Assembly (NCBI GenBank): GCA_017449935.1
Contig: JAFSYP010000003.1
Coordinates: forward strand, 1-48,539
Reading direction: 5' to 3'
DNA: 48,539 nt
Source: Clostridia bacterium
Lineage (GTDB): Bacteria; Bacillota; Clostridia; Oscillospirales; Acutalibacteraceae
Below, one piece after another: positions 1 to 48,539 of the stretch. The notes beneath the pieces are model-generated. The model made no database searches. It was given only the letters and a program-made list of their open reading frames with translations, and had not been told where the DNA came from. Within the stretch, counting starts at the first letter, position 1, and the number at the start of each line of letters is the position of its first letter. The position numbers were made by a program, and so were the translations under genes.

Positions 1-109
1 CACGCCTTGCTCGAATCTTATTCCGTCATGCTGCACAAAAATCTCTTGACTTGCGTCAGCAAGCCTTCGAGCTTTTTGTACAACCTGACGAAAAATCTTG
101 CTTCGCAAT

Positions 110-130
110 CCGCACACCGGAATTGTGCGG
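110..130. other. Hairpin downstream of deoC
   Basis: A 7-bp inverted repeat (CCGCACA and its complement) lies just past the deoC stop codon. No T-run follows on either strand, so it is not a classical intrinsic terminator; it could cap the transcript 3' end. Nothing else recognisable is seen in bases 1-137. Confidence 0.3.
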
Positions 131-137
131 TATTGCC

Positions 138-806
138 TTAAAGCAGTTTTTCCTGCTTGACGATCTTCACGATCCGGCTGGTCCCGAGCCTGTCTGCACC
201 CAGGCGAATGAACTCTTCGGCGTCCGCTATGGACGAGATACCGCCCGCCGCTTTGATTTTAAGACTCGGCGCACAGTGCGCTTTAAACAGCCGGATATCG
301 TCAAACGTCGCGCCGCCCGAGGAAAAGCCCGTGGACGTTTTGATGAAATCCGCACCGGACTGCGAGACGATCTCGCACATCGCGATCTTTTCCGCATCGG
401 TCAGCAGACACGTTTCGATGATGACCTTCAGCACCCTGCCGCGACAGGCGTCGCGCACGGCTTCGATATCGCGGCGAACATAATCCGTGTCGCCCGCTTT
501 CAAAGCGCCGACGGCAATCACCATGTCGATCTCCTGCGCGCCGTTCTCCACGGCGTCGCGCGTTTCAAACGCCTTGGCTTCGTTTGTGCAGTAGCCGTTA
601 GGAAATCCGACGACCGTACAGATCGGCACTCTGCCGGCGCTGTACTGCGCGGCTTTCTTTACATAGCAGGCCGGGATGCAGACCGACGCCGTACCGTAAC
701 GAATCCCGTCGTCACATACGGCGCGCACGTCCTCCCACGTCGCGGTCTGCGCGAGCACGGTGTGATCTACCTTTGACAGTATTTCCCGAATATCCATATC
801 AAGCAC
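138..806 (-). CDS. deoC: Deoxyribose-phosphate aldolase
   Basis: Class I aldolase (DERA) that cleaves 2-deoxyribose 5-phosphate to glyceraldehyde 3-phosphate and acetaldehyde in deoxynucleoside salvage; cytosolic TIM barrel. The 222 residues match the family length. Visible catalytic residues are Asp94 (EIDMVI), Schiff-base Lys156 (FIKTSTG) and Lys185 (KIKAAGG). The start is taken as GTG at 806, which overlaps the end of the upstream SGNH gene by 8 nt and has an AAGGGA site; an in-frame ATG at 797 is the alternative. The two genes are co-transcribed from the promoter at 1388-1416. Family assignment is firm; the exact start is not. Confidence 0.95.
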   Translation of the reverse strand: MLDMDIREILSKVDHTVLAQTATWEDVRAVCDDGIRYGTASVCIPACYVKKAAQYSAGRVPICTVVGFPNGYCTNEAKAFETRDAVENGAQEIDMVIAVGALKAGDTDYVRRDIEAVRDACRGRVLKVIIETCLLTDAEKIAMCEIVSQSGADFIKTSTGFSSGGATFDDIRLFKAHCAPSLKIKAAGGISSIADAEEFIRLGADRLGTSRIVKIVKQEKLL

Positions 807-1356
807 CCATTTCCCTTTTTATGATTTCCGCCGTCTGACGCGCCAGCACGTCGATTCCGTAATCCGTCAGATGCACACGGTCGTCGGCGCGGATGATGCG
901 TGTTATATCCGACTGCACGGTCGAATACAGATCGTTAATGACCACGCCGCGCTCGAGCAGCAGCGGCACGACCGCCTCGTTCTGCCGCACGATCAAATCG
1001 TTTCTCTGGTCTGTGCCGCCGTCCAATACGGGCGTCGTCGTTGCAAAGATCACCTTCGGACACATCTTCCCCAGCAGATCCGCGATGCGAAGCGTCGTTT
1101 GCAGATATTCCGGCAGCGGCGTGAACGCGCCGTCTGCGAACAGATCGCACGCATCCCATGAGCCGCAGTTGAAATGCACCGCGTCGCTCGATTCGATCTC
1201 CCGCCGGCAGTCGAACACCATTCGCAGCAAGTACGACGCAAAGCGGCAGTTGTCCTTCGGCTGGAAAACCGTGTACCCGTCTCCGAGATATTCCGGCGTT
1301 TTCAGGCCGTATCCGATCAGTCGGATGGAATCTCCAAGCAGCGTTACTTTTTTCAA
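799..1356 (-). CDS. SGNH/GDSL-family hydrolase
   Basis: Likely a small cytosolic esterase or deacylase of the SGNH fold; the substrate cannot be told. The block I serine motif is LLGDSIR, a Gly/Asn block reads HFNCGSWDA, and the terminal Asp-His pair is in DDRVHLTDYG. The frame stays open upstream to 1446, but a near-perfect promoter (-35 TTGACA, -10 TATGAT, 17-bp spacer) occupies 1388-1416. The upstream ATG codons at 1392 and 1446 would therefore lie inside or before the promoter. A TTG at 1356 with a GGTGA site five bases ahead is the best start and gives 185 residues, beginning right at the first beta strand. It is followed by deoC with an 8-nt overlap. Confidence 0.8.
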   Translation of the reverse strand: MKKVTLLGDSIRLIGYGLKTPEYLGDGYTVFQPKDNCRFASYLLRMVFDCRREIESSDAVHFNCGSWDACDLFADGAFTPLPEYLQTTLRIADLLGKMCPKVIFATTTPVLDGGTDQRNDLIVRQNEAVVPLLLERGVVINDLYSTVQSDITRIIRADDRVHLTDYGIDVLARQTAEIIKREMGA

Positions 1357-1387
1357 AAACGTCACCACTCTCTCGTTTTGCGTTGTT

Positions 1388-1416
1388 ATCATACCAAATC
1401 CTGCTTTTTCTGTCAA
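1388..1416 (-). promoter_or_regulatory. SigmaA promoter of the SGNH-deoC operon
   Basis: On the minus strand TTGACA (1416-1411) and TATGAT (1393-1388) are separated by exactly 17 bp. Transcription should begin near 1381, so translation must start downstream of the longest open frame. Confidence 0.8.
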
Positions 1417-1456
1417 CGAAAAACCGAGGATTTCGGAAAAATTCAAAATATTTTAC

Positions 1457-1485
1457 TTGACTAACACACTAAAACGTGCTATGCT
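1457..1485 (+). promoter_or_regulatory. SigmaA promoter of the histidine operon
   Basis: TTGACT (1457-1462) and TATGCT (1480-1485) are separated by 17 bp. The predicted start is about 20 nt ahead of the hisZ ATG, leaving no room for a T-box or attenuator leader. It is arranged back to back with the SGNH-deoC promoter. Confidence 0.8.
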
Positions 1486-1512
1486 GTGAGCAGTAATTTT
1501 CAGGAGGATCAT

Positions 1513-2619
1513 ATGGATCTGCTTCAATCTCTTCCCCGAAACGAAGAAAGCGACATCCTGCGCCTGCAAAAGCTCTATGCCCGTTTCGGATACGACAAGT
1601 TCCGCATGAGCAAATTCGAGGACTATGCGCTGTATCTGCAAAACAAGGATTTTCTCAAGGGCGGCAGTATCATCACGTTCAACGGGCCGGACGGCAGACT
1701 GCTCGCGCTCAAGCAGGACATCACGCTGTCCATCGTCAAAAACGCGCAGGACGACAAAACGCCCTGCAAGGTCTACTATACGGAAAACGTCTACCGCGCC
1801 TCGGACGACGCAAACGACATCCGCGAAATCCCGCAGGCCGGCGTGGAGTATATCGGCAAAGTGGACGTCTACGCCATGAGCGAAGTCATCCGTCTCGCGA
1901 TCGAGAGCCTGGCGGCGGTCAGCGACCGGTATCTTTTGGGCCTGTCGCATATGGGCCTTGTCCGCGGACTTCTCGATGCTGCCGGTCTTTCGACGGATCT
2001 GCGTCGGCAAATCGTCGCCTGCATCCAGAACAAAGCGGCGCATGAGCTGCACGCGCTCTGCAAAGAAAACGGCGTTCCCGCCGCTGTGGAAGAAAAGCTG
2101 TGCGCGCTGTCCACCGTCTTCGGCAGGCCGGAGGATTGCTTCGACGCGCTGTCCGAATTGGTCGTCAACGACAGGACAGCGGACGCCGTCCGTGAACTGC
2201 GGGATATTTATTCGCTGCTGTGCGAAACGGGAAACGGCGATTGTGTGCGCATCGACTTTTCTGTCGCCAACGATATGCAGTACTATAACGGCATCACATT
2301 CCAGGGCTTTGTCGACGGTACGCCGCGCAGCGTGCTGTCCGGCGGACGGTATGACGAGCTGCTTCGCCAGTTCGGCCGCAAAAGCGGCGCGATCGGTTTT
2401 GCCGTCTATCTTGATCTGCTGCCGTACAGCCGCGACGATTCGTCCGACAGCGCCGATATTCTCGTGCTGTACGATCCTTCGGACGTTCGCGGACTTGCAG
2501 CGGCCGTGCAGAGCTTACAGCAGAACGGCAGCCGCGTGCGCGTTCAGACCGCGCAGAGCGACGGCCAGGTCTTTTCCAAGGTTTATGTGTACCGCGAAGG
2601 GAGGCTGACGACGGCATGA
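1513..2619 (+). CDS. hisZ: ATP phosphoribosyltransferase regulatory subunit
   Basis: HisZ is a class II histidyl-tRNA synthetase-like protein that partners short-form HisG to make the active, histidine-feedback-sensitive first enzyme of histidine synthesis. The synthetase-like core is visible, with a motif-3-like segment (SGGRYDELLRQFG...GAIGFAVYLD). The C-terminus holds only a short alpha/beta tail, not a full anticodon-binding domain. The start is ATG 1513 behind AGGAGG at 1502-1507; a GTG at 1486 in frame lies within the promoter region. 368 residues. First gene of the his operon; its stop overlaps the hisG start (ATGA). Confidence 0.93.
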   Translation: MDLLQSLPRNEESDILRLQKLYARFGYDKFRMSKFEDYALYLQNKDFLKGGSIITFNGPDGRLLALKQDITLSIVKNAQDDKTPCKVYYTENVYRASDDANDIREIPQAGVEYIGKVDVYAMSEVIRLAIESLAAVSDRYLLGLSHMGLVRGLLDAAGLSTDLRRQIVACIQNKAAHELHALCKENGVPAAVEEKLCALSTVFGRPEDCFDALSELVVNDRTADAVRELRDIYSLLCETGNGDCVRIDFSVANDMQYYNGITFQGFVDGTPRSVLSGGRYDELLRQFGRKSGAIGFAVYLDLLPYSRDDSSDSADILVLYDPSDVRGLAAAVQSLQQNGSRVRVQTAQSDGQVFSKVYVYREGRLTTA

Positions 2620-3245
2620 TCCATATCGCATTACCGAAAGGCAGACTCGGCGAGAAAGCCTATGAGATCTTCAAAAAGCTCGGCTACGGCTGCCCGGAGA
2701 TCGAAGAGGACAATCGAAAGCTGATTTTTGAAAACCGCGAAAACGACGTCTGCTACTTCTGGGCAAAGCCCTCCGACGTCTCAGTCTACGTCGAACGCGG
2801 CGCCGCCGACATCGGCATCGTCGGCAAGGATATTCTGCTCGAACACGGTTCGGACGTGTATGAGCTGCTGGATCTCGGCATGGGCAAATGCCGCATGGCC
2901 GTCGCCGGAATCAAGGGACAGCGTCCCGCCGCGGACAAGACGCTGCGTGTCGCCACCAAGTTTCCGAACATCACGCGAAACTACTACGCCGCGCAAAGCC
3001 GCGAGATCGAGATCATCCAACTCAACGGCTCCATCGAGATCGCGCCGCTGCTCGGATTGTCCGACGTGATCGTCGACATTGTCGAGACCGGTACGACGCT
3101 CAAAGAAAACAACCTCGAACCGTTTGAGACGATCGTGCCCATCAGCGCCAGACTGATCGCGAATAAAGCCAGTTTTAAATTCCAATACGATAAGATCCAC
3201 GCGCTGTGCGAAAAAATCCAAGCGGAAAGGAATGCAGAATCATGA
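2616..3245 (+). CDS. hisG: ATP phosphoribosyltransferase, catalytic subunit (short form)
   Basis: Catalyses condensation of ATP with PRPP, the committed step of histidine synthesis. At 209 residues it is the short form, which lacks the C-terminal ACT-like regulatory domain and needs HisZ, encoded immediately upstream. Family motifs include the N-terminal IALPKGRLGEKA and the PRPP-binding loop DIVETGTTLKENNL. It overlaps hisZ by 4 nt and hisD by 4 nt, which suggests translational coupling and matched stoichiometry. Confidence 0.97.
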   Translation: MIHIALPKGRLGEKAYEIFKKLGYGCPEIEEDNRKLIFENRENDVCYFWAKPSDVSVYVERGAADIGIVGKDILLEHGSDVYELLDLGMGKCRMAVAGIKGQRPAADKTLRVATKFPNITRNYYAAQSREIEIIQLNGSIEIAPLLGLSDVIVDIVETGTTLKENNLEPFETIVPISARLIANKASFKFQYDKIHALCEKIQAERNAES

Positions 3246-4510
3246 TCCGTACCATTCGATATACGTCGCCCGACGATCTTGCGTTTTTGAAACGTACGGA
3301 TACGGCGGACGTGACCGCCATCGTGCGGGAAATCCTGCAAAACGTGCGGGAGGACGGCGACTGCGCGCTGTATGAATACAGCCGAAAATTTGACAAGGCG
3401 GAGCTTCTGTCGCTCGAAGTGACCGACGCGGAGATCGACGCGGCATTCGCGTCCGTTGATAAAAAATACATCGATATCCTCAAAGAAGCCAAAGCAAATA
3501 TCGAAGCGTTTCATAAACGCCAGATCGAGAACGGTTTCATCGTGCAGGACAAGCCCGGCGTGATCCTCGGACAGCGCGTTTTGCCGCTAGAAAAAGTCGG
3601 TCTGTACGTGCCGGGCGGCACGGCGGCATATCCGTCGTCCGTGCTGATGAACTGCGTGCCCGCGGTCCTTGCGGGATGCGGCGAGATCGTCATGACGACG
3701 CCTCCGTCGCCGGACGGCAGCGTCAATCCCGTTATCCTTGCCGCGGCAAAGGTCGCAGGCGTTGGACGCATCTTTAAGGTCGGCGGCGCGCAGGCGATCG
3801 CCGCGCTGGCGTTCGGGACCGAATCCGTACCGAAGGTCGACAAGATCGTCGGCCCGGGCAACCGGTTCGTCGCGGAAGCGAAAAAACAGGTTTTCGGCAG
3901 CGTCGACATCGACATGATCGCCGGGCCGAGCGAGATCCTGATCGTTGCGGACGGCACCTGCAATCCTCGTTTTGTCGCCGCCGATATGCTTTCCCAGGCC
4001 GAGCATGACAAGCTCGCGAGCGCGATCCTGCTGACGGACAGCGAGACGCTGGCCTCGGGCGTTACGGCAGAACTGGAAAAGCAGATCCCGCTGCTCGAAC
4101 GGCACGAGATCGCCGGGTACTCCATCGAGCATTACGGCGCCGTCATTCTGGTCGACGATCTTCGTCAGGCGATCAACGTGTCCAACGCCATCGCGCCCGA
4201 GCATCTGGAGCTTTGCATGGACAATCCGTTCGATTATTTCAATCTTGTACAGAACGCCGGTTCTGTTTTCCTCGGAAAGAATTGCCCGGAACCGCTGGGC
4301 GACTATTTCGCCGGCCCCAACCATACGCTGCCGACGAGCGGCACCGCGCGTTTTTCCAGTCCCCTTTCCGTTTACGATTTCGTGAAACGTATGCAGTTCA
4401 CCTATTTTACATCCGACGCGCTGTGCGCCGTCAAGGATAAGGTCGCCTATTTTGCCGCGCAGGAAGGTCTGACCGCGCACGCCAGATCCGCAACCATCCG
4501 ATTTGAGTAA
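3242..4510 (+). CDS. hisD: Histidinol dehydrogenase
   Basis: Zinc-dependent NAD+ enzyme that oxidises L-histidinol to L-histidine in two steps. Family blocks visible are GLYVPGGTAAYPSSVLMN, the NAD-binding GPGNRFVAEAKK, the SQAEHD zinc/catalytic segment, APEHLEL and the C-terminal GPNHTLPTSGTARF. The start is ATG 3242, overlapping the hisG stop by 4 nt behind AAAGGAA. The frame is open 36 nt further upstream, but that would lie deep inside hisG. 422 residues, typical for the family. Confidence 0.97.
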   Translation: MIRTIRYTSPDDLAFLKRTDTADVTAIVREILQNVREDGDCALYEYSRKFDKAELLSLEVTDAEIDAAFASVDKKYIDILKEAKANIEAFHKRQIENGFIVQDKPGVILGQRVLPLEKVGLYVPGGTAAYPSSVLMNCVPAVLAGCGEIVMTTPPSPDGSVNPVILAAAKVAGVGRIFKVGGAQAIAALAFGTESVPKVDKIVGPGNRFVAEAKKQVFGSVDIDMIAGPSEILIVADGTCNPRFVAADMLSQAEHDKLASAILLTDSETLASGVTAELEKQIPLLERHEIAGYSIEHYGAVILVDDLRQAINVSNAIAPEHLELCMDNPFDYFNLVQNAGSVFLGKNCPEPLGDYFAGPNHTLPTSGTARFSSPLSVYDFVKRMQFTYFTSDALCAVKDKVAYFAAQEGLTAHARSATIRFE

Positions 4511-4519
4511 GGAGTCGTC

Positions 4520-5575
4520 ATGAGCCGTTTTTTGAGAAACGCGTTCCGTTCGCTTGAGGTTTACGTTCCCGGCGAACAACCGCGTGATAAAAAATACATC
4601 AAACTGAACACCAACGAATCCCCGTTCCCGCCCTCGCCGGAAGTTCTGGACGCCGTCGCAAAGGAAGCGGATTCTCTGCAGCTGTACTCCGATCCGGAAT
4701 GTACGGCGCTGCGCAAAACGGCAGCCGAGCAGTTCGGCGTCCGTCCGGAGAATATCTTTTGCGGAAACGGCTCGGACGAAGTGCTGAACTTTGCGTTCTT
4801 CGCCTTCTGCGACGAAACCAGGGGCATGGCGTTTCCGTCGATCAGTTACGGGTTCTATCCAGTATTCGGCGATCTGTACGGCCTTGACTGCCTTCCGATC
4901 CCGCTGCGCGACGATTTTTCCATATGTCCCGACGATTACTTCAGCCTGAACAAAAACATCGTCATCGCCAACCCGAACGCGCCGACCGGTATGCTGCTGA
5001 GCGTCGAACAGATCCGCGCCATTCTGGACTCCAATCCGAACAATATCGTTATCATCGACGAGGCGTACGTCGACTTCGGCGGAAAAAGCTGCTTGCCTTT
5101 GATCGCGGAATATGATAATCTATTGGTCGTACAGACGTTTTCCAAATCACGTTCGCTCGCCGGCGCGAGACTCGGCTTCGGTTTTGCGCAGCCGCCGATC
5201 ATCGCCGACCTGAACCGTGTGAAGTATTCGACCAACCCATACAACATCAATCGTGAAACGCTCGCAGCCGGAGAAGCCGCGCTGCGCTCGCAAAGCTACT
5301 ATGACGACAATTGCCGACGCATCATGGAAAACCGCGCTTTTACGACGGACGCGCTGACCGGACTCGGCTTTTCGGTACTCCCCTCCTCGGCAAACTTCAT
5401 CTTCGCACGCCATCCGAAGATCGGCGGCGAAACGCTGTATCTGACGCTTAAAGAACGCGGCATCCTTGTCCGACACTTCTCGCACCGCGAGATCTCCGAT
5501 TTCGTGCGCATCACCATCGGCACGCTCGAACAGATGCAGGCACTGATAGAAACGATCCAAACCATTCTCTCATAA
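4520..5575 (+). CDS. hisC: Histidinol-phosphate aminotransferase
   Basis: PLP enzyme that transfers an amino group from glutamate to imidazole-acetol phosphate. Fold-type I aminotransferase: the PLP lysine is Lys209 in TFSKSRSLAGARLGF, with the conserved NPNAPTG and the IIDEAYVDFG aspartate segment ahead of it. 351 residues. It starts nine bases after hisD behind TAAGGAG. Its position inside a complete his operon makes the histidine role much more likely than a broad-specificity aminotransferase. Confidence 0.96.
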   Translation: MSRFLRNAFRSLEVYVPGEQPRDKKYIKLNTNESPFPPSPEVLDAVAKEADSLQLYSDPECTALRKTAAEQFGVRPENIFCGNGSDEVLNFAFFAFCDETRGMAFPSISYGFYPVFGDLYGLDCLPIPLRDDFSICPDDYFSLNKNIVIANPNAPTGMLLSVEQIRAILDSNPNNIVIIDEAYVDFGGKSCLPLIAEYDNLLVVQTFSKSRSLAGARLGFGFAQPPIIADLNRVKYSTNPYNINRETLAAGEAALRSQSYYDDNCRRIMENRAFTTDALTGLGFSVLPSSANFIFARHPKIGGETLYLTLKERGILVRHFSHREISDFVRITIGTLEQMQALIETIQTILS

Positions 5576-5588
5576 GGAGGAAACATAA

Positions 5589-6170
5589 ATGCGTATTGCT
5601 TCCATTTCCCGCACTACCGCGGAAACCGACGTCTCGCTAACCCTTTCGCTCGACGGATGCGGAAAGTCGGAGATCGACTCTGGCGTCGGCTTTCTGGATC
5701 ATATGCTCACGCTCTTTACGGCGCACAGCGGCTATGATCTGACGCTGTGCTGCAAGGGCGACACGCAGGTGGACGATCACCACAGCGTAGAAGACATCGG
5801 CATCTGCCTCGGCGCCGCTTTCTCCGAGGCGCTCGGAGACAAGAAGGGCGTCGCCCGGTACGGCGACATTCTGCTGCCAATGGACGAAGCGCTGATCCAG
5901 TGCGCCGTCGATCTGTCCGGCAGAGCTATGCTGTTCGCCGATCTCGATCTTCCCGCACAGAAGGTCGGTTCATTCGATACAGAACTGTGCGAGGAGTTTC
6001 TGCTGGGGTTTGTGCGCACGGCCGGCATTACGCTGCATGTGCGTCAGCTTGCCGGAAAAAACACGCATCATATTATTGAAGCCGTTTTCAAAGCGCTCGG
6101 CCGCACGCTCTCCAAAGCGACGGCCGTCGTCGGCGACTCGATCCCATCGACGAAAGGTGTGCTCGCATGA
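5589..6170 (+). CDS. hisB: Imidazoleglycerol-phosphate dehydratase
   Basis: Manganese-dependent dehydratase converting imidazole glycerol phosphate to imidazole acetol phosphate. Single-function form of 193 residues with no N-terminal phosphatase domain. Both metal-binding repeats are visible: DHMLTLFTAHSGYDL with DDHHSVEDIG in the first half, and the THHIIEAVFKALGRTL segment in the second. Strong AGGAGG site; the stop overlaps hisH (ATGA). Confidence 0.97.
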   Translation: MRIASISRTTAETDVSLTLSLDGCGKSEIDSGVGFLDHMLTLFTAHSGYDLTLCCKGDTQVDDHHSVEDIGICLGAAFSEALGDKKGVARYGDILLPMDEALIQCAVDLSGRAMLFADLDLPAQKVGSFDTELCEEFLLGFVRTAGITLHVRQLAGKNTHHIIEAVFKALGRTLSKATAVVGDSIPSTKGVLA

Positions 6171-6799
6171 CTGGCATCATAGATTACGGCGTCGGCAACC
6201 TCTTTTCGCTGTGCTGCTCTTTTGCGTTCATCGGCGAAGAAGCGCTCGTTTCGGGCGACCGTGCCGAGCTTTCGCGATGCGACCGCATTTTGCTGCCGGG
6301 CGTCGGCGCGTTTGCCGATGCAGCGCAAAAGCTGCGCGACAGCGGCTTAGACGACTTTGTGCGTGAAACCGCGTCAAGGGGAAAGCCTTTACTTGGCATC
6401 TGTCTCGGAATGCAGCTGCTCTTTGAGAAAAGCTATGAATTCGGCGAGTATGAGGGGCTTGGACTGCTGCGCGGCAACATCGTTCCGATCCCCGATCAGG
6501 ATCGTACGCTGAAGATCCCGCAGATCGGCTGGAACGCGCTGCATTTTCCGAAAGATAAACCGAAGAGTCCGTTGTTCCGCGACGTAAACGAAGGCGACTG
6601 TGTGTATTTTGTCCATTCATTTTACGCCACGGATTGCGACGACAGTGTCAGCGCAACGACGGAATACGGAATCGAACTGACTGCCGCGGCGGAAAAAGGC
6701 AGCGTATTCGGCACACAGTTCCATCCGGAGAAGAGCGGGAAAGTCGGTTTGTCCATCCTGCGCGCGTTCTGCGCACTGGACTTGGGGGGAATACTATGA
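6167..6799 (+). CDS. hisH: Imidazole glycerol phosphate synthase, glutaminase subunit
   Basis: Class I glutamine amidotransferase that feeds ammonia to HisF. The nucleophile elbow GICLGMQLLFE carries the catalytic Cys, and the His-Glu pair is in TQFHPEKSG near the C-terminus. 210 residues, full length. It overlaps hisB and hisA by 4 nt each. The partner hisF lies two genes downstream, as is usual. Confidence 0.97.
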   Translation: MTGIIDYGVGNLFSLCCSFAFIGEEALVSGDRAELSRCDRILLPGVGAFADAAQKLRDSGLDDFVRETASRGKPLLGICLGMQLLFEKSYEFGEYEGLGLLRGNIVPIPDQDRTLKIPQIGWNALHFPKDKPKSPLFRDVNEGDCVYFVHSFYATDCDDSVSATTEYGIELTAAAEKGSVFGTQFHPEKSGKVGLSILRAFCALDLGGIL

Positions 6800-7521
6800 T
6801 TATTTTACCGGCAACGGACCTGTACGACGGTAAAGTTGTTCGACTTTACAAAGGCGACTATGCACAGATGACCGTGTACAGTGATAAGCCTTTACAGACT
6901 GCGCGCGAATTTGCGGAGTGCGGCGCGGAGTTTCTGCACGTCGTCGACCTCGAAGGCGCGCGCGACGGCACGACGCCGAACCGCCGTGTCGTCGAAAAGC
7001 TCGTGGAGAAAAGCGGCATGAGCATCGAGATCGGCGGCGGCGTGCGCACGGAGGACACGGTGCGTACCTACATCCGTATGGGCGTGGAACGCGTAATCCT
7101 CGGCACCAGCGCTGTGACCGATCCGATCTTCCTGCAAAAAATGGTCGATCGGTATGCAGACCGCATCGCCGTCGGCGTCGATATTCAGAACGGTTACGTC
7201 GCCATCAAAGGCTGGACGGAGCAAAGCGAGATCGAGTGCGATCCGTTCTTCGCAAGGCTTCAGCAGATGGGCGTTTGCACCGTGATCTGCACGGACATCT
7301 CCAAGGACGGTACGCTCTCCGGCACGAATTTGCAGCTTTACAAAGAACTGTCCGAAAAGTATAAAATGCAGATCGTCGCTTCCGGCGGCATCTCGACGCT
7401 CGACGATATTGTGGCGCTGCGCGAAATGGAAATTTACGGCGCGATCCTCGGAAAAGCGCTGTATACTGGTGATCTGAATCTGAAGGACGCCGTGAAGCTG
7501 GCGAGGGTGAACCGGCCATGA
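6796..7521 (+). CDS. hisA: ProFAR isomerase
   Basis: TIM-barrel isomerase acting on the ProFAR intermediate (Amadori rearrangement). Key features are the first-strand acid in LPATDLYDGKVVRLYKGDY, the EIGGGVRTEDT phosphate-binding turn and the second acid in CTDISKDGTLSGTN. The start is ATG 6796, overlapping the hisH stop; open frame upstream of that is hisH read in another frame. 241 residues. Confidence 0.96.
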   Translation: MIILPATDLYDGKVVRLYKGDYAQMTVYSDKPLQTAREFAECGAEFLHVVDLEGARDGTTPNRRVVEKLVEKSGMSIEIGGGVRTEDTVRTYIRMGVERVILGTSAVTDPIFLQKMVDRYADRIAVGVDIQNGYVAIKGWTEQSEIECDPFFARLQQMGVCTVICTDISKDGTLSGTNLQLYKELSEKYKMQIVASGGISTLDDIVALREMEIYGAILGKALYTGDLNLKDAVKLARVNRP

Positions 7522-8276
7522 TCACGAAACGAATCATCCCCTGTCTGGACGTGCGCGACGGCCGCGTCGTCAAAGGCACGAACTTTCTCGATCTGCGCGA
7601 CGTTTCGTCCCCTGTCGACCTGGCACGCTATTACAGCGAGAACGGCGCGGACGAGCTGGTCTTTTACGACATCACCGCATCCAGCGACGGCCGCAAGCTC
7701 TTTACCGATATTTTGACCGAAACGGCCAGGACCGTATTTATTCCGCTGACAGTCGGCGGCGGCATCGGTTCGGTCGCCGATTTCGACCGCGTACTCAAAT
7801 GCGGCGCGGATAAGGTCAGCGTGAACTCCGGCGCCATTCGCAATCCGGCGCTGATCGGAGAAGCTGCCAAGCGTTACGGCAGCCAATGCGTCGTGCTTTC
7901 GGTCGACGTCAAGCGCGTCGACGGTACGTTCCACGTTTTTTCAAAAGGCGGACGCGAAGACACCGGAAAAGACGCGCTCGAATGGATTCGATTCGGTCTG
8001 GCGGAGGGCGCGGGCGAATTGGTCATCAACAGCATCGACACCGACGGCGTCAAGCGCGGCTTCGACCTTGAAATGCTGGAAGCCGTTTGCGCGATCTCCG
8101 ACGTTCCGGTCATCGCGTCAGGCGGCGCAGGCTGCGCGGAGGATTTCATCACGCTCTTTGAATCCATCCCCGGCGTCGACGCGGGACTGGCGGCGTCGAT
8201 TTTCCATTTCGGCGAGGTGCGCATCGCAGAACTGAAAGCTCTGCTTGCCGCGCACAACATTCCCATGCGTATGTAA
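7518..8276 (+). CDS. hisF: Imidazole glycerol phosphate synthase, cyclase subunit
   Basis: TIM-barrel cyclase that takes PRFAR and HisH-derived ammonia to imidazole glycerol phosphate and AICAR. Signature residues: IPCLDVRDGRVVKG (first acid), VGGGIGSVADF, the LVINSIDTDGVKRGFD acid on strand 5, and ASGGAGCAEDF. 252 residues, normal length. The start overlaps the hisA stop by 4 nt. Confidence 0.97.
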   Translation: MITKRIIPCLDVRDGRVVKGTNFLDLRDVSSPVDLARYYSENGADELVFYDITASSDGRKLFTDILTETARTVFIPLTVGGGIGSVADFDRVLKCGADKVSVNSGAIRNPALIGEAAKRYGSQCVVLSVDVKRVDGTFHVFSKGGREDTGKDALEWIRFGLAEGAGELVINSIDTDGVKRGFDLEMLEAVCAISDVPVIASGGAGCAEDFITLFESIPGVDAGLAASIFHFGEVRIAELKALLAAHNIPMRM

Positions 8277-8309
8277 CGCAGCATCGTAAACTTTAGCTTC
8301 GGAGGCATT

Positions 8310-8957
8310 ATGGATATTTCTACTCTCAAATTCGATGAAAAAGGATTGATCCCGGCTGTCGTACTGGATGACGAATCCGGTAAGATCTTAACGCTTGCTT
8401 ATATGAACCGGGAGAGTCTGGAGATCAGTCTGCGCGAAAAGCGCACCTGTTTCTGGTCGAGATCCCGTCAGGAACTGTGGCGCAAAGGAGAGACTTCCGG
8501 AAACGTGCAGCATATCCGCCGTATCGTGGCGGACTGCGACCGCGACGCTTTGGCGGTTTACGTGCGAAAAGACGGCCCCGCGTGTCATACCGGCGAGGAA
8601 AGCTGTTTCTTCCACGAGGTCTTTGAAAACGAGGATATTCCCCCTGCGTTCTCTTATGAAGGGCTGATGCAGCTTATCCTCGGCCGCAAAAATGAAAAAA
8701 AGGAAGGATCTTACACGACCTATCTTTTTGAGAAGGGCATGGATAAGATCCTTAAAAAAGTCGGCGAAGAATCCACCGAAGTGATTGTCGCCGCCAAGAA
8801 CGATGATATAAAAGAAACGATCTATGAGATTGCCGATCTCGCTTACCATGTGATGGTACTTATGGCGCAGATGGGGATCGAGGTCGAGGATATCACAAAA
8901 GAGCTGGCTTCGCGCCACGTGATCGACAAAAAAGTCAAGCAGGAAAAGATGGTTTGA
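8310..8957 (+). CDS. hisIE: Bifunctional phosphoribosyl-AMP cyclohydrolase / phosphoribosyl-ATP pyrophosphatase
   Basis: Carries out the second and third steps of histidine synthesis. Residues 1-110 are the HisI cyclohydrolase ([11 protein letters not shown], the zinc-site stretch [20 protein letters not shown]). Residues ~118-215 are the HisE pyrophosphohydrolase helical domain ([20 protein letters not shown]). The start at ATG 8310 is 33 nt after hisF behind GGAGG. Last gene of the his operon; no terminator is visible before the following sugar transferase, so read-through is possible. Confidence 0.96.
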
Positions 8958-9018
8958 AGCAATCGCAACATAACGGGTTCGGATGCTGTTTTTTGATTGG
9001 AAAACAGAGGGGTTGGCG

Positions 9019-9672
9019 TTGAAGAACACATTCTATTCCCGGTTCGGGAAACGGTTTCTGGATATTTTGATTTCCTTTATCGCGCTTGTGCTGCTGTGCA
9101 TTCCGATGGCTGTGCTGGCGCTTTTGGTGCGTATAAAGCTCGGCGCGCCCGTCCTGTTCACGCAAGACCGTCCCGGCAAGGACGAAAAAATCTTTCGTCT
9201 GTATAAATTCCGCACCATGACGAACGCGCGCGACGCGGACGGCAATCTGCTGCCGGACGACGTTCGTCTGACCAAGTTCGGCAAGATTTTGCGCGCGGCG
9301 AGCCTGGACGAGCTGCCGGAGTTTTTCAACGTATTCAAGGGCGACATGAGCCTGATCGGTCCACGTCCCCTGCTGGTCGCGTATCTGCCGCTGTACAGCG
9401 AAACGCAGCGTCACCGTCACGACGTACGGCCGGGACTGTCCGGACTGGCGCAGTGCAGCGGACGAAATCTCCTGTCCTGGGAGGATCGCTTTGCGCTGGA
9501 CGTGGAGTATGTGCGCACGCTCTCGTTAAAAACCGATATATCCATTGTGATCAAAACCGTTCGCGGCGTACTGCGGCATGAAGGCATCAGCAGTGAAACG
9601 AGCGTCACGATGGAGCCGTTTCGCGGCAGCGAACAAACCGAAGAACGCGAAAAGGAAGGCATAACAGTATGA
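9019..9672 (+). CDS. Undecaprenyl-phosphate sugar-1-phosphate transferase (Bac_transf family)
   Basis: Membrane-bound initiator that loads a sugar 1-phosphate onto the lipid carrier for exopolysaccharide, glycan or teichoic polymer synthesis; the sugar is unknown. One N-terminal membrane segment (RFLDILISFIALVLLC) is followed by the catalytic domain, with DRPGKDEKIFRLYKFRTM, LRAASLDELPEFFNV, GDMSLIGPRPLL and RHDVRPGLSG. This is the short, single-helix (PglC/WcaJ-catalytic-like) form. TTG 9019 is preferred as start because GAGGGG sits six bases ahead; ATG 8983 is in frame but has no ribosome site. No other glycan cluster genes adjoin it. Confidence 0.9.
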   Translation: MKNTFYSRFGKRFLDILISFIALVLLCIPMAVLALLVRIKLGAPVLFTQDRPGKDEKIFRLYKFRTMTNARDADGNLLPDDVRLTKFGKILRAASLDELPEFFNVFKGDMSLIGPRPLLVAYLPLYSETQRHRHDVRPGLSGLAQCSGRNLLSWEDRFALDVEYVRTLSLKTDISIVIKTVRGVLRHEGISSETSVTMEPFRGSEQTEEREKEGITV

Positions 9673-10208
9673 TTTTTGTCAGCGAAGGATTCACAACTGC
9701 GCCGACGGCGTATCGAAACGATCTGCACCGAAAGGTGTATGAAACGCTGGAACGTCTGTCGATCCCGTACGTGCGCGTCGATACGGACGACGCCATCACG
9801 ATGGATGACTGCGTCGCGATCGCCGAGCGTCTGCAAACGCCGATCGTCAAAACGCTGCTGCTTTGCAATCGGCAGCAGACGAATTTTTATCTGTTTGTAA
9901 CGACGTCCGACAAGCCTTTTTCGACAAAGAATTTCAGCCACGCCATGGGTATCTCACGCGTGTCGTTTGCGTCCGGCGAGCAGCTGGAATCCATGCTCGG
10001 CACCAAGGTCGGTTCGGCCTCTGTGCTCAGTCTTCTGCACGATCCGGACAACCGTGTGCAGCTCGTTTTGGACAAGCAGGCGTTCGAGGCAGAATGGTAC
10101 GGCTGCAGCGATACCACCACGACCGGTTATATGAAGCTGCCGACAGCAGAACTTTTGGACAAGTTTCTTCCCGAAACGGCACATGCGCCGATTTGGATAG
10201 AAGTTTGA
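9669..10208 (+). CDS. Prolyl-tRNA editing protein (ProX/YbaK-EbsC family)
   Basis: Stand-alone trans-editing deacylase of the INS superfamily, expected to hydrolyse mischarged tRNA(Pro) (Ala- or Cys-tRNA). Seen: VKTLLLCNR strand, the conserved lysine region DKPFSTKNFSHAMGISRVSFAS, LGTKVGSASVLSLLHD (the family GxxxGSxSPxxL-like stretch) and VQLVLDKQAFE. 179 residues, near the PrdX/ProXp-ala size. The ATG overlaps the stop of the sugar transferase by 4 nt. Which amino acid it removes cannot be read from sequence alone. Confidence 0.85.
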   Translation: MIFVSEGFTTAPTAYRNDLHRKVYETLERLSIPYVRVDTDDAITMDDCVAIAERLQTPIVKTLLLCNRQQTNFYLFVTTSDKPFSTKNFSHAMGISRVSFASGEQLESMLGTKVGSASVLSLLHDPDNRVQLVLDKQAFEAEWYGCSDTTTTGYMKLPTAELLDKFLPETAHAPIWIEV

Positions 10209-10222
10209 CGTGAGGTGATGGA

Positions 10223-11125
10223 ATGTCACGGGAACAGGAAACGATTTTCGATCAGTATATGTTTTACAGCGGGCGCAGGGACTTTACTCCGGCGCCGGCC
10301 TTGCCCGGCACAAAAATGCTCGTCGACCTCCCCTACCTGAACGATGACGGTCAAGTGCGTCTGTCCGATCTGGTATTTCCGCAAAATGTGCGCAAACCGT
10401 ATCCCGTGATCCTGGACGTGCACGGCGGCGGCTGGGTGTACGGCAGCAAGGAAATCAACCGAAGCTACGCGTCGCATCTCGCTTCAAAGGGCTTCGCCGT
10501 GCTTGTGATCGACTATACGCCCGCGATCCACGACGACTTGATCCGTCAGGTCAAGGATGTGCTGGCTGCTATGACGTGGCTGAAAAAGAACGCCGCGCAG
10601 TACAGTCTCGATACGGACCGCGTTTTTCTCTGCGGCGATTCCGCCGGCGCGCATCTCGCGCTGCTCTCTTATATCGTCGGCCGATCCGAAACGCTGCGTC
10701 TGGTCTACGGCGCAAAACCGCAGGAGCTGGAGGTCAAAGCGTTTGGTCTGGTATCGCCCGTGACCGATCTGCGTTTCTTTACCGACAGCGTGCAGCCGCT
10801 TCAGCGCAAGTTTCGCAAACGGCTGTTCGGCGACAACTATGCCGAATCACCGCTGCGCTACTGCACGTCGATCGCAGACGTACTGCGTACGGTTATGCAT
10901 TTGCCGTCCGTCTACATCGTCAGTTCCGAGGATGATTTCTTCCGTAATCAGAGCGTGCAGCTGCATCATGTGCTCACGCGTCGAAATGTGGAGAATCAAC
11001 TGCGTTATTATCCCGCCGTGCAGGAGAGTTCGCTCCCGCACAGTTTTCCGGTACTGCATCCGTATCTGCCGGAAAGCAAGGCGGTCAACGACGAAATGCT
11101 CGCATTCTTCAGATCGCACAGTTGA
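10223..11125 (+). CDS. Alpha/beta hydrolase, HSL-type esterase
   Basis: Cytosolic carboxylesterase-like enzyme with no signal peptide. The hormone-sensitive-lipase hallmarks are clear: oxyanion motif HGGGW near residue 72, nucleophile elbow GDSAGAH near 138, acid in SSEDDFF, and a late His in SLPHSFPVL. 300 residues. GAGGTGA ribosome site; 14 nt after the tRNA-editing gene, same operon. A terminator follows 12 nt downstream. Substrate unknown. Confidence 0.9.
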   Translation: MSREQETIFDQYMFYSGRRDFTPAPALPGTKMLVDLPYLNDDGQVRLSDLVFPQNVRKPYPVILDVHGGGWVYGSKEINRSYASHLASKGFAVLVIDYTPAIHDDLIRQVKDVLAAMTWLKKNAAQYSLDTDRVFLCGDSAGAHLALLSYIVGRSETLRLVYGAKPQELEVKAFGLVSPVTDLRFFTDSVQPLQRKFRKRLFGDNYAESPLRYCTSIADVLRTVMHLPSVYIVSSEDDFFRNQSVQLHHVLTRRNVENQLRYYPAVQESSLPHSFPVLHPYLPESKAVNDEMLAFFRSHS

Positions 11126-11136
11126 ACGGTCCACGG

Positions 11137-11163
11137 CTGTCGCTTCGGCGGCAGTTTTTTATT
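11137..11163 (+). terminator. Intrinsic terminator after the esterase
   Basis: A 7-bp stem (CTGTCGC with GCGGCAG, one G-U) and UUCG tetraloop at 11137-11154 are followed by six T, A and three T. It ends the plus-strand unit and overlaps the 3' end of convergent thpR. Confidence 0.85.
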
Positions 11164-11698
11164 TGTCGCATTCTTGATCCGCAACGGCCGGTTCTGCGTA
11201 CAGACAAGTATACTTCGGCCTGCCGTCGATAAAATCCGTGCGCATCAGGCGCACCTCGGACGGTTGTGTCAGCAGGCCTGCCATCGGTGAAAAGAGCGAA
11301 CGCATATCCGCGCCGTCCGGGATCAGCGCGCGGCGGATCAGCGTAACGTGCGGACGGAAAGGCTTCCGGTCGTATGAGATCCCCGCGTCGTCCAGCGCAG
11401 CGCGAAGCGATTTGACATATGCGTCAAGCTGCGCGTTACGAACGAACTCTGCCACCAGGATGTCGCGAAACAAACCCTGCCGTGAAAAAGACAGCGTTAT
11501 CTGCGGCGCCGGGACACGCCGGATCGCCGCCGTCACCGGACGAGGATCGCGCACTTCACCGAGAAACGCGAGCGTCAGATGCAGATTCTCGCGTTTGGTA
11601 AAATTGCCGCGCACGCCTGCGGCTCTGCAGGCGGACTGTACGTCCGTCATACTGTCCAGGATTTGCGCCTCAAACGGCAGCGCAATAAACAATCGCAT
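11159..11698 (-). CDS. thpR: RNA 2',3'-cyclic phosphodiesterase
   Basis: 2H phosphoesterase (LigT/ThpR) that opens 2',3'-cyclic phosphates on RNA ends. The two HxTx motifs are HLTLAFLG and HVTLIRRA, with the MRLFIALPF N-terminus typical of the family. The start is ATG 11698, eight bases after GGGAG; an in-frame ATG 21 nt earlier lacks a ribosome site. 179 residues. It lies just downstream of tRNA-Leu and its terminator on the same strand. Confidence 0.92.
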   Translation of the reverse strand: MRLFIALPFEAQILDSMTDVQSACRAAGVRGNFTKRENLHLTLAFLGEVRDPRPVTAAIRRVPAPQITLSFSRQGLFRDILVAEFVRNAQLDAYVKSLRAALDDAGISYDRKPFRPHVTLIRRALIPDGADMRSLFSPMAGLLTQPSEVRLMRTDFIDGRPKYTCLYAEPAVADQECDK

Positions 11699-11717
11699 AG
11701 TAGTATACTCCCTATAC

Positions 11718-11753
11718 AAAAAGCGCTTTTGTCTATCGACAAAAACGCTTTTT
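11718..11753 (-). terminator. Intrinsic terminator after tRNA-Leu
   Basis: A 16-bp stem with a four-base loop and terminal U run. The stem pairs fully only on the minus strand (a G-U pair there is a C/A mismatch on plus), which agrees with the direction of the tRNA gene. Confidence 0.8.
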
Positions 11754-11757
11754 TTGA

Positions 11758-11844
11758 TGGTGCCGGTGGCGGGGGTCGAACCCGCACGGTGTTGCCACCA
11801 CAGGATTTTGAGTCCAGCACGTCTGCCAATTCCATCACACCGGC
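11758..11844 (-). tRNA. tRNA-Leu (anticodon CAA)
   Basis: Reads GCCGGTG ... CACCGGC for the acceptor stem, discriminator A, and an encoded CCA. The anticodon loop is CTCAAAA, giving CAA. The long variable arm (GGTG-GCAA-CACC) and a 5-bp T stem (GCGGG/CCCGC) fit a class II leucine tRNA. The second pair of the anticodon stem is T-T, a mismatch; otherwise the cloverleaf is intact. Confidence 0.97.
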
Positions 11845-11858
11845 GAATGAACGAAATC

Positions 11859-11887
11859 AGTATACACGATTCCCCTTAAAAAATCAA
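11859..11887 (-). promoter_or_regulatory. Promoter of tRNA-Leu
   Basis: TTGATT (11887-11882) and TATACT (11864-11859) with a 17-bp spacer; the start would fall about 8 nt before the mature tRNA 5' end. Confidence 0.7.
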
Positions 11888-11901
11888 TAGGGATCGGAAA
11901 T

Positions 11902-12195
11902 TTATTTTTGCGCTGCGCGATCCAATACAAGATCGTATCCCCCGGCGCCGTAATGCAGACAGCGGTTGACACGGGAAACGGTCGTCGTGGACGCGCCGGT
12001 ACGCTGCGCGATCGAAGCGACGGTGTCGCCAGATTTCAACAGACGCGCGACCTCCAGACGCTGCGCGATGTCGCGGATCTCCTTGATCGTACAGACGTCC
12101 TCAAAGAAGCGGTAGCATTCTTCCTCCGTCTGCAAAGAAAGCACTGCGCGAAACAGCGCGTCGGTCTCTGCGCTTTGGATCTTACTGGTGAGCAT
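11902..12195 (-). CDS. yerC: YerC/TrpR-like DNA-binding protein
   Basis: Small helix-turn-helix regulator of the TrpR superfamily (YerC/YecD type, about 100 residues), common in Firmicutes with a poorly known role. The 97 residues contain the family IKEIRDIAQRLEVARLL helix and the recognition unit TVASIAQRTGASTTTVSRVNRCL. A GGAGG site precedes ATG 12195. Its promoter carries a near-perfect palindrome at the -10 region, which suggests autoregulation. Divergent from the DUF421 gene. Confidence 0.88.
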   Translation of the reverse strand: MLTSKIQSAETDALFRAVLSLQTEEECYRFFEDVCTIKEIRDIAQRLEVARLLKSGDTVASIAQRTGASTTTVSRVNRCLHYGAGGYDLVLDRAAQK

Positions 12196-12217
12196 AATGA
12201 CCTCCGATTATCTATGT

Positions 12218-12235
12218 TAGTATGGAAACATACTA
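12218..12235. promoter_or_regulatory. Palindrome at the yerC -10 region, candidate operator
   Basis: TAGTATG and CATACTA arms (7 bp, perfect) surround GAAA and cover the -10 and start region of yerC. The same CATACTA half-site recurs at 12291-12297 across the -10 of the divergent gene. Binding by YerC is inference. Confidence 0.5.
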
Positions 12236-12258
12236 CCACAGCAGAACAAAAAAGTCAA
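12230..12258 (-). promoter_or_regulatory. Promoter of yerC
   Basis: TTGACT (12258-12253) and TAGTAT (12235-12230) with a 17-bp spacer, about 35 nt ahead of the start codon. Confidence 0.75.
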
Positions 12259-12269
12259 GTCAAATATGC

Positions 12270-12298
12270 TTACATTTGTTTCGTTTCGTCCATACTAA
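12270..12298 (+). promoter_or_regulatory. Possible promoter of the DUF421 gene
   Basis: TTACAT (12270-12275) and TACTAA (12293-12298) with a 17-bp spacer. The predicted start falls right at the ribosome site, so the leader would be very short; weaker than the other promoters listed. Confidence 0.4.
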
Positions 12299-12322
12299 AC
12301 GTATAAGGAGGCGATGCGCGCC

Positions 12323-13003
12323 ATGACGGTCACTTTGATCCGCCTGCTGATCCTCTATACGTTGATCCTCGGCTGTATGCGGCTGATGGGACGACGGCAG
12401 ATCGGCGAGCTGCAGCCGTCGGAGCTTGTTATAACGATGCTGCTTTCCGAGATCGCGTCCATACCGCTGGAGAACACGGATATCCCGCTGCTCAACTCCA
12501 TCGTCGTGATCCTTGTCCTGACGGCGCTGGAGGTGCTTCTTTCGGCGCTGTGCCTAAAATCCGACCGCACGCGCAAGCTCCTGCAGGGCTCGCCGATGCC
12601 CGTCGTCTGGAACGGCAAACCGATCCAGAAAACGCTCAAGACGCTGCGTCTGACAATCGACGACCTTCTGGAAGCGCTGCGCGAAAAGGATGTTTTTCGC
12701 ATCACGGACGTGCAACTGGCGATCGTGGAAGCCAACGGAAAGCTCACGCTGCAGCTGAAACCGCAAATGCAGAACACGACCGCGGAGCTTATGAAGATCC
12801 CGGCGCCGCAGCAGGGCATTCCCTGCCCGATCGTTTACGACGGATCGATCCAGAAAGAAAATTTCGCCTACTGCAACATGACAGACGAAAAGTTTCAGGC
12901 GATCCTGCGGCAGAGCGGGCTGCGTACAGAGGAGATATTCCTGCTGACCGTCGATACGCTCGGCAGCGTCCACTACGTCAGAAAGGAGCATGACGATGCG
13001 TAA
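12323..13003 (+). CDS. DUF421 (YetF-type) membrane protein
   Basis: Integral membrane protein with about three N-terminal helices (residues ~3-20, 35-50, 55-75), then a cytosolic alpha/beta domain typical of the YetF/YdfS family (VWNGKPIQKTLKTLRLTIDDLLEALREKD). Molecular function is unknown; relatives are often linked to spore or membrane stress genes. ATG 12323 lies 11 nt after AGGAGG. ATG 12314 is in frame but only two bases from the ribosome site. It overlaps the next gene by 8 nt, the usual DUF421-DUF4363 pairing. Confidence 0.85.
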   Translation: MTVTLIRLLILYTLILGCMRLMGRRQIGELQPSELVITMLLSEIASIPLENTDIPLLNSIVVILVLTALEVLLSALCLKSDRTRKLLQGSPMPVVWNGKPIQKTLKTLRLTIDDLLEALREKDVFRITDVQLAIVEANGKLTLQLKPQMQNTTAELMKIPAPQQGIPCPIVYDGSIQKENFAYCNMTDEKFQAILRQSGLRTEEIFLLTVDTLGSVHYVRKEHDDA

Positions 13004-13358
13004 ACGCGTTCTGATCACCGTACTGCTGTTGTTTCTGGCCATGACGTTGTCGGTCGTCAGCTTCGTCCTGCTGCAAAACCGCTTCTCCGCGCTTGGCGAC
13101 GCACTTCAGAACGCGGTATATGCGGATGTGCCGATCGAGCGATCGTGCAGCGAGATCGAAAAACAATGGGATAAAAGCGCGGTGGTGACGCAGATCTTTC
13201 TGCTGCACAGCGATCTGACAGAGCTGCGCACGGCGCTGGAAAGCCTGCCGGAGCTTATGGACTCTCCTCTTTTGTACCGCGCCGCATGTATTCGCGCGCT
13301 GCACCTGCTGAACGGCATTCGCGACTCTCTCGCGCCGACCGTGGAGAATATTCTGTGA
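12996..13358 (+). CDS. DUF4363-like small membrane-anchored protein
   Basis: 120-residue protein with one N-terminal membrane helix (VLITVLLLFLAMTLSVVSFVLL) and an extracytoplasmic helical region (EKQWDKSAVVTQIFLLHSDLTELRTALESL) like the DUF4363 family. Function unknown. Start chosen at ATG 12996, eight bases behind AAAGGAG. The gene is translationally coupled to the DUF421 gene, and the two products probably act together in the membrane. Confidence 0.75.
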   Translation: MRKRVLITVLLLFLAMTLSVVSFVLLQNRFSALGDALQNAVYADVPIERSCSEIEKQWDKSAVVTQIFLLHSDLTELRTALESLPELMDSPLLYRAACIRALHLLNGIRDSLAPTVENIL

Positions 13359-13361
13359 CGC

Positions 13362-13401
13362 CGAAAAAAGAGAAAGCCGCAGAACCCGAAGGCTCTGCGG
13401 C
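13362..13401 (-). terminator. Intrinsic terminator of secG
   Basis: GCCGCAGA arms and a loop at 13376-13401 are followed on the minus strand by a T-rich tail (TTTCTCTTTTTT). It lies just after the convergent DUF4363 stop codon. Confidence 0.85.
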
Positions 13402-13416
13402 GAGCTTGAACATAAT

Positions 13417-13668
13417 TCAGCGAAGGAACAGAAGAACGAGCGTCGTGGCCATTGTCAAAACAAAGAAGATAATGGCAAGCACACGCGTGATCTTAACCAG
13501 CTTCTGTTCCATGGTCCGGCCCTTGGACTTGCCGAAGAACGTCTCGGCGCCGCCGGCGATCGCGCCGGAAAGCCCCTGCTGTTTGCCCTCCTGCAACAGG
13601 ACGAGAACAACGATCAAGAGCGAAGTGATCAATATTACAATACCAAGGATAATTTCAAGCGCTTGCAT
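13417..13668 (-). CDS. secG: Preprotein translocase subunit SecG
   Basis: Small accessory subunit of the SecYEG channel. 83 residues with two membrane helices (residues ~4-24 and ~60-80) separated by the conserved glycine-rich loop LQEGKQQGLSGAIAGGAETFFGKSKGR. GGAGG site 11 nt ahead of ATG. Transcribed alone from the promoter at 13703-13731 and ended by the hairpin at 13376-13401. The usual partners rnr and smpB are not next to it. Confidence 0.95.
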   Translation of the reverse strand: MQALEIILGIVILITSLLIVVLVLLQEGKQQGLSGAIAGGAETFFGKSKGRTMEQKLVKITRVLAIIFFVLTMATTLVLLFLR

Positions 13669-13702
13669 TTTCTACATAACCTCCAACTTTTTGTACTAAA
13701 AA

Positions 13703-13731
13703 ATAGTACCATAGATCAAAACAAATTGCAA
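13703..13731 (-). promoter_or_regulatory. Promoter of secG
   Basis: TTGCAA (13731-13726) and TACTAT (13708-13703), 17-bp spacer, about 35 nt ahead of the ATG. Confidence 0.75.
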
Positions 13732-13771
13732 GATGTTTTTGAGATTTTTTTAATTTTTTCATGCAAAAATG

Positions 13772-13878
13772 TATACTTTTCTTGTTCCGGGGAACAATTC
13801 TGACGTGCGAGACGCTTTCAAACGCGTTTGTGAAAGGTTTCGCCGCAGCCGAGGCCGACGCTTCGGCTGTTTTTTTTT
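13772..13878 (+). ncRNA. Possible small RNA with terminator, between secG and parC
   Basis: A TATACT box (13772-13777) with no good -35 is followed by three inverted repeats in a row. These are TTGTTCC/GGAACAA (13782-13797), CTTTCA/TGAAAG around AACGCGTTTG (13815-13836), and CAGCCGA/TCGGCTG (13846-13869), the last ending in nine T. The terminal hairpin plus T-run works only on the plus strand, yet both flanking genes are on minus. So either a plus-strand RNA of about 95 nt exists here or the repeats are parC 3' end structures. No match to a known RNA family was recognised. Confidence 0.35.
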
Positions 13879-13885
13879 GCACGGA

Positions 13886-16129
13886 TCACAGCAGCGTCAT
13901 CTGCTCGCCTGCGTCCTCTGCGCTCAGCAGCGCGCCGGCCGCGGGCAGATTCTTAGTGCGATAGCGGTACGGCTTTTGGAACATACCCTTCGTATACTCG
14001 CGCACCTCCAGCACACGCTGCCCCTTCTTGAGCGTCATAACGCTGACGCCGATCGTATCCTTCGTCGGTTTCGGCGCCACGGCGCCGGTCGAAAACAGGA
14101 GCATCCGGCCCGCAGAGGAAACGATCACAAGCTCCGTATCCTCCGCGATCTGGCGGAACACCGCAACAGGCGATTTGTCGGAGAACGCTTTGATGAGCTT
14201 TTTGCGGTTGGTCTTCGTCTGGAACGCGGACAGCGGTACTTTGGCCACCTTGCCGTTCTCAAAGAAATACAGCATATATCCGCTGTAATCCGACGTCACA
14301 GCCATATAAAGCGGCACTTCGCCCGGCTCCATTTCCAGCTTTGCCGCCGCGAAATCGCCGAGCACGCTTGCTTTCGTATCGTCAAAATCGCTTGCACGCG
14401 ACTTGTAAACCTGCTGTCGGTTCGTGAAGAAAAGCAGCTCCGCGCGGTTGTCCGTCTCCACCGCACGCTGGATGCGGTCGCCCTCCTTGAGCTTGTGTTC
14501 GGCGCTCATGCGCAGAGACTGCGGCGTGATCTTTTTAAAATAGCCCTGCTCGGTAAAGAACAGCGTCACCGGATATGCAGGAACGTCCTGTCCGACGTCC
14601 TGCTCGTCCATCTCAACATCATACAGGATCTCCGTGCGGCGGTCGATCCCGTATTTTCTCTCCACCTGACGAAGCTCTTCGATCAGGATCTGGCGCACCT
14701 TGGCTTTGGACGCAAGCGTCGCTTCAAGCTGCGCGACCTTCTTTTCCAGATCCTCGATGTCCGCCAGACGCTTAAGGATGTATTCGCGGTTCAGATGACG
14801 GAGCTTGATCTCGGCGACATATTCCGCCTGCACCTCGTCGATGCGAAAACCGATCATCAGGTTCGGCACGACTTCGCTCTCTTCCTCGGTCTGCCGCACG
14901 ATGCGGATCGCTTTGTCGATGTCGAGCAGGATCTTCTCCAGTCCGCGCAGCAGATGCAGCCGTTCTTTGGCTTTCGTCAGATCGAAGTAAATGCGCCGTT
15001 TGACACAGTCCGTGCGGAAGGCGATCCATTCAAGCAGCAGGTCCGCAACGCCCAATGTGCGCGGCGAACCGGCGATCAGCACATTGAAATTACAGGAAAA
15101 AGAGTCTTCCAGCGTCGTCGAGCGATAGAGCTTCTGCATGAGCTTTTCGGCGTCGACGCCGCGCTTGAGGTCGATCGTGATCTTCAGACCGGACTTGTCC
15201 GTTTCATCGCGGATGTCGCTGATCTCCTTGATCGAACCGGCCTTGATGCGCTCGATGATTTTTTCGATGATCGCCTCGCACGTCGTCGTGGGCGGGATCT
15301 GCGTCACGTCAATGCAGTTGTTCTTTTTGTCATAGGTATATCTCGCGCGGACCTTGAAGCTGCCGCGTCCCGTGCGGTAGATCTCCTCCATCGCGGTACG
15401 GTCATAGATCAGCTGACCGCCGCCCACGAAATCGGGCGCTTTGAGCGTATCCATCGGGTCGGCTTCTTCGTCGCGGATAAGCGCGATCGTCGTTTCGCAC
15501 AGTTCGCGAAGATTGAACGGACAGATGGAGCTTGCCATACCGACGGCGATGCCCGTGGTGGGATTCGCAAGGATCGTCGGGAAAGTCACCGGCAGAAGCG
15601 TCGGCTCCTTCATGGTCGAATCATAGTTGTCAACGAAATCGACGGTGTCCTTGTCGATATCCCCGAACAGCTCCGCGCAGATGGGATCGAGCTTCGCTTC
15701 CGTATAGCGCGGCGCCGCCCAAACCATATCGCGTGAATACGCTTTGCCGAAATTGCCCTTGGAATCGACGAACGGCAGCAGCAGCGCTTCATAGCCTCTG
15801 GACAGACGCACCATCGTATCGTAGATCGCGGCGTCGCCGTGCGGATTGAGCCGCATGGTCTGGCCGACGATGTTTGCGCTCTTGCTGCGCGCGCCGGTCA
15901 GCAGGCCCATCTTATACATCGTATACAGCAGCTTCCGGTGCGCAGGCTTGAAGCCGTCGATCTCCGGTATGGCGCGCGACATGATGACGCTCATGGCGTA
16001 CGGCATAAAGTTCAGCTCCATCGTATCGGTGATACGCTGCTGCACGACTTCGCCGGCGCCTAAGATATGCGTATTTGCCGGCAGACCGTCCTTGGCCTGC
16101 ACGGGCGTTTCAGTTTTCTTCTTTGCCAT
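13886..16129 (-). CDS. parC: Type IIA topoisomerase subunit A (ParC-like, divergent)
   Basis: DNA breakage-reunion subunit, expected to work with the ParE-like protein 15 nt upstream. The catalytic Tyr142 lies in AAPRYTEAK, and the quinolone-region helix reads DGFKPAHRKLLYTM, where typical GyrA/ParC has DGLKPVHRR. A coiled-coil follows (residues ~360-480), then beta-pinwheel-like repeats to residue 747. No GyrA box is visible, which favours topoisomerase IV-type decatenation over gyrase. The divergence from canonical ParC suggests the second clostridial topoisomerase lineage. GAGAGG site before ATG 16129. Confidence 0.88.
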   Translation of the reverse strand: MAKKKTETPVQAKDGLPANTHILGAGEVVQQRITDTMELNFMPYAMSVIMSRAIPEIDGFKPAHRKLLYTMYKMGLLTGARSKSANIVGQTMRLNPHGDAAIYDTMVRLSRGYEALLLPFVDSKGNFGKAYSRDMVWAAPRYTEAKLDPICAELFGDIDKDTVDFVDNYDSTMKEPTLLPVTFPTILANPTTGIAVGMASSICPFNLRELCETTIALIRDEEADPMDTLKAPDFVGGGQLIYDRTAMEEIYRTGRGSFKVRARYTYDKKNNCIDVTQIPPTTTCEAIIEKIIERIKAGSIKEISDIRDETDKSGLKITIDLKRGVDAEKLMQKLYRSTTLEDSFSCNFNVLIAGSPRTLGVADLLLEWIAFRTDCVKRRIYFDLTKAKERLHLLRGLEKILLDIDKAIRIVRQTEEESEVVPNLMIGFRIDEVQAEYVAEIKLRHLNREYILKRLADIEDLEKKVAQLEATLASKAKVRQILIEELRQVERKYGIDRRTEILYDVEMDEQDVGQDVPAYPVTLFFTEQGYFKKITPQSLRMSAEHKLKEGDRIQRAVETDNRAELLFFTNRQQVYKSRASDFDDTKASVLGDFAAAKLEMEPGEVPLYMAVTSDYSGYMLYFFENGKVAKVPLSAFQTKTNRKKLIKAFSDKSPVAVFRQIAEDTELVIVSSAGRMLLFSTGAVAPKPTKDTIGVSVMTLKKGQRVLEVREYTKGMFQKPYRYRTKNLPAAGALLSAEDAGEQMTLL

Positions 16130-16144
16130 TCTTCTGCCTCTCTC

Positions 16145-18127
16145 TTACGATACGTCGGTCATGTCGATGTATTTATAGCCTTCGTCGGCGATGTGCTGTT
16201 TGCGCGCCGCGATGTCGTCGCCCTCGAGCATTTCAAACACGCGCGCCGTTTCTTCCGCCTCGTCCATATTGACCTGGATCAGTCTGCGCGTCGCGGGATT
16301 CATCGTCGTCAGGCTCATCATTTCCGCGTCGTTTTCGCCCAGTCCCTTGGACCGCTGGATCGTATACTTGGCGTTTCCGATCTGTTCAAGCGCCATATTC
16401 TTTTCTTTTTCCGTATACGCAAACCACGTTTCGTTTTTGCACGTAATCTCATACAGCGGAGATTCGGCGATGAAAACCTTGCCTGCCTCGATCAGCGTCG
16501 GCATCAGGCGGTAGATCATCGTCAGGATCAGCGTGCGGATCTGGAAGCCGTCGACGTCGGCGTCGGTGCAGATGATGACCTTGTTCCAGCGAAGATTGTC
16601 GAGATTGAACGAGGACATATCCTTGGCGAGCTTTCCTTTGACCTCGACGCCGCAGCCGAGCACCTTGATAAGATCGGTGATGATGTCGCTGCGGAAAATG
16701 CGGTCATAGTCGCATTTCAGACAGTTCAGGATCTTTCCGCGCACGGGAATGACAGCCTGGAACTCGGAGTCGCGCGCCTGCTTGCACGCGCCGAGGGCGG
16801 AGTCGCCTTCCACGATAAAGACCTCGCGCACGCTCACGTCGCGTGAGCGGCAGTCGACGAATTTCTGCACGCGGTTCGTCAGATCGTTCGACTTTTGCAG
16901 CGTGTTTTTCAGGCTCTGGCGTGTGGCGTCGGCCTTAACGCGACTGCGCATGTTGATGATGACCTGTTCCGCGATGCGTTCCGCATCCTGTCGGTTCTCC
17001 AGAAAATAAACTTCCAGCTGGTGGCGGAAGAACTCCGTCATGGCTTCCTGGATAAACCGATTGTTGATCGCCTTTTTGGTCTGGTTCTCGTAGGACGTCT
17101 GTGTCGAAAAAGACGACACGACCAAAACAAGACAATCCTCCACGTCCTGATAACTGATCTTCGGATCGGTCTTGTTATATTTGCCGGTCGCTTTCAGATA
17201 GCTGTCGATCTGCGAAACGAACGCGCTGCGGAAGGCCTTCTCCGGCGCGCCGCCGTGCTCCAGATAGCTGGAGTTGTGGTAATAATCCTTCAGATGCAGG
17301 CTCTTGGAAAAGCAGAGCGCCGCGCTCATTTTGACGCGATAGTCCTTCTGATCGGCACGGTCGCGTCCGACGCGCTCCGCCTGCCAGTACTGCACCGCGG
17401 TGAGCGCCTTTTCCCCCGCAAACTCCCGCACATAATCCTCAATGCCGTTTTCATAACGGTATTCATACGTCTCGAACTTCGACGCCGTGATCTGGTCCTT
17501 GAGAATGAACGTCACGCCGGAATTGACGATTGCCTGACGCTTGAGGATATCCTGATAGTATTCAAGCGGAATGTCGATGTCCGTAAACACATTCAGATCC
17601 GGACGCCAGCGGATTCGCGTGCCGGTGTCGCGCTTGCCGTACGGCTCCTTGATCATCTCGCCGTCGATCTCGCCGCGCTTGAAGTGCAGCAGATAACGGA
17701 AACCGCCGTTGTGGATCTCCGCCTCCATGTATTCCGAGGAATACTGCGTCGCGCAAAGGCCGAGCCCGTTCAAACCGAGGGAATACTCATAGCTGCCGCC
17801 GTCGTTTGTATTGTACTTGCCGCCCGCATACAGCTCGCAGAAGACAAGCTCCCAGTTGTAACGCTTCTCGTTTACGTTATAATCCACCGGGATGCCGCGT
17901 CCGAAATCCTGCACCTCCACGGACTTATCCGCAAAGCGCGTCACGATCACGCGGTTGCCGTGTCCCTCTCGCGCTTCGTCGATGGAGTTGGATATGATCT
18001 CAAACACGGAATGCTCGCAGCCCTCTATGCCGTCGGAGCCAAAAATAACAGCCGGACGTTTGCGCACGCGGTCCGCGCCCTTGAGGGAAACGATGCTTTC
18101 GTTGCCGTACTCTTTCTTCTTCGCCAT
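16145..18127 (-). CDS. parE: Type IIA topoisomerase subunit B (ParE-like, divergent)
   Basis: ATPase/TOPRIM subunit. The GHKL ATPase asparagine is in EIISNSIDEA, followed by DFGRGIPVD and GLNGLGLCATQ. TOPRIM acidic motifs are VEGDSALG (canonical VEGDSAGG) near residue 438 and TDADVDGFQIRTL (canonical GAHIRTL). The C-terminus has QRSKGLGENDAEMM. The start is ATG 18127 behind AAAGGA; an in-frame ATG 33 nt earlier has no ribosome site. 661 residues. Co-transcribed with the ParC-like gene. Several motif positions differ from both GyrB and ParE. Confidence 0.88.
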   Translation of the reverse strand: MAKKKEYGNESIVSLKGADRVRKRPAVIFGSDGIEGCEHSVFEIISNSIDEAREGHGNRVIVTRFADKSVEVQDFGRGIPVDYNVNEKRYNWELVFCELYAGGKYNTNDGGSYEYSLGLNGLGLCATQYSSEYMEAEIHNGGFRYLLHFKRGEIDGEMIKEPYGKRDTGTRIRWRPDLNVFTDIDIPLEYYQDILKRQAIVNSGVTFILKDQITASKFETYEYRYENGIEDYVREFAGEKALTAVQYWQAERVGRDRADQKDYRVKMSAALCFSKSLHLKDYYHNSSYLEHGGAPEKAFRSAFVSQIDSYLKATGKYNKTDPKISYQDVEDCLVLVVSSFSTQTSYENQTKKAINNRFIQEAMTEFFRHQLEVYFLENRQDAERIAEQVIINMRSRVKADATRQSLKNTLQKSNDLTNRVQKFVDCRSRDVSVREVFIVEGDSALGACKQARDSEFQAVIPVRGKILNCLKCDYDRIFRSDIITDLIKVLGCGVEVKGKLAKDMSSFNLDNLRWNKVIICTDADVDGFQIRTLILTMIYRLMPTLIEAGKVFIAESPLYEITCKNETWFAYTEKEKNMALEQIGNAKYTIQRSKGLGENDAEMMSLTTMNPATRRLIQVNMDEAEETARVFEMLEGDDIAARKQHIADEGYKYIDMTDVS

Positions 18128-18160
18128 GTTTATCCTTTCTGTTTTGCGCCGATTACGCAC

Positions 18161-18193
18161 AAAATCTGCATCCGCAGATCGGGTGCAGATTTT
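18161..18193 (-). terminator. Strong hairpin between the small membrane gene and parE
   Basis: 10-bp perfect inverted repeat (AAAATCTGCA/TGCAGATTTT) with a 13-nt loop. On the minus strand the 3' arm ends in TTTT and then GTGCG, so it may act as a partial terminator or a processing site ahead of parE. Confidence 0.5.
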
Positions 18194-18226
18194 GGGAACG
18201 CCGCATCGGTATGTAGCGGTTTACGT

Positions 18227-18639
18227 TCAGCGATAATTCTGACTGTCATAAGGCGGATAGTTCGGTTCGCTGCCGCCGCCCTTGTTGGATTCGTTCCGGT
18301 TGAACAGGCCCTTGCTCTGGAAATTGCCGAAGATCAGCAGTACGCCGAGAAGAATCAGACAAACCGCGGCGTTGGCCGCCACGAACTGTTTCCATTCCCA
18401 GTGCCCCCACTGCGACTGGACGATTAGCGCGTTGATGCCAAGCGCCAGCAGCGCAGTCTTCCAGATATTGACGCCGTTTGCGATCATACTCCCCACGGTG
18501 GGGATGATGACGAACAGCGTCCAGTAAGGCAGAATCGACTGGAACTCCATCACGCCGAAAGCACAAAGAAGGCACAGCGCGCCCAAAATCAGCGCGGTCG
18601 TTCCGAACATGATTTTCGTGAAATCCTCTCTACGCAGTT

Positions 18640-18643
<4 letters not shown>
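18227..18643 (-). CDS. Small four-helix membrane protein coupled to ftsH
   Basis: 138 residues. Hydrophobic stretches at about 12-31, 36-56, 60-76 and 87-106, then a polar Asn/Gly/Pro/Tyr-rich tail ([20 protein letters not shown]). It resembles LiaI/LiaF- or DUF5668-type membrane regions, but I do not recognise the family with confidence. Its ATG overlaps the ftsH stop by 4 nt, so it is translationally coupled to the membrane protease. A role as substrate, adaptor or envelope-stress component is conceivable but unproven. Confidence 0.7.
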
Positions 18644-20544
<1,901 letters not shown>

Positions 20545-20603
20545 CTCTCCTTTACCGTGCGCGCGGCACGGGCTTCTTTATAGTATTGCCTTCGTCCGAC
20601 GGC

Positions 20604-21140
20604 TTATCCGCCGTAGACCTCCGGCTTCAAAACGCCGATATACGGAAGGTTACGATACTTTTCGTTGTAATCCAGACCGTAACCGACGATAAATTCATTC
20701 GGAACGAGCATACCGACATAGTCCGCCTTGACCGGCGCTTTGCGCCCTTCCGGCTTGTCGAACAGCGTGCAAATGCGGATAGACTGCGGCTGACGTACCT
20801 GCAGCTGCTCCGTGATATACTTGAGCGTGCGGCCGGAATCGAGGATGTCCTCCACGATCAACACGTCGTATCCCTTGATCGGCATACCGAGATCCTTGAG
20901 TATCTGCACGTCGCCCGTCGATACCGTGCCGGAATAGCTGGACACAGCCATGAAGTCGATACGGCACGGGATCGTGATCTCGCGCATCAGATCGGTCATG
21001 AACACGACGGCGCCCTTTAATATACTGACAAGCAGCAGATTCTTTCCTGCATAGTCGCGGCTGATTTGCGCGCCGAGCTGACGCACCGTCTGCCGAATCT
21101 CTTCTTCCGAGTACAAAACTCTCTGAATATCGTCTTTCAT
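20604..21140 (-). CDS. hpt: Hypoxanthine phosphoribosyltransferase
   Basis: Purine salvage enzyme making IMP or GMP from hypoxanthine or guanine and PRPP. The PRPP loop [14 protein letters not shown] is intact, with the [12 protein letters not shown] segment ahead and the [31 protein letters not shown]-terminal block after it. 178 residues. The ATG overlaps the tilS stop by 4 nt, with GGGAGG upstream inside tilS. Confidence 0.96.
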
Positions 21141-22465
21141 CTTTCATCCTCCCGGATCACTTGTATCTTCCAAATGCTTTTACTCTGCGGCGTACAGGCA
21201 AACGGCGCGTTGCAGCCGATCCCCTCGGCCCATAATATCCGCGTACCGTCCGTCAGGATCGGCACGTCGTTTCTCAGGCAGGCCGGAACGCCGAGCTCTT
21301 CAAACAGCTTTTTGATCGGCTTGCTGCCGGCGCCGCCGACGCGCGTCATCCGATCGCCGGGCAAACGGCTTCTGAAAAAAACTTCGTTGTGTATTGTATC
21401 ACAACAAAGACAATACGGCAACTCATCTTTGTGAATATTCTGTATATTTTCCGCAGACAGTTTTTGAATTTTAACATATGCAAACGGAAGACGCGCCTCG
21501 TTCATGGAGACCTTTGCCGTCCACGGCTGCCGCAGCGGCGTGCGCACATACAGAAGCCCTCCGTACACGCAGACCGTCGTCCCCTGCTCCGTCTGCACCG
21601 CGCCGCCGGCAGAAAGCAGCGAAACGCATTGTAACACATGGTGCGAAAGCGGTGCGGAACGCATAACCGACGACAAAAAGCGCCTGACGGCACGCCTTGT
21701 CAGTGCCGGGTGCGCGCTAAGCAGCGTCGCGGCGTCATACCCGAACGGCCGAGCGGCCGCGTCGAGCAGCGCATCGGCGCACTGTCCGAGGTAATCCGCG
21801 TCCTCATCCAGAAGAGAAGCGCAGCGCAGCAGCGCGTCGTTCACAGCCGGGTTGATCTCGCGCATCTGCGGCAGGACCTGCCGGCGCACGCGATTGCGGG
21901 AATAGGCGTCGGTCAGATTGCTGCTGTCCGTCACGAACGGTACGGCGTTTTCGGCACAGTACCGCTCGACGTCCGCACGCGTACATTCGATCAGCGGACG
22001 GATAAGGCTGCCGCGGACCGGTCTGATCCCGCGTAACCCGTCCGTCCCGCTGCCGCGGATCAGATGCAGCAGGATCGTTTCGGCGTTGTCGTCTGCGGTA
22101 TGCGCCGTGGCGATCTCGCCTTTGGCAAGTGACCAAAAGTAATCATACCGCACGCGGCGGCCGCACGCCTCGAGGCTCTCGCCCGTGCGCGACGCTTCGG
22201 CGGCAATATCCGTATGCAGCACGTGCAGCGGGACATTACGCGCCGCACATTCCGCGCGCACAAAGCGCTCGTCGCGATCAGCTTCCGCGCCGCGCAGCCC
22301 GTGATGCACATGCGCCGCCTCCAGCGTAAAGCCGTATTCTTCGCGCAGCGAACACAAAAGATGCAGCAAGCTCATGGAATCCGCGCCGCCGGACAAGCCC
22401 AACAGCACATGGCCGCTTTGCAGCATCCCGTATCTGCGGATCGTTTCGAGCGCCTTACATCTCAT
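21137..22465 (-). CDS. tilS: tRNA(Ile)-lysidine synthase
   Basis: Converts C34 to lysidine in the CAU-anticodon tRNA-Ile, letting it read AUA; essential. The N-type ATP pyrophosphatase loop SGGADS is at residues 25-30, followed by HVHHGLRG and the [19 protein letters not shown] segment. A TilS-substrate domain and a C-terminal domain extend to 442 residues. It starts inside the last codons of dnaB (11-nt overlap) behind GGAAAGG. Confidence 0.95.
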
Positions 22466-23852
22466 GATGCAGCCTTTCCACGCCGATGAACATGGTATGC
22501 TCCGCGTCGAAGATCAGCTTTACGGTGTTCGTCGGGCCGTGACGGTTTTTCGCGACGATGATCTCGACCTCGTTCGCGTTTGGCGCCTGCTCGTCCGTCT
22601 CCGGCGGTTTTTTATCGTCCGCCTTTTCCGCCGCGTAATACTCCGGGCGGTAAAGCATCATGACGATATCCGCATCCTGCTCGATCGAGCCGGAATCACG
22701 CAAGTCGGACAACTGCGGACGGTGCGACTTTCCGCGGCCCTCGGTGCTTCTCGAAAGCTGCGCGCAGCAGACGACCGGGATTGCCAAGTCCTTTGCCATC
22801 ATTTTTAGCGACCGGGTGATGTCCGCGATCTCATTGACGCGGTTTTCCTTATGTACGGCAGGCGTGAGCAGGCCGAGATAGTCAACGATCACGCAGTCCA
22901 CGTTTTTCATCCGCCGCACCTTTGCCTTCATTTCCGGAACGGTCAGGTTGGACGTGTCGTCAAAATACAGCTCGCAATCGTTGAGCACGCTCGTCGCCAC
23001 GCCCAGACGCGTCCAGTCGTCCGCGTCCAGCTCGCCGGTGCGCATCTTGAAGCTCTGCACGCGCGCCTCGGAACAAAGCACGCGCTGCGCGAGCTGTTCC
23101 TTGGTCATTTCCAGGGAAAAGAAAACAACCTTCTTTTTGCCGATCAGCGACATATTCCGCGCAAGGTTAAGCGCAAAGCTCGTCTTGCCCATGGCGGGAC
23201 GCGCGCCGATCAGGATAAGATCCGAACGGTGCAGTCCGGTCAGGACAGTGTCCAGATCGGCATAGCCGGTCGGGAAGCCTTTGTACAGCTCTTTTTCCGG
23301 CGAATTGAGTTTATTGAGCTTGTCATATACTTCGTTGATGATGATGTCGCTGAGCCTCGACGGCGCGCCGGTCGCTTTGCCGCGGCGGATGTCGTAGATC
23401 TTTTGCTCGGCGGAATCCAGCAGCAGATCGGCGTCGGAATCCGAAGACGCGGTGTCCTCGATGATCTCGCGCGACGTGTTGATCAGCGCGCGCAGATAAT
23501 ACTTCTCGCGCACGATCTTGGCATACTGCTCGACGTTGCGGATACTGGGAACGCTTTCGGCAAGCTGGTACAAATAATTGCGTCCTGCCGCCTCGTCAAA
23601 CGTGCCGCGCGTCTTGAGCTGCTCGAGCACGACGAGCGGGTCGATCCGTCCGCCGGACGACTCAATGGCCATCATCACCTCGAAAATGGCGCGATGCTGC
23701 GGCATATAGAAGTGATCCGGCCGCACATGCAGCTGCACCTGCGACAAACAGGACGGCTCCATCAGGATGCATCCCAGCACAGCCTGTTCCGCGTCCGCAC
23801 TGTACGGCATGGCAACGGAGTCAAGACTGAAAAAAGAATCTTTTCCTTCCAA
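22455..23852 (-). CDS. dnaB: Replicative DNA helicase
   Basis: Hexameric fork helicase. The N-terminal helical domain starts at MPYSADAEQAVLGCILMEPSCL. The RecA-type ATPase follows, with Walker A ARPAMGKTSFALN near residue 216, VFFSLEMTKEQLAQR, the Walker B strand DCVIVDYLGLL and the C-terminal SDLRDSGSIEQDADIVMMLYRPEYY. 465 residues, normal, no intein. It follows rplI by 28 nt, as in many Firmicutes. Confidence 0.97.
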   Translation of the reverse strand: MEGKDSFFSLDSVAMPYSADAEQAVLGCILMEPSCLSQVQLHVRPDHFYMPQHRAIFEVMMAIESSGGRIDPLVVLEQLKTRGTFDEAAGRNYLYQLAESVPSIRNVEQYAKIVREKYYLRALINTSREIIEDTASSDSDADLLLDSAEQKIYDIRRGKATGAPSRLSDIIINEVYDKLNKLNSPEKELYKGFPTGYADLDTVLTGLHRSDLILIGARPAMGKTSFALNLARNMSLIGKKKVVFFSLEMTKEQLAQRVLCSEARVQSFKMRTGELDADDWTRLGVATSVLNDCELYFDDTSNLTVPEMKAKVRRMKNVDCVIVDYLGLLTPAVHKENRVNEIADITRSLKMMAKDLAIPVVCCAQLSRSTEGRGKSHRPQLSDLRDSGSIEQDADIVMMLYRPEYYAAEKADDKKPPETDEQAPNANEVEIIVAKNRHGPTNTVKLIFDAEHTMFIGVERLHHEM

Positions 23853-23880
23853 ATCACATTTCCCCTAAAGGCGGGATCCT

Positions 23881-24321
23881 TTATTCGTTCACCCGCACAT
23901 AAATCTTTGCGGAAATGCCGGCATACAGCTTAATCTCCGCTTCATATGTTCCGAAAGACTTGATGTCGTCCATCGAGATCTTGCGTTTATCCGTTTCAAC
24001 GCCGTACTGCTTTTTGACGGCTTCGACGACTTCCTTCGCGGTCACGGAGCCGAACAGCTTGCCGTTGGCGCCCGCTTTCGCGCTGATCTTGACCGTCTTT
24101 CCCTCAAGCAGCTCCGCCGCGTCGCGCGCCGCCTGCGTTTCCACGGCGATCTTATGCTGCGCCGCCTGCTCGCGGTTCTTCAATTCCGTCATCGCCTGCG
24201 CATTGGCTTCGACCGCAAGGGATCTCGGGAAGAGGAAGTTGCGCGCATAACCGTCTGCGACGTTGACCATTTCGCCTTTTTTGCCCAGACTTTTGACGTC
24301 CTGTGTAAGAATGACTTTCAT
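23881..24321 (-). CDS. rplI: 50S ribosomal protein bL9
   Basis: Large-subunit protein that binds 23S rRNA near the L1 stalk. N-terminal domain [32 protein letters not shown] is the family signature. A long connecting helix and the C-terminal domain ([25 protein letters not shown]) follow. 146 residues. AAAGGAG site 11 nt ahead of the ATG; part of the gdpP-rplI-dnaB block. Confidence 0.98.
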
Positions 24322-24353
24322 GGTTTAATTCACTCCTTTGGCTTTATTACAGT

Positions 24354-26321
24354 TCAGTTTACATTCTCATAGTATTTGTCGATCGCAGCGCGTAGGTTTT
24401 GCTCCGCCTGCTCCATCGTCATGTCCTGAAGCTGCGCCGCCGCCATGGTCTGATGACCGCCGCCGCCCAGCTCCTCCATGATGACCTGTACGTTGATCTT
24501 TCCGAGCGAACGCGCGGAGATATTTACGGCGTCCGCCGTCATAAACAGCACAAACGACGCGTCGACCTCGCTGATACTCAGCAGCTCGTCCGCCGCCTGC
24601 GAAGCGATTATGCGGATATCCGGCGTCTGAAGATGCGTCGCGGTGATCGCGCATCCGCGATAGCTCTGCGACTGGGACAATATTTCGTTGCGCATTTTAT
24701 AGCTCTCCAGAGAGCTTGCAAACATCTTTTTGACACGGACCGTATCGGCGCCGCGCGCTTTCAGATAAGCCGCGGCCTCAAAGGTACGCACGCCCGCACG
24801 CAGCACAAAATTGCGCGTATCGAGCGTGATGCCCGACAGCAGCGCGTCCGCCTCCAGCGCGCCGATCACCGGCTGCACGGAAATATACTGCAGAAGCTCC
24901 GTCACCATTTCGCACGCGGACGAAGCGCCCGGATCGTGGAAAAACAGCACGGCGTTGTCGATAAACTGGACCGATTTTCTGTGATGGTCGATCACGACCG
25001 TGCGCGACGCTTTTTCAAGAAGCTGCGGCACTTCGGTAAACGCGGCGATATGCGTGTCCACAACGATCAGCAGCGTTTCCTTTCCGATGCGCGACAGCGC
25101 TTCCATCGGCTGCAAAAGACACGCGCCGTAATCCGCCTGCTCCAGTCGTTCGAGCAGCGGCTTTGCCAGCGACTTCTGCGGATCGGTCACGATGAAGGCC
25201 GGAACGCCCATCGCAAGACACGCGGAACACATCGCCGTCGCCGCGCCCATCGCGTCGAGATCCGGAAACCGGTGGCCCATGATCATCACGTTTTTGCTTG
25301 AACGGATCAGCTCGTATACAGACGAAGCCACGATCCTTGTACGGACCTTGTTGGTTTTTTCGATCCCCTTGGCGACGCCGCCGAAGAAGGAATAATTCCC
25401 GCTTCTCTCGCGGATCGCCGCCTGATCGCCGCCGCGGCTCTGCGCCATATCCAGCGCCTGCCGCGCGCTGTTTTCACAGGCAGAAAACGTATCGCCGCAG
25501 CCGACGCCGACAGACAGCGTCACGCCGACGTGCGCGTCATGGAACGTCATCGTGCGCACTTCGTTCAGGATCTTGAATTTGTCCGCCTTCATGGCGTCGA
25601 CGTTACGCTGTTCCGCAATCACGACGTACTGATCCACGCTCAGCTTGTCATACACCGCGTCAAAGCCGCTCGCCCAGTTGCTGACGATCCGGTCGAGCCG
25701 CATGCGTATCTCGCCGAAATCGTTGCTGCTGTAATTCTTCTGGATCTCATTCAAGCCGTCAAAGCTCAAAAACAGCACATACGGACGGCTGCGTTCATAG
25801 GCGATCGCCGTGCGCTTAAGCGCGGTATCTTCGATGAAATAGAAGATGCGCATCCGCTTGTCTTTATGTACGGTCTCGTCGCAGAAAGCGGTAAAGAACC
25901 GGTCTGCGCGAGATAAACTGACGCCTTCCGCAGGAAAATCGTCCGTGATGATGCCCGGCAGCAGCCGATCCAGATCGCCGTTTTCAAACGGCTCGCCGTC
26001 CAAGATCGCATCGGAAAACCGCTTGTTGAACGTCACGAGGTTCCCCTCTTCGTCCGTCACGGCCACAGGAAGCGGAAAAGAAATGAGCGATTTCTTTTTG
26101 TTCATATCGAGCTTGGCGCTCAGATGCAGAAGTATATGCACCATATCCCGACGGCAGAAGACGATCCACAACACATAGAGCGGCGTCATAACGCCGACTG
26201 TGGCGAACTGGATAATGGCCAGCGTACGGTTGAACGGCAGCGTCAGCACGGCAAAAACCGCTCCCGCCGCCAAAAGAAGCAGCGGAAACAGAAATAAAAC
26301 ACGAAAACGCTTGTAACTCAT
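24354..26321 (-). CDS. gdpP: Cyclic-di-AMP phosphodiesterase GdpP
   Basis: Membrane-anchored hydrolase of c-di-AMP, linked in Firmicutes to osmotic, cell-wall and potassium control. Two N-terminal membrane helices (~8-28 and ~35-55), a PAS-like region (~85-150), a degenerate GGDEF domain (~175-305), then DHH/DHHA1. DHH metal motifs: MGHRFPDLDAMGAA (~345), VVDTH, VIDHHR and LSGITLDT; DHHA1 motif GGGGHQTMAAAQL near 620. 655 residues. The ATG abuts the rnj stop (TGAATG), giving tight coupling. Confidence 0.95.
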   Translation of the reverse strand: MSYKRFRVLFLFPLLLLAAGAVFAVLTLPFNRTLAIIQFATVGVMTPLYVLWIVFCRRDMVHILLHLSAKLDMNKKKSLISFPLPVAVTDEEGNLVTFNKRFSDAILDGEPFENGDLDRLLPGIITDDFPAEGVSLSRADRFFTAFCDETVHKDKRMRIFYFIEDTALKRTAIAYERSRPYVLFLSFDGLNEIQKNYSSNDFGEIRMRLDRIVSNWASGFDAVYDKLSVDQYVVIAEQRNVDAMKADKFKILNEVRTMTFHDAHVGVTLSVGVGCGDTFSACENSARQALDMAQSRGGDQAAIRERSGNYSFFGGVAKGIEKTNKVRTRIVASSVYELIRSSKNVMIMGHRFPDLDAMGAATAMCSACLAMGVPAFIVTDPQKSLAKPLLERLEQADYGACLLQPMEALSRIGKETLLIVVDTHIAAFTEVPQLLEKASRTVVIDHHRKSVQFIDNAVLFFHDPGASSACEMVTELLQYISVQPVIGALEADALLSGITLDTRNFVLRAGVRTFEAAAYLKARGADTVRVKKMFASSLESYKMRNEILSQSQSYRGCAITATHLQTPDIRIIASQAADELLSISEVDASFVLFMTADAVNISARSLGKINVQVIMEELGGGGHQTMAAAQLQDMTMEQAEQNLRAAIDKYYENVN

Positions 26322-28187
26322 TCAAACCTCCAGTATGACCGGCAAAACGATCGGGCTGCGCTTGGTGCGCTCATACATCAGACGCGACACCGCATCGCGT
26401 ATTTTTCCCTTCAGGGCATTGATATCTTTTCCCTTTCGTCCGGAATACTCCTCGATCACCGCAGTCGCCGCAGCGACCGCATCCTCAATCAGATGCTCGG
26501 ACTCGCGCTCGTACACGAAACCGCGGCTGATCACTTCCGGCCCGGAAACGACGAACCCGGTCACATAATCTACTGCCGCAGTCACAACGATGATGCCATC
26601 CTGCGACAGGCGCTTGCGGTCGCGCATCACGACGTTGCCCACGTCGCCGACGCCGTATCCGTCCACAAATATCTTGCCTGCCGTGACGTTCGCGCCGAAC
26701 TTCGCCGATTCCGCCGTCAGTTCGATGGTGTTGCCGTTGTCCGCGACAAGGATATTCTGCTCGGGGATCCCGACCGCCTGCGCGAGCGCGGCGTGCTTGC
26801 GCAAATGCTTCTGCTCGCCGTGAACAGGAATGAAGTAACGGGGCTTGACGATGCCCATGATCATCTTCAGCTCTTCCTGACAGGCGTGGCCGGAAACGTG
26901 AACGTCGTACATTTTTTCGTATATCACCTCGGCGCCAAGACACATCAGACTGTTGATGACGTTGCCGACGGTCTTTTCGTTGCCGGGGATGGGCGTTGCG
27001 GAAATGATCACACAGTCGTTCGGACAAATCTCGACCTTGCGATGCTCCGAAGACGCCATACGCGCCAGCGCGGACAGAGGTTCGCCCTGACTGCCGGTGG
27101 TGATGATGACAAGTTTGTCCGCGGGGTACTTGCGGATCAGGTCAATGTTGATCAAAAGGCCGTCCGGCACCTTGAGAACGCCCAACTCTTCCCCGATCGC
27201 CACGACGTTTTCCAGGCTCCTGCCGCTGAGCGCGACCTTGCGGCCGAGCTTATGCGCCACGTTCATGATCTGCTGCACGCGATGGATATTGGACGCGAAC
27301 GTCGCCACGATCAGCCGGCGGTTCCCCGCACGGTGAAAGAGCGTCTCAAACGATTCGCCAACCCTGCGTTCGGATTCCGTAAATCCGGGGCGCTCGGCAT
27401 TTGTGGAGTCGGACAGCAGCGCAAGAACGCCTTCGTTGCCGATTTGTGACAGACGCGCCACGTCGATCATCGCGCCGTCGATGGGCGTGCTGTCGATCTT
27501 GAAGTCGCCTGTCTGCACGACGACGCCCGCTTCACAGCGGATCGCAAGCGCCAGCGCGCCGGGGATCGAGTGGTTGACGTGGATACACTCCACCTCGAAA
27601 CCGCCCAAAAAGATCTTGTCGCCCGGTTCGATCACGTTCAGATCCGCGACGTTGAGCAGCCCGTGCTCGCGCAGCTTCGCTTCGATTAGACCGATCGTCA
27701 GGATCGTGCCGTACACCGGCACGTCCAGAACCTTCAGAAGATACGGCAGAGCGCCGATATGATCCTCGTGTCCGTGCGTGATGATGACGCCGCGGATCTT
27801 CTGCTTGTTTTGCTCGACGTAGGAAAAATCAGGAATGACCAGATCCACGCCGAACATATCCGCATCCGGAAACGCCAATCCGCAGTCGACCAAAAACATA
27901 TCGCCGTCGTATTCGTACAGCGTCATATTCTTGCCGATCTCGTTGAGCCCGCCGAGAAATGCGATCCGAAGCGGCTTCAGCTGCTTCTTTTTCTCTGGCG
28001 GCTTCTGCTTCTTGCGCGGCGCCGGATTCTTTGCAGCCGTGCCTTTGGCGGATTGGTTCTTGCGGCCGGAACGCGGCTGCGCGCCTGTCTGCGACGGCTT
28101 CTGAGCGCCGCGCTGCGCGTGCTTCTCTCCGGCGGATTTCTTTCCGCGCACGGTTGCATCGATGATTTCCGTTTTCTTAGCTGACAT
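26322..28187 (-). CDS. rnj: Ribonuclease J
   Basis: Metallo-beta-lactamase/beta-CASP RNase with 5'-3' exo- and endonuclease activity in RNA decay and maturation. The metal motif HGHEDHIGALPYL is near residue 137, with beta-CASP residues in SDSTNAERPGFT, the TTGSQGEPLSAL loop, the VSGHACQEEL and FIPVHGEQKHL motifs, and a C-terminal domain. A basic, low-complexity N-terminal tail of about 70 residues precedes the catalytic core and is longer than usual. Start ATG 28187 behind AAAGGAGG; an in-frame ATG 27 nt upstream is less likely. First gene of the long minus-strand operon, own promoter. Confidence 0.95.
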   Translation of the reverse strand: MSAKKTEIIDATVRGKKSAGEKHAQRGAQKPSQTGAQPRSGRKNQSAKGTAAKNPAPRKKQKPPEKKKQLKPLRIAFLGGLNEIGKNMTLYEYDGDMFLVDCGLAFPDADMFGVDLVIPDFSYVEQNKQKIRGVIITHGHEDHIGALPYLLKVLDVPVYGTILTIGLIEAKLREHGLLNVADLNVIEPGDKIFLGGFEVECIHVNHSIPGALALAIRCEAGVVVQTGDFKIDSTPIDGAMIDVARLSQIGNEGVLALLSDSTNAERPGFTESERRVGESFETLFHRAGNRRLIVATFASNIHRVQQIMNVAHKLGRKVALSGRSLENVVAIGEELGVLKVPDGLLINIDLIRKYPADKLVIITTGSQGEPLSALARMASSEHRKVEICPNDCVIISATPIPGNEKTVGNVINSLMCLGAEVIYEKMYDVHVSGHACQEELKMIMGIVKPRYFIPVHGEQKHLRKHAALAQAVGIPEQNILVADNGNTIELTAESAKFGANVTAGKIFVDGYGVGDVGNVVMRDRKRLSQDGIIVVTAAVDYVTGFVVSGPEVISRGFVYERESEHLIEDAVAAATAVIEEYSGRKGKDINALKGKIRDAVSRLMYERTKRSPIVLPVILEV

Positions 28188-28227
28188 TTTATCCTCCTTT
28201 GCTTTACATAGCATAACCTAATTCTGT

Positions 28228-28256
28228 ATTTTACTACAAATTCTTAACACTGTCAA
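28228..28256 (-). promoter_or_regulatory. Promoter of the rnj-gdpP-rplI-dnaB operon
   Basis: Perfect -35 TTGACA (28256-28251), 17-bp spacer, -10 TAAAAT (28233-28228), about 40 nt before the rnj ATG. Confidence 0.85.
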
Positions 28257-28297
28257 GTATAATACAATATATGCGCGCATCCACGTGTTTTATGTAC

Positions 28298-28317
28298 GCG
28301 GCAGCGCGTCCTGCCGC
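28298..28317 (-). other. Hairpin after the nucleotidyltransferase gene
   Basis: GCGGCAG/CTGCCGC stem with a 6-nt loop just after the stop codon, lacking a clear T-run. Possibly a weak terminator upstream of the rnj promoter. Confidence 0.4.
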
Positions 28318-28322
28318 AGTGC

Positions 28323-30635
28323 TTATTCTCCCTGCTGCTGTTCCAATTCCGACAACAGCCGCTCGAATCCGGAGCACATCTCTGCCGCCGTTTCCATATT
28401 CGCCGCCTCCGCCAGAACGTGCAGCGATTTGCCGTTTCGATCAGGCGTGATCAGAAGCCTTCCCTTATCCCGTTTCAGGGAGATCCCTTCGCGGACGGAT
28501 GCGTCGGCGTCCTGACCTGCGCCGAACAGATCATGGAGCTTGGAAGGCGAAAAGGAAACAGAAAACGTCTTGCGTTCCAGATAGAAGTCCGGGATCTCCT
28601 CGCACAGCGCGTCAAGCGTCATATTCCGCTGTTTGATGATGCGCAGCACACGCACGCACAGATACAAACCGTCGCGCAAAAAGATCTGCTTTGCCGACAA
28701 TCGTCTCGCCGCGGCGTCGGAATCGTCCGTCGGGGCGGACAGATAACGGTGCACGGTCCTGCCGTATTGCGCCGCCAGTGTGTCGAGCGCCAGCGGCGCG
28801 TCGTATGCGAGCGCGACGTCAAGTCCTTCGCGAAACGCGTCCGCACAACATACGGCCAGCAGTTTCTCATGCGGCACCGTTTGGTTTTCCGTCACAGCCT
28901 GCGCGCGAAAACCGTCCGAGGAGATGCGAAAAATCAAAGACCGGCTGCGCAAATACCCGAGTCGAAGCAGAATATCCTCCATCAAAAGCGAGATCTGCGG
29001 ATCGGCGCACTGCACGCAGACCTCCGTACCGGAGAGGCCCATCGGCGCCTGTTTCATCAGCTCCCGTCCGTACATCAGCAAAATGCTGCGCATATCCGCC
29101 ACGTCGCGCACGGATTGCGGCAGACAGCGGTTATATTCACCTTGGCGCATACGCGTTTCGATCTCGCGCTCCAGATACCGGGGCGCCGGCAGTCCGCCGT
29201 CGCCGCAGATCCTTATCTGCGGGCGTTCGCCGCCGCGAATGAAAATGCCGATCGACAGTCCGCAGAACGCCGTGGCATATGACAATTGCGCTTCAAAGCA
29301 TTCGCCGAAGCTCCACACATGACCGCCCGCGGACAATATTCCTGCCTCCAGCGCACGCGTCAACGCTTTGGCAAAGCTCGATCCGTCATGCCCGACGCCG
29401 GTCTTTCTGCACGCCGGAATACTGCCGACAGCAGAACCGAGCGAAACACACATCTGCGACGTCAGCTCCACGTTTTCGTCCACGCCGTTCCCGCCGAAAT
29501 AATCGGGATGTTTGACGCCGAAACGCACGTCCTCGCGAACGACCGTCCCGCTGTCGACCGATTTCTCCGGCCAGATACGCACGTTCTGCCGAACGCTGGC
29601 ACGCGCGCCGATCACGCTGTCGCTGCCCGCAACGCTGCGCTCGAACATTGAAGCGCGTTCCAGAAGCCGCGCGCCGCAGCAAAGCACAGCGTCCTGCATC
29701 GACGCGCCGAAGCCCGCCTGCGCGCGTGAATGCAGCACGGAACCGCGCACGCGCGCCTTTGCACCGACCGTGACGCCCGACTCTAACACTGTATACGGAC
29801 CGATCACGGCGCCGTTTCCGATCTGGGCGCGGCTGCCGATATAGACCGGCGGCACGATCGTATAATCCCCGACAGGCATAATATCCTGCACATACACGCC
29901 GTCCTGCGCTTTTTTCAGCGGAAACCGTATCTTTCCCTGTAAAAGATCGCGCTGACACCGAAGATAGGCCGGCACATCTCCGACGTCGCACCAATACCCT
30001 TCGGCCTGATAACAGTACATCGCGCGATCCTTTCGCAGCATTTGCGGAAAAAGCTGCTGCGCAAAATCATACGGCGTGTCGTCCGGAATCTCGTTAAGAC
30101 ACGATGGATCAAGGATATAGATGCCCGTGTTGGCCAAATCGGTCGTGGCCTGTCCCCATGACGGTTTCTCTAAAAACCGTCTGATACGACCGTCGCCGTC
30201 TTTCTCGATCAGACCGAATTCCCGCGGATCGTCGACTCTGTACGCCGCGACCGTCACATCCGCGCCGACCGAACGGTGATACTCTGCGATCTTATCCAGT
30301 TCAAAATCGCACATAGCGTCTCCGCTGACCACAATGAACGGCTCCGTCCAGTCTCCGGCCGCTTTTTTGTCGCTGCCCGCCGTTCCGAGCGCAGACGGTT
30401 CGTCGGAAAACGCCAGACGCAAAGGACCGTAAACGCCGTCCGGATAGCGCTGCTCGATGCACTGCGACAAATAACCGAGCGTCACGCACGCCTCGCGTAC
30501 GCCGCTGCGGATCAAAAGGTCAAAAATATATTCCAGGATCGGTTTCCCGCAGACCGTCGCCAACGGCTTCGGCGTGTCGCAAGTCATCGGACGCAGACGA
30601 GTTCCCTTTCCGCCCGCAAGAACAACAGCTTTCAT
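28323..30635 (-). CDS. Sugar-phosphate nucleotidyltransferase fused to a degenerate phosphomannomutase-like region
   Basis: Residues 1-235 are a nucleotidyltransferase (VVLAGGKGTRLRPMTCDTPKPL, VSGDAMCDF, FLEKPSWG) expected to make an NDP-sugar, annotated in relatives as mannose-1-phosphate guanylyltransferase. Residues ~255-375 form a left-handed beta-helix of hexapeptide repeats. From ~415 the sequence resembles phosphomannomutase: VGHDGSSFAKALTRALEAG keeps the active-serine neighbourhood. The DGDxDR metal loop and the RPSGTEP phosphate-binding loop are not recognisable, so mutase activity is doubtful. 770 residues. AAAGGAGC site at ATG 30635. No strong promoter found. Confidence 0.8.
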   Translation of the reverse strand: MKAVVLAGGKGTRLRPMTCDTPKPLATVCGKPILEYIFDLLIRSGVREACVTLGYLSQCIEQRYPDGVYGPLRLAFSDEPSALGTAGSDKKAAGDWTEPFIVVSGDAMCDFELDKIAEYHRSVGADVTVAAYRVDDPREFGLIEKDGDGRIRRFLEKPSWGQATTDLANTGIYILDPSCLNEIPDDTPYDFAQQLFPQMLRKDRAMYCYQAEGYWCDVGDVPAYLRCQRDLLQGKIRFPLKKAQDGVYVQDIMPVGDYTIVPPVYIGSRAQIGNGAVIGPYTVLESGVTVGAKARVRGSVLHSRAQAGFGASMQDAVLCCGARLLERASMFERSVAGSDSVIGARASVRQNVRIWPEKSVDSGTVVREDVRFGVKHPDYFGGNGVDENVELTSQMCVSLGSAVGSIPACRKTGVGHDGSSFAKALTRALEAGILSAGGHVWSFGECFEAQLSYATAFCGLSIGIFIRGGERPQIRICGDGGLPAPRYLEREIETRMRQGEYNRCLPQSVRDVADMRSILLMYGRELMKQAPMGLSGTEVCVQCADPQISLLMEDILLRLGYLRSRSLIFRISSDGFRAQAVTENQTVPHEKLLAVCCADAFREGLDVALAYDAPLALDTLAAQYGRTVHRYLSAPTDDSDAAARRLSAKQIFLRDGLYLCVRVLRIIKQRNMTLDALCEEIPDFYLERKTFSVSFSPSKLHDLFGAGQDADASVREGISLKRDKGRLLITPDRNGKSLHVLAEAANMETAAEMCSGFERLLSELEQQQGE

Positions 30636-30702
30636 TCGATGCGCTCCTTTGTTGGTATTTCACGCATAGTATGGACGCGGGGTAAAAATTTAAACAAAAA
30701 AC

Positions 30703-30731
30703 TTGTGCCGAGAGAAAAAATGTGGTATGCT
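30703..30731 (+). promoter_or_regulatory. Promoter of rnhA
   Basis: TTGTGC (30703-30708) and TATGCT (30726-30731) with a 17-bp spacer, about 30 nt before the rnhA ATG. Confidence 0.6.
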
Positions 30732-30761
30732 GACAAAAGAGCGCAAAAAGGAGCCTGAAAC

Positions 30762-31208
30762 ATGAAACACGTTGACATATATACCGACGGCGCCTGTTCC
30801 GGCAATCCCGGAGCCGGCGGCTACGGCAGTATACTGCGATACGGCAAGTATGAGAAAGAGATCAGCGGCGGCAGCGCCCACACGACCAACAACCGTATGG
30901 AATTGTCCGCCGTCGTGGAGGCGCTCAAGCTCCTGCGCGAGCCGTGCGAGATCACGATCTATACCGATTCGCAGTATGTGGCCAACGGGATCAACAAAGG
31001 ATGGGCGGCTTCCTGGAGAAAAAACGGATGGCGTAAACCGGACAAAAAGCCGGCGCTCAATCCGGATCTTTGGGGCGAACTGCTCGATCTTCTCAGTAAA
31101 CACGAGTACACGATCGTCTGGCTGCGCGGCCACGCGGGCCATCCGGAAAACGAACGCTGCGACGCGCTGGCCGTGGCGCAGTCCCAAAAATATCGGGAGG
31201 ATAAATGA
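30762..31208 (+). CDS. rnhA: Ribonuclease HI
   Basis: Removes RNA from RNA-DNA hybrids. All four catalytic acids are present: Asp9 ([12 protein letters not shown]), Glu47 (NNRMELSA), Asp69 (IYTDSQYV) and Asp134 (ERCDALA), plus His124 in [11 protein letters not shown]. 148 residues with the basic handle region ([12 protein letters not shown]) of the E. coli-type enzyme. AAAAGGAG site before ATG 30762. The next gene starts 4 nt after its stop. Confidence 0.97.
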
Positions 31209-31212
31209 TCCG

Positions 31213-32337
31213 ATGCATATAGCTTTTCTGATTCGCTGTCTTTCTCCGGGCGGCGCAGAACGCGCGGCAACGGCGCTCGCCAATCAGATGACACGATGCG
31301 GCCATAAAGTTACGATTCTGTGTCTTACGGGAACGGACTGCTTTTATGAAACAGATCCCGAAATAAATATAAGGTACCTGAATTCTGATCCGGCCGAGCT
31401 GACTGCCGGCATTCGCAGACTGACAGATCTATTACAGCGCAGCCGTACGATACGAAAGGCAGTTCGCGAGATCGGTCCGGACGTTTTGGTCGGCATGAGC
31501 TGGATGATGTCGGTCTACGCTGTGTTTTCCACATGCGGAACGCCTGTCGCCAGCATCGGCACGGAACGATCAAATCCGTTTATTCTCAACAAGAGTCGCG
31601 TGAATTCCTTTCTTCGCCAGTTCGCGGCGAAGCATTGCGACGGGTTTGTCTGCCAGACGGAAAAGGCGCGGAGCTTCTTCTCCTCTGCGGCGCAGAGGAA
31701 GATTCGTATTATTCCGAACGGTATTTTTAATCCGGAGGTTTTCAATACTCCGGTACCTTATGAAAGAGAAAAGATCATCACCGCGCTCGGGCGTCTGGAC
31801 GACAATAAAGGGTATGACGTCCTGATCCGTGCGTTTGCGCTTGTCCGGGCAAGGCGGCCGGACTACACGCTTTGTATCTTCGGAGACGGAGAAAAACGGG
31901 ACGACTTGTTATCGCTTGCCGCGTCGCTGGGCGTCGCCGACGCCGTACGTCTTCCCGGCACAGACAAGTCCGCGATCCGCAAAATTGCCGCCTCGTCCGT
32001 CTTTGTTCTTTCCTCCCGTTCGGAGGGTATGCCGAACGCATTGATCGAGGCGATGGCCGTCGGCGTCCCCTGTGTTTCCACGCGCTGCGATATGGGTCCG
32101 GAAGAATTGATCCGCGACGGCGTGAACGGTCTTCTCGTTCCGGTCGACGATCCGGACAGTATGGCGAAGGCGATCCTGCGGGTTCTGGATGATCCGCAGC
32201 TTCAAACCGATCTGTCACACGCGGCCGTTGCGATCCGCAGTACCCACGCCGTCGAACCTGTGACAGACCGTTGGCTTCGTTTATTTGACGAAGTACGGAG
32301 CGCGAAATGCGGAAAAGCGCGAAATTACAAAAAATAG
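31213..32337 (+). CDS. GT4-family glycosyltransferase
   Basis: Retaining GT-B glycosyltransferase probably acting on a surface glycan or glycolipid; donor and acceptor unknown. N-terminal MHIAFLIRCLSPGGAERAATALANQM and a C-terminal nucleotide-sugar site with EGMPNALIEAMAVGVPCVST (the E-x7-E motif) define the family. 374 residues. ATG 31213 is four nt after the rnhA stop with GGGAGG 12 nt upstream; longer in-frame starts would lie inside rnhA. No membrane segment is visible. Confidence 0.9.
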   Translation: MHIAFLIRCLSPGGAERAATALANQMTRCGHKVTILCLTGTDCFYETDPEINIRYLNSDPAELTAGIRRLTDLLQRSRTIRKAVREIGPDVLVGMSWMMSVYAVFSTCGTPVASIGTERSNPFILNKSRVNSFLRQFAAKHCDGFVCQTEKARSFFSSAAQRKIRIIPNGIFNPEVFNTPVPYEREKIITALGRLDDNKGYDVLIRAFALVRARRPDYTLCIFGDGEKRDDLLSLAASLGVADAVRLPGTDKSAIRKIAASSVFVLSSRSEGMPNALIEAMAVGVPCVSTRCDMGPEELIRDGVNGLLVPVDDPDSMAKAILRVLDDPQLQTDLSHAAVAIRSTHAVEPVTDRWLRLFDEVRSAKCGKARNYKK

Positions 32338-32348
32338 TTACAAAACAC

Positions 32349-32377
32349 TTGCTTTTTTTGTCATTATATTGTAATAT
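32349..32377 (+). promoter_or_regulatory. Promoter of the dockerin-LRR/cohesin unit
   Basis: TTGCTT (32349-32354) and TAATAT (32372-32377), 17-bp spacer, in an AT-rich stretch about 45 nt before the start codon. Confidence 0.75.
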
Positions 32378-32422
32378 ATAGATAATTAGCAATCTATACT
32401 ATATTGCAAAGGAGGTTTTGTC

Positions 32423-33982
32423 TTGAAATTTTCACGAATACAAAAACTTTTATCCTGTACTTTGGCGTTTCTGCTTTTGCTTTCCGCAGGCGCTGCAGCC
32501 GGTTCTCCGATGTTCGGAACATTTCTCGCGAATGCAGCGCAGACAGATTCGGGATACCAGTATATCGCGGATTCTTCAAAGAAAACGGCGCAGATCACCG
32601 GATACACCGGAAGCTCGCATTCACTGACGATCCCCTCGGTCATTGAAGGTTACTCCGTGACTTCGATCAAGAGCGAGGCGTTCAAAGGCAAGAACACGAT
32701 CCTTTCCGTTACGATCCCTGATACGGTGACCAACATCGGCAGCGAGTGCTTCTCGGGCTGTACGCTGCTCGGCGTCGTCGATCTTGGCAAAGGCGTTTCT
32801 TCCATCGGCAGCAAGGCGTTTGAAAACTGCAGCATACTCAGCACGATCAGTATTCCCGCTGCCACGTCGTCCATCGGCGCACAGGCTTTTATCGGGTGTA
32901 AAAAGCTGAAATCTATTGAGGTCTCTTCCGGCAATCTTGTTTTCACCTCAAAGGATGGCGTCCTGCTGACACGGTTAGAAACTTCGCTGATCACGTATCC
33001 CCCGGGACGCAGCAACGATAGCTATACCGCACCGGATGTTCTGTCCATTGAAAACTATGCGTTCCAAGACGCTAAGAGTCTCAAAACGCTCATTTTGTCC
33101 AAGTCGACGACCACGATCGGCAAGGGCGCGTTCAAGGGTTGCTCCGCACTTGAAAGAATTGCTACTTCGACTGATCCTGACAAATATGATCTTCCTGAAA
33201 AGCTCACTAAGATCGACGACGAAGTTTTCAGCGGATGTAAAAAACTATCCAAGCTATCTTTCCCGTCGTCTATCAAGTCGATCGGCGCAGACGCTTTCAA
33301 GGACTGCGTCTCGATTACAAAGTTCACGATCCCCGATAACATCACGACGATCGGCACAGGCGCTTTTTCCGGCTGTTCCGGGATTACTTCCGTTACGATC
33401 AATAAAAAGCTCACCGCGATTTCCGGCTCCGCTTTTGCCGGGTGCTCCGGTCTGAAGGAATACAAGGTCCCCGACGGCGCTTCCTTCACCGTGGCAAAGG
33501 GCGTTTTATTCAACAAGGAAGGCACCCGCCTGATCGCCTACCCCGCCGGCAGCGAAGCCACCGAGTATAAAGTAGGCGAAAAAGTCACGACGATCGGCGA
33601 AAACGCATTTGACAACTGCAAAAACCTCAAGAAGCTGACGATCCCCGCGACCGTCAAAAAGATCGTGGAGCCTGCCGTCAGAAACTGTGACGGTCTGACG
33701 ATCTATGTAGAGGAAGGCTCCGAAGCCCAGAAGTATTTCCAGGAACATACTTCCGGATTCAGCTCGCTGAAGATCGGATCGGACAAGCCCGGCGACGTGA
33801 ACGGGGACGGCGAAGTCGACAACGCCGACGTCATCCTGCTGCGCCGTTATGTCGCCAAATGGAAGAACGTAGCGATTCACACGGAGTCTGCGGACGTCAA
33901 TAAAGACGGCGAAGTCGACAACGCCGACGTCATCCTGCTGCGCCGCTATGTCGCCGGATGGAAGAACGTCAAACTGAAGTAA
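32423..33982 (+). CDS. Secreted leucine-rich-repeat (BspA-like) protein with C-terminal type I dockerin
   Basis: Starts at TTG 32423, seven bases after AAAGGAGG. Signal peptide in residues 1-39 (SCTLAFLLLLSAGAAAGS). Residues ~60-440 are LRR_5 repeats of about 23 residues with the pattern IGxxAFxxCxxLxxIxIPxxVxxI. Residues ~457-519 form a dockerin: two calcium loops, DVNGDGEVDNADVILLRRYV and DVNKDGEVDNADVILLRRYV, 33 residues apart. Dockerins bind cohesins, and a cohesin protein is encoded next. The LRR part likely mediates binding to proteins or host or glycan surfaces; no catalytic domain is present. Confidence 0.93.
   Translation: MKFSRIQKLLSCTLAFLLLLSAGAAAGSPMFGTFLANAAQTDSGYQYIADSSKKTAQITGYTGSSHSLTIPSVIEGYSVTSIKSEAFKGKNTILSVTIPDTVTNIGSECFSGCTLLGVVDLGKGVSSIGSKAFENCSILSTISIPAATSSIGAQAFIGCKKLKSIEVSSGNLVFTSKDGVLLTRLETSLITYPPGRSNDSYTAPDVLSIENYAFQDAKSLKTLILSKSTTTIGKGAFKGCSALERIATSTDPDKYDLPEKLTKIDDEVFSGCKKLSKLSFPSSIKSIGADAFKDCVSITKFTIPDNITTIGTGAFSGCSGITSVTINKKLTAISGSAFAGCSGLKEYKVPDGASFTVAKGVLFNKEGTRLIAYPAGSEATEYKVGEKVTTIGENAFDNCKNLKKLTIPATVKKIVEPAVRNCDGLTIYVEEGSEAQKYFQEHTSGFSSLKIGSDKPGDVNGDGEVDNADVILLRRYVAKWKNVAIHTESADVNKDGEVDNADVILLRRYVAGWKNVKLK
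33806..33955 (+). repeat. Near-identical DNA duplication within the dockerin
   Basis: Two 51-nt segments (33806-33856 and 33905-33955) differ at one synonymous position and encode the two calcium-binding loops with helices. The unit period is 99 nt. Confidence 0.9.
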
Positions 33983-34000
33983 TAATAAAAGGAGACTGTT

Positions 34001-34909
34001 ATGAAAAGAATTGCTAAAACGACTCTGATCGCCCTGATATGCGCGTTTCTGTGCTTTGCAATGATCCCGTTCAGCGCCTGTGCCGAAGACGACGGCGCGG
34101 CCGTTTCCGTCAGCAGCGCAAGCGGCAAGGCCGGAGATACGGTGACGATTAATGTTTCACTGGACGAGAACCCCGGCTTGATCGCCATGAATCTGAACGT
34201 AAACTACGACGACAAGCAGCTTGAACTTGTAAACGTCAGCGATTCCGGAATGCTCAAGGGATTCAATTCCCCCTCCTCCTATGAAGGCAGCTCCTATACG
34301 CTGAACTGGGAAGACGGCCTTTCGACCGAAAACAACAAGGGCACCGGCACGGTCGCGACGCTGACCTTCAAGCTCAAGGAGGACTGCGACAAGGCGTCGG
34401 TTTCCGTCGCCGGAAAAGGGCATGACGCAGACGTAAATACGGTAAGCGTATCGGGCAGCAGCGGCACCATCACAAACACAAGTCCGACCACGACCACGAC
34501 AACCACAACCACAACAACGACGACCACGACAAAACCGGCCACAACAAAGCCGACAACGACAAAGTCAGCGACGACCAGATCGTCTGCAACGACCACGAGA
34601 GCATATACGACGCAGCCGTCCTACACGCGCAGCAGTAATGCGGACAATACATATCCCCTCGTACAATCCGATCTTTCCACGACCGAAGCGGAAACCGAGA
34701 GCACGACCGACCTGCTCGCTCTGTGGGAAACGACCAATGATTTTTGGATGACCATGTCGCCGACGGTCGAATCCACGACCGAGATCGAGGAAAGCAATTC
34801 GCGCAGCCCTCTGTCCAAGAGCAAGATCATCCTGATCGCTCTGATGGGCGCATTTGCCGTTATCGGCGTCGCGATCATCATTTCCATGGTACGCAAGAGC
34901 CAAGGTTAA
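34001..34909 (+). CDS. Membrane-anchored single-cohesin protein
   Basis: Signal peptide in residues 1-27 (LIALICAFLCFAMIPFSACA; the Cys in FSAC could even be an atypical lipobox). Residues ~33-148 fit a cohesin: VSVSSASGKAGDTVTINVSLDENPGLIAMNLNVNYDD, then GTGTVATLTFKLK. A Thr-rich linker with (ACN)n codons spans ~152-200, then an acidic Thr/Ser region and a C-terminal helix (~275-296, IILIALMGAFAVIGVAIIISMV) ending in RKSQG. There is no LPxTG, so anchoring is by the helix. 18 nt downstream of the dockerin gene; probably its receptor. Confidence 0.88.
   Translation: MKRIAKTTLIALICAFLCFAMIPFSACAEDDGAAVSVSSASGKAGDTVTINVSLDENPGLIAMNLNVNYDDKQLELVNVSDSGMLKGFNSPSSYEGSSYTLNWEDGLSTENNKGTGTVATLTFKLKEDCDKASVSVAGKGHDADVNTVSVSGSSGTITNTSPTTTTTTTTTTTTTTTKPATTKPTTTKSATTRSSATTTRAYTTQPSYTRSSNADNTYPLVQSDLSTTEAETESTTDLLALWETTNDFWMTMSPTVESTTEIEESNSRSPLSKSKIILIALMGAFAVIGVAIIISMVRKSQG
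34487..34560 (+). repeat. Thr-codon (ACN) low-complexity tract
   Basis: Almost uninterrupted ACN triplets encode the Thr linker of the cohesin protein; a simple-sequence stretch that could vary in length by slippage. Confidence 0.8.
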
Positions 34910-34923
34910 TCCGATTGTCTTTT

Positions 34924-34951
34924 TCGGCGGAGCCTGACGCGGTTCCGCCGA
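34924..34951 (+). terminator. Possible terminator after the cohesin gene
   Basis: 8-bp perfect stem TCGGCGGA/TCCGCCGA with a 12-nt loop followed by TTCTT; a weak T tail, so likely partial. Confidence 0.5.
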
Positions 34952-34987
34952 TTCTTCATGCTGATATTATAAAGGAGCGATCTTTCA

Positions 34988-36976
34988 ATGAAACTCGGAA
35001 AGAAACTGATCTGTCTGCTGCTGTGCTTTGCCATGCTCGTCACCACATTGACCTGCGTCGCCGCAGCGAAAAAGCAGGACGCCGTTTATACCGCGTCAAC
35101 CGTACAGGAGGCGCTCGATCTGATTGCGCAGCAGGACGTCGATCATGACTGCAAGACGAAGTGTCACGGCAACTGCGGATATTCGCCTGTCATCATCGTA
35201 CCCGGCATCATGCAGTCACAGGTTTATGTGCAGAACAAGGAAGGCACCGGCGACCTGATGACGGTCGACGGCTTCCCGATCGTGGAAGGCATGGACATGG
35301 CGTTTATGTTCGATACACAGTCTGTCAAACAGGACGTCAAGAAAATGATCTTCCCGCTTCTGACGGCGTTTCTTTTCGGACGTAAGGCGCAGTTCATCGA
35401 CCTTGTGTGCGAGATCCTGGATAAATGCTTTTACAGCCATTATTTCAACGAGGACGGTACGCGCGTGTATCCCGCACAGGTGGATGAATACTGGTACTCT
35501 CTTGAGGAATGCAAGAATCATCCCGAGAAATCCTACAACTATGCCAAGGGTTATTCCACGGATAAAAACGGCAATACGCTGCCGACGACAAAGTATCAGA
35601 CCGAATACGACTTCATCATGCGCCAGGTCGACGTGAGCAGCTACGGCGAAAAAGCCGGCTTCGATCACCTGTATTATTATGCGTACAGCTCCTTCGGCGA
35701 TACCTATGAGATCGCCTCGCGTCTGGACGACTTTGTGCAGATGGTCAAGGATCAGACCGGACACAGCAAGGTCAGCATCGTTTTTATTTCGCTGGGCGGA
35801 ACGATCGGCAGCACGTATCTGTCCGAGTTCTGCAACCCGCAGGATATCGACCGCATCGTGTTCGCAGCGGCGGCTCTTGACGGCTCGAATCTGCTGAGCA
35901 GCCTGATGAAAGCCGATCTGAACTTCGACAGCAAAAAGCTGTATACCACCATGATGCCGGATCTGATGTCCATTGTCGATTCCGATCTCATATGGGTAGG
36001 CTATCTTTTGAACGTCTTGCTGCGCTGCGTACCGCAAAAATTCCTTTCCGGCTATCTTTCAGACGTGGCATATGAAGGAATCCACCGTGTGCTGGGCAAC
36101 CTGTTATATAATTGTCCCTCGATGTGGGCGCTCGTCCCCAGCAGCGAATATCCGGCTATGGCGGATGAACTGATCAAAAGCGACGTGCTTCGCGCCAAGA
36201 CCGACCGTTATTACAATATCCAAAAGAACGCCAAAGAAACCATCCGCCGTCTTACGGACGAAGGTATGGACATTTTCGTGATCTGCGGCTATGATCTGCC
36301 GCTGCCGTCCATCCTCAAGTGCTACGCGTACAGCTCCGACAATATCATTCAGGCTTCTTCCACGTCCATCGGCGCCACCGTCGCGCCTTACGGCGAATCG
36401 CTGCCGGATGATTATGAACCCGCCATCGACGACAGTTACGTCTCTCCCGATCATCGCGTGGACGCCGGCACCTGCGCACTGCCCGACCGCACATGGTTTG
36501 TCAAGGGGCAGAGCCATCTGACGCTGCAGGCCGCGCTGCACGACACGATCGAGCTTTGCATTCAGATCGTCGTCAACAAGGATATTACGGACGCGCGTGA
36601 ACACAACGGCGGCTATAAGCAATTCAACGGCTACCGCTACACCAAGAAACTGCAGGAGCTGCTGCGCGACTATGAGAATCTGAGCGAAGATCAGCTGAAC
36701 AAGCTGTCCAAGAGAAAACGCGACGCACTGCAGAAAGCGTATGATAACGGCGTTGCGGAGCTTTCCAGTATGGACTGGGACGGCGAAAAGATGCTTGCGG
36801 CAGAAAGAGCGATGTACACCGCCATGTACAGAGCGCGGCTGCTCACCAATCAAAAGACAGCCGACTCCCCGTTCAAACGCTATGTCGCGCCGAAAACTGC
36901 GGAGAAGGTCATGCAGTTCTGGAGCGACAGCACCTTCAAGATCTTCGGTACAGACGATTTTATACTCTTTGCATGA
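34988..36976 (+). CDS. Secreted LCAT/lipase-like alpha/beta hydrolase with an atypical nucleophile elbow
   Basis: 662 residues with a signal peptide (LICLLLCFAMLVTTLTCVAAA). VIIVPGIMQSQVY near residue 70 resembles the oxyanion strand of lecithin:cholesterol acyltransferase-like lipases. The predicted nucleophile is Ser268 in VFISLGGTIGS, where Phe-Ile replaces the usual Gly-His of GHSxGG. A late His in KGQSHLTLQ could complete the triad, and DIFVICGYDLPLP resembles the acid strand. The C-terminal ~130 residues are helical, with no anchor visible. Function is inferred; it could act on lipids or be inactive. Start ATG behind AAAGGAG. Confidence 0.6.
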   Translation: MKLGKKLICLLLCFAMLVTTLTCVAAAKKQDAVYTASTVQEALDLIAQQDVDHDCKTKCHGNCGYSPVIIVPGIMQSQVYVQNKEGTGDLMTVDGFPIVEGMDMAFMFDTQSVKQDVKKMIFPLLTAFLFGRKAQFIDLVCEILDKCFYSHYFNEDGTRVYPAQVDEYWYSLEECKNHPEKSYNYAKGYSTDKNGNTLPTTKYQTEYDFIMRQVDVSSYGEKAGFDHLYYYAYSSFGDTYEIASRLDDFVQMVKDQTGHSKVSIVFISLGGTIGSTYLSEFCNPQDIDRIVFAAAALDGSNLLSSLMKADLNFDSKKLYTTMMPDLMSIVDSDLIWVGYLLNVLLRCVPQKFLSGYLSDVAYEGIHRVLGNLLYNCPSMWALVPSSEYPAMADELIKSDVLRAKTDRYYNIQKNAKETIRRLTDEGMDIFVICGYDLPLPSILKCYAYSSDNIIQASSTSIGATVAPYGESLPDDYEPAIDDSYVSPDHRVDAGTCALPDRTWFVKGQSHLTLQAALHDTIELCIQIVVNKDITDAREHNGGYKQFNGYRYTKKLQELLRDYENLSEDQLNKLSKRKRDALQKAYDNGVAELSSMDWDGEKMLAAERAMYTAMYRARLLTNQKTADSPFKRYVAPKTAEKVMQFWSDSTFKIFGTDDFILFA

Positions 36977-36998
36977 CCTCGGAAAGGACCAATGACAC

Positions 36999-38183
36999 AT
37001 GACTAAGATCGACATTTTTTCCGGATTCCTCGGTGCCGGAAAAACCACGCTTATTAAAAAACTGATCGCCGACAGTTACGCCGGCGAAAAGCTCGTATTG
37101 ATCGAAAACGAATTCGGCGAGATCGGCATCGACGGCGCCTTTATGCAGGACGCCGGGATCGAAGTGACGGAAATGAATTCCGGCTGCATTTGCTGCAGCC
37201 TGGTCGGCGATTTTGGAAAAGCGCTGCGCAAGGTTTTGGAGGAATACGCGCCTGACCGCATACTGATCGAGCCGTCCGGCGTCGGCAAACTGTCCGACGT
37301 CATCAAAGCCGTGCAGGGCATCGACAGCCAGGACATTCTGCTCAACGCATTCACGACCGTCGTAGACGCCGGGAAATGCAAGATGTATATGAAAAACTTC
37401 GGCGAGTTCTTCAACGATCAGGTTGAACATGCCGGCACGATCATCATGAGCCACGCTGACGTTGTGTCGCCCGAAAAACTCGCGACGGCCGTTTCGCTGG
37501 TTCGTGAAAAGAATCCGACCGCCGTGATCGTCACAACGCCGATCACGCTCCTGAGCGGCGAGACGCTGCTCAGCGCGGTGGAGAGAAAGGACACGCTGCA
37601 CGCCGCGCTGGAGCATCTGCTCGAAGAGCAGGAAGAAGAGCACGAGCATCATCATGAACATGAGCACGAGCATCATCATGAACATGAGCACGAGCATCAT
37701 CATGACCATGAGCACGAGCATCATCATGACCATGAGCACGAGCATCATCATGACCATGAGCACGAGCATCATCACGACCATGAGCATGAGCATCATCATG
37801 AACATGAGCATGAGCATCATCATGAACATGAGCATGAGCACGACCACGGTCCGGAATGTACCTGCGGCTGCCATGACCACGATCATGACCATCATCATCA
37901 CCATGCGGACGAAGTGTTTGTCAGCTGGGGCGCGGAAACGACAAACGCCTATTCCGAATCGAAGCTGCACGATATTCTGGAAGCGCTGGAGGACGAGAAG
38001 CAGTACGGCATGATCCTGCGCGCAAAAGGCGTCGTACCGGGAGAAAACGGACAGTGGCTCCATTTCGACTATGTTCCCGGCGAAGCGGACGTGCGAATCG
38101 GTTCGGCCGGATTGATCGGGCGGCTGTGCGTGATCGGCTCCGCGCTGCATGAGGATGCGCTCGCCGCGTTATTCAACGTATAA
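36999..38183 (+). CDS. G3E-family (COG0523/CobW) GTPase with a long His-rich metal-binding tract
   Basis: Putative zinc (or other metal) metallochaperone. Walker A GFLGAGKTT (residues ~9-17); the metal motif GCICCS with Cys63, Cys65 and Cys66; DRILIEPSGVG as the switch/Walker B region. The guanine-specificity NKxD is replaced by SHAD (IIMSHADVV). Residues ~216-283 are eight 8-residue repeats (EHHH[E/D]HEH), then GPECTCGCHDHDHDHHHHH, and a CobW C-terminal domain closes the 394-residue protein. 22 nt after the hydrolase and 9 nt before a second G3E gene. The metal is inferred. Confidence 0.88.
   Translation: MTKIDIFSGFLGAGKTTLIKKLIADSYAGEKLVLIENEFGEIGIDGAFMQDAGIEVTEMNSGCICCSLVGDFGKALRKVLEEYAPDRILIEPSGVGKLSDVIKAVQGIDSQDILLNAFTTVVDAGKCKMYMKNFGEFFNDQVEHAGTIIMSHADVVSPEKLATAVSLVREKNPTAVIVTTPITLLSGETLLSAVERKDTLHAALEHLLEEQEEEHEHHHEHEHEHHHEHEHEHHHDHEHEHHHDHEHEHHHDHEHEHHHDHEHEHHHEHEHEHHHEHEHEHDHGPECTCGCHDHDHDHHHHHADEVFVSWGAETTNAYSESKLHDILEALEDEKQYGMILRAKGVVPGENGQWLHFDYVPGEADVRIGSAGLIGRLCVIGSALHEDALAALFNV
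37644..37835 (+). repeat. Eight tandem 24-bp repeats encoding the His tract
   Basis: In-frame unit GAGCATCATCATGAMCATGA plus GCAY, eight copies with a few third-base or Glu/Asp changes. It encodes EHHH[E/D]HEH and behaves as a minisatellite able to expand or contract without a frameshift. Confidence 0.95.
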
Positions 38184-38192
38184 GGAGACTGC

Positions 38193-39143
38193 ATGGCACC
38201 GAAAGAAATACCTGTATACTTGTTTACCGGCTTTTTGGAGAGTGGCAAGACGACTTTCATCCAGGACACGCTGCAGGACGTGCGGTTCAACAGCGGCGAG
38301 AAAACACTGCTGTTGGTCTGCGAGGAAGGCGAACAGGAGTATGAGCCGGAGAACTTTTCCGGTCACAACGTATGCATCCGCACGCTGGACGACGTGGAAG
38401 AGTTGACCGAAGAAAACCTTGAGCGCTGGGCAAAGGAAAGCCGCTGCGAACGCGTGATCATCGAGTATAACGGCATGTGGCTGATCCAGACGCTGTACGA
38501 CAATATGCCGCGCGGCTGGCTGCCGTATCAGAACATGCTGTTCTTTGACGGCAACACGTTTATGAACTACAATGCCAACATGCGTTCGCTGGTCGTCGAC
38601 AAGATCCGTGACGCAGAGCTGTGCGTTTTCAATCGTTTGCCGGACGACGCGGATATGACGGCGCTGCACAAGGTCGTTCGCGGCATTTCTCGCCGCGCCG
38701 ATATCGTGTACGAGTTCCGCGACGGCAAGGTCGTTCCGGACGAGATCGAAGATCCGTTGCCTTTTGATCTTGACGCGCCCGTCGTGGAGATCGAGGATGA
38801 GGATTTCGCCCTTTTTTACCGCGATATAACGGAAGATCCGAAAAAGTACAAGGACAAGACCGTGCACACAAAGGTCCAGGCCGTTACGGACAAGCGGTTC
38901 CCGGAGGGATACTGCGCCATGGGCCGGCATATCATGACCTGCTGTGTCGAGGACATCGCCTTTTGTCCGCTTGTCGCGCGCATCCGGGACGGGATGACGA
39001 TCACGAATACCGGATGGTACATGATCACGGCAAAGATCGACTTCCGCTTTTCCAGGCTGTACGCAAAAAAAGGACCGGTCTTCCTGCTTGAACAGATCGA
39101 ACCGGCCGAACCGCCGCAGCAGCCTGTCGCAACATTTTACTGA
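38193..39143 (+). CDS. G3E-like GTPase fused to a TIGR03943/YcgQ-like C-terminal domain
   Basis: Residues ~1-180 are a COG0523-like P-loop domain (VYLFTGFLESGKTTFIQ) that lacks the CxCC metal motif and has NRLP where NKxD is expected. Residues ~205-316 resemble the C-terminal part of TIGR03943/YcgQ proteins (PKKYKDKTVHTKVQAV, MGRHIMTCCVEDIAFC, WYMITAKIDF). Such proteins usually pair with a YraQ-type permease, absent here. Cys-Cys in MTCCVED may bind metal. ATAAGGAG site. Probably works with the preceding GTPase in metal handling; a bidirectional terminator follows. Confidence 0.75.
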   Translation: MAPKEIPVYLFTGFLESGKTTFIQDTLQDVRFNSGEKTLLLVCEEGEQEYEPENFSGHNVCIRTLDDVEELTEENLERWAKESRCERVIIEYNGMWLIQTLYDNMPRGWLPYQNMLFFDGNTFMNYNANMRSLVVDKIRDAELCVFNRLPDDADMTALHKVVRGISRRADIVYEFRDGKVVPDEIEDPLPFDLDAPVVEIEDEDFALFYRDITEDPKKYKDKTVHTKVQAVTDKRFPEGYCAMGRHIMTCCVEDIAFCPLVARIRDGMTITNTGWYMITAKIDFRFSRLYAKKGPVFLLEQIEPAEPPQQPVATFY

Positions 39144-39153
39144 TAAAAAAATA

Positions 39154-39187
39154 GGGACTGTCGCTTTCGACAGTCCCCGTTTTTTCG
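39154..39187. terminator. Bidirectional intrinsic terminator
   Basis: 10-bp perfect stem GGGACTGTCG/CGACAGTCCC with a CTTT loop. Six T follow on plus (after CG) and a run of seven T on minus, ending the GTPase operon and the desulfoferrodoxin gene. Confidence 0.95.
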
Positions 39188-39188
39188 C

Positions 39189-39563
39189 TTATGCTTTCCA
39201 AAGCCCATGCAGGTTACAGTACGCGTACACCGCCTCGACCTTGTCGTCCGCGCAGATGCAGAAGCATGCCTGCGGCGCATCGCCGGGTTTGAGCGCTTTG
39301 CGCTGGTTGCCGCTCGACGTCTGTACGGCTATCCATTCGATGAAGTGATCTTCAGCCATCGGATGTTCGATCGAACCGACCGTCACACGCACCTTGCCGT
39401 CCTGCACCTCAAATACAGGAACGTGTTTCTCCACCGCCGCATCCGTACTGCAGGGAACGATCTCCTGCATGGGCTTGCCGCAGCACATCACAGGGACTGC
39501 TGTCTTTTTGACGATCGCGATGATCTGTCCGCACGTCGGACACTTGTAAAACTTCATTTCCAT
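39189..39563 (-). CDS. dfx: Desulfoferrodoxin (superoxide reductase)
   Basis: Reduces superoxide to peroxide without making oxygen; a hallmark of anaerobes. The N-terminal rubredoxin-like FeS4 centre uses Cys8, Cys11, Cys27 and Cys28 (KCPTCG...VMCCGKPM). The catalytic Fe(His)4Cys site is visible as EKHVPV (His47), IEHPMAEDHFIEW (His67, His73) and CNLHGLW (Cys116, His119). 124 residues, the class I length. Start ATG 39563 behind GGAGGA; the frame stays open further upstream but has no ribosome site. No clear promoter or PerR box was found. Confidence 0.95.
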   Translation of the reverse strand: MEMKFYKCPTCGQIIAIVKKTAVPVMCCGKPMQEIVPCSTDAAVEKHVPVFEVQDGKVRVTVGSIEHPMAEDHFIEWIAVQTSSGNQRKALKPGDAPQACFCICADDKVEAVYAYCNLHGLWKA

Positions 39564-39669
39564 AATACTTTCCTCCGTTATTTCGGACGTCACGCGCCCG
39601 TTATCAACAAACAGTTTATCATAAGCACAAAGAATTGTACAGCATTTTACGACATTTTTCATAAATAAT

Positions 39670-39718
39670 TAATAAACAAAACAGAGCTTCTCTTAACATC
39701 GCAGAAGAGAGGCTCTGT
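39670..39718 (-). terminator. Intrinsic terminator of the 50-residue gene
   Basis: 14-bp stem (39681-39694 with 39705-39718, one G-U) and 10-nt loop; on the minus strand it is followed by TTTTGTTTATT. Confidence 0.8.
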
Positions 39719-39760
39719 ATTTGATAAAAACTGTACGGATCATCAGTCAAGCGCCGGGCA

Positions 39761-39913
39761 TCACGCAAACAGGCCGTCCTCGAACAGATCGCTGTATAAG
39801 TCCGTGCCCATCGAGTCAAAACGCTCGTCGATGAAATCCATGCTGAAATCTTCGCCGAGACGATCCAGCAGCGCCGAGATCCGATCTACGATTTCTTTCC
39901 ACGTCTTTTTCAT
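39761..39913 (-). CDS. Unrecognised 50-residue acidic protein
   Basis: Encodes a 50-residue protein beginning MKKTWKEIVDRISALLDRLG and ending SDLFEDGLFA. It has a short basic amphipathic helix, then a strongly acidic, aromatic-rich tail, with no Cys and no membrane helix. A complete expression unit supports it as real: promoter TTGTTT-17-TATACT at 39951-39979, GGGGAG ribosome site nine bases before ATG 39913, and a terminator at 39670-39718. It stands alone between the superoxide reductase and the M23 peptidase. I do not recognise a family. Confidence 0.75.
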   Translation of the reverse strand: MKKTWKEIVDRISALLDRLGEDFSMDFIDERFDSMGTDLYSDLFEDGLFA

Positions 39914-39950
39914 GATCTTATTCTCCCCTCTCGTTTTTCTTTACGACTAA

Positions 39951-39979
39951 AGTATACCGAAACGGAGATTAAGAAACAA
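39951..39979 (-). promoter_or_regulatory. Promoter of the 50-residue gene
   Basis: TTGTTT (39979-39974) and TATACT (39956-39951), 17-bp spacer, about 38 nt before the ATG. Confidence 0.7.
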
Positions 39980-40012
39980 GGCGCAAAAGTATTAAGAATT
40001 GTTTAAGTTCGA

Positions 40013-41686
40013 CTATCTTGAAACATAGTTGAGCGGATTCGTCACGTAGCCGTTGACGATCACCTCAAAATGCAGGTGCGGTCCGGTCGAGTTGCCTGTG
40101 GAACCGATGGCCGCAATCTGCTGTCCGGCCGTCACATACTTTCCGGGATAAACGCGGATCGAGCCGGTCACACAGTGCGCATAGCGCGTCTTGATGCCGT
40201 TTCCGTGATCGATCAGCACATACTGACCGTAGCTGTTACCGGTCGATCCGGCGATCTCCACGGTACCGGAAGCGGCGGCGACGATCGGTCGGCCCAAAGC
40301 GCCGCTTGTGGTAATGTCCAGTCCTTTATGTCCGTTGTGTCCGAAATACTGACTGATCATTCGCGCCGTCGGCGCCGGCCACATGAAGCCGCTCGCGGAA
40401 TAGGTGCCGCCGTAATAACCGGCGCTTCCCGCTTTGGCGGTGCCGATCTCAACTTTTTCGGAGACCGGTTCGGAAACGGTCACGCGGCCGATCTCCTCCA
40501 CGTCGACGGTGACGCCGCGGACCGTCGTGATATTGACGGTGACCTTATCGACGCCCTTCTGCCCCTGACGAAGAATACGGCGGTCGCCCGAGAACAGCTT
40601 GGAATTGTATGACGTCTCCGTCTTGAAGTCGATCTCCTCCGTGCGCACCTCGGTCCGCGTGATCTTTGGCGTGATATACGGCTGCGCTTCGGCGACCAAA
40701 AACGTGGTGCCGATAAAGATCGTGTCTCCGAGCTCGGGATTAAGCGCCTTCAGCTCGCTGACGGTCAAATGATTGTCCGAGGCGATCTTGGACAAAGAAT
40801 CGCCGGCCTGTGCCACGTAATACTTCGCGGGACGCTTGTCCGCCGTGAGCGTCTGACCGAGCTTGTTCGCGTCCCACATCGCGTTCGCGTTGTCCGGATA
40901 TAGCCCCTGAACGTAGTCCACGGACTCCATAAATCCGGCCGTGGCGTTCGGGCCTGTCGGCTGACTGTCCAAAATAGCGTTGAACACGCTGCGCGCATCG
41001 TTCTCATTTTTGACGGCACAGAGGAATTCACCGTCGATAAAAACGCCGCAGGCGTTGGTAATGTTGGCGTCGCAGGCGTGAATAAGATTGTCGCTTAGCA
41101 TGTCCGTGTCCACCATTTTATTGATGGATACGAGCGAGAGCTCATACTTCGGCGCGTTGATGACCTCAGCGCGCTCGTTTTCATCCATACCGACCGACAG
41201 CTTTTCCACCGCGCGGCTGCGCGCCTGAAGATAGACGGATTCATTGGAGATGTAGCCGATCGTCTGACCGTTATAGATCACGCGCAGCGCATAGGTGAAG
41301 CTCTGCCACTGGTGGATCTCCACCACAAGCACGATCGCCATCAGAATCGGCAGCGCCGTGTTGACGGCCGCTTTAAACAAACGGCGATGCTTGCGGAACG
41401 CTTTGAATATATAATGCCCGACGACAGACAGCCAGGTCGATGTATTCTTCTTCCATGCCTTATGCAGGTTCTCGGAAACGCTGCGCATTTCCTTGCGAAG
41501 GTACCGCCATTCCGCGCGGAAGTTTCGCGCCGAACGCGCAAAGAAGAAATCCAACGCGGCAAAAAGAATATATATCCATGCCGCAACGGCCAGAACGGGT
41601 TTGCGCAGCAAACGAACGACAGCGCGCATAAACCGACGCGCATACCGACGCGTACGCAATCCGAAGTATGTGATCGCGCGGATCAT
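40013..41686 (-). CDS. Membrane-anchored LysM-G5-M23 peptidase
   Basis: Cell-wall enzyme or spore/envelope factor. A basic cytosolic N-terminus with a hydrophobic stretch near 30-50 precedes a main membrane helix at ~105-123. An unassigned extracytoplasmic region follows, then LysM (~288-332, YYVAQAGDSLSKIASDNHLTV), G5 (~338-415) and M23 (~433-555) with GHKGLD and HLHFEV zinc motifs. ATG 41686 is eight bases after GGGAGG; an in-frame GTG at 41695 overlaps that site and is rejected. 557 residues. The LysM-G5-M23 order is common in Clostridia for peptidoglycan binding and endopeptidase action. Confidence 0.92.
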   Translation of the reverse strand: MIRAITYFGLRTRRYARRFMRAVVRLLRKPVLAVAAWIYILFAALDFFFARSARNFRAEWRYLRKEMRSVSENLHKAWKKNTSTWLSVVGHYIFKAFRKHRRLFKAAVNTALPILMAIVLVVEIHQWQSFTYALRVIYNGQTIGYISNESVYLQARSRAVEKLSVGMDENERAEVINAPKYELSLVSINKMVDTDMLSDNLIHACDANITNACGVFIDGEFLCAVKNENDARSVFNAILDSQPTGPNATAGFMESVDYVQGLYPDNANAMWDANKLGQTLTADKRPAKYYVAQAGDSLSKIASDNHLTVSELKALNPELGDTIFIGTTFLVAEAQPYITPKITRTEVRTEEIDFKTETSYNSKLFSGDRRILRQGQKGVDKVTVNITTVRGVTVDVEEIGRVTVSEPVSEKVEIGTAKAGSAGYYGGTYSASGFMWPAPTARMISQYFGHNGHKGLDITTSGALGRPIVAAASGTVEIAGSTGNSYGQYVLIDHGNGIKTRYAHCVTGSIRVYPGKYVTAGQQIAAIGSTGNSTGPHLHFEVIVNGYVTNPLNYVSR

Positions 41687-41723
41687 TTGCAGCACCTCCC
41701 CTACTCAAAATGCACTATATTAT

Positions 41724-41752
41724 AATATACCAAAAACCGGATCAAAATGCAA
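41724..41752 (-). promoter_or_regulatory. Promoter of the M23 peptidase gene
   Basis: TTGCAT (41752-41747) and TATATT (41729-41724), 17-bp spacer, between the recG stop and the peptidase start. Confidence 0.75.
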
Positions 41753-41755
41753 CAC

Positions 41756-43792
41756 TCAATTCATCCCGCTGCTGCCGACCTGCGAAAACAGCTTTTCCAC
41801 AGCGGCGCGAAGCGGTCTGTGCTGCGTTTCGGACAGTTCCGGATCGCGCTGAAGAAGCGCCTGGGCGCAAGCGGACGCTTCATGCACAAGCTCAGTCTGT
41901 TCCAGCATATCGGCAATTCTCATCTCCGGCAGGCCGTGCTGCCGCGATCCGAAAAAGTCGCCGGGTCCGCGCATTTGCAGATCAGCGTCGGCGATCTTGA
42001 AGCCGTCGTTCGTCTGCGTCATGATACGCAGACGGCGAAGCGCTTCATCGTTCTGCGCGTCGGAGATCAAAATGCAGGTCGACTGCGCCTCTCCGCGTCC
42101 GATACGTCCGCGAAGCTGGTGCAGCTGCGACAGTCCGAACCGCTCGGCGTTTTCAATGACCATTATGACCGCATTCGGAACGTCCACGCCCACTTCGATC
42201 ACGGTGGTGGAAACAAGCAGACGGATCTCGCCGCGCACGAATGCACGCATCACGCTTTCCTTTTCTTTCGGCCGCATCCTGCCGTGGAGCAGTCCGACCG
42301 CATGATCGCGGAAAATCCCCTGCCGCAATCGGTCGGCATATTCCTGCGCCGCAGCCAGAGGCGTATCGCCCTCTTCCACAAGCGGACAAACGACATACCC
42401 CTGCAGTCCTTTTTCCAGATGATCGCGCACATATCCGAGCGCTCGCTCGCGTTTTTCGCCTGTCACAGCATACGTTTTGACGGCCTTCCTGCCGGGCGGC
42501 AGCTCATCCAGAACGGAAACGTCCAGATCGCCGTAGATCATCAGCGCCAGTGTGCGCGGGATCGGCGTAGCTGACATCACAAGGATATGCGGATCGGTAC
42601 CCTTTTCCCCCAGTGCAGCGCGCTGTTCGACGCCGAACCGATGCTGTTCATCCGTGATGACAAATCCGAGATTTGCAAAACGCACGTCGGGCGTCAGCAG
42701 CGCATGTGTGCCGACAAGCAGGTCGATCTCGCCGCTCTCCAGCGCGGCACGGATCTTCTTTTTTTCCGACGCGCGCGACGAACCGGTCAAGAGCGCCGTA
42801 CGTACGCCGCACGCTTCAAAAAAGCGGACCATTGTGTCATAGTGCTGCATGGCAAGGATCTCTGTCGGCGCCATAAGCGCACACTGCATCCCGGCGCGTA
42901 CGGCATTGTAAACGGCGGCTGCGGCGACGACCGTTTTGCCGGAGCCGACGTCGCCCTGAAGCAGCCGGTTCATCGGCGTATCCTTCGCCATATCCGCCGT
43001 GATCGAACGGATCGCGCGCTGCTGTGCGCCTGTGAGCGTAAACGGCAGCGTCCGGATAAACGCCGGTGTTTCATCCGCGCGAACCGGTGAACCGCTCTTT
43101 TTTCGGCTGCGTGTGCGCAGAAGCCGCATACCCAGCGTCAACGTCAGCAGCTCCTCGAAAATCAGACGTCGTCTGGCGTGATCCGCATAATCCATATCCG
43201 GCGGAAAATGCACGTCCCGCAAGCTGTCCTCCACGGCGCACAAGCTGTATCTGTCCCGAATCCACTGCGGAAGCGTTTCCGGGCACTGTCCGACGTAACG
43301 TTCAAGCGCCGTCGCGGTCAATCGCTCGATCGTGCGCGAAGGCATCCCCTCTGTCTGGCGGTAGATCGGCCTGATCCGCGCGCCGCCCTGCGCCTTTTCG
43401 CACATCGGCGTATTCATCTCTTTTTTCCAAAGGCTTCCGCCTACGCGTCCGTAAAACAAATACTCTTCGCCCGGCTCGAGCTTCTCCGCCAAAAAGCGGT
43501 TATTGAAGATCGTGAGCTGCATGATGCTCCTGCCGTCCGTCACATCTGTTTTATAGAGCGTCAATCCCTCGCGTATTTTCGCGCCGACCGGTTTTCTGTC
43601 AACGATCGCACGCACACAGCAGACCTCGCCGATGCGCGCGTCCTCGATGGAAACGACGTTGGACCAGTCCTCATAAGCGCGCGGATAGAAATGCAAAAGG
43701 TCGCCGACCGTCTGCACGCCCAGCTTATGCAGCAGCTTCGCGCGCTTCTCGCCAACGCCCTTGAGATATTGAATATCCGTTTGCAGATCCAT
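41756..43792 (-). CDS. recG: ATP-dependent DNA helicase RecG
   Basis: Remodels stalled forks and Holliday junctions. N-terminal wedge/OB domain (LKGVGEKRAKLLHKLGVQTVGDLLHFYPRAYED), then SF2 helicase: Walker A GDVGSGKT near 279, the DEQH box (VITDEQHRFGV) near 379, SATPIPRTLAL, and the C-terminal RGRIGRGEAQS and GFKIADADLQMRGPGDFFGSRQHG. 678 residues, full length. AGGAG site. Last gene of the hydrolase-tcdA-SBP-recG run. Confidence 0.97.
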   Translation of the reverse strand: MDLQTDIQYLKGVGEKRAKLLHKLGVQTVGDLLHFYPRAYEDWSNVVSIEDARIGEVCCVRAIVDRKPVGAKIREGLTLYKTDVTDGRSIMQLTIFNNRFLAEKLEPGEEYLFYGRVGGSLWKKEMNTPMCEKAQGGARIRPIYRQTEGMPSRTIERLTATALERYVGQCPETLPQWIRDRYSLCAVEDSLRDVHFPPDMDYADHARRRLIFEELLTLTLGMRLLRTRSRKKSGSPVRADETPAFIRTLPFTLTGAQQRAIRSITADMAKDTPMNRLLQGDVGSGKTVVAAAAVYNAVRAGMQCALMAPTEILAMQHYDTMVRFFEACGVRTALLTGSSRASEKKKIRAALESGEIDLLVGTHALLTPDVRFANLGFVITDEQHRFGVEQRAALGEKGTDPHILVMSATPIPRTLALMIYGDLDVSVLDELPPGRKAVKTYAVTGEKRERALGYVRDHLEKGLQGYVVCPLVEEGDTPLAAAQEYADRLRQGIFRDHAVGLLHGRMRPKEKESVMRAFVRGEIRLLVSTTVIEVGVDVPNAVIMVIENAERFGLSQLHQLRGRIGRGEAQSTCILISDAQNDEALRRLRIMTQTNDGFKIADADLQMRGPGDFFGSRQHGLPEMRIADMLEQTELVHEASACAQALLQRDPELSETQHRPLRAAVEKLFSQVGSSGMN

Positions 43793-43825
43793 GTTGTTCT
43801 CCTGTTTGCTCCGCGTCCGGTCCGA

Positions 43826-45433
43826 TCAGAAATGCCACTGTTCGATATCGGCGAACAGATCGCCCACAAATGCATTCTGCGCGTCCTCCAGCTCCTTGAC
43901 GCACGCCACGATCCCCTTGCGGTAACACAAGGGCACAAACGGCGCGTCCTGTGTGAAAGCCTCCATAAACGCGTCAAAACTGATCTCTCCGCTCAAAAAT
44001 CTGTAATATGCATCCCCGGCAGAACTGTTCCAGATCCCGTGCGCCACGGCGCCGTACCCGCCGAAGAACGCGTCCAGATGCATGTTCGGCGTCAGACAGA
44101 TCTCGCCGATATACAGATCGAACTTCCCCAGCGCCACCGCGTCGAGAAATTCGTCCTCAGGCAAAGCCTCGACGTTGATCTTTATGTCCAACGCGGCGAG
44201 TTTTCTGGCGATCTGCTGCGCCGCCATCTTCTTGAAATCGTTGTCCGCATTGACGACCATATTGAAGCTCAGACTCACGCTGCCGTTGTTGCGGATGCCG
44301 TAAGAATTGACCTGATCAAATCCGCACGATTCCAGCAGCTTCAGCGCGTCGGGCTGTCCCTTCGCGTGCGACGCTTCATAATTTGCCGCCTGCGTCCACA
44401 TCGGATTGAACGGCGTATTGGTGACCGTCGCATGGCCCTGGAAGGCAATATTCAGCACATTCTCGCGGTCGACCGCAGCGCTCAGCGCCTGACGCACATC
44501 GGACCGCGCAAGCGCAGGATCGTCCTGGTTGATCCCCATATAGACAAGATTGTTCATGGGGTATTCGGAGATCGAAGCGTTGACGCGCGTATATTTTCCG
44601 GAGGATAGATCGTCGAAGGCAAAACTGATATTACCGATCTCAAGACTGTAAAACAGCGCGGACGCGTCGTTCATATTCACAAGATGGATCGTGGTCATCG
44701 CCGGAAAGAACCCTCTGTACCGATCATTGAACGCGACAAGGATCGGATCGTTTTCGTTTTCTTCATATTTCAGCGTGTACCGACCGCTTCCGGTCGGCAG
44801 GACCTGATCCGTGGTTTTGACGACCTCTTCATCCGAATCCGCACGCGCTTCTTCCGCCGCCTTTTTTCTGTCCTCAGAAGACGTGCCGATCTTGACGATC
44901 GGAAAATCAAGGCACGCCACCGCATAAGGATCGGGCGAAGAAAGCGTAAACAGCAAAAGATTTGAACTTGTCACTGTTGCCTGATCGAAATTGTCCAGCC
45001 GCGCTTTAAACGCGTCGGATTCCTTCGCCAGCCCAAATGAATACAGTACGTCCGCCGTCGTCATGACCGTTCCGTCCGTAAAGTGAACGTCCGAATTGAC
45101 CGACACGCGCAGCGCCAGGCCGTCGGTGGAATACTCCTTGGCCAGCAGCGGACGCGCTTCAAAATTTTCATCCTGCACGAAAAGGCTGTCATAGAGCAGC
45201 GGCGTCAACTGACGGTTGAGCGTACTCTTAGCCAAAAAAGGGTCTAGACTGTCCGAACGAGAATACGGCAAGCGAAGATCGTTATACCGTATCTGCGCCG
45301 GATCTATCGCAGGCTCGGTCTGCGACGTTTCGGAGGTATCCTCGCCGTCGTTCGTCCCGCAGCCGGAAACGGCAAACAGCAGCACGAAAACGAGCAATAG
45401 AGACAATCCGCGGACAAAAGGCGTATTTTTCAT
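43826..45433 (-). CDS. Oligopeptide/nickel-type ABC substrate-binding lipoprotein
   Basis: Solute-binding protein of family 5 (OppA/DppA type), 535 residues. Signal with lipobox VSGC at Cys25, then a Glu/Thr-rich linker. The mature part has the family LDPFLAKSTLNRQLTPLLYDSL start, FTDGTVMTTADVLYSFG, the DVRQALSAAVDRENVLNIAFQGHA segment and a second lobe. It has no permease or ATPase genes nearby, so it may use a transporter elsewhere or be a receptor. The ATG overlaps the tcdA stop by 4 nt. Confidence 0.92.
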   Translation of the reverse strand: MKNTPFVRGLSLLLVFVLLFAVSGCGTNDGEDTSETSQTEPAIDPAQIRYNDLRLPYSRSDSLDPFLAKSTLNRQLTPLLYDSLFVQDENFEARPLLAKEYSTDGLALRVSVNSDVHFTDGTVMTTADVLYSFGLAKESDAFKARLDNFDQATVTSSNLLLFTLSSPDPYAVACLDFPIVKIGTSSEDRKKAAEEARADSDEEVVKTTDQVLPTGSGRYTLKYEENENDPILVAFNDRYRGFFPAMTTIHLVNMNDASALFYSLEIGNISFAFDDLSSGKYTRVNASISEYPMNNLVYMGINQDDPALARSDVRQALSAAVDRENVLNIAFQGHATVTNTPFNPMWTQAANYEASHAKGQPDALKLLESCGFDQVNSYGIRNNGSVSLSFNMVVNADNDFKKMAAQQIARKLAALDIKINVEALPEDEFLDAVALGKFDLYIGEICLTPNMHLDAFFGGYGAVAHGIWNSSAGDAYYRFLSGEISFDAFMEAFTQDAPFVPLCYRKGIVACVKELEDAQNAFVGDLFADIEQWHF

Positions 45434-46143
45434 CGGGTTTCTCCCACCAAATCCAAAATGATCTTACTGGCCATCAGCATACCCGCAGCGGCGGGCACGA
45501 ACGGCGTGCTGCCCGGAAGGCCGCGCCGCGTACTATCCTCGTCCGTTTCAAGCGGTTTCAGCGGCGTTTCGTCCGACCAGACGACATTCAGATGCCGCAC
45601 GCCGCGCCGGCGCAGCTCATAGCGCATCACACGGCACAACGGGCAGACGCTGGTCTTGCTCAAATCCGAAATACGCAGCCGTTCGGGATGCAGTTTGTTT
45701 CCCGTTCCCATACACGAGAGGATCGGCACGCCCATTTTCACAGCGCGCACGGCGAGGTCGATCTTGGCGCTGACCGTATCGACCGCGTCCGCAATGTAGT
45801 CATATTCGCCGTCGAAAAAAGAATCCGCATTCTCGGGAAGATAAAAGCCGCAGACCGTCTGCACGTCGCAGTCCGGCCGAATATCCAATAGCCGTTCCTT
45901 TGCAACGTCCGTCTTGAATCTGCCCGTCGTCGATTCCAGCGCATACAGCTGACGGTTACGGTTGGACGGACTGACGGTATCGCTGTCCACCAGCGTCAGC
46001 GCACCGACGCCGCCGCGGCAAAGCGCCTCGGCAGCATAGGAGCCGACGCCGCCCAATCCGAAAAGGATGACGCGGCTGCGGCCAAGCTTGTCCATCGCCG
46101 TCTCGCCAAGAAGCATTTGTGTACGCATCAGCAAATCATCCAT
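45430..46143 (-). CDS. tcdA: tRNA threonylcarbamoyladenosine dehydratase
   Basis: E1-like ThiF/MoeB-fold enzyme that converts t6A37 to cyclic ct6A in ANN-decoding tRNAs. Motifs: ATP loop ILFGLGGVGSYAAEAL, VDSDTVSPSNRNRQLYA, DYIADAVDTVSAK, the CPLC region and a late Arg-rich segment. 237 residues, typical of CsdL/TcdA. GGAGAG site before ATG 46143. The CxxC (CPLC) suggests possible zinc; the partner CsdE/SufE is not adjacent. Confidence 0.9.
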   Translation of the reverse strand: MDDLLMRTQMLLGETAMDKLGRSRVILFGLGGVGSYAAEALCRGGVGALTLVDSDTVSPSNRNRQLYALESTTGRFKTDVAKERLLDIRPDCDVQTVCGFYLPENADSFFDGEYDYIADAVDTVSAKIDLAVRAVKMGVPILSCMGTGNKLHPERLRISDLSKTSVCPLCRVMRYELRRRGVRHLNVVWSDETPLKPLETDEDSTRRGLPGSTPFVPAAAGMLMASKIILDLVGETR

Positions 46144-46176
46144 CGTCGATCTCTCCGTATCCGGCGCCGCTCCCCG

Positions 46177-47106
46177 TTATCGGGAACAGTATTTTTCGGC
46201 GAACGCGTAAAACGCGGCGCCGCGCCGCGCATCGTCCGCAGCAAACTTATCCTTAACGTCGCTTCCGCCCTTGGACGAAAGGAAGTGTCCGGCGCCTTCA
46301 TAAGTAATATGAACGCTGTCCACGCCGTTTTCCTGCAGCGCCTTGAACAGCGCAACGGAGTTTTGATACGAAATGAGCTTATCCTCCGTCCCCTGCACAA
46401 CGATCGTGGGCGGCACGTCGGGCGTGATCAGCCGGAGCGGCGTGATCGCGCGGATCGCTTCCGCGTTGCGCTCGAGCGTCGATGGCAAAACGATCTCTTT
46501 CGTCAAACCGGACATCAGCAAATACGCGGCCTTGCCGACCATGCTTTCCCGCTTTTCGGCGTCGATGAGGAAATCTGCCGCCGCGCAGTTGCTGACGACA
46601 AACGCAATATCCATCGGGCAATGCTTATACTCGGCGTAGGCATACAACAGCATGATATGCGCGCCTGCGGAGTGCCCCGCCATGATCAGCTTGCCGGGCT
46701 GTATCCCACGCGCTTCAAGATCCGCTTTCATCGCAGAGATCGCCAGACCGATCTCATTCACCATATCGGACGCCGAGGCGCCGTTGAAAATCTTACTGTA
46801 ATTCATCGAGGCGGCAATATATCCGGCTTTGGCGGCCGCACGGCAGTCCTCGTAAAAGATCTTTGCCGAACCGCTTACCCATGCGCCGCCATGGATCGTC
46901 AGCAGCACATCCGTCGGCTTCTGCGGATCGATACGCTCCGGCAGAAACAGCTTCAGATCGCCCCAGACCGTATCGGCATATACAACGCTGAACGCGTCCT
47001 CCGGGGTATTCTTCGCCGACGGGACAGAAACCAGGTTGTTAAAAAAAGCGATCATCGCAAGGATCGCCGTGAAAACACGCCGTGCCGCTGAATAAACCAT
47101 AATCAT
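46177..47106 (-). CDS. Alpha/beta hydrolase, esterase-like, with N-terminal membrane segment
   Basis: 309 residues from ATG 47106. An N-terminal hydrophobic helix (residues ~8-25, RRVFTAILAMIAFFNNLV) suggests membrane attachment or export. HSL/BD-FAE-like signature: oxyanion HGGAWVSG near 96, nucleophile GHSAGAH near 168, acid in QGTEDKL and His in YEGAGHFL. The start codon is only five bases from the group II intron 3' end, so no ribosome site belonging to the gene is visible in the window. The true 5' end and any upstream exon lie beyond the intron. Followed 33 nt later by tcdA. Confidence 0.8.
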   Translation of the reverse strand: MIMVYSAARRVFTAILAMIAFFNNLVSVPSAKNTPEDAFSVVYADTVWGDLKLFLPERIDPQKPTDVLLTIHGGAWVSGSAKIFYEDCRAAAKAGYIAASMNYSKIFNGASASDMVNEIGLAISAMKADLEARGIQPGKLIMAGHSAGAHIMLLYAYAEYKHCPMDIAFVVSNCAAADFLIDAEKRESMVGKAAYLLMSGLTKEIVLPSTLERNAEAIRAITPLRLITPDVPPTIVVQGTEDKLISYQNSVALFKALQENGVDSVHITYEGAGHFLSSKGGSDVKDKFAADDARRGAAFYAFAEKYCSR

Positions 47107-47182
47107 ACACGTCGAGTAGGCAGCCTCGACACTCCTTTCAATTTGTTGAAACACGTGAAAGGCTTGCCTACTGCCCCTCACA

Positions 47183-47215
47183 GAACCGGACGTGCGGTTT
47201 TCCCGCATCCGGCTC
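47183..47215 (-). ncRNA. Group II intron domain V
   Basis: 33-nt hairpin with the catalytic AGC triad, GAAA tetraloop and two-base bulge characteristic of domain V, starting a few bases after the reverse transcriptase stop codon. Confidence 0.9.
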
Positions 47216-47216
47216 T

Positions 47217-48497
47217 TCAAACAGTCTTCGGTTGCCAGTTCCAGATATCCTTCGTCAAGTGCGGTTCTTGCATATAATAGTTCCATATTCGCAGAAACTT
47301 CGGATACCTCAGCTTTCCCTTCTGGTCGCGGCGGTTCAACATACGGTAGGTCGCGTATTTCAGGTACTTCCAGAAGCTCTGTACTGCGTGGAAGTTCCCG
47401 CTTACTCCGTAGTAATTGCAGTGTCCGCGCAGGATTGCCGAGAGCATTTCCATTGTACGGGATACCGGCCTCGTCAGTCTCGTCCGCAGCCACGCTTTTG
47501 CCGCCTGCCGCTTTGCCTTTAGTTTCTTCTTGCTGGTGCGCACGCCAAGCCGATATTTGCCGCCTCTCGTCTTCGTGTTGAAAAAGGTGAATCCCAGAAA
47601 ATCAAAATCTTCCTTCGTCCCTTTGAACCGTCCGATCGGCAGTATTCTCGTCTTGTCTTCCGCAACTTCCAATGAAAACTTGCCGAGGCGTCTCTTGAGC
47701 TGCTCAAGTATATCTCTGGCTTCGTTCTCATACTGGAACAAAATCAGAAAGTCGTCCGCATACCGTACATAATGCGCTTCGCCTTGCAGCTTCGGCTTGA
47801 CTGCCTTTTCAAACCACAAGTCCAGCACGTAGTGCAGATATACGTTTGCGAGTACCGGCGAGATCAGTCCGCCTTGCGGCGTTCCGCGATCGCTGTCTTT
47901 TAACTCGCTTCCTTCCATAATACCCGCAATCAGAGACCGTTTCACATAGCGCAGAAAGTTCTTGTCCTGTATGTCGTGCTCCAGAAACTTCATGAGCCAG
48001 TCATGGTCAACATGGTCAAAGAACCCCTTTATATCAGCCTCCAGCACATAGTTGACCTTGTGTATCATGATTGTCTGGTTGATATACCGCACCGCGTCAT
48101 GTGCAGACCTTCCCGGCCGAAACCCATAGGAGCAGTCCAAAAACCTCGGTTCATAAACTTCGTTCAGCGCGTTTGCCATGACCCCTTGCACCAGCCTGTC
48201 TTCATAGGCCGGTATACCCAGCGGCCGCAGTGCGCCGTTCGCTTTTGGGATATACGTCCGTCTCACCGGTTGCGGCTTGTATTGAAACTTCTTCATCCGT
48301 TCCACAAGCTGTCGTATATTTTCCTGCGCGTTCTCGTCGTATTGCGCTTTATCCACGCCGTCTATTCCCGTTGCCTTTTTCCCGCTCTGTCGGCGGTGTT
48401 CTTGCAGTAAATTCTGCTCGTTGACGCAGGACATCAGTCCCTGCACCGTCGGAAAGTGTTCCGATTGATACCTTATTCCCTTTGCTTCCCGTTCCAT
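47217..48497 (-). CDS. ltrA: Group II intron reverse transcriptase/maturase
   Basis: 426 residues. RT blocks visible: TYIPKANGALRPLGIPAYEDRLVQ, YGFRPGRSAHDAV, VLEADIKGFFDHVDHDWL, GTPQGGLISPVLANVYL and the catalytic YADDFLILF. Then a thumb and a maturase (GIIM) domain with LSAILRGHCNYYGVSGN. No HNH endonuclease domain follows, so mobility would rely on nicks or forks. GGGAGG lies ten bases before ATG 48497. The frame is intact, so the intron may still be active. Confidence 0.95.
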   Translation of the reverse strand: MEREAKGIRYQSEHFPTVQGLMSCVNEQNLLQEHRRQSGKKATGIDGVDKAQYDENAQENIRQLVERMKKFQYKPQPVRRTYIPKANGALRPLGIPAYEDRLVQGVMANALNEVYEPRFLDCSYGFRPGRSAHDAVRYINQTIMIHKVNYVLEADIKGFFDHVDHDWLMKFLEHDIQDKNFLRYVKRSLIAGIMEGSELKDSDRGTPQGGLISPVLANVYLHYVLDLWFEKAVKPKLQGEAHYVRYADDFLILFQYENEARDILEQLKRRLGKFSLEVAEDKTRILPIGRFKGTKEDFDFLGFTFFNTKTRGGKYRLGVRTSKKKLKAKRQAAKAWLRTRLTRPVSRTMEMLSAILRGHCNYYGVSGNFHAVQSFWKYLKYATYRMLNRRDQKGKLRYPKFLRIWNYYMQEPHLTKDIWNWQPKTV

Positions 48498-48539
48498 TGG
48501 CTTCCGGCCTCCCGTGCCGCCTCTGCTTCTGCGCAGGGA

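Follow-up and report, generated by a model that had tools for sequence, protein, structure and literature searches.

Cohesin-dockerin pairing is the fastener with which other bacteria build cellulose-digesting complexes, and a 2009 paper by Peer et al. reportedly deals, going by its title, with cohesins and dockerins outside cellulosomes. In Ruminococcus flavefaciens, a species with a much-studied cellulosome, the anchor ScaE is attached by sortase and, via ScaB, holds the cellulosome as well. Many LRR-dockerin proteins are known in R. flavefaciens, and in strain FD-1 the cohesin of the single-cohesin surface anchor ScaE is bound by ScaI, which has the architecture LRR-Coh-Doc, and also by a group-2 LRR-Doc protein (PMC5301203). 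The same report assigns several LRR-borne dockerins to ScaA/ScaB-type or ScaC cohesins and not to ScaE, and in its microarray most LRR-borne dockerins bound none of the tested cohesins; LRR cargo therefore does not imply a surface anchor. CttA, a non-enzyme binding protein encoded in the same gene cluster as ScaE, is held on ScaE by its dockerin (PMC2930009), binds cellulose via two carbohydrate-binding modules (PMC4081043) and carries an X-dockerin (PMC5301203). Single-cohesin adaptors, with cohesin and dockerin in one chain, number 5-11 per R. flavefaciens strain (PMC4081043). A literature search joining BspA with cohesin and dockerin returned engineering papers.

The locus described here lies in a 48,539-nucleotide stretch of DNA, referred to as the window, and comprises two adjacent genes on the forward strand: ORF1 (32423..33982, 519 aa), encoding an LRR-dockerin protein, and ORF2 (34001..34909, 302 aa), encoding a single-cohesin membrane anchor. 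The host belongs to a genus of uncultured gut bacteria. By analogy, the arrangement resembles the known ScaI-ScaE kind, an LRR protein that has a dockerin at its C-terminus and a single-cohesin anchor as its putative partner, and the idea is not new in kind. The architecture of ScaI is that of five LRR-Coh-Doc relatives in the genus, whereas ORF1 has no internal cohesin (5 of the 10 orthologous loci have one). ORF2 differs from ScaE in that it lacks a sortase motif and has a membrane segment; a further difference is that the genes of the two proteins lie side by side here, in a genus where GH9 gave no match. The pair shares with CttA and ScaE the combination of a non-enzyme binding protein and a single-cohesin anchor from one locus, but CttA has carbohydrate-binding modules and an X-dockerin where ORF1 has an LRR region and a type I dockerin.

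We consider it probable (about 0.68) that ORF1 and ORF2 form a surface-display unit with its own specificity in a non-cellulosomal network. ORF2 would be exported and stay in the membrane through its C-terminal segment, presenting one cohesin on a Thr-rich stalk. ORF1, also exported, would attach to that cohesin non-covalently via its dockerin, with its BspA-type LRR domain facing outward for adhesion or recognition. The pair would probably keep its own specificity inside the larger cohesin-dockerin network of the genus.

Domains and layout of the locus

ORF1 starts with a TTG codon at 32423, its stop codon ends at 33982, and both of its domains were identified by Pfam scan. The LRR region (about residues 59-440; 32597..33742, forward strand) matched LRR_5 in four stretches (E=6.8e-70), repeats that make it BspA-type, and has the solved relatives 4gt6 (1.1e-47), 4fs7 and 4h09. 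The dockerin (residues 456-510; 33788..33952, forward strand) matched Dockerin_1 (PF00404) with E=6.9e-14 and 52.2 bits against a cut-off of 22.9, and both Ca-binding loop-helix repeats of a type I dockerin were seen by direct reading. These repeats are near-identical, with an Asn-Ala recognition dyad in each, so that two binding orientations are possible and the dockerin could bind either way round. The initial annotation as an LRR protein with a C-terminal dockerin, with LRR cargo in place of an enzyme, is borne out by these matches.

The second protein had been said to contain a real cohesin, and Cohesin (PF00963) was found at residues 34-158 of ORF2 (34100..34474, forward strand) with E=5.6e-15 and 56.2 bits against a cut-off of 24.1, an assignment also drawn from the cohesin tree described below and from a profile built from ten ORF2 orthologues, which matched solved cohesins (best 2vn5, E=1e-9). 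The closest of these are scaffoldin cohesins; as regards a type III sequence of the ScaE kind, a Scaffoldin C chain matched weakly (0.0027), and none of the 14 solved chains matched by the profile bears the name ScaE. Direct reading identified a Thr-rich stalk with a poly-Thr stretch (about residues 163-208; 34487..34624, forward strand), and a hydropathy scan identified a C-terminal transmembrane segment (34817..34873, forward strand) followed by a short basic tail. In the orthologue alignment the segment is kept in 9 of 10 proteins, the tenth of which ends at a contig edge. No LPXTG sortase signal was seen when the ORF2 sequence was read directly. Like a ScaE-type anchor, ORF2 has a single cohesin, no dockerin and a predicted surface attachment, in line with the membrane-anchored single cohesin on a Thr-rich stalk proposed at the outset. 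The hydrophobic N-termini suggest that both proteins are exported. Relatives of ORF2 were absent from the plasmid collection and from viral contigs scanned with the anchor alignment.

ORF1 and ORF2 are separated by 18 bases, and a promoter-like site upstream of ORF1 (32349..32377, forward strand) fits the earlier description of adjacent genes behind one promoter. It consists of TTGCTT (32349-32354), 17 bases and TAATAT (32372-32377), the latter preceded by TG. The motif, TTGC with an AT-rich block further 3′, aligned in 7 of 7 upstream regions, taken from seven genomes of the genus with G001-G003 left out. The window has a single TTGCWTTTTT, at 32349 (0.24 expected); a scan of the window for the bare promoter consensus was at chance level (4 observed, 3.4 expected). 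The RBS of ORF1, AAAGGAGG (32408..32415, forward strand), lies 7 bases 5′ of the TTG start and precedes the start in 6 of the 7 aligned regions, and the RBS of ORF2, AAAAGGAG (33987..33994, forward strand), lies inside the 18-base gap. A terminator-like hairpin of 11 pairs with a weak T tail, a consensus match only, is found 3′ of ORF2 (34924..34951, forward strand). It is followed by a conserved neighbour (34988..36976, forward strand) encoding a lipase-like alpha/beta-hydrolase with a hydrophobic N-terminus, for which Abhydrolase_1 scored slightly below cut-off (1.4e-5) and solved lipases matched weakly. In G004, G005, G006, G007 and G009, too, a lipase-like gene lies no more than 1 kb 3′ of the pair; the flanks fetched for G001-G003 do not show it, and the G008 contig ends before it. 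Cohesin and dockerin each match just once in the whole window, so that there is, as first noted, no scaffoldin nearby.

Cohesins and dockerins across the genome

A profile search of the window's genome, which is 87% complete, returned 19 cohesin and 36 dockerin matches, 34 of the latter above the family cut-off. In whole-protein scans the dockerins of C15, C33:118532, C73 and C79 and the cohesin of C30:24603 fell under cut-off, and C10 gave no dockerin. These counts rule out the pair as the genome's sole cohesin-dockerin system. The system had been described initially as minimal and self-contained, which fails in this genome and comes closer to the mark for the draft genomes G001 (90% complete) and G003 (95% complete), as each one's only two cohesin matches sit at the pair's locus. 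Most cohesins of the window's genome directly precede a C-terminal dockerin on a large protein. The genome has 15 tandem Coh-Doc frames, which resemble the adaptors of R. flavefaciens but differ in that most terminate large proteins and that none of the genome's 19 cohesin frames contains more than one cohesin. Elsewhere in the genus, one two-cohesin frame occurs in G004 and one three-cohesin frame, its third cohesin below cut-off, in G005. Only two other dockerin-free cohesin proteins of the window's genome, C33:58639 and C30:32335, have a C-terminal hydrophobic segment.

An enzyme domain above cut-off was found in 5 of the 36 dockerin proteins (some of the 36 are clipped by contig ends), and one of these five is carbohydrase-like, resembling GH123. 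GH9 was found in none of the 11 genomes of the genus, and neither was GH48 in a search run without a positive control. On the dockerin-protein scans and the absence of these two families, we reject the pair as part of a cellulosome, and the non-cellulosomal setting first proposed stands. It is likewise very improbable that the pair is what remains of an ordinary cellulosome, or an outlying part of one: both modules are cellulosomal and the nearest solved cohesins come from scaffoldins, but the window's genome has neither a multi-cohesin scaffoldin nor, apart from the single GH123-like protein, dockerin-borne cellulases or carbohydrate enzymes, and GH9 and GH48 (the latter with the same proviso) are missing from 11 of 11 genomes.

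Conservation and probable pairing specificity

The ORF2-type anchor was found in 10 of the 11 genomes of the genus, and the gene beside it, on the upstream side, encodes an LRR-dockerin protein in five and an LRR-cohesin-dockerin protein in the other five. Orthologues of ORF1 elsewhere are thus LRR-Doc in four other genomes and LRR-Coh-Doc in five (alignment A2 of these orthologues was built without the G001 protein). Within a larger cohesin-dockerin surface network of the genus, the pair was the part found to be most widely kept.

A single clade of the cohesin tree (support 96/97) unites the 10 anchors with the internal cohesins of the 5 LRR-Coh-Doc proteins; it includes one long-branched outsider, G007_C193, and is separate from the 31 tandem Coh-Doc cohesins. 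On the dockerin side, the Asn-Ala dyad is unique to ORF1 among the 36 dockerin matches of the window's genome, and all 10 repeats of the five LRR-Doc partners carry it. At the first position of the dyad, Leu, Met, Val or Ile is found in 0 of 18 repeats from 9 partner proteins, compared with 52 of 60 repeats from 33 other proteins having both modules; this comparison is without the G001 dockerin, which has masked residues, and without many dockerins of G002 and G004-G010, whose loci were unfetched, and those missed by the local model. Dockerins were read for 4 of 5 matches in G001 and 5 of 9 in G003. Because the locus has its own cohesin clade and a dyad found once among 36 dockerins, these sequence features make a private ORF1-ORF2 pairing likely. 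The dockerin tree was poorly resolved and did not unite the partners in a clade: it implied 2 changes, and a single origin appeared in 14% of bootstrap trees.

It had also been asked whether other scaffoldins and dockerin enzymes of the genome fit this cohesin better. Cohesins and dockerins are indeed many, but enzymes are few, no frame holds several cohesins, and the clade and dyad of the locus are distinct. A related explanation, which we regard as unlikely, is that ORF2 is a general base anchor whose cohesin accepts the Leu-Lys dockerins of tandem Coh-Doc proteins, ORF1 being one of many cargoes that shares its operon. This would accommodate the 35 other dockerin matches in the genome, the presence of just two other dockerin-free cohesin proteins with a C-terminal hydrophobic segment, and the Leu-Leu-Arg-Arg(-Tyr) helix of the ORF1 dockerin, which is common to many dockerins of the genome, so that cross-binding is possible. 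However, the anchor cohesins share a clade with the internal cohesins encoded by the LRR gene next to them, apart from the tandem ones, the recognition dyads differ, and G001 and G003 keep the anchor though they have no cohesin match elsewhere.

ORF1 and ORF2 are in the same frame with three stops between them, and a dockerin-linker-cohesin chain, obtained from the window by read-through of these stops, was folded with an alignment of 5 rows (two relatives read through likewise, and the two domains of a third as separate rows), giving a mean pLDDT of 53.5, a pTM of 0.44 and a dockerin below 50, a confidence too low to bear on docking. An alternative is that ORF1 and ORF2 do not bind each other, ORF1 docking on another cohesin or another cell's anchor, ORF2 receiving a different partner and adjacency reflecting shared expression only. 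The complex has no structural support, and the R. flavefaciens LRR dockerins fit this explanation, most of those on the microarray having bound none of the tested cohesins and several others having bound non-anchor cohesins (PMC5301203). We nevertheless judge it quite improbable, given that adjacency is kept in 10 of 11 genomes, including two without any other cohesin match, and that the internal cohesin of LRR-Coh-Doc proteins groups with the neighbouring anchors. The display unit with its own specificity remains the preferred reading, and an LRR-dockerin gene beside a cohesin anchor makes the docking partner of the LRR-dockerin protein directly testable, helped by the two genomes of the genus that lack any other cohesin match.

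Cohesin-dockerin use beyond the pair

On the scale of the genome, the matches point to cohesin-dockerin pairing that serves chiefly proteins that are adhesin-like or lack an assignment, rather than enzymes of fibre degradation. A subunit with a cohesin directly before its C-terminal dockerin might both dock and be docked, so that chains might grow. As a tentative extension, which is rather doubtful at present, the genus may build a scaffoldin-free adhesin coat in which Coh-Doc chains are joined head to tail, Asn-Ala, Leu-Lys and Ser-Thr codes separate parallel assemblies, and the pair, an LRR head on a membrane base, is the private and most widely kept one. If so, the LRR-Coh-Doc proteins of the relatives would let the membrane base seed a chain.

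Outside the genus, a survey covered 56 cohesin matches in open frames no longer than 490 aa, with membrane anchors classed by a crude hydropathy rule and dockerin neighbours scanned at 7 of 8 loci (that of L212 was left out). At one locus in a different genus, L154, an LRR-Doc gene is followed by a Coh-TM gene.

The adjacent LRR-dockerin and cohesin anchor genes

ORF1 (32423-33982, plus strand; TTG start with AAAGGAGG just before it) encodes a 519 aa protein with a hydrophobic N-terminus, in which Pfam analysis showed BspA-type LRRs (LRR_5, 6.8e-70) and, at the C-terminal end, a type I dockerin (residues 456-510, 6.9e-14); its solved relatives in a structure-relative search were LRR proteins and dockerins. 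ORF2 follows on the plus strand after 18 bases (34001-34909; ATG start with AAAAGGAG just before it). The 302 aa product has a hydrophobic N-terminus, a single cohesin (residues 34-158, 5.6e-15, Pfam), a poly-Thr stalk and a C-terminal hydrophobic segment, and LPXTG is absent from its whole sequence. A profile of ten ORF2 orthologues matched solved cohesins, with 2vn5 the best (1e-9). Judging from their hydrophobic N-termini, both proteins would be exported, and the C-terminal segment would hold the ORF2 product in the membrane, where ORF1 would dock on it and present an LRR domain that, by its family, may act as an adhesin or receptor.

All genomes of the genus but one (10 of 11) hold an orthologue of the anchor, ORF2 (E 7.5e-48 or better); the exception is G010, which is 59% complete. 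Directly upstream of the anchor is an LRR-Doc gene in the window's genome, G005, G007, G008 and G009, and an LRR-Coh-Doc gene in G001 (its dockerin partly masked), G002, G003, G004 and G006.

A scan with the bare promoter consensus did no better than chance (4 hits against 3.4 expected). The single promoter that the initial annotation had placed from 32349 is nevertheless likely real, because TTGC and a downstream AT-rich block are in register in all seven aligned upstream regions (seven genomes of the genus, with G001-G003 left out). A terminator-like hairpin (34924-34951, plus strand) lies 3′ of ORF2, and the next gene encodes a lipase-like alpha/beta-hydrolase (34988-36976, plus strand). 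In G004, G005, G006, G007 and G009, too, the pair has the lipase-like gene no more than 1 kb downstream; the flanking sequence retrieved for G001-G003 showed no such gene, and the G008 contig stops before that point. By eye, 36999-38183 encodes a GTPase of the CobW type that contains a long tract of His-Glu-His repeats, and a second CobW-like gene comes after it; these genes look like metal-handling genes.

Cohesins, dockerins and cargo in the genome

The window's genome (2.95 Mb, 87% complete) contains 19 cohesin matches and 36 dockerin matches, 34 of the latter exceeding the family cut-off, with exactly one of each within the window. In 15 of the 19 cohesin frames, mostly on large proteins, the cohesin stands immediately before a C-terminal dockerin (including C30:30023, placed by Pfam coordinates as the local model missed its dockerin, and the C10 frame, whose dockerin is under the Pfam cut-off). 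In one frame (C6) the cohesin is followed by a linker and then the dockerin, and three frames lack a dockerin (ORF2, C33:58639 and C30:32335); none of the 19 has more than one cohesin. With the tandem layout, chains could form head to tail with no need of a scaffoldin, and the module counts point to a wider cohesin-dockerin network of which the pair would be part through presumed connections. At another locus (L015, contig C30, 604-9049), three Coh-Doc genes in a row (frames of 1596, 245 and 775 aa) precede a Coh-TM frame of 238 aa, which makes a second cohesin anchor adjoined by tandem Coh-Doc proteins; the 245 aa protein has barely anything beyond a hydrophobic N-terminus, cohesin and dockerin.

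Both of the only two cohesin matches in G001 and in G003 sit at the locus of the pair, as do two of three in G002. These three genomes have 5 to 9 dockerin matches each, so other cargo may exist even there.

All 36 frames with a dockerin match, some truncated at contig ends, were scanned against Pfam. LRR_5 was present on six, ORF1 among them, and InlB-type (Flg_new) repeats on many. On five, an enzyme domain scored above cut-off: metallophosphoesterase on two, CHAP on one, a papain-like protease on one (together with a lectin-like domain) and, as the sole carbohydrase-like domain, a GH123-like one on the fifth; the remaining frames had few or no recognised domains. GH9 gave no match in any of the genus's 11 genomes, with two of the 14 controls positive. 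GH48 was likewise found in none of the 11, an absence weaker than that of GH9 because no control genome gave a match.

A 1034 aa frame at L019 (6933-10034, minus strand) combines a papain-like protease, a lectin-like domain, Big_3 repeats, a cohesin and a dockerin. A third type of dockerin, whose recognition dyad is Ser-Thr or Ser-Ser, is common to large proteins with InlB repeats (L031, L032, L036, L037 and L038, contigs C33, C15, C3 and C79; frames of 1237 to 3501 aa).

Recognition within the pair

When 74 cohesins were placed in one tree, a single clade (support 96/97) held the 10 anchors, five internal LRR-Coh-Doc cohesins and one long-branched row; the 31 tandem cohesins fall outside. The recognition dyad was defined as the residue pair immediately preceding the final aspartate in each loop, taken as positions 11 and 12, which matter for recognition according to PMC5301203. 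Among the partners encoded directly upstream of the anchor, the dyad is Asn-Ala in 10/10 repeats of LRR-Doc proteins; in LRR-Coh-Doc proteins it is Gly-Lys in 4/8 repeats, with mixed pairs in the others. The first position is Leu, Met, Val or Ile in 52/60 repeats of other proteins bearing both modules and in 24/29 repeats of other dockerin proteins. Asn-Ala occurs in one of the 36 dockerins of the window's genome, and three further dockerins carry a first-position Asn, in one repeat only. The recognition code of the pair is likely private. Because the non-dyad recognition positions of the ORF1 dockerin are common to other dockerins, the LRR partners do not group together in the dockerin tree, and structure prediction of the pair as a read-through chain was of low confidence (mean pLDDT 53.5, pTM 0.44), we only infer that the ORF1 dockerin binds the ORF2 cohesin. 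As its repeats are near-identical, this dockerin may have a dual binding mode.

Known systems and distribution beyond the genus

Table 1 of PMC5301203 lists ScaI (LRR-Coh-Doc, group 4a) and one group-2 LRR-Doc of R. flavefaciens FD-1 as binding ScaE, which PMC2930009 describes as a sortase-attached anchor with a single cohesin that also holds the cellulose-binding protein CttA; on these entries, single-cohesin anchors are therefore already known to take LRR cargo. Unlike ScaI/ScaE, the window's locus is a compact conserved gene pair, and ORF2 has a membrane segment instead of the sortase signal of ScaE; compared with the R. flavefaciens system, the pair sits in a setting without GH9 and its code is likely its own. 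LRR cargo is not necessarily bound for a surface anchor, because ScaA/ScaB-type cohesins are bound by three group-1 LRR-Doc proteins and ScaC by an LRR-protease-Doc (Table 1, PMC5301203), and the majority of LRR-borne dockerins gave no interaction with the cohesins tested by microarray (same source). Adaptors with a single cohesin and a single dockerin number 5-11 per strain (PMC4081043). The arrangement in such bacteria is not named among the matches listed in a literature search, mostly titles and abstract openings.

Cohesins are common in the family (56/150 genomes, 46/107 genera). In a genome of another genus (G305, locus L154), an LRR_5-dockerin protein has a Coh-TM protein directly downstream of it. 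Outside the genus, 56 short cohesin frames were surveyed; a crude rule assigned 32 to the Coh-TM class, and eight of these 32 have a same-strand dockerin frame within 200 bases. Seven of the eight neighbours were scanned for domains: one carries LRRs (L175), two carry InlB-type or Big_2 repeats (L217, L218) and four have no further domain above cut-off. At L170 in another genus (4429-7569, minus strand), a lysozyme of phage type, bearing SH3 repeats and a dockerin, is encoded immediately ahead of a two-cohesin dockerin protein.
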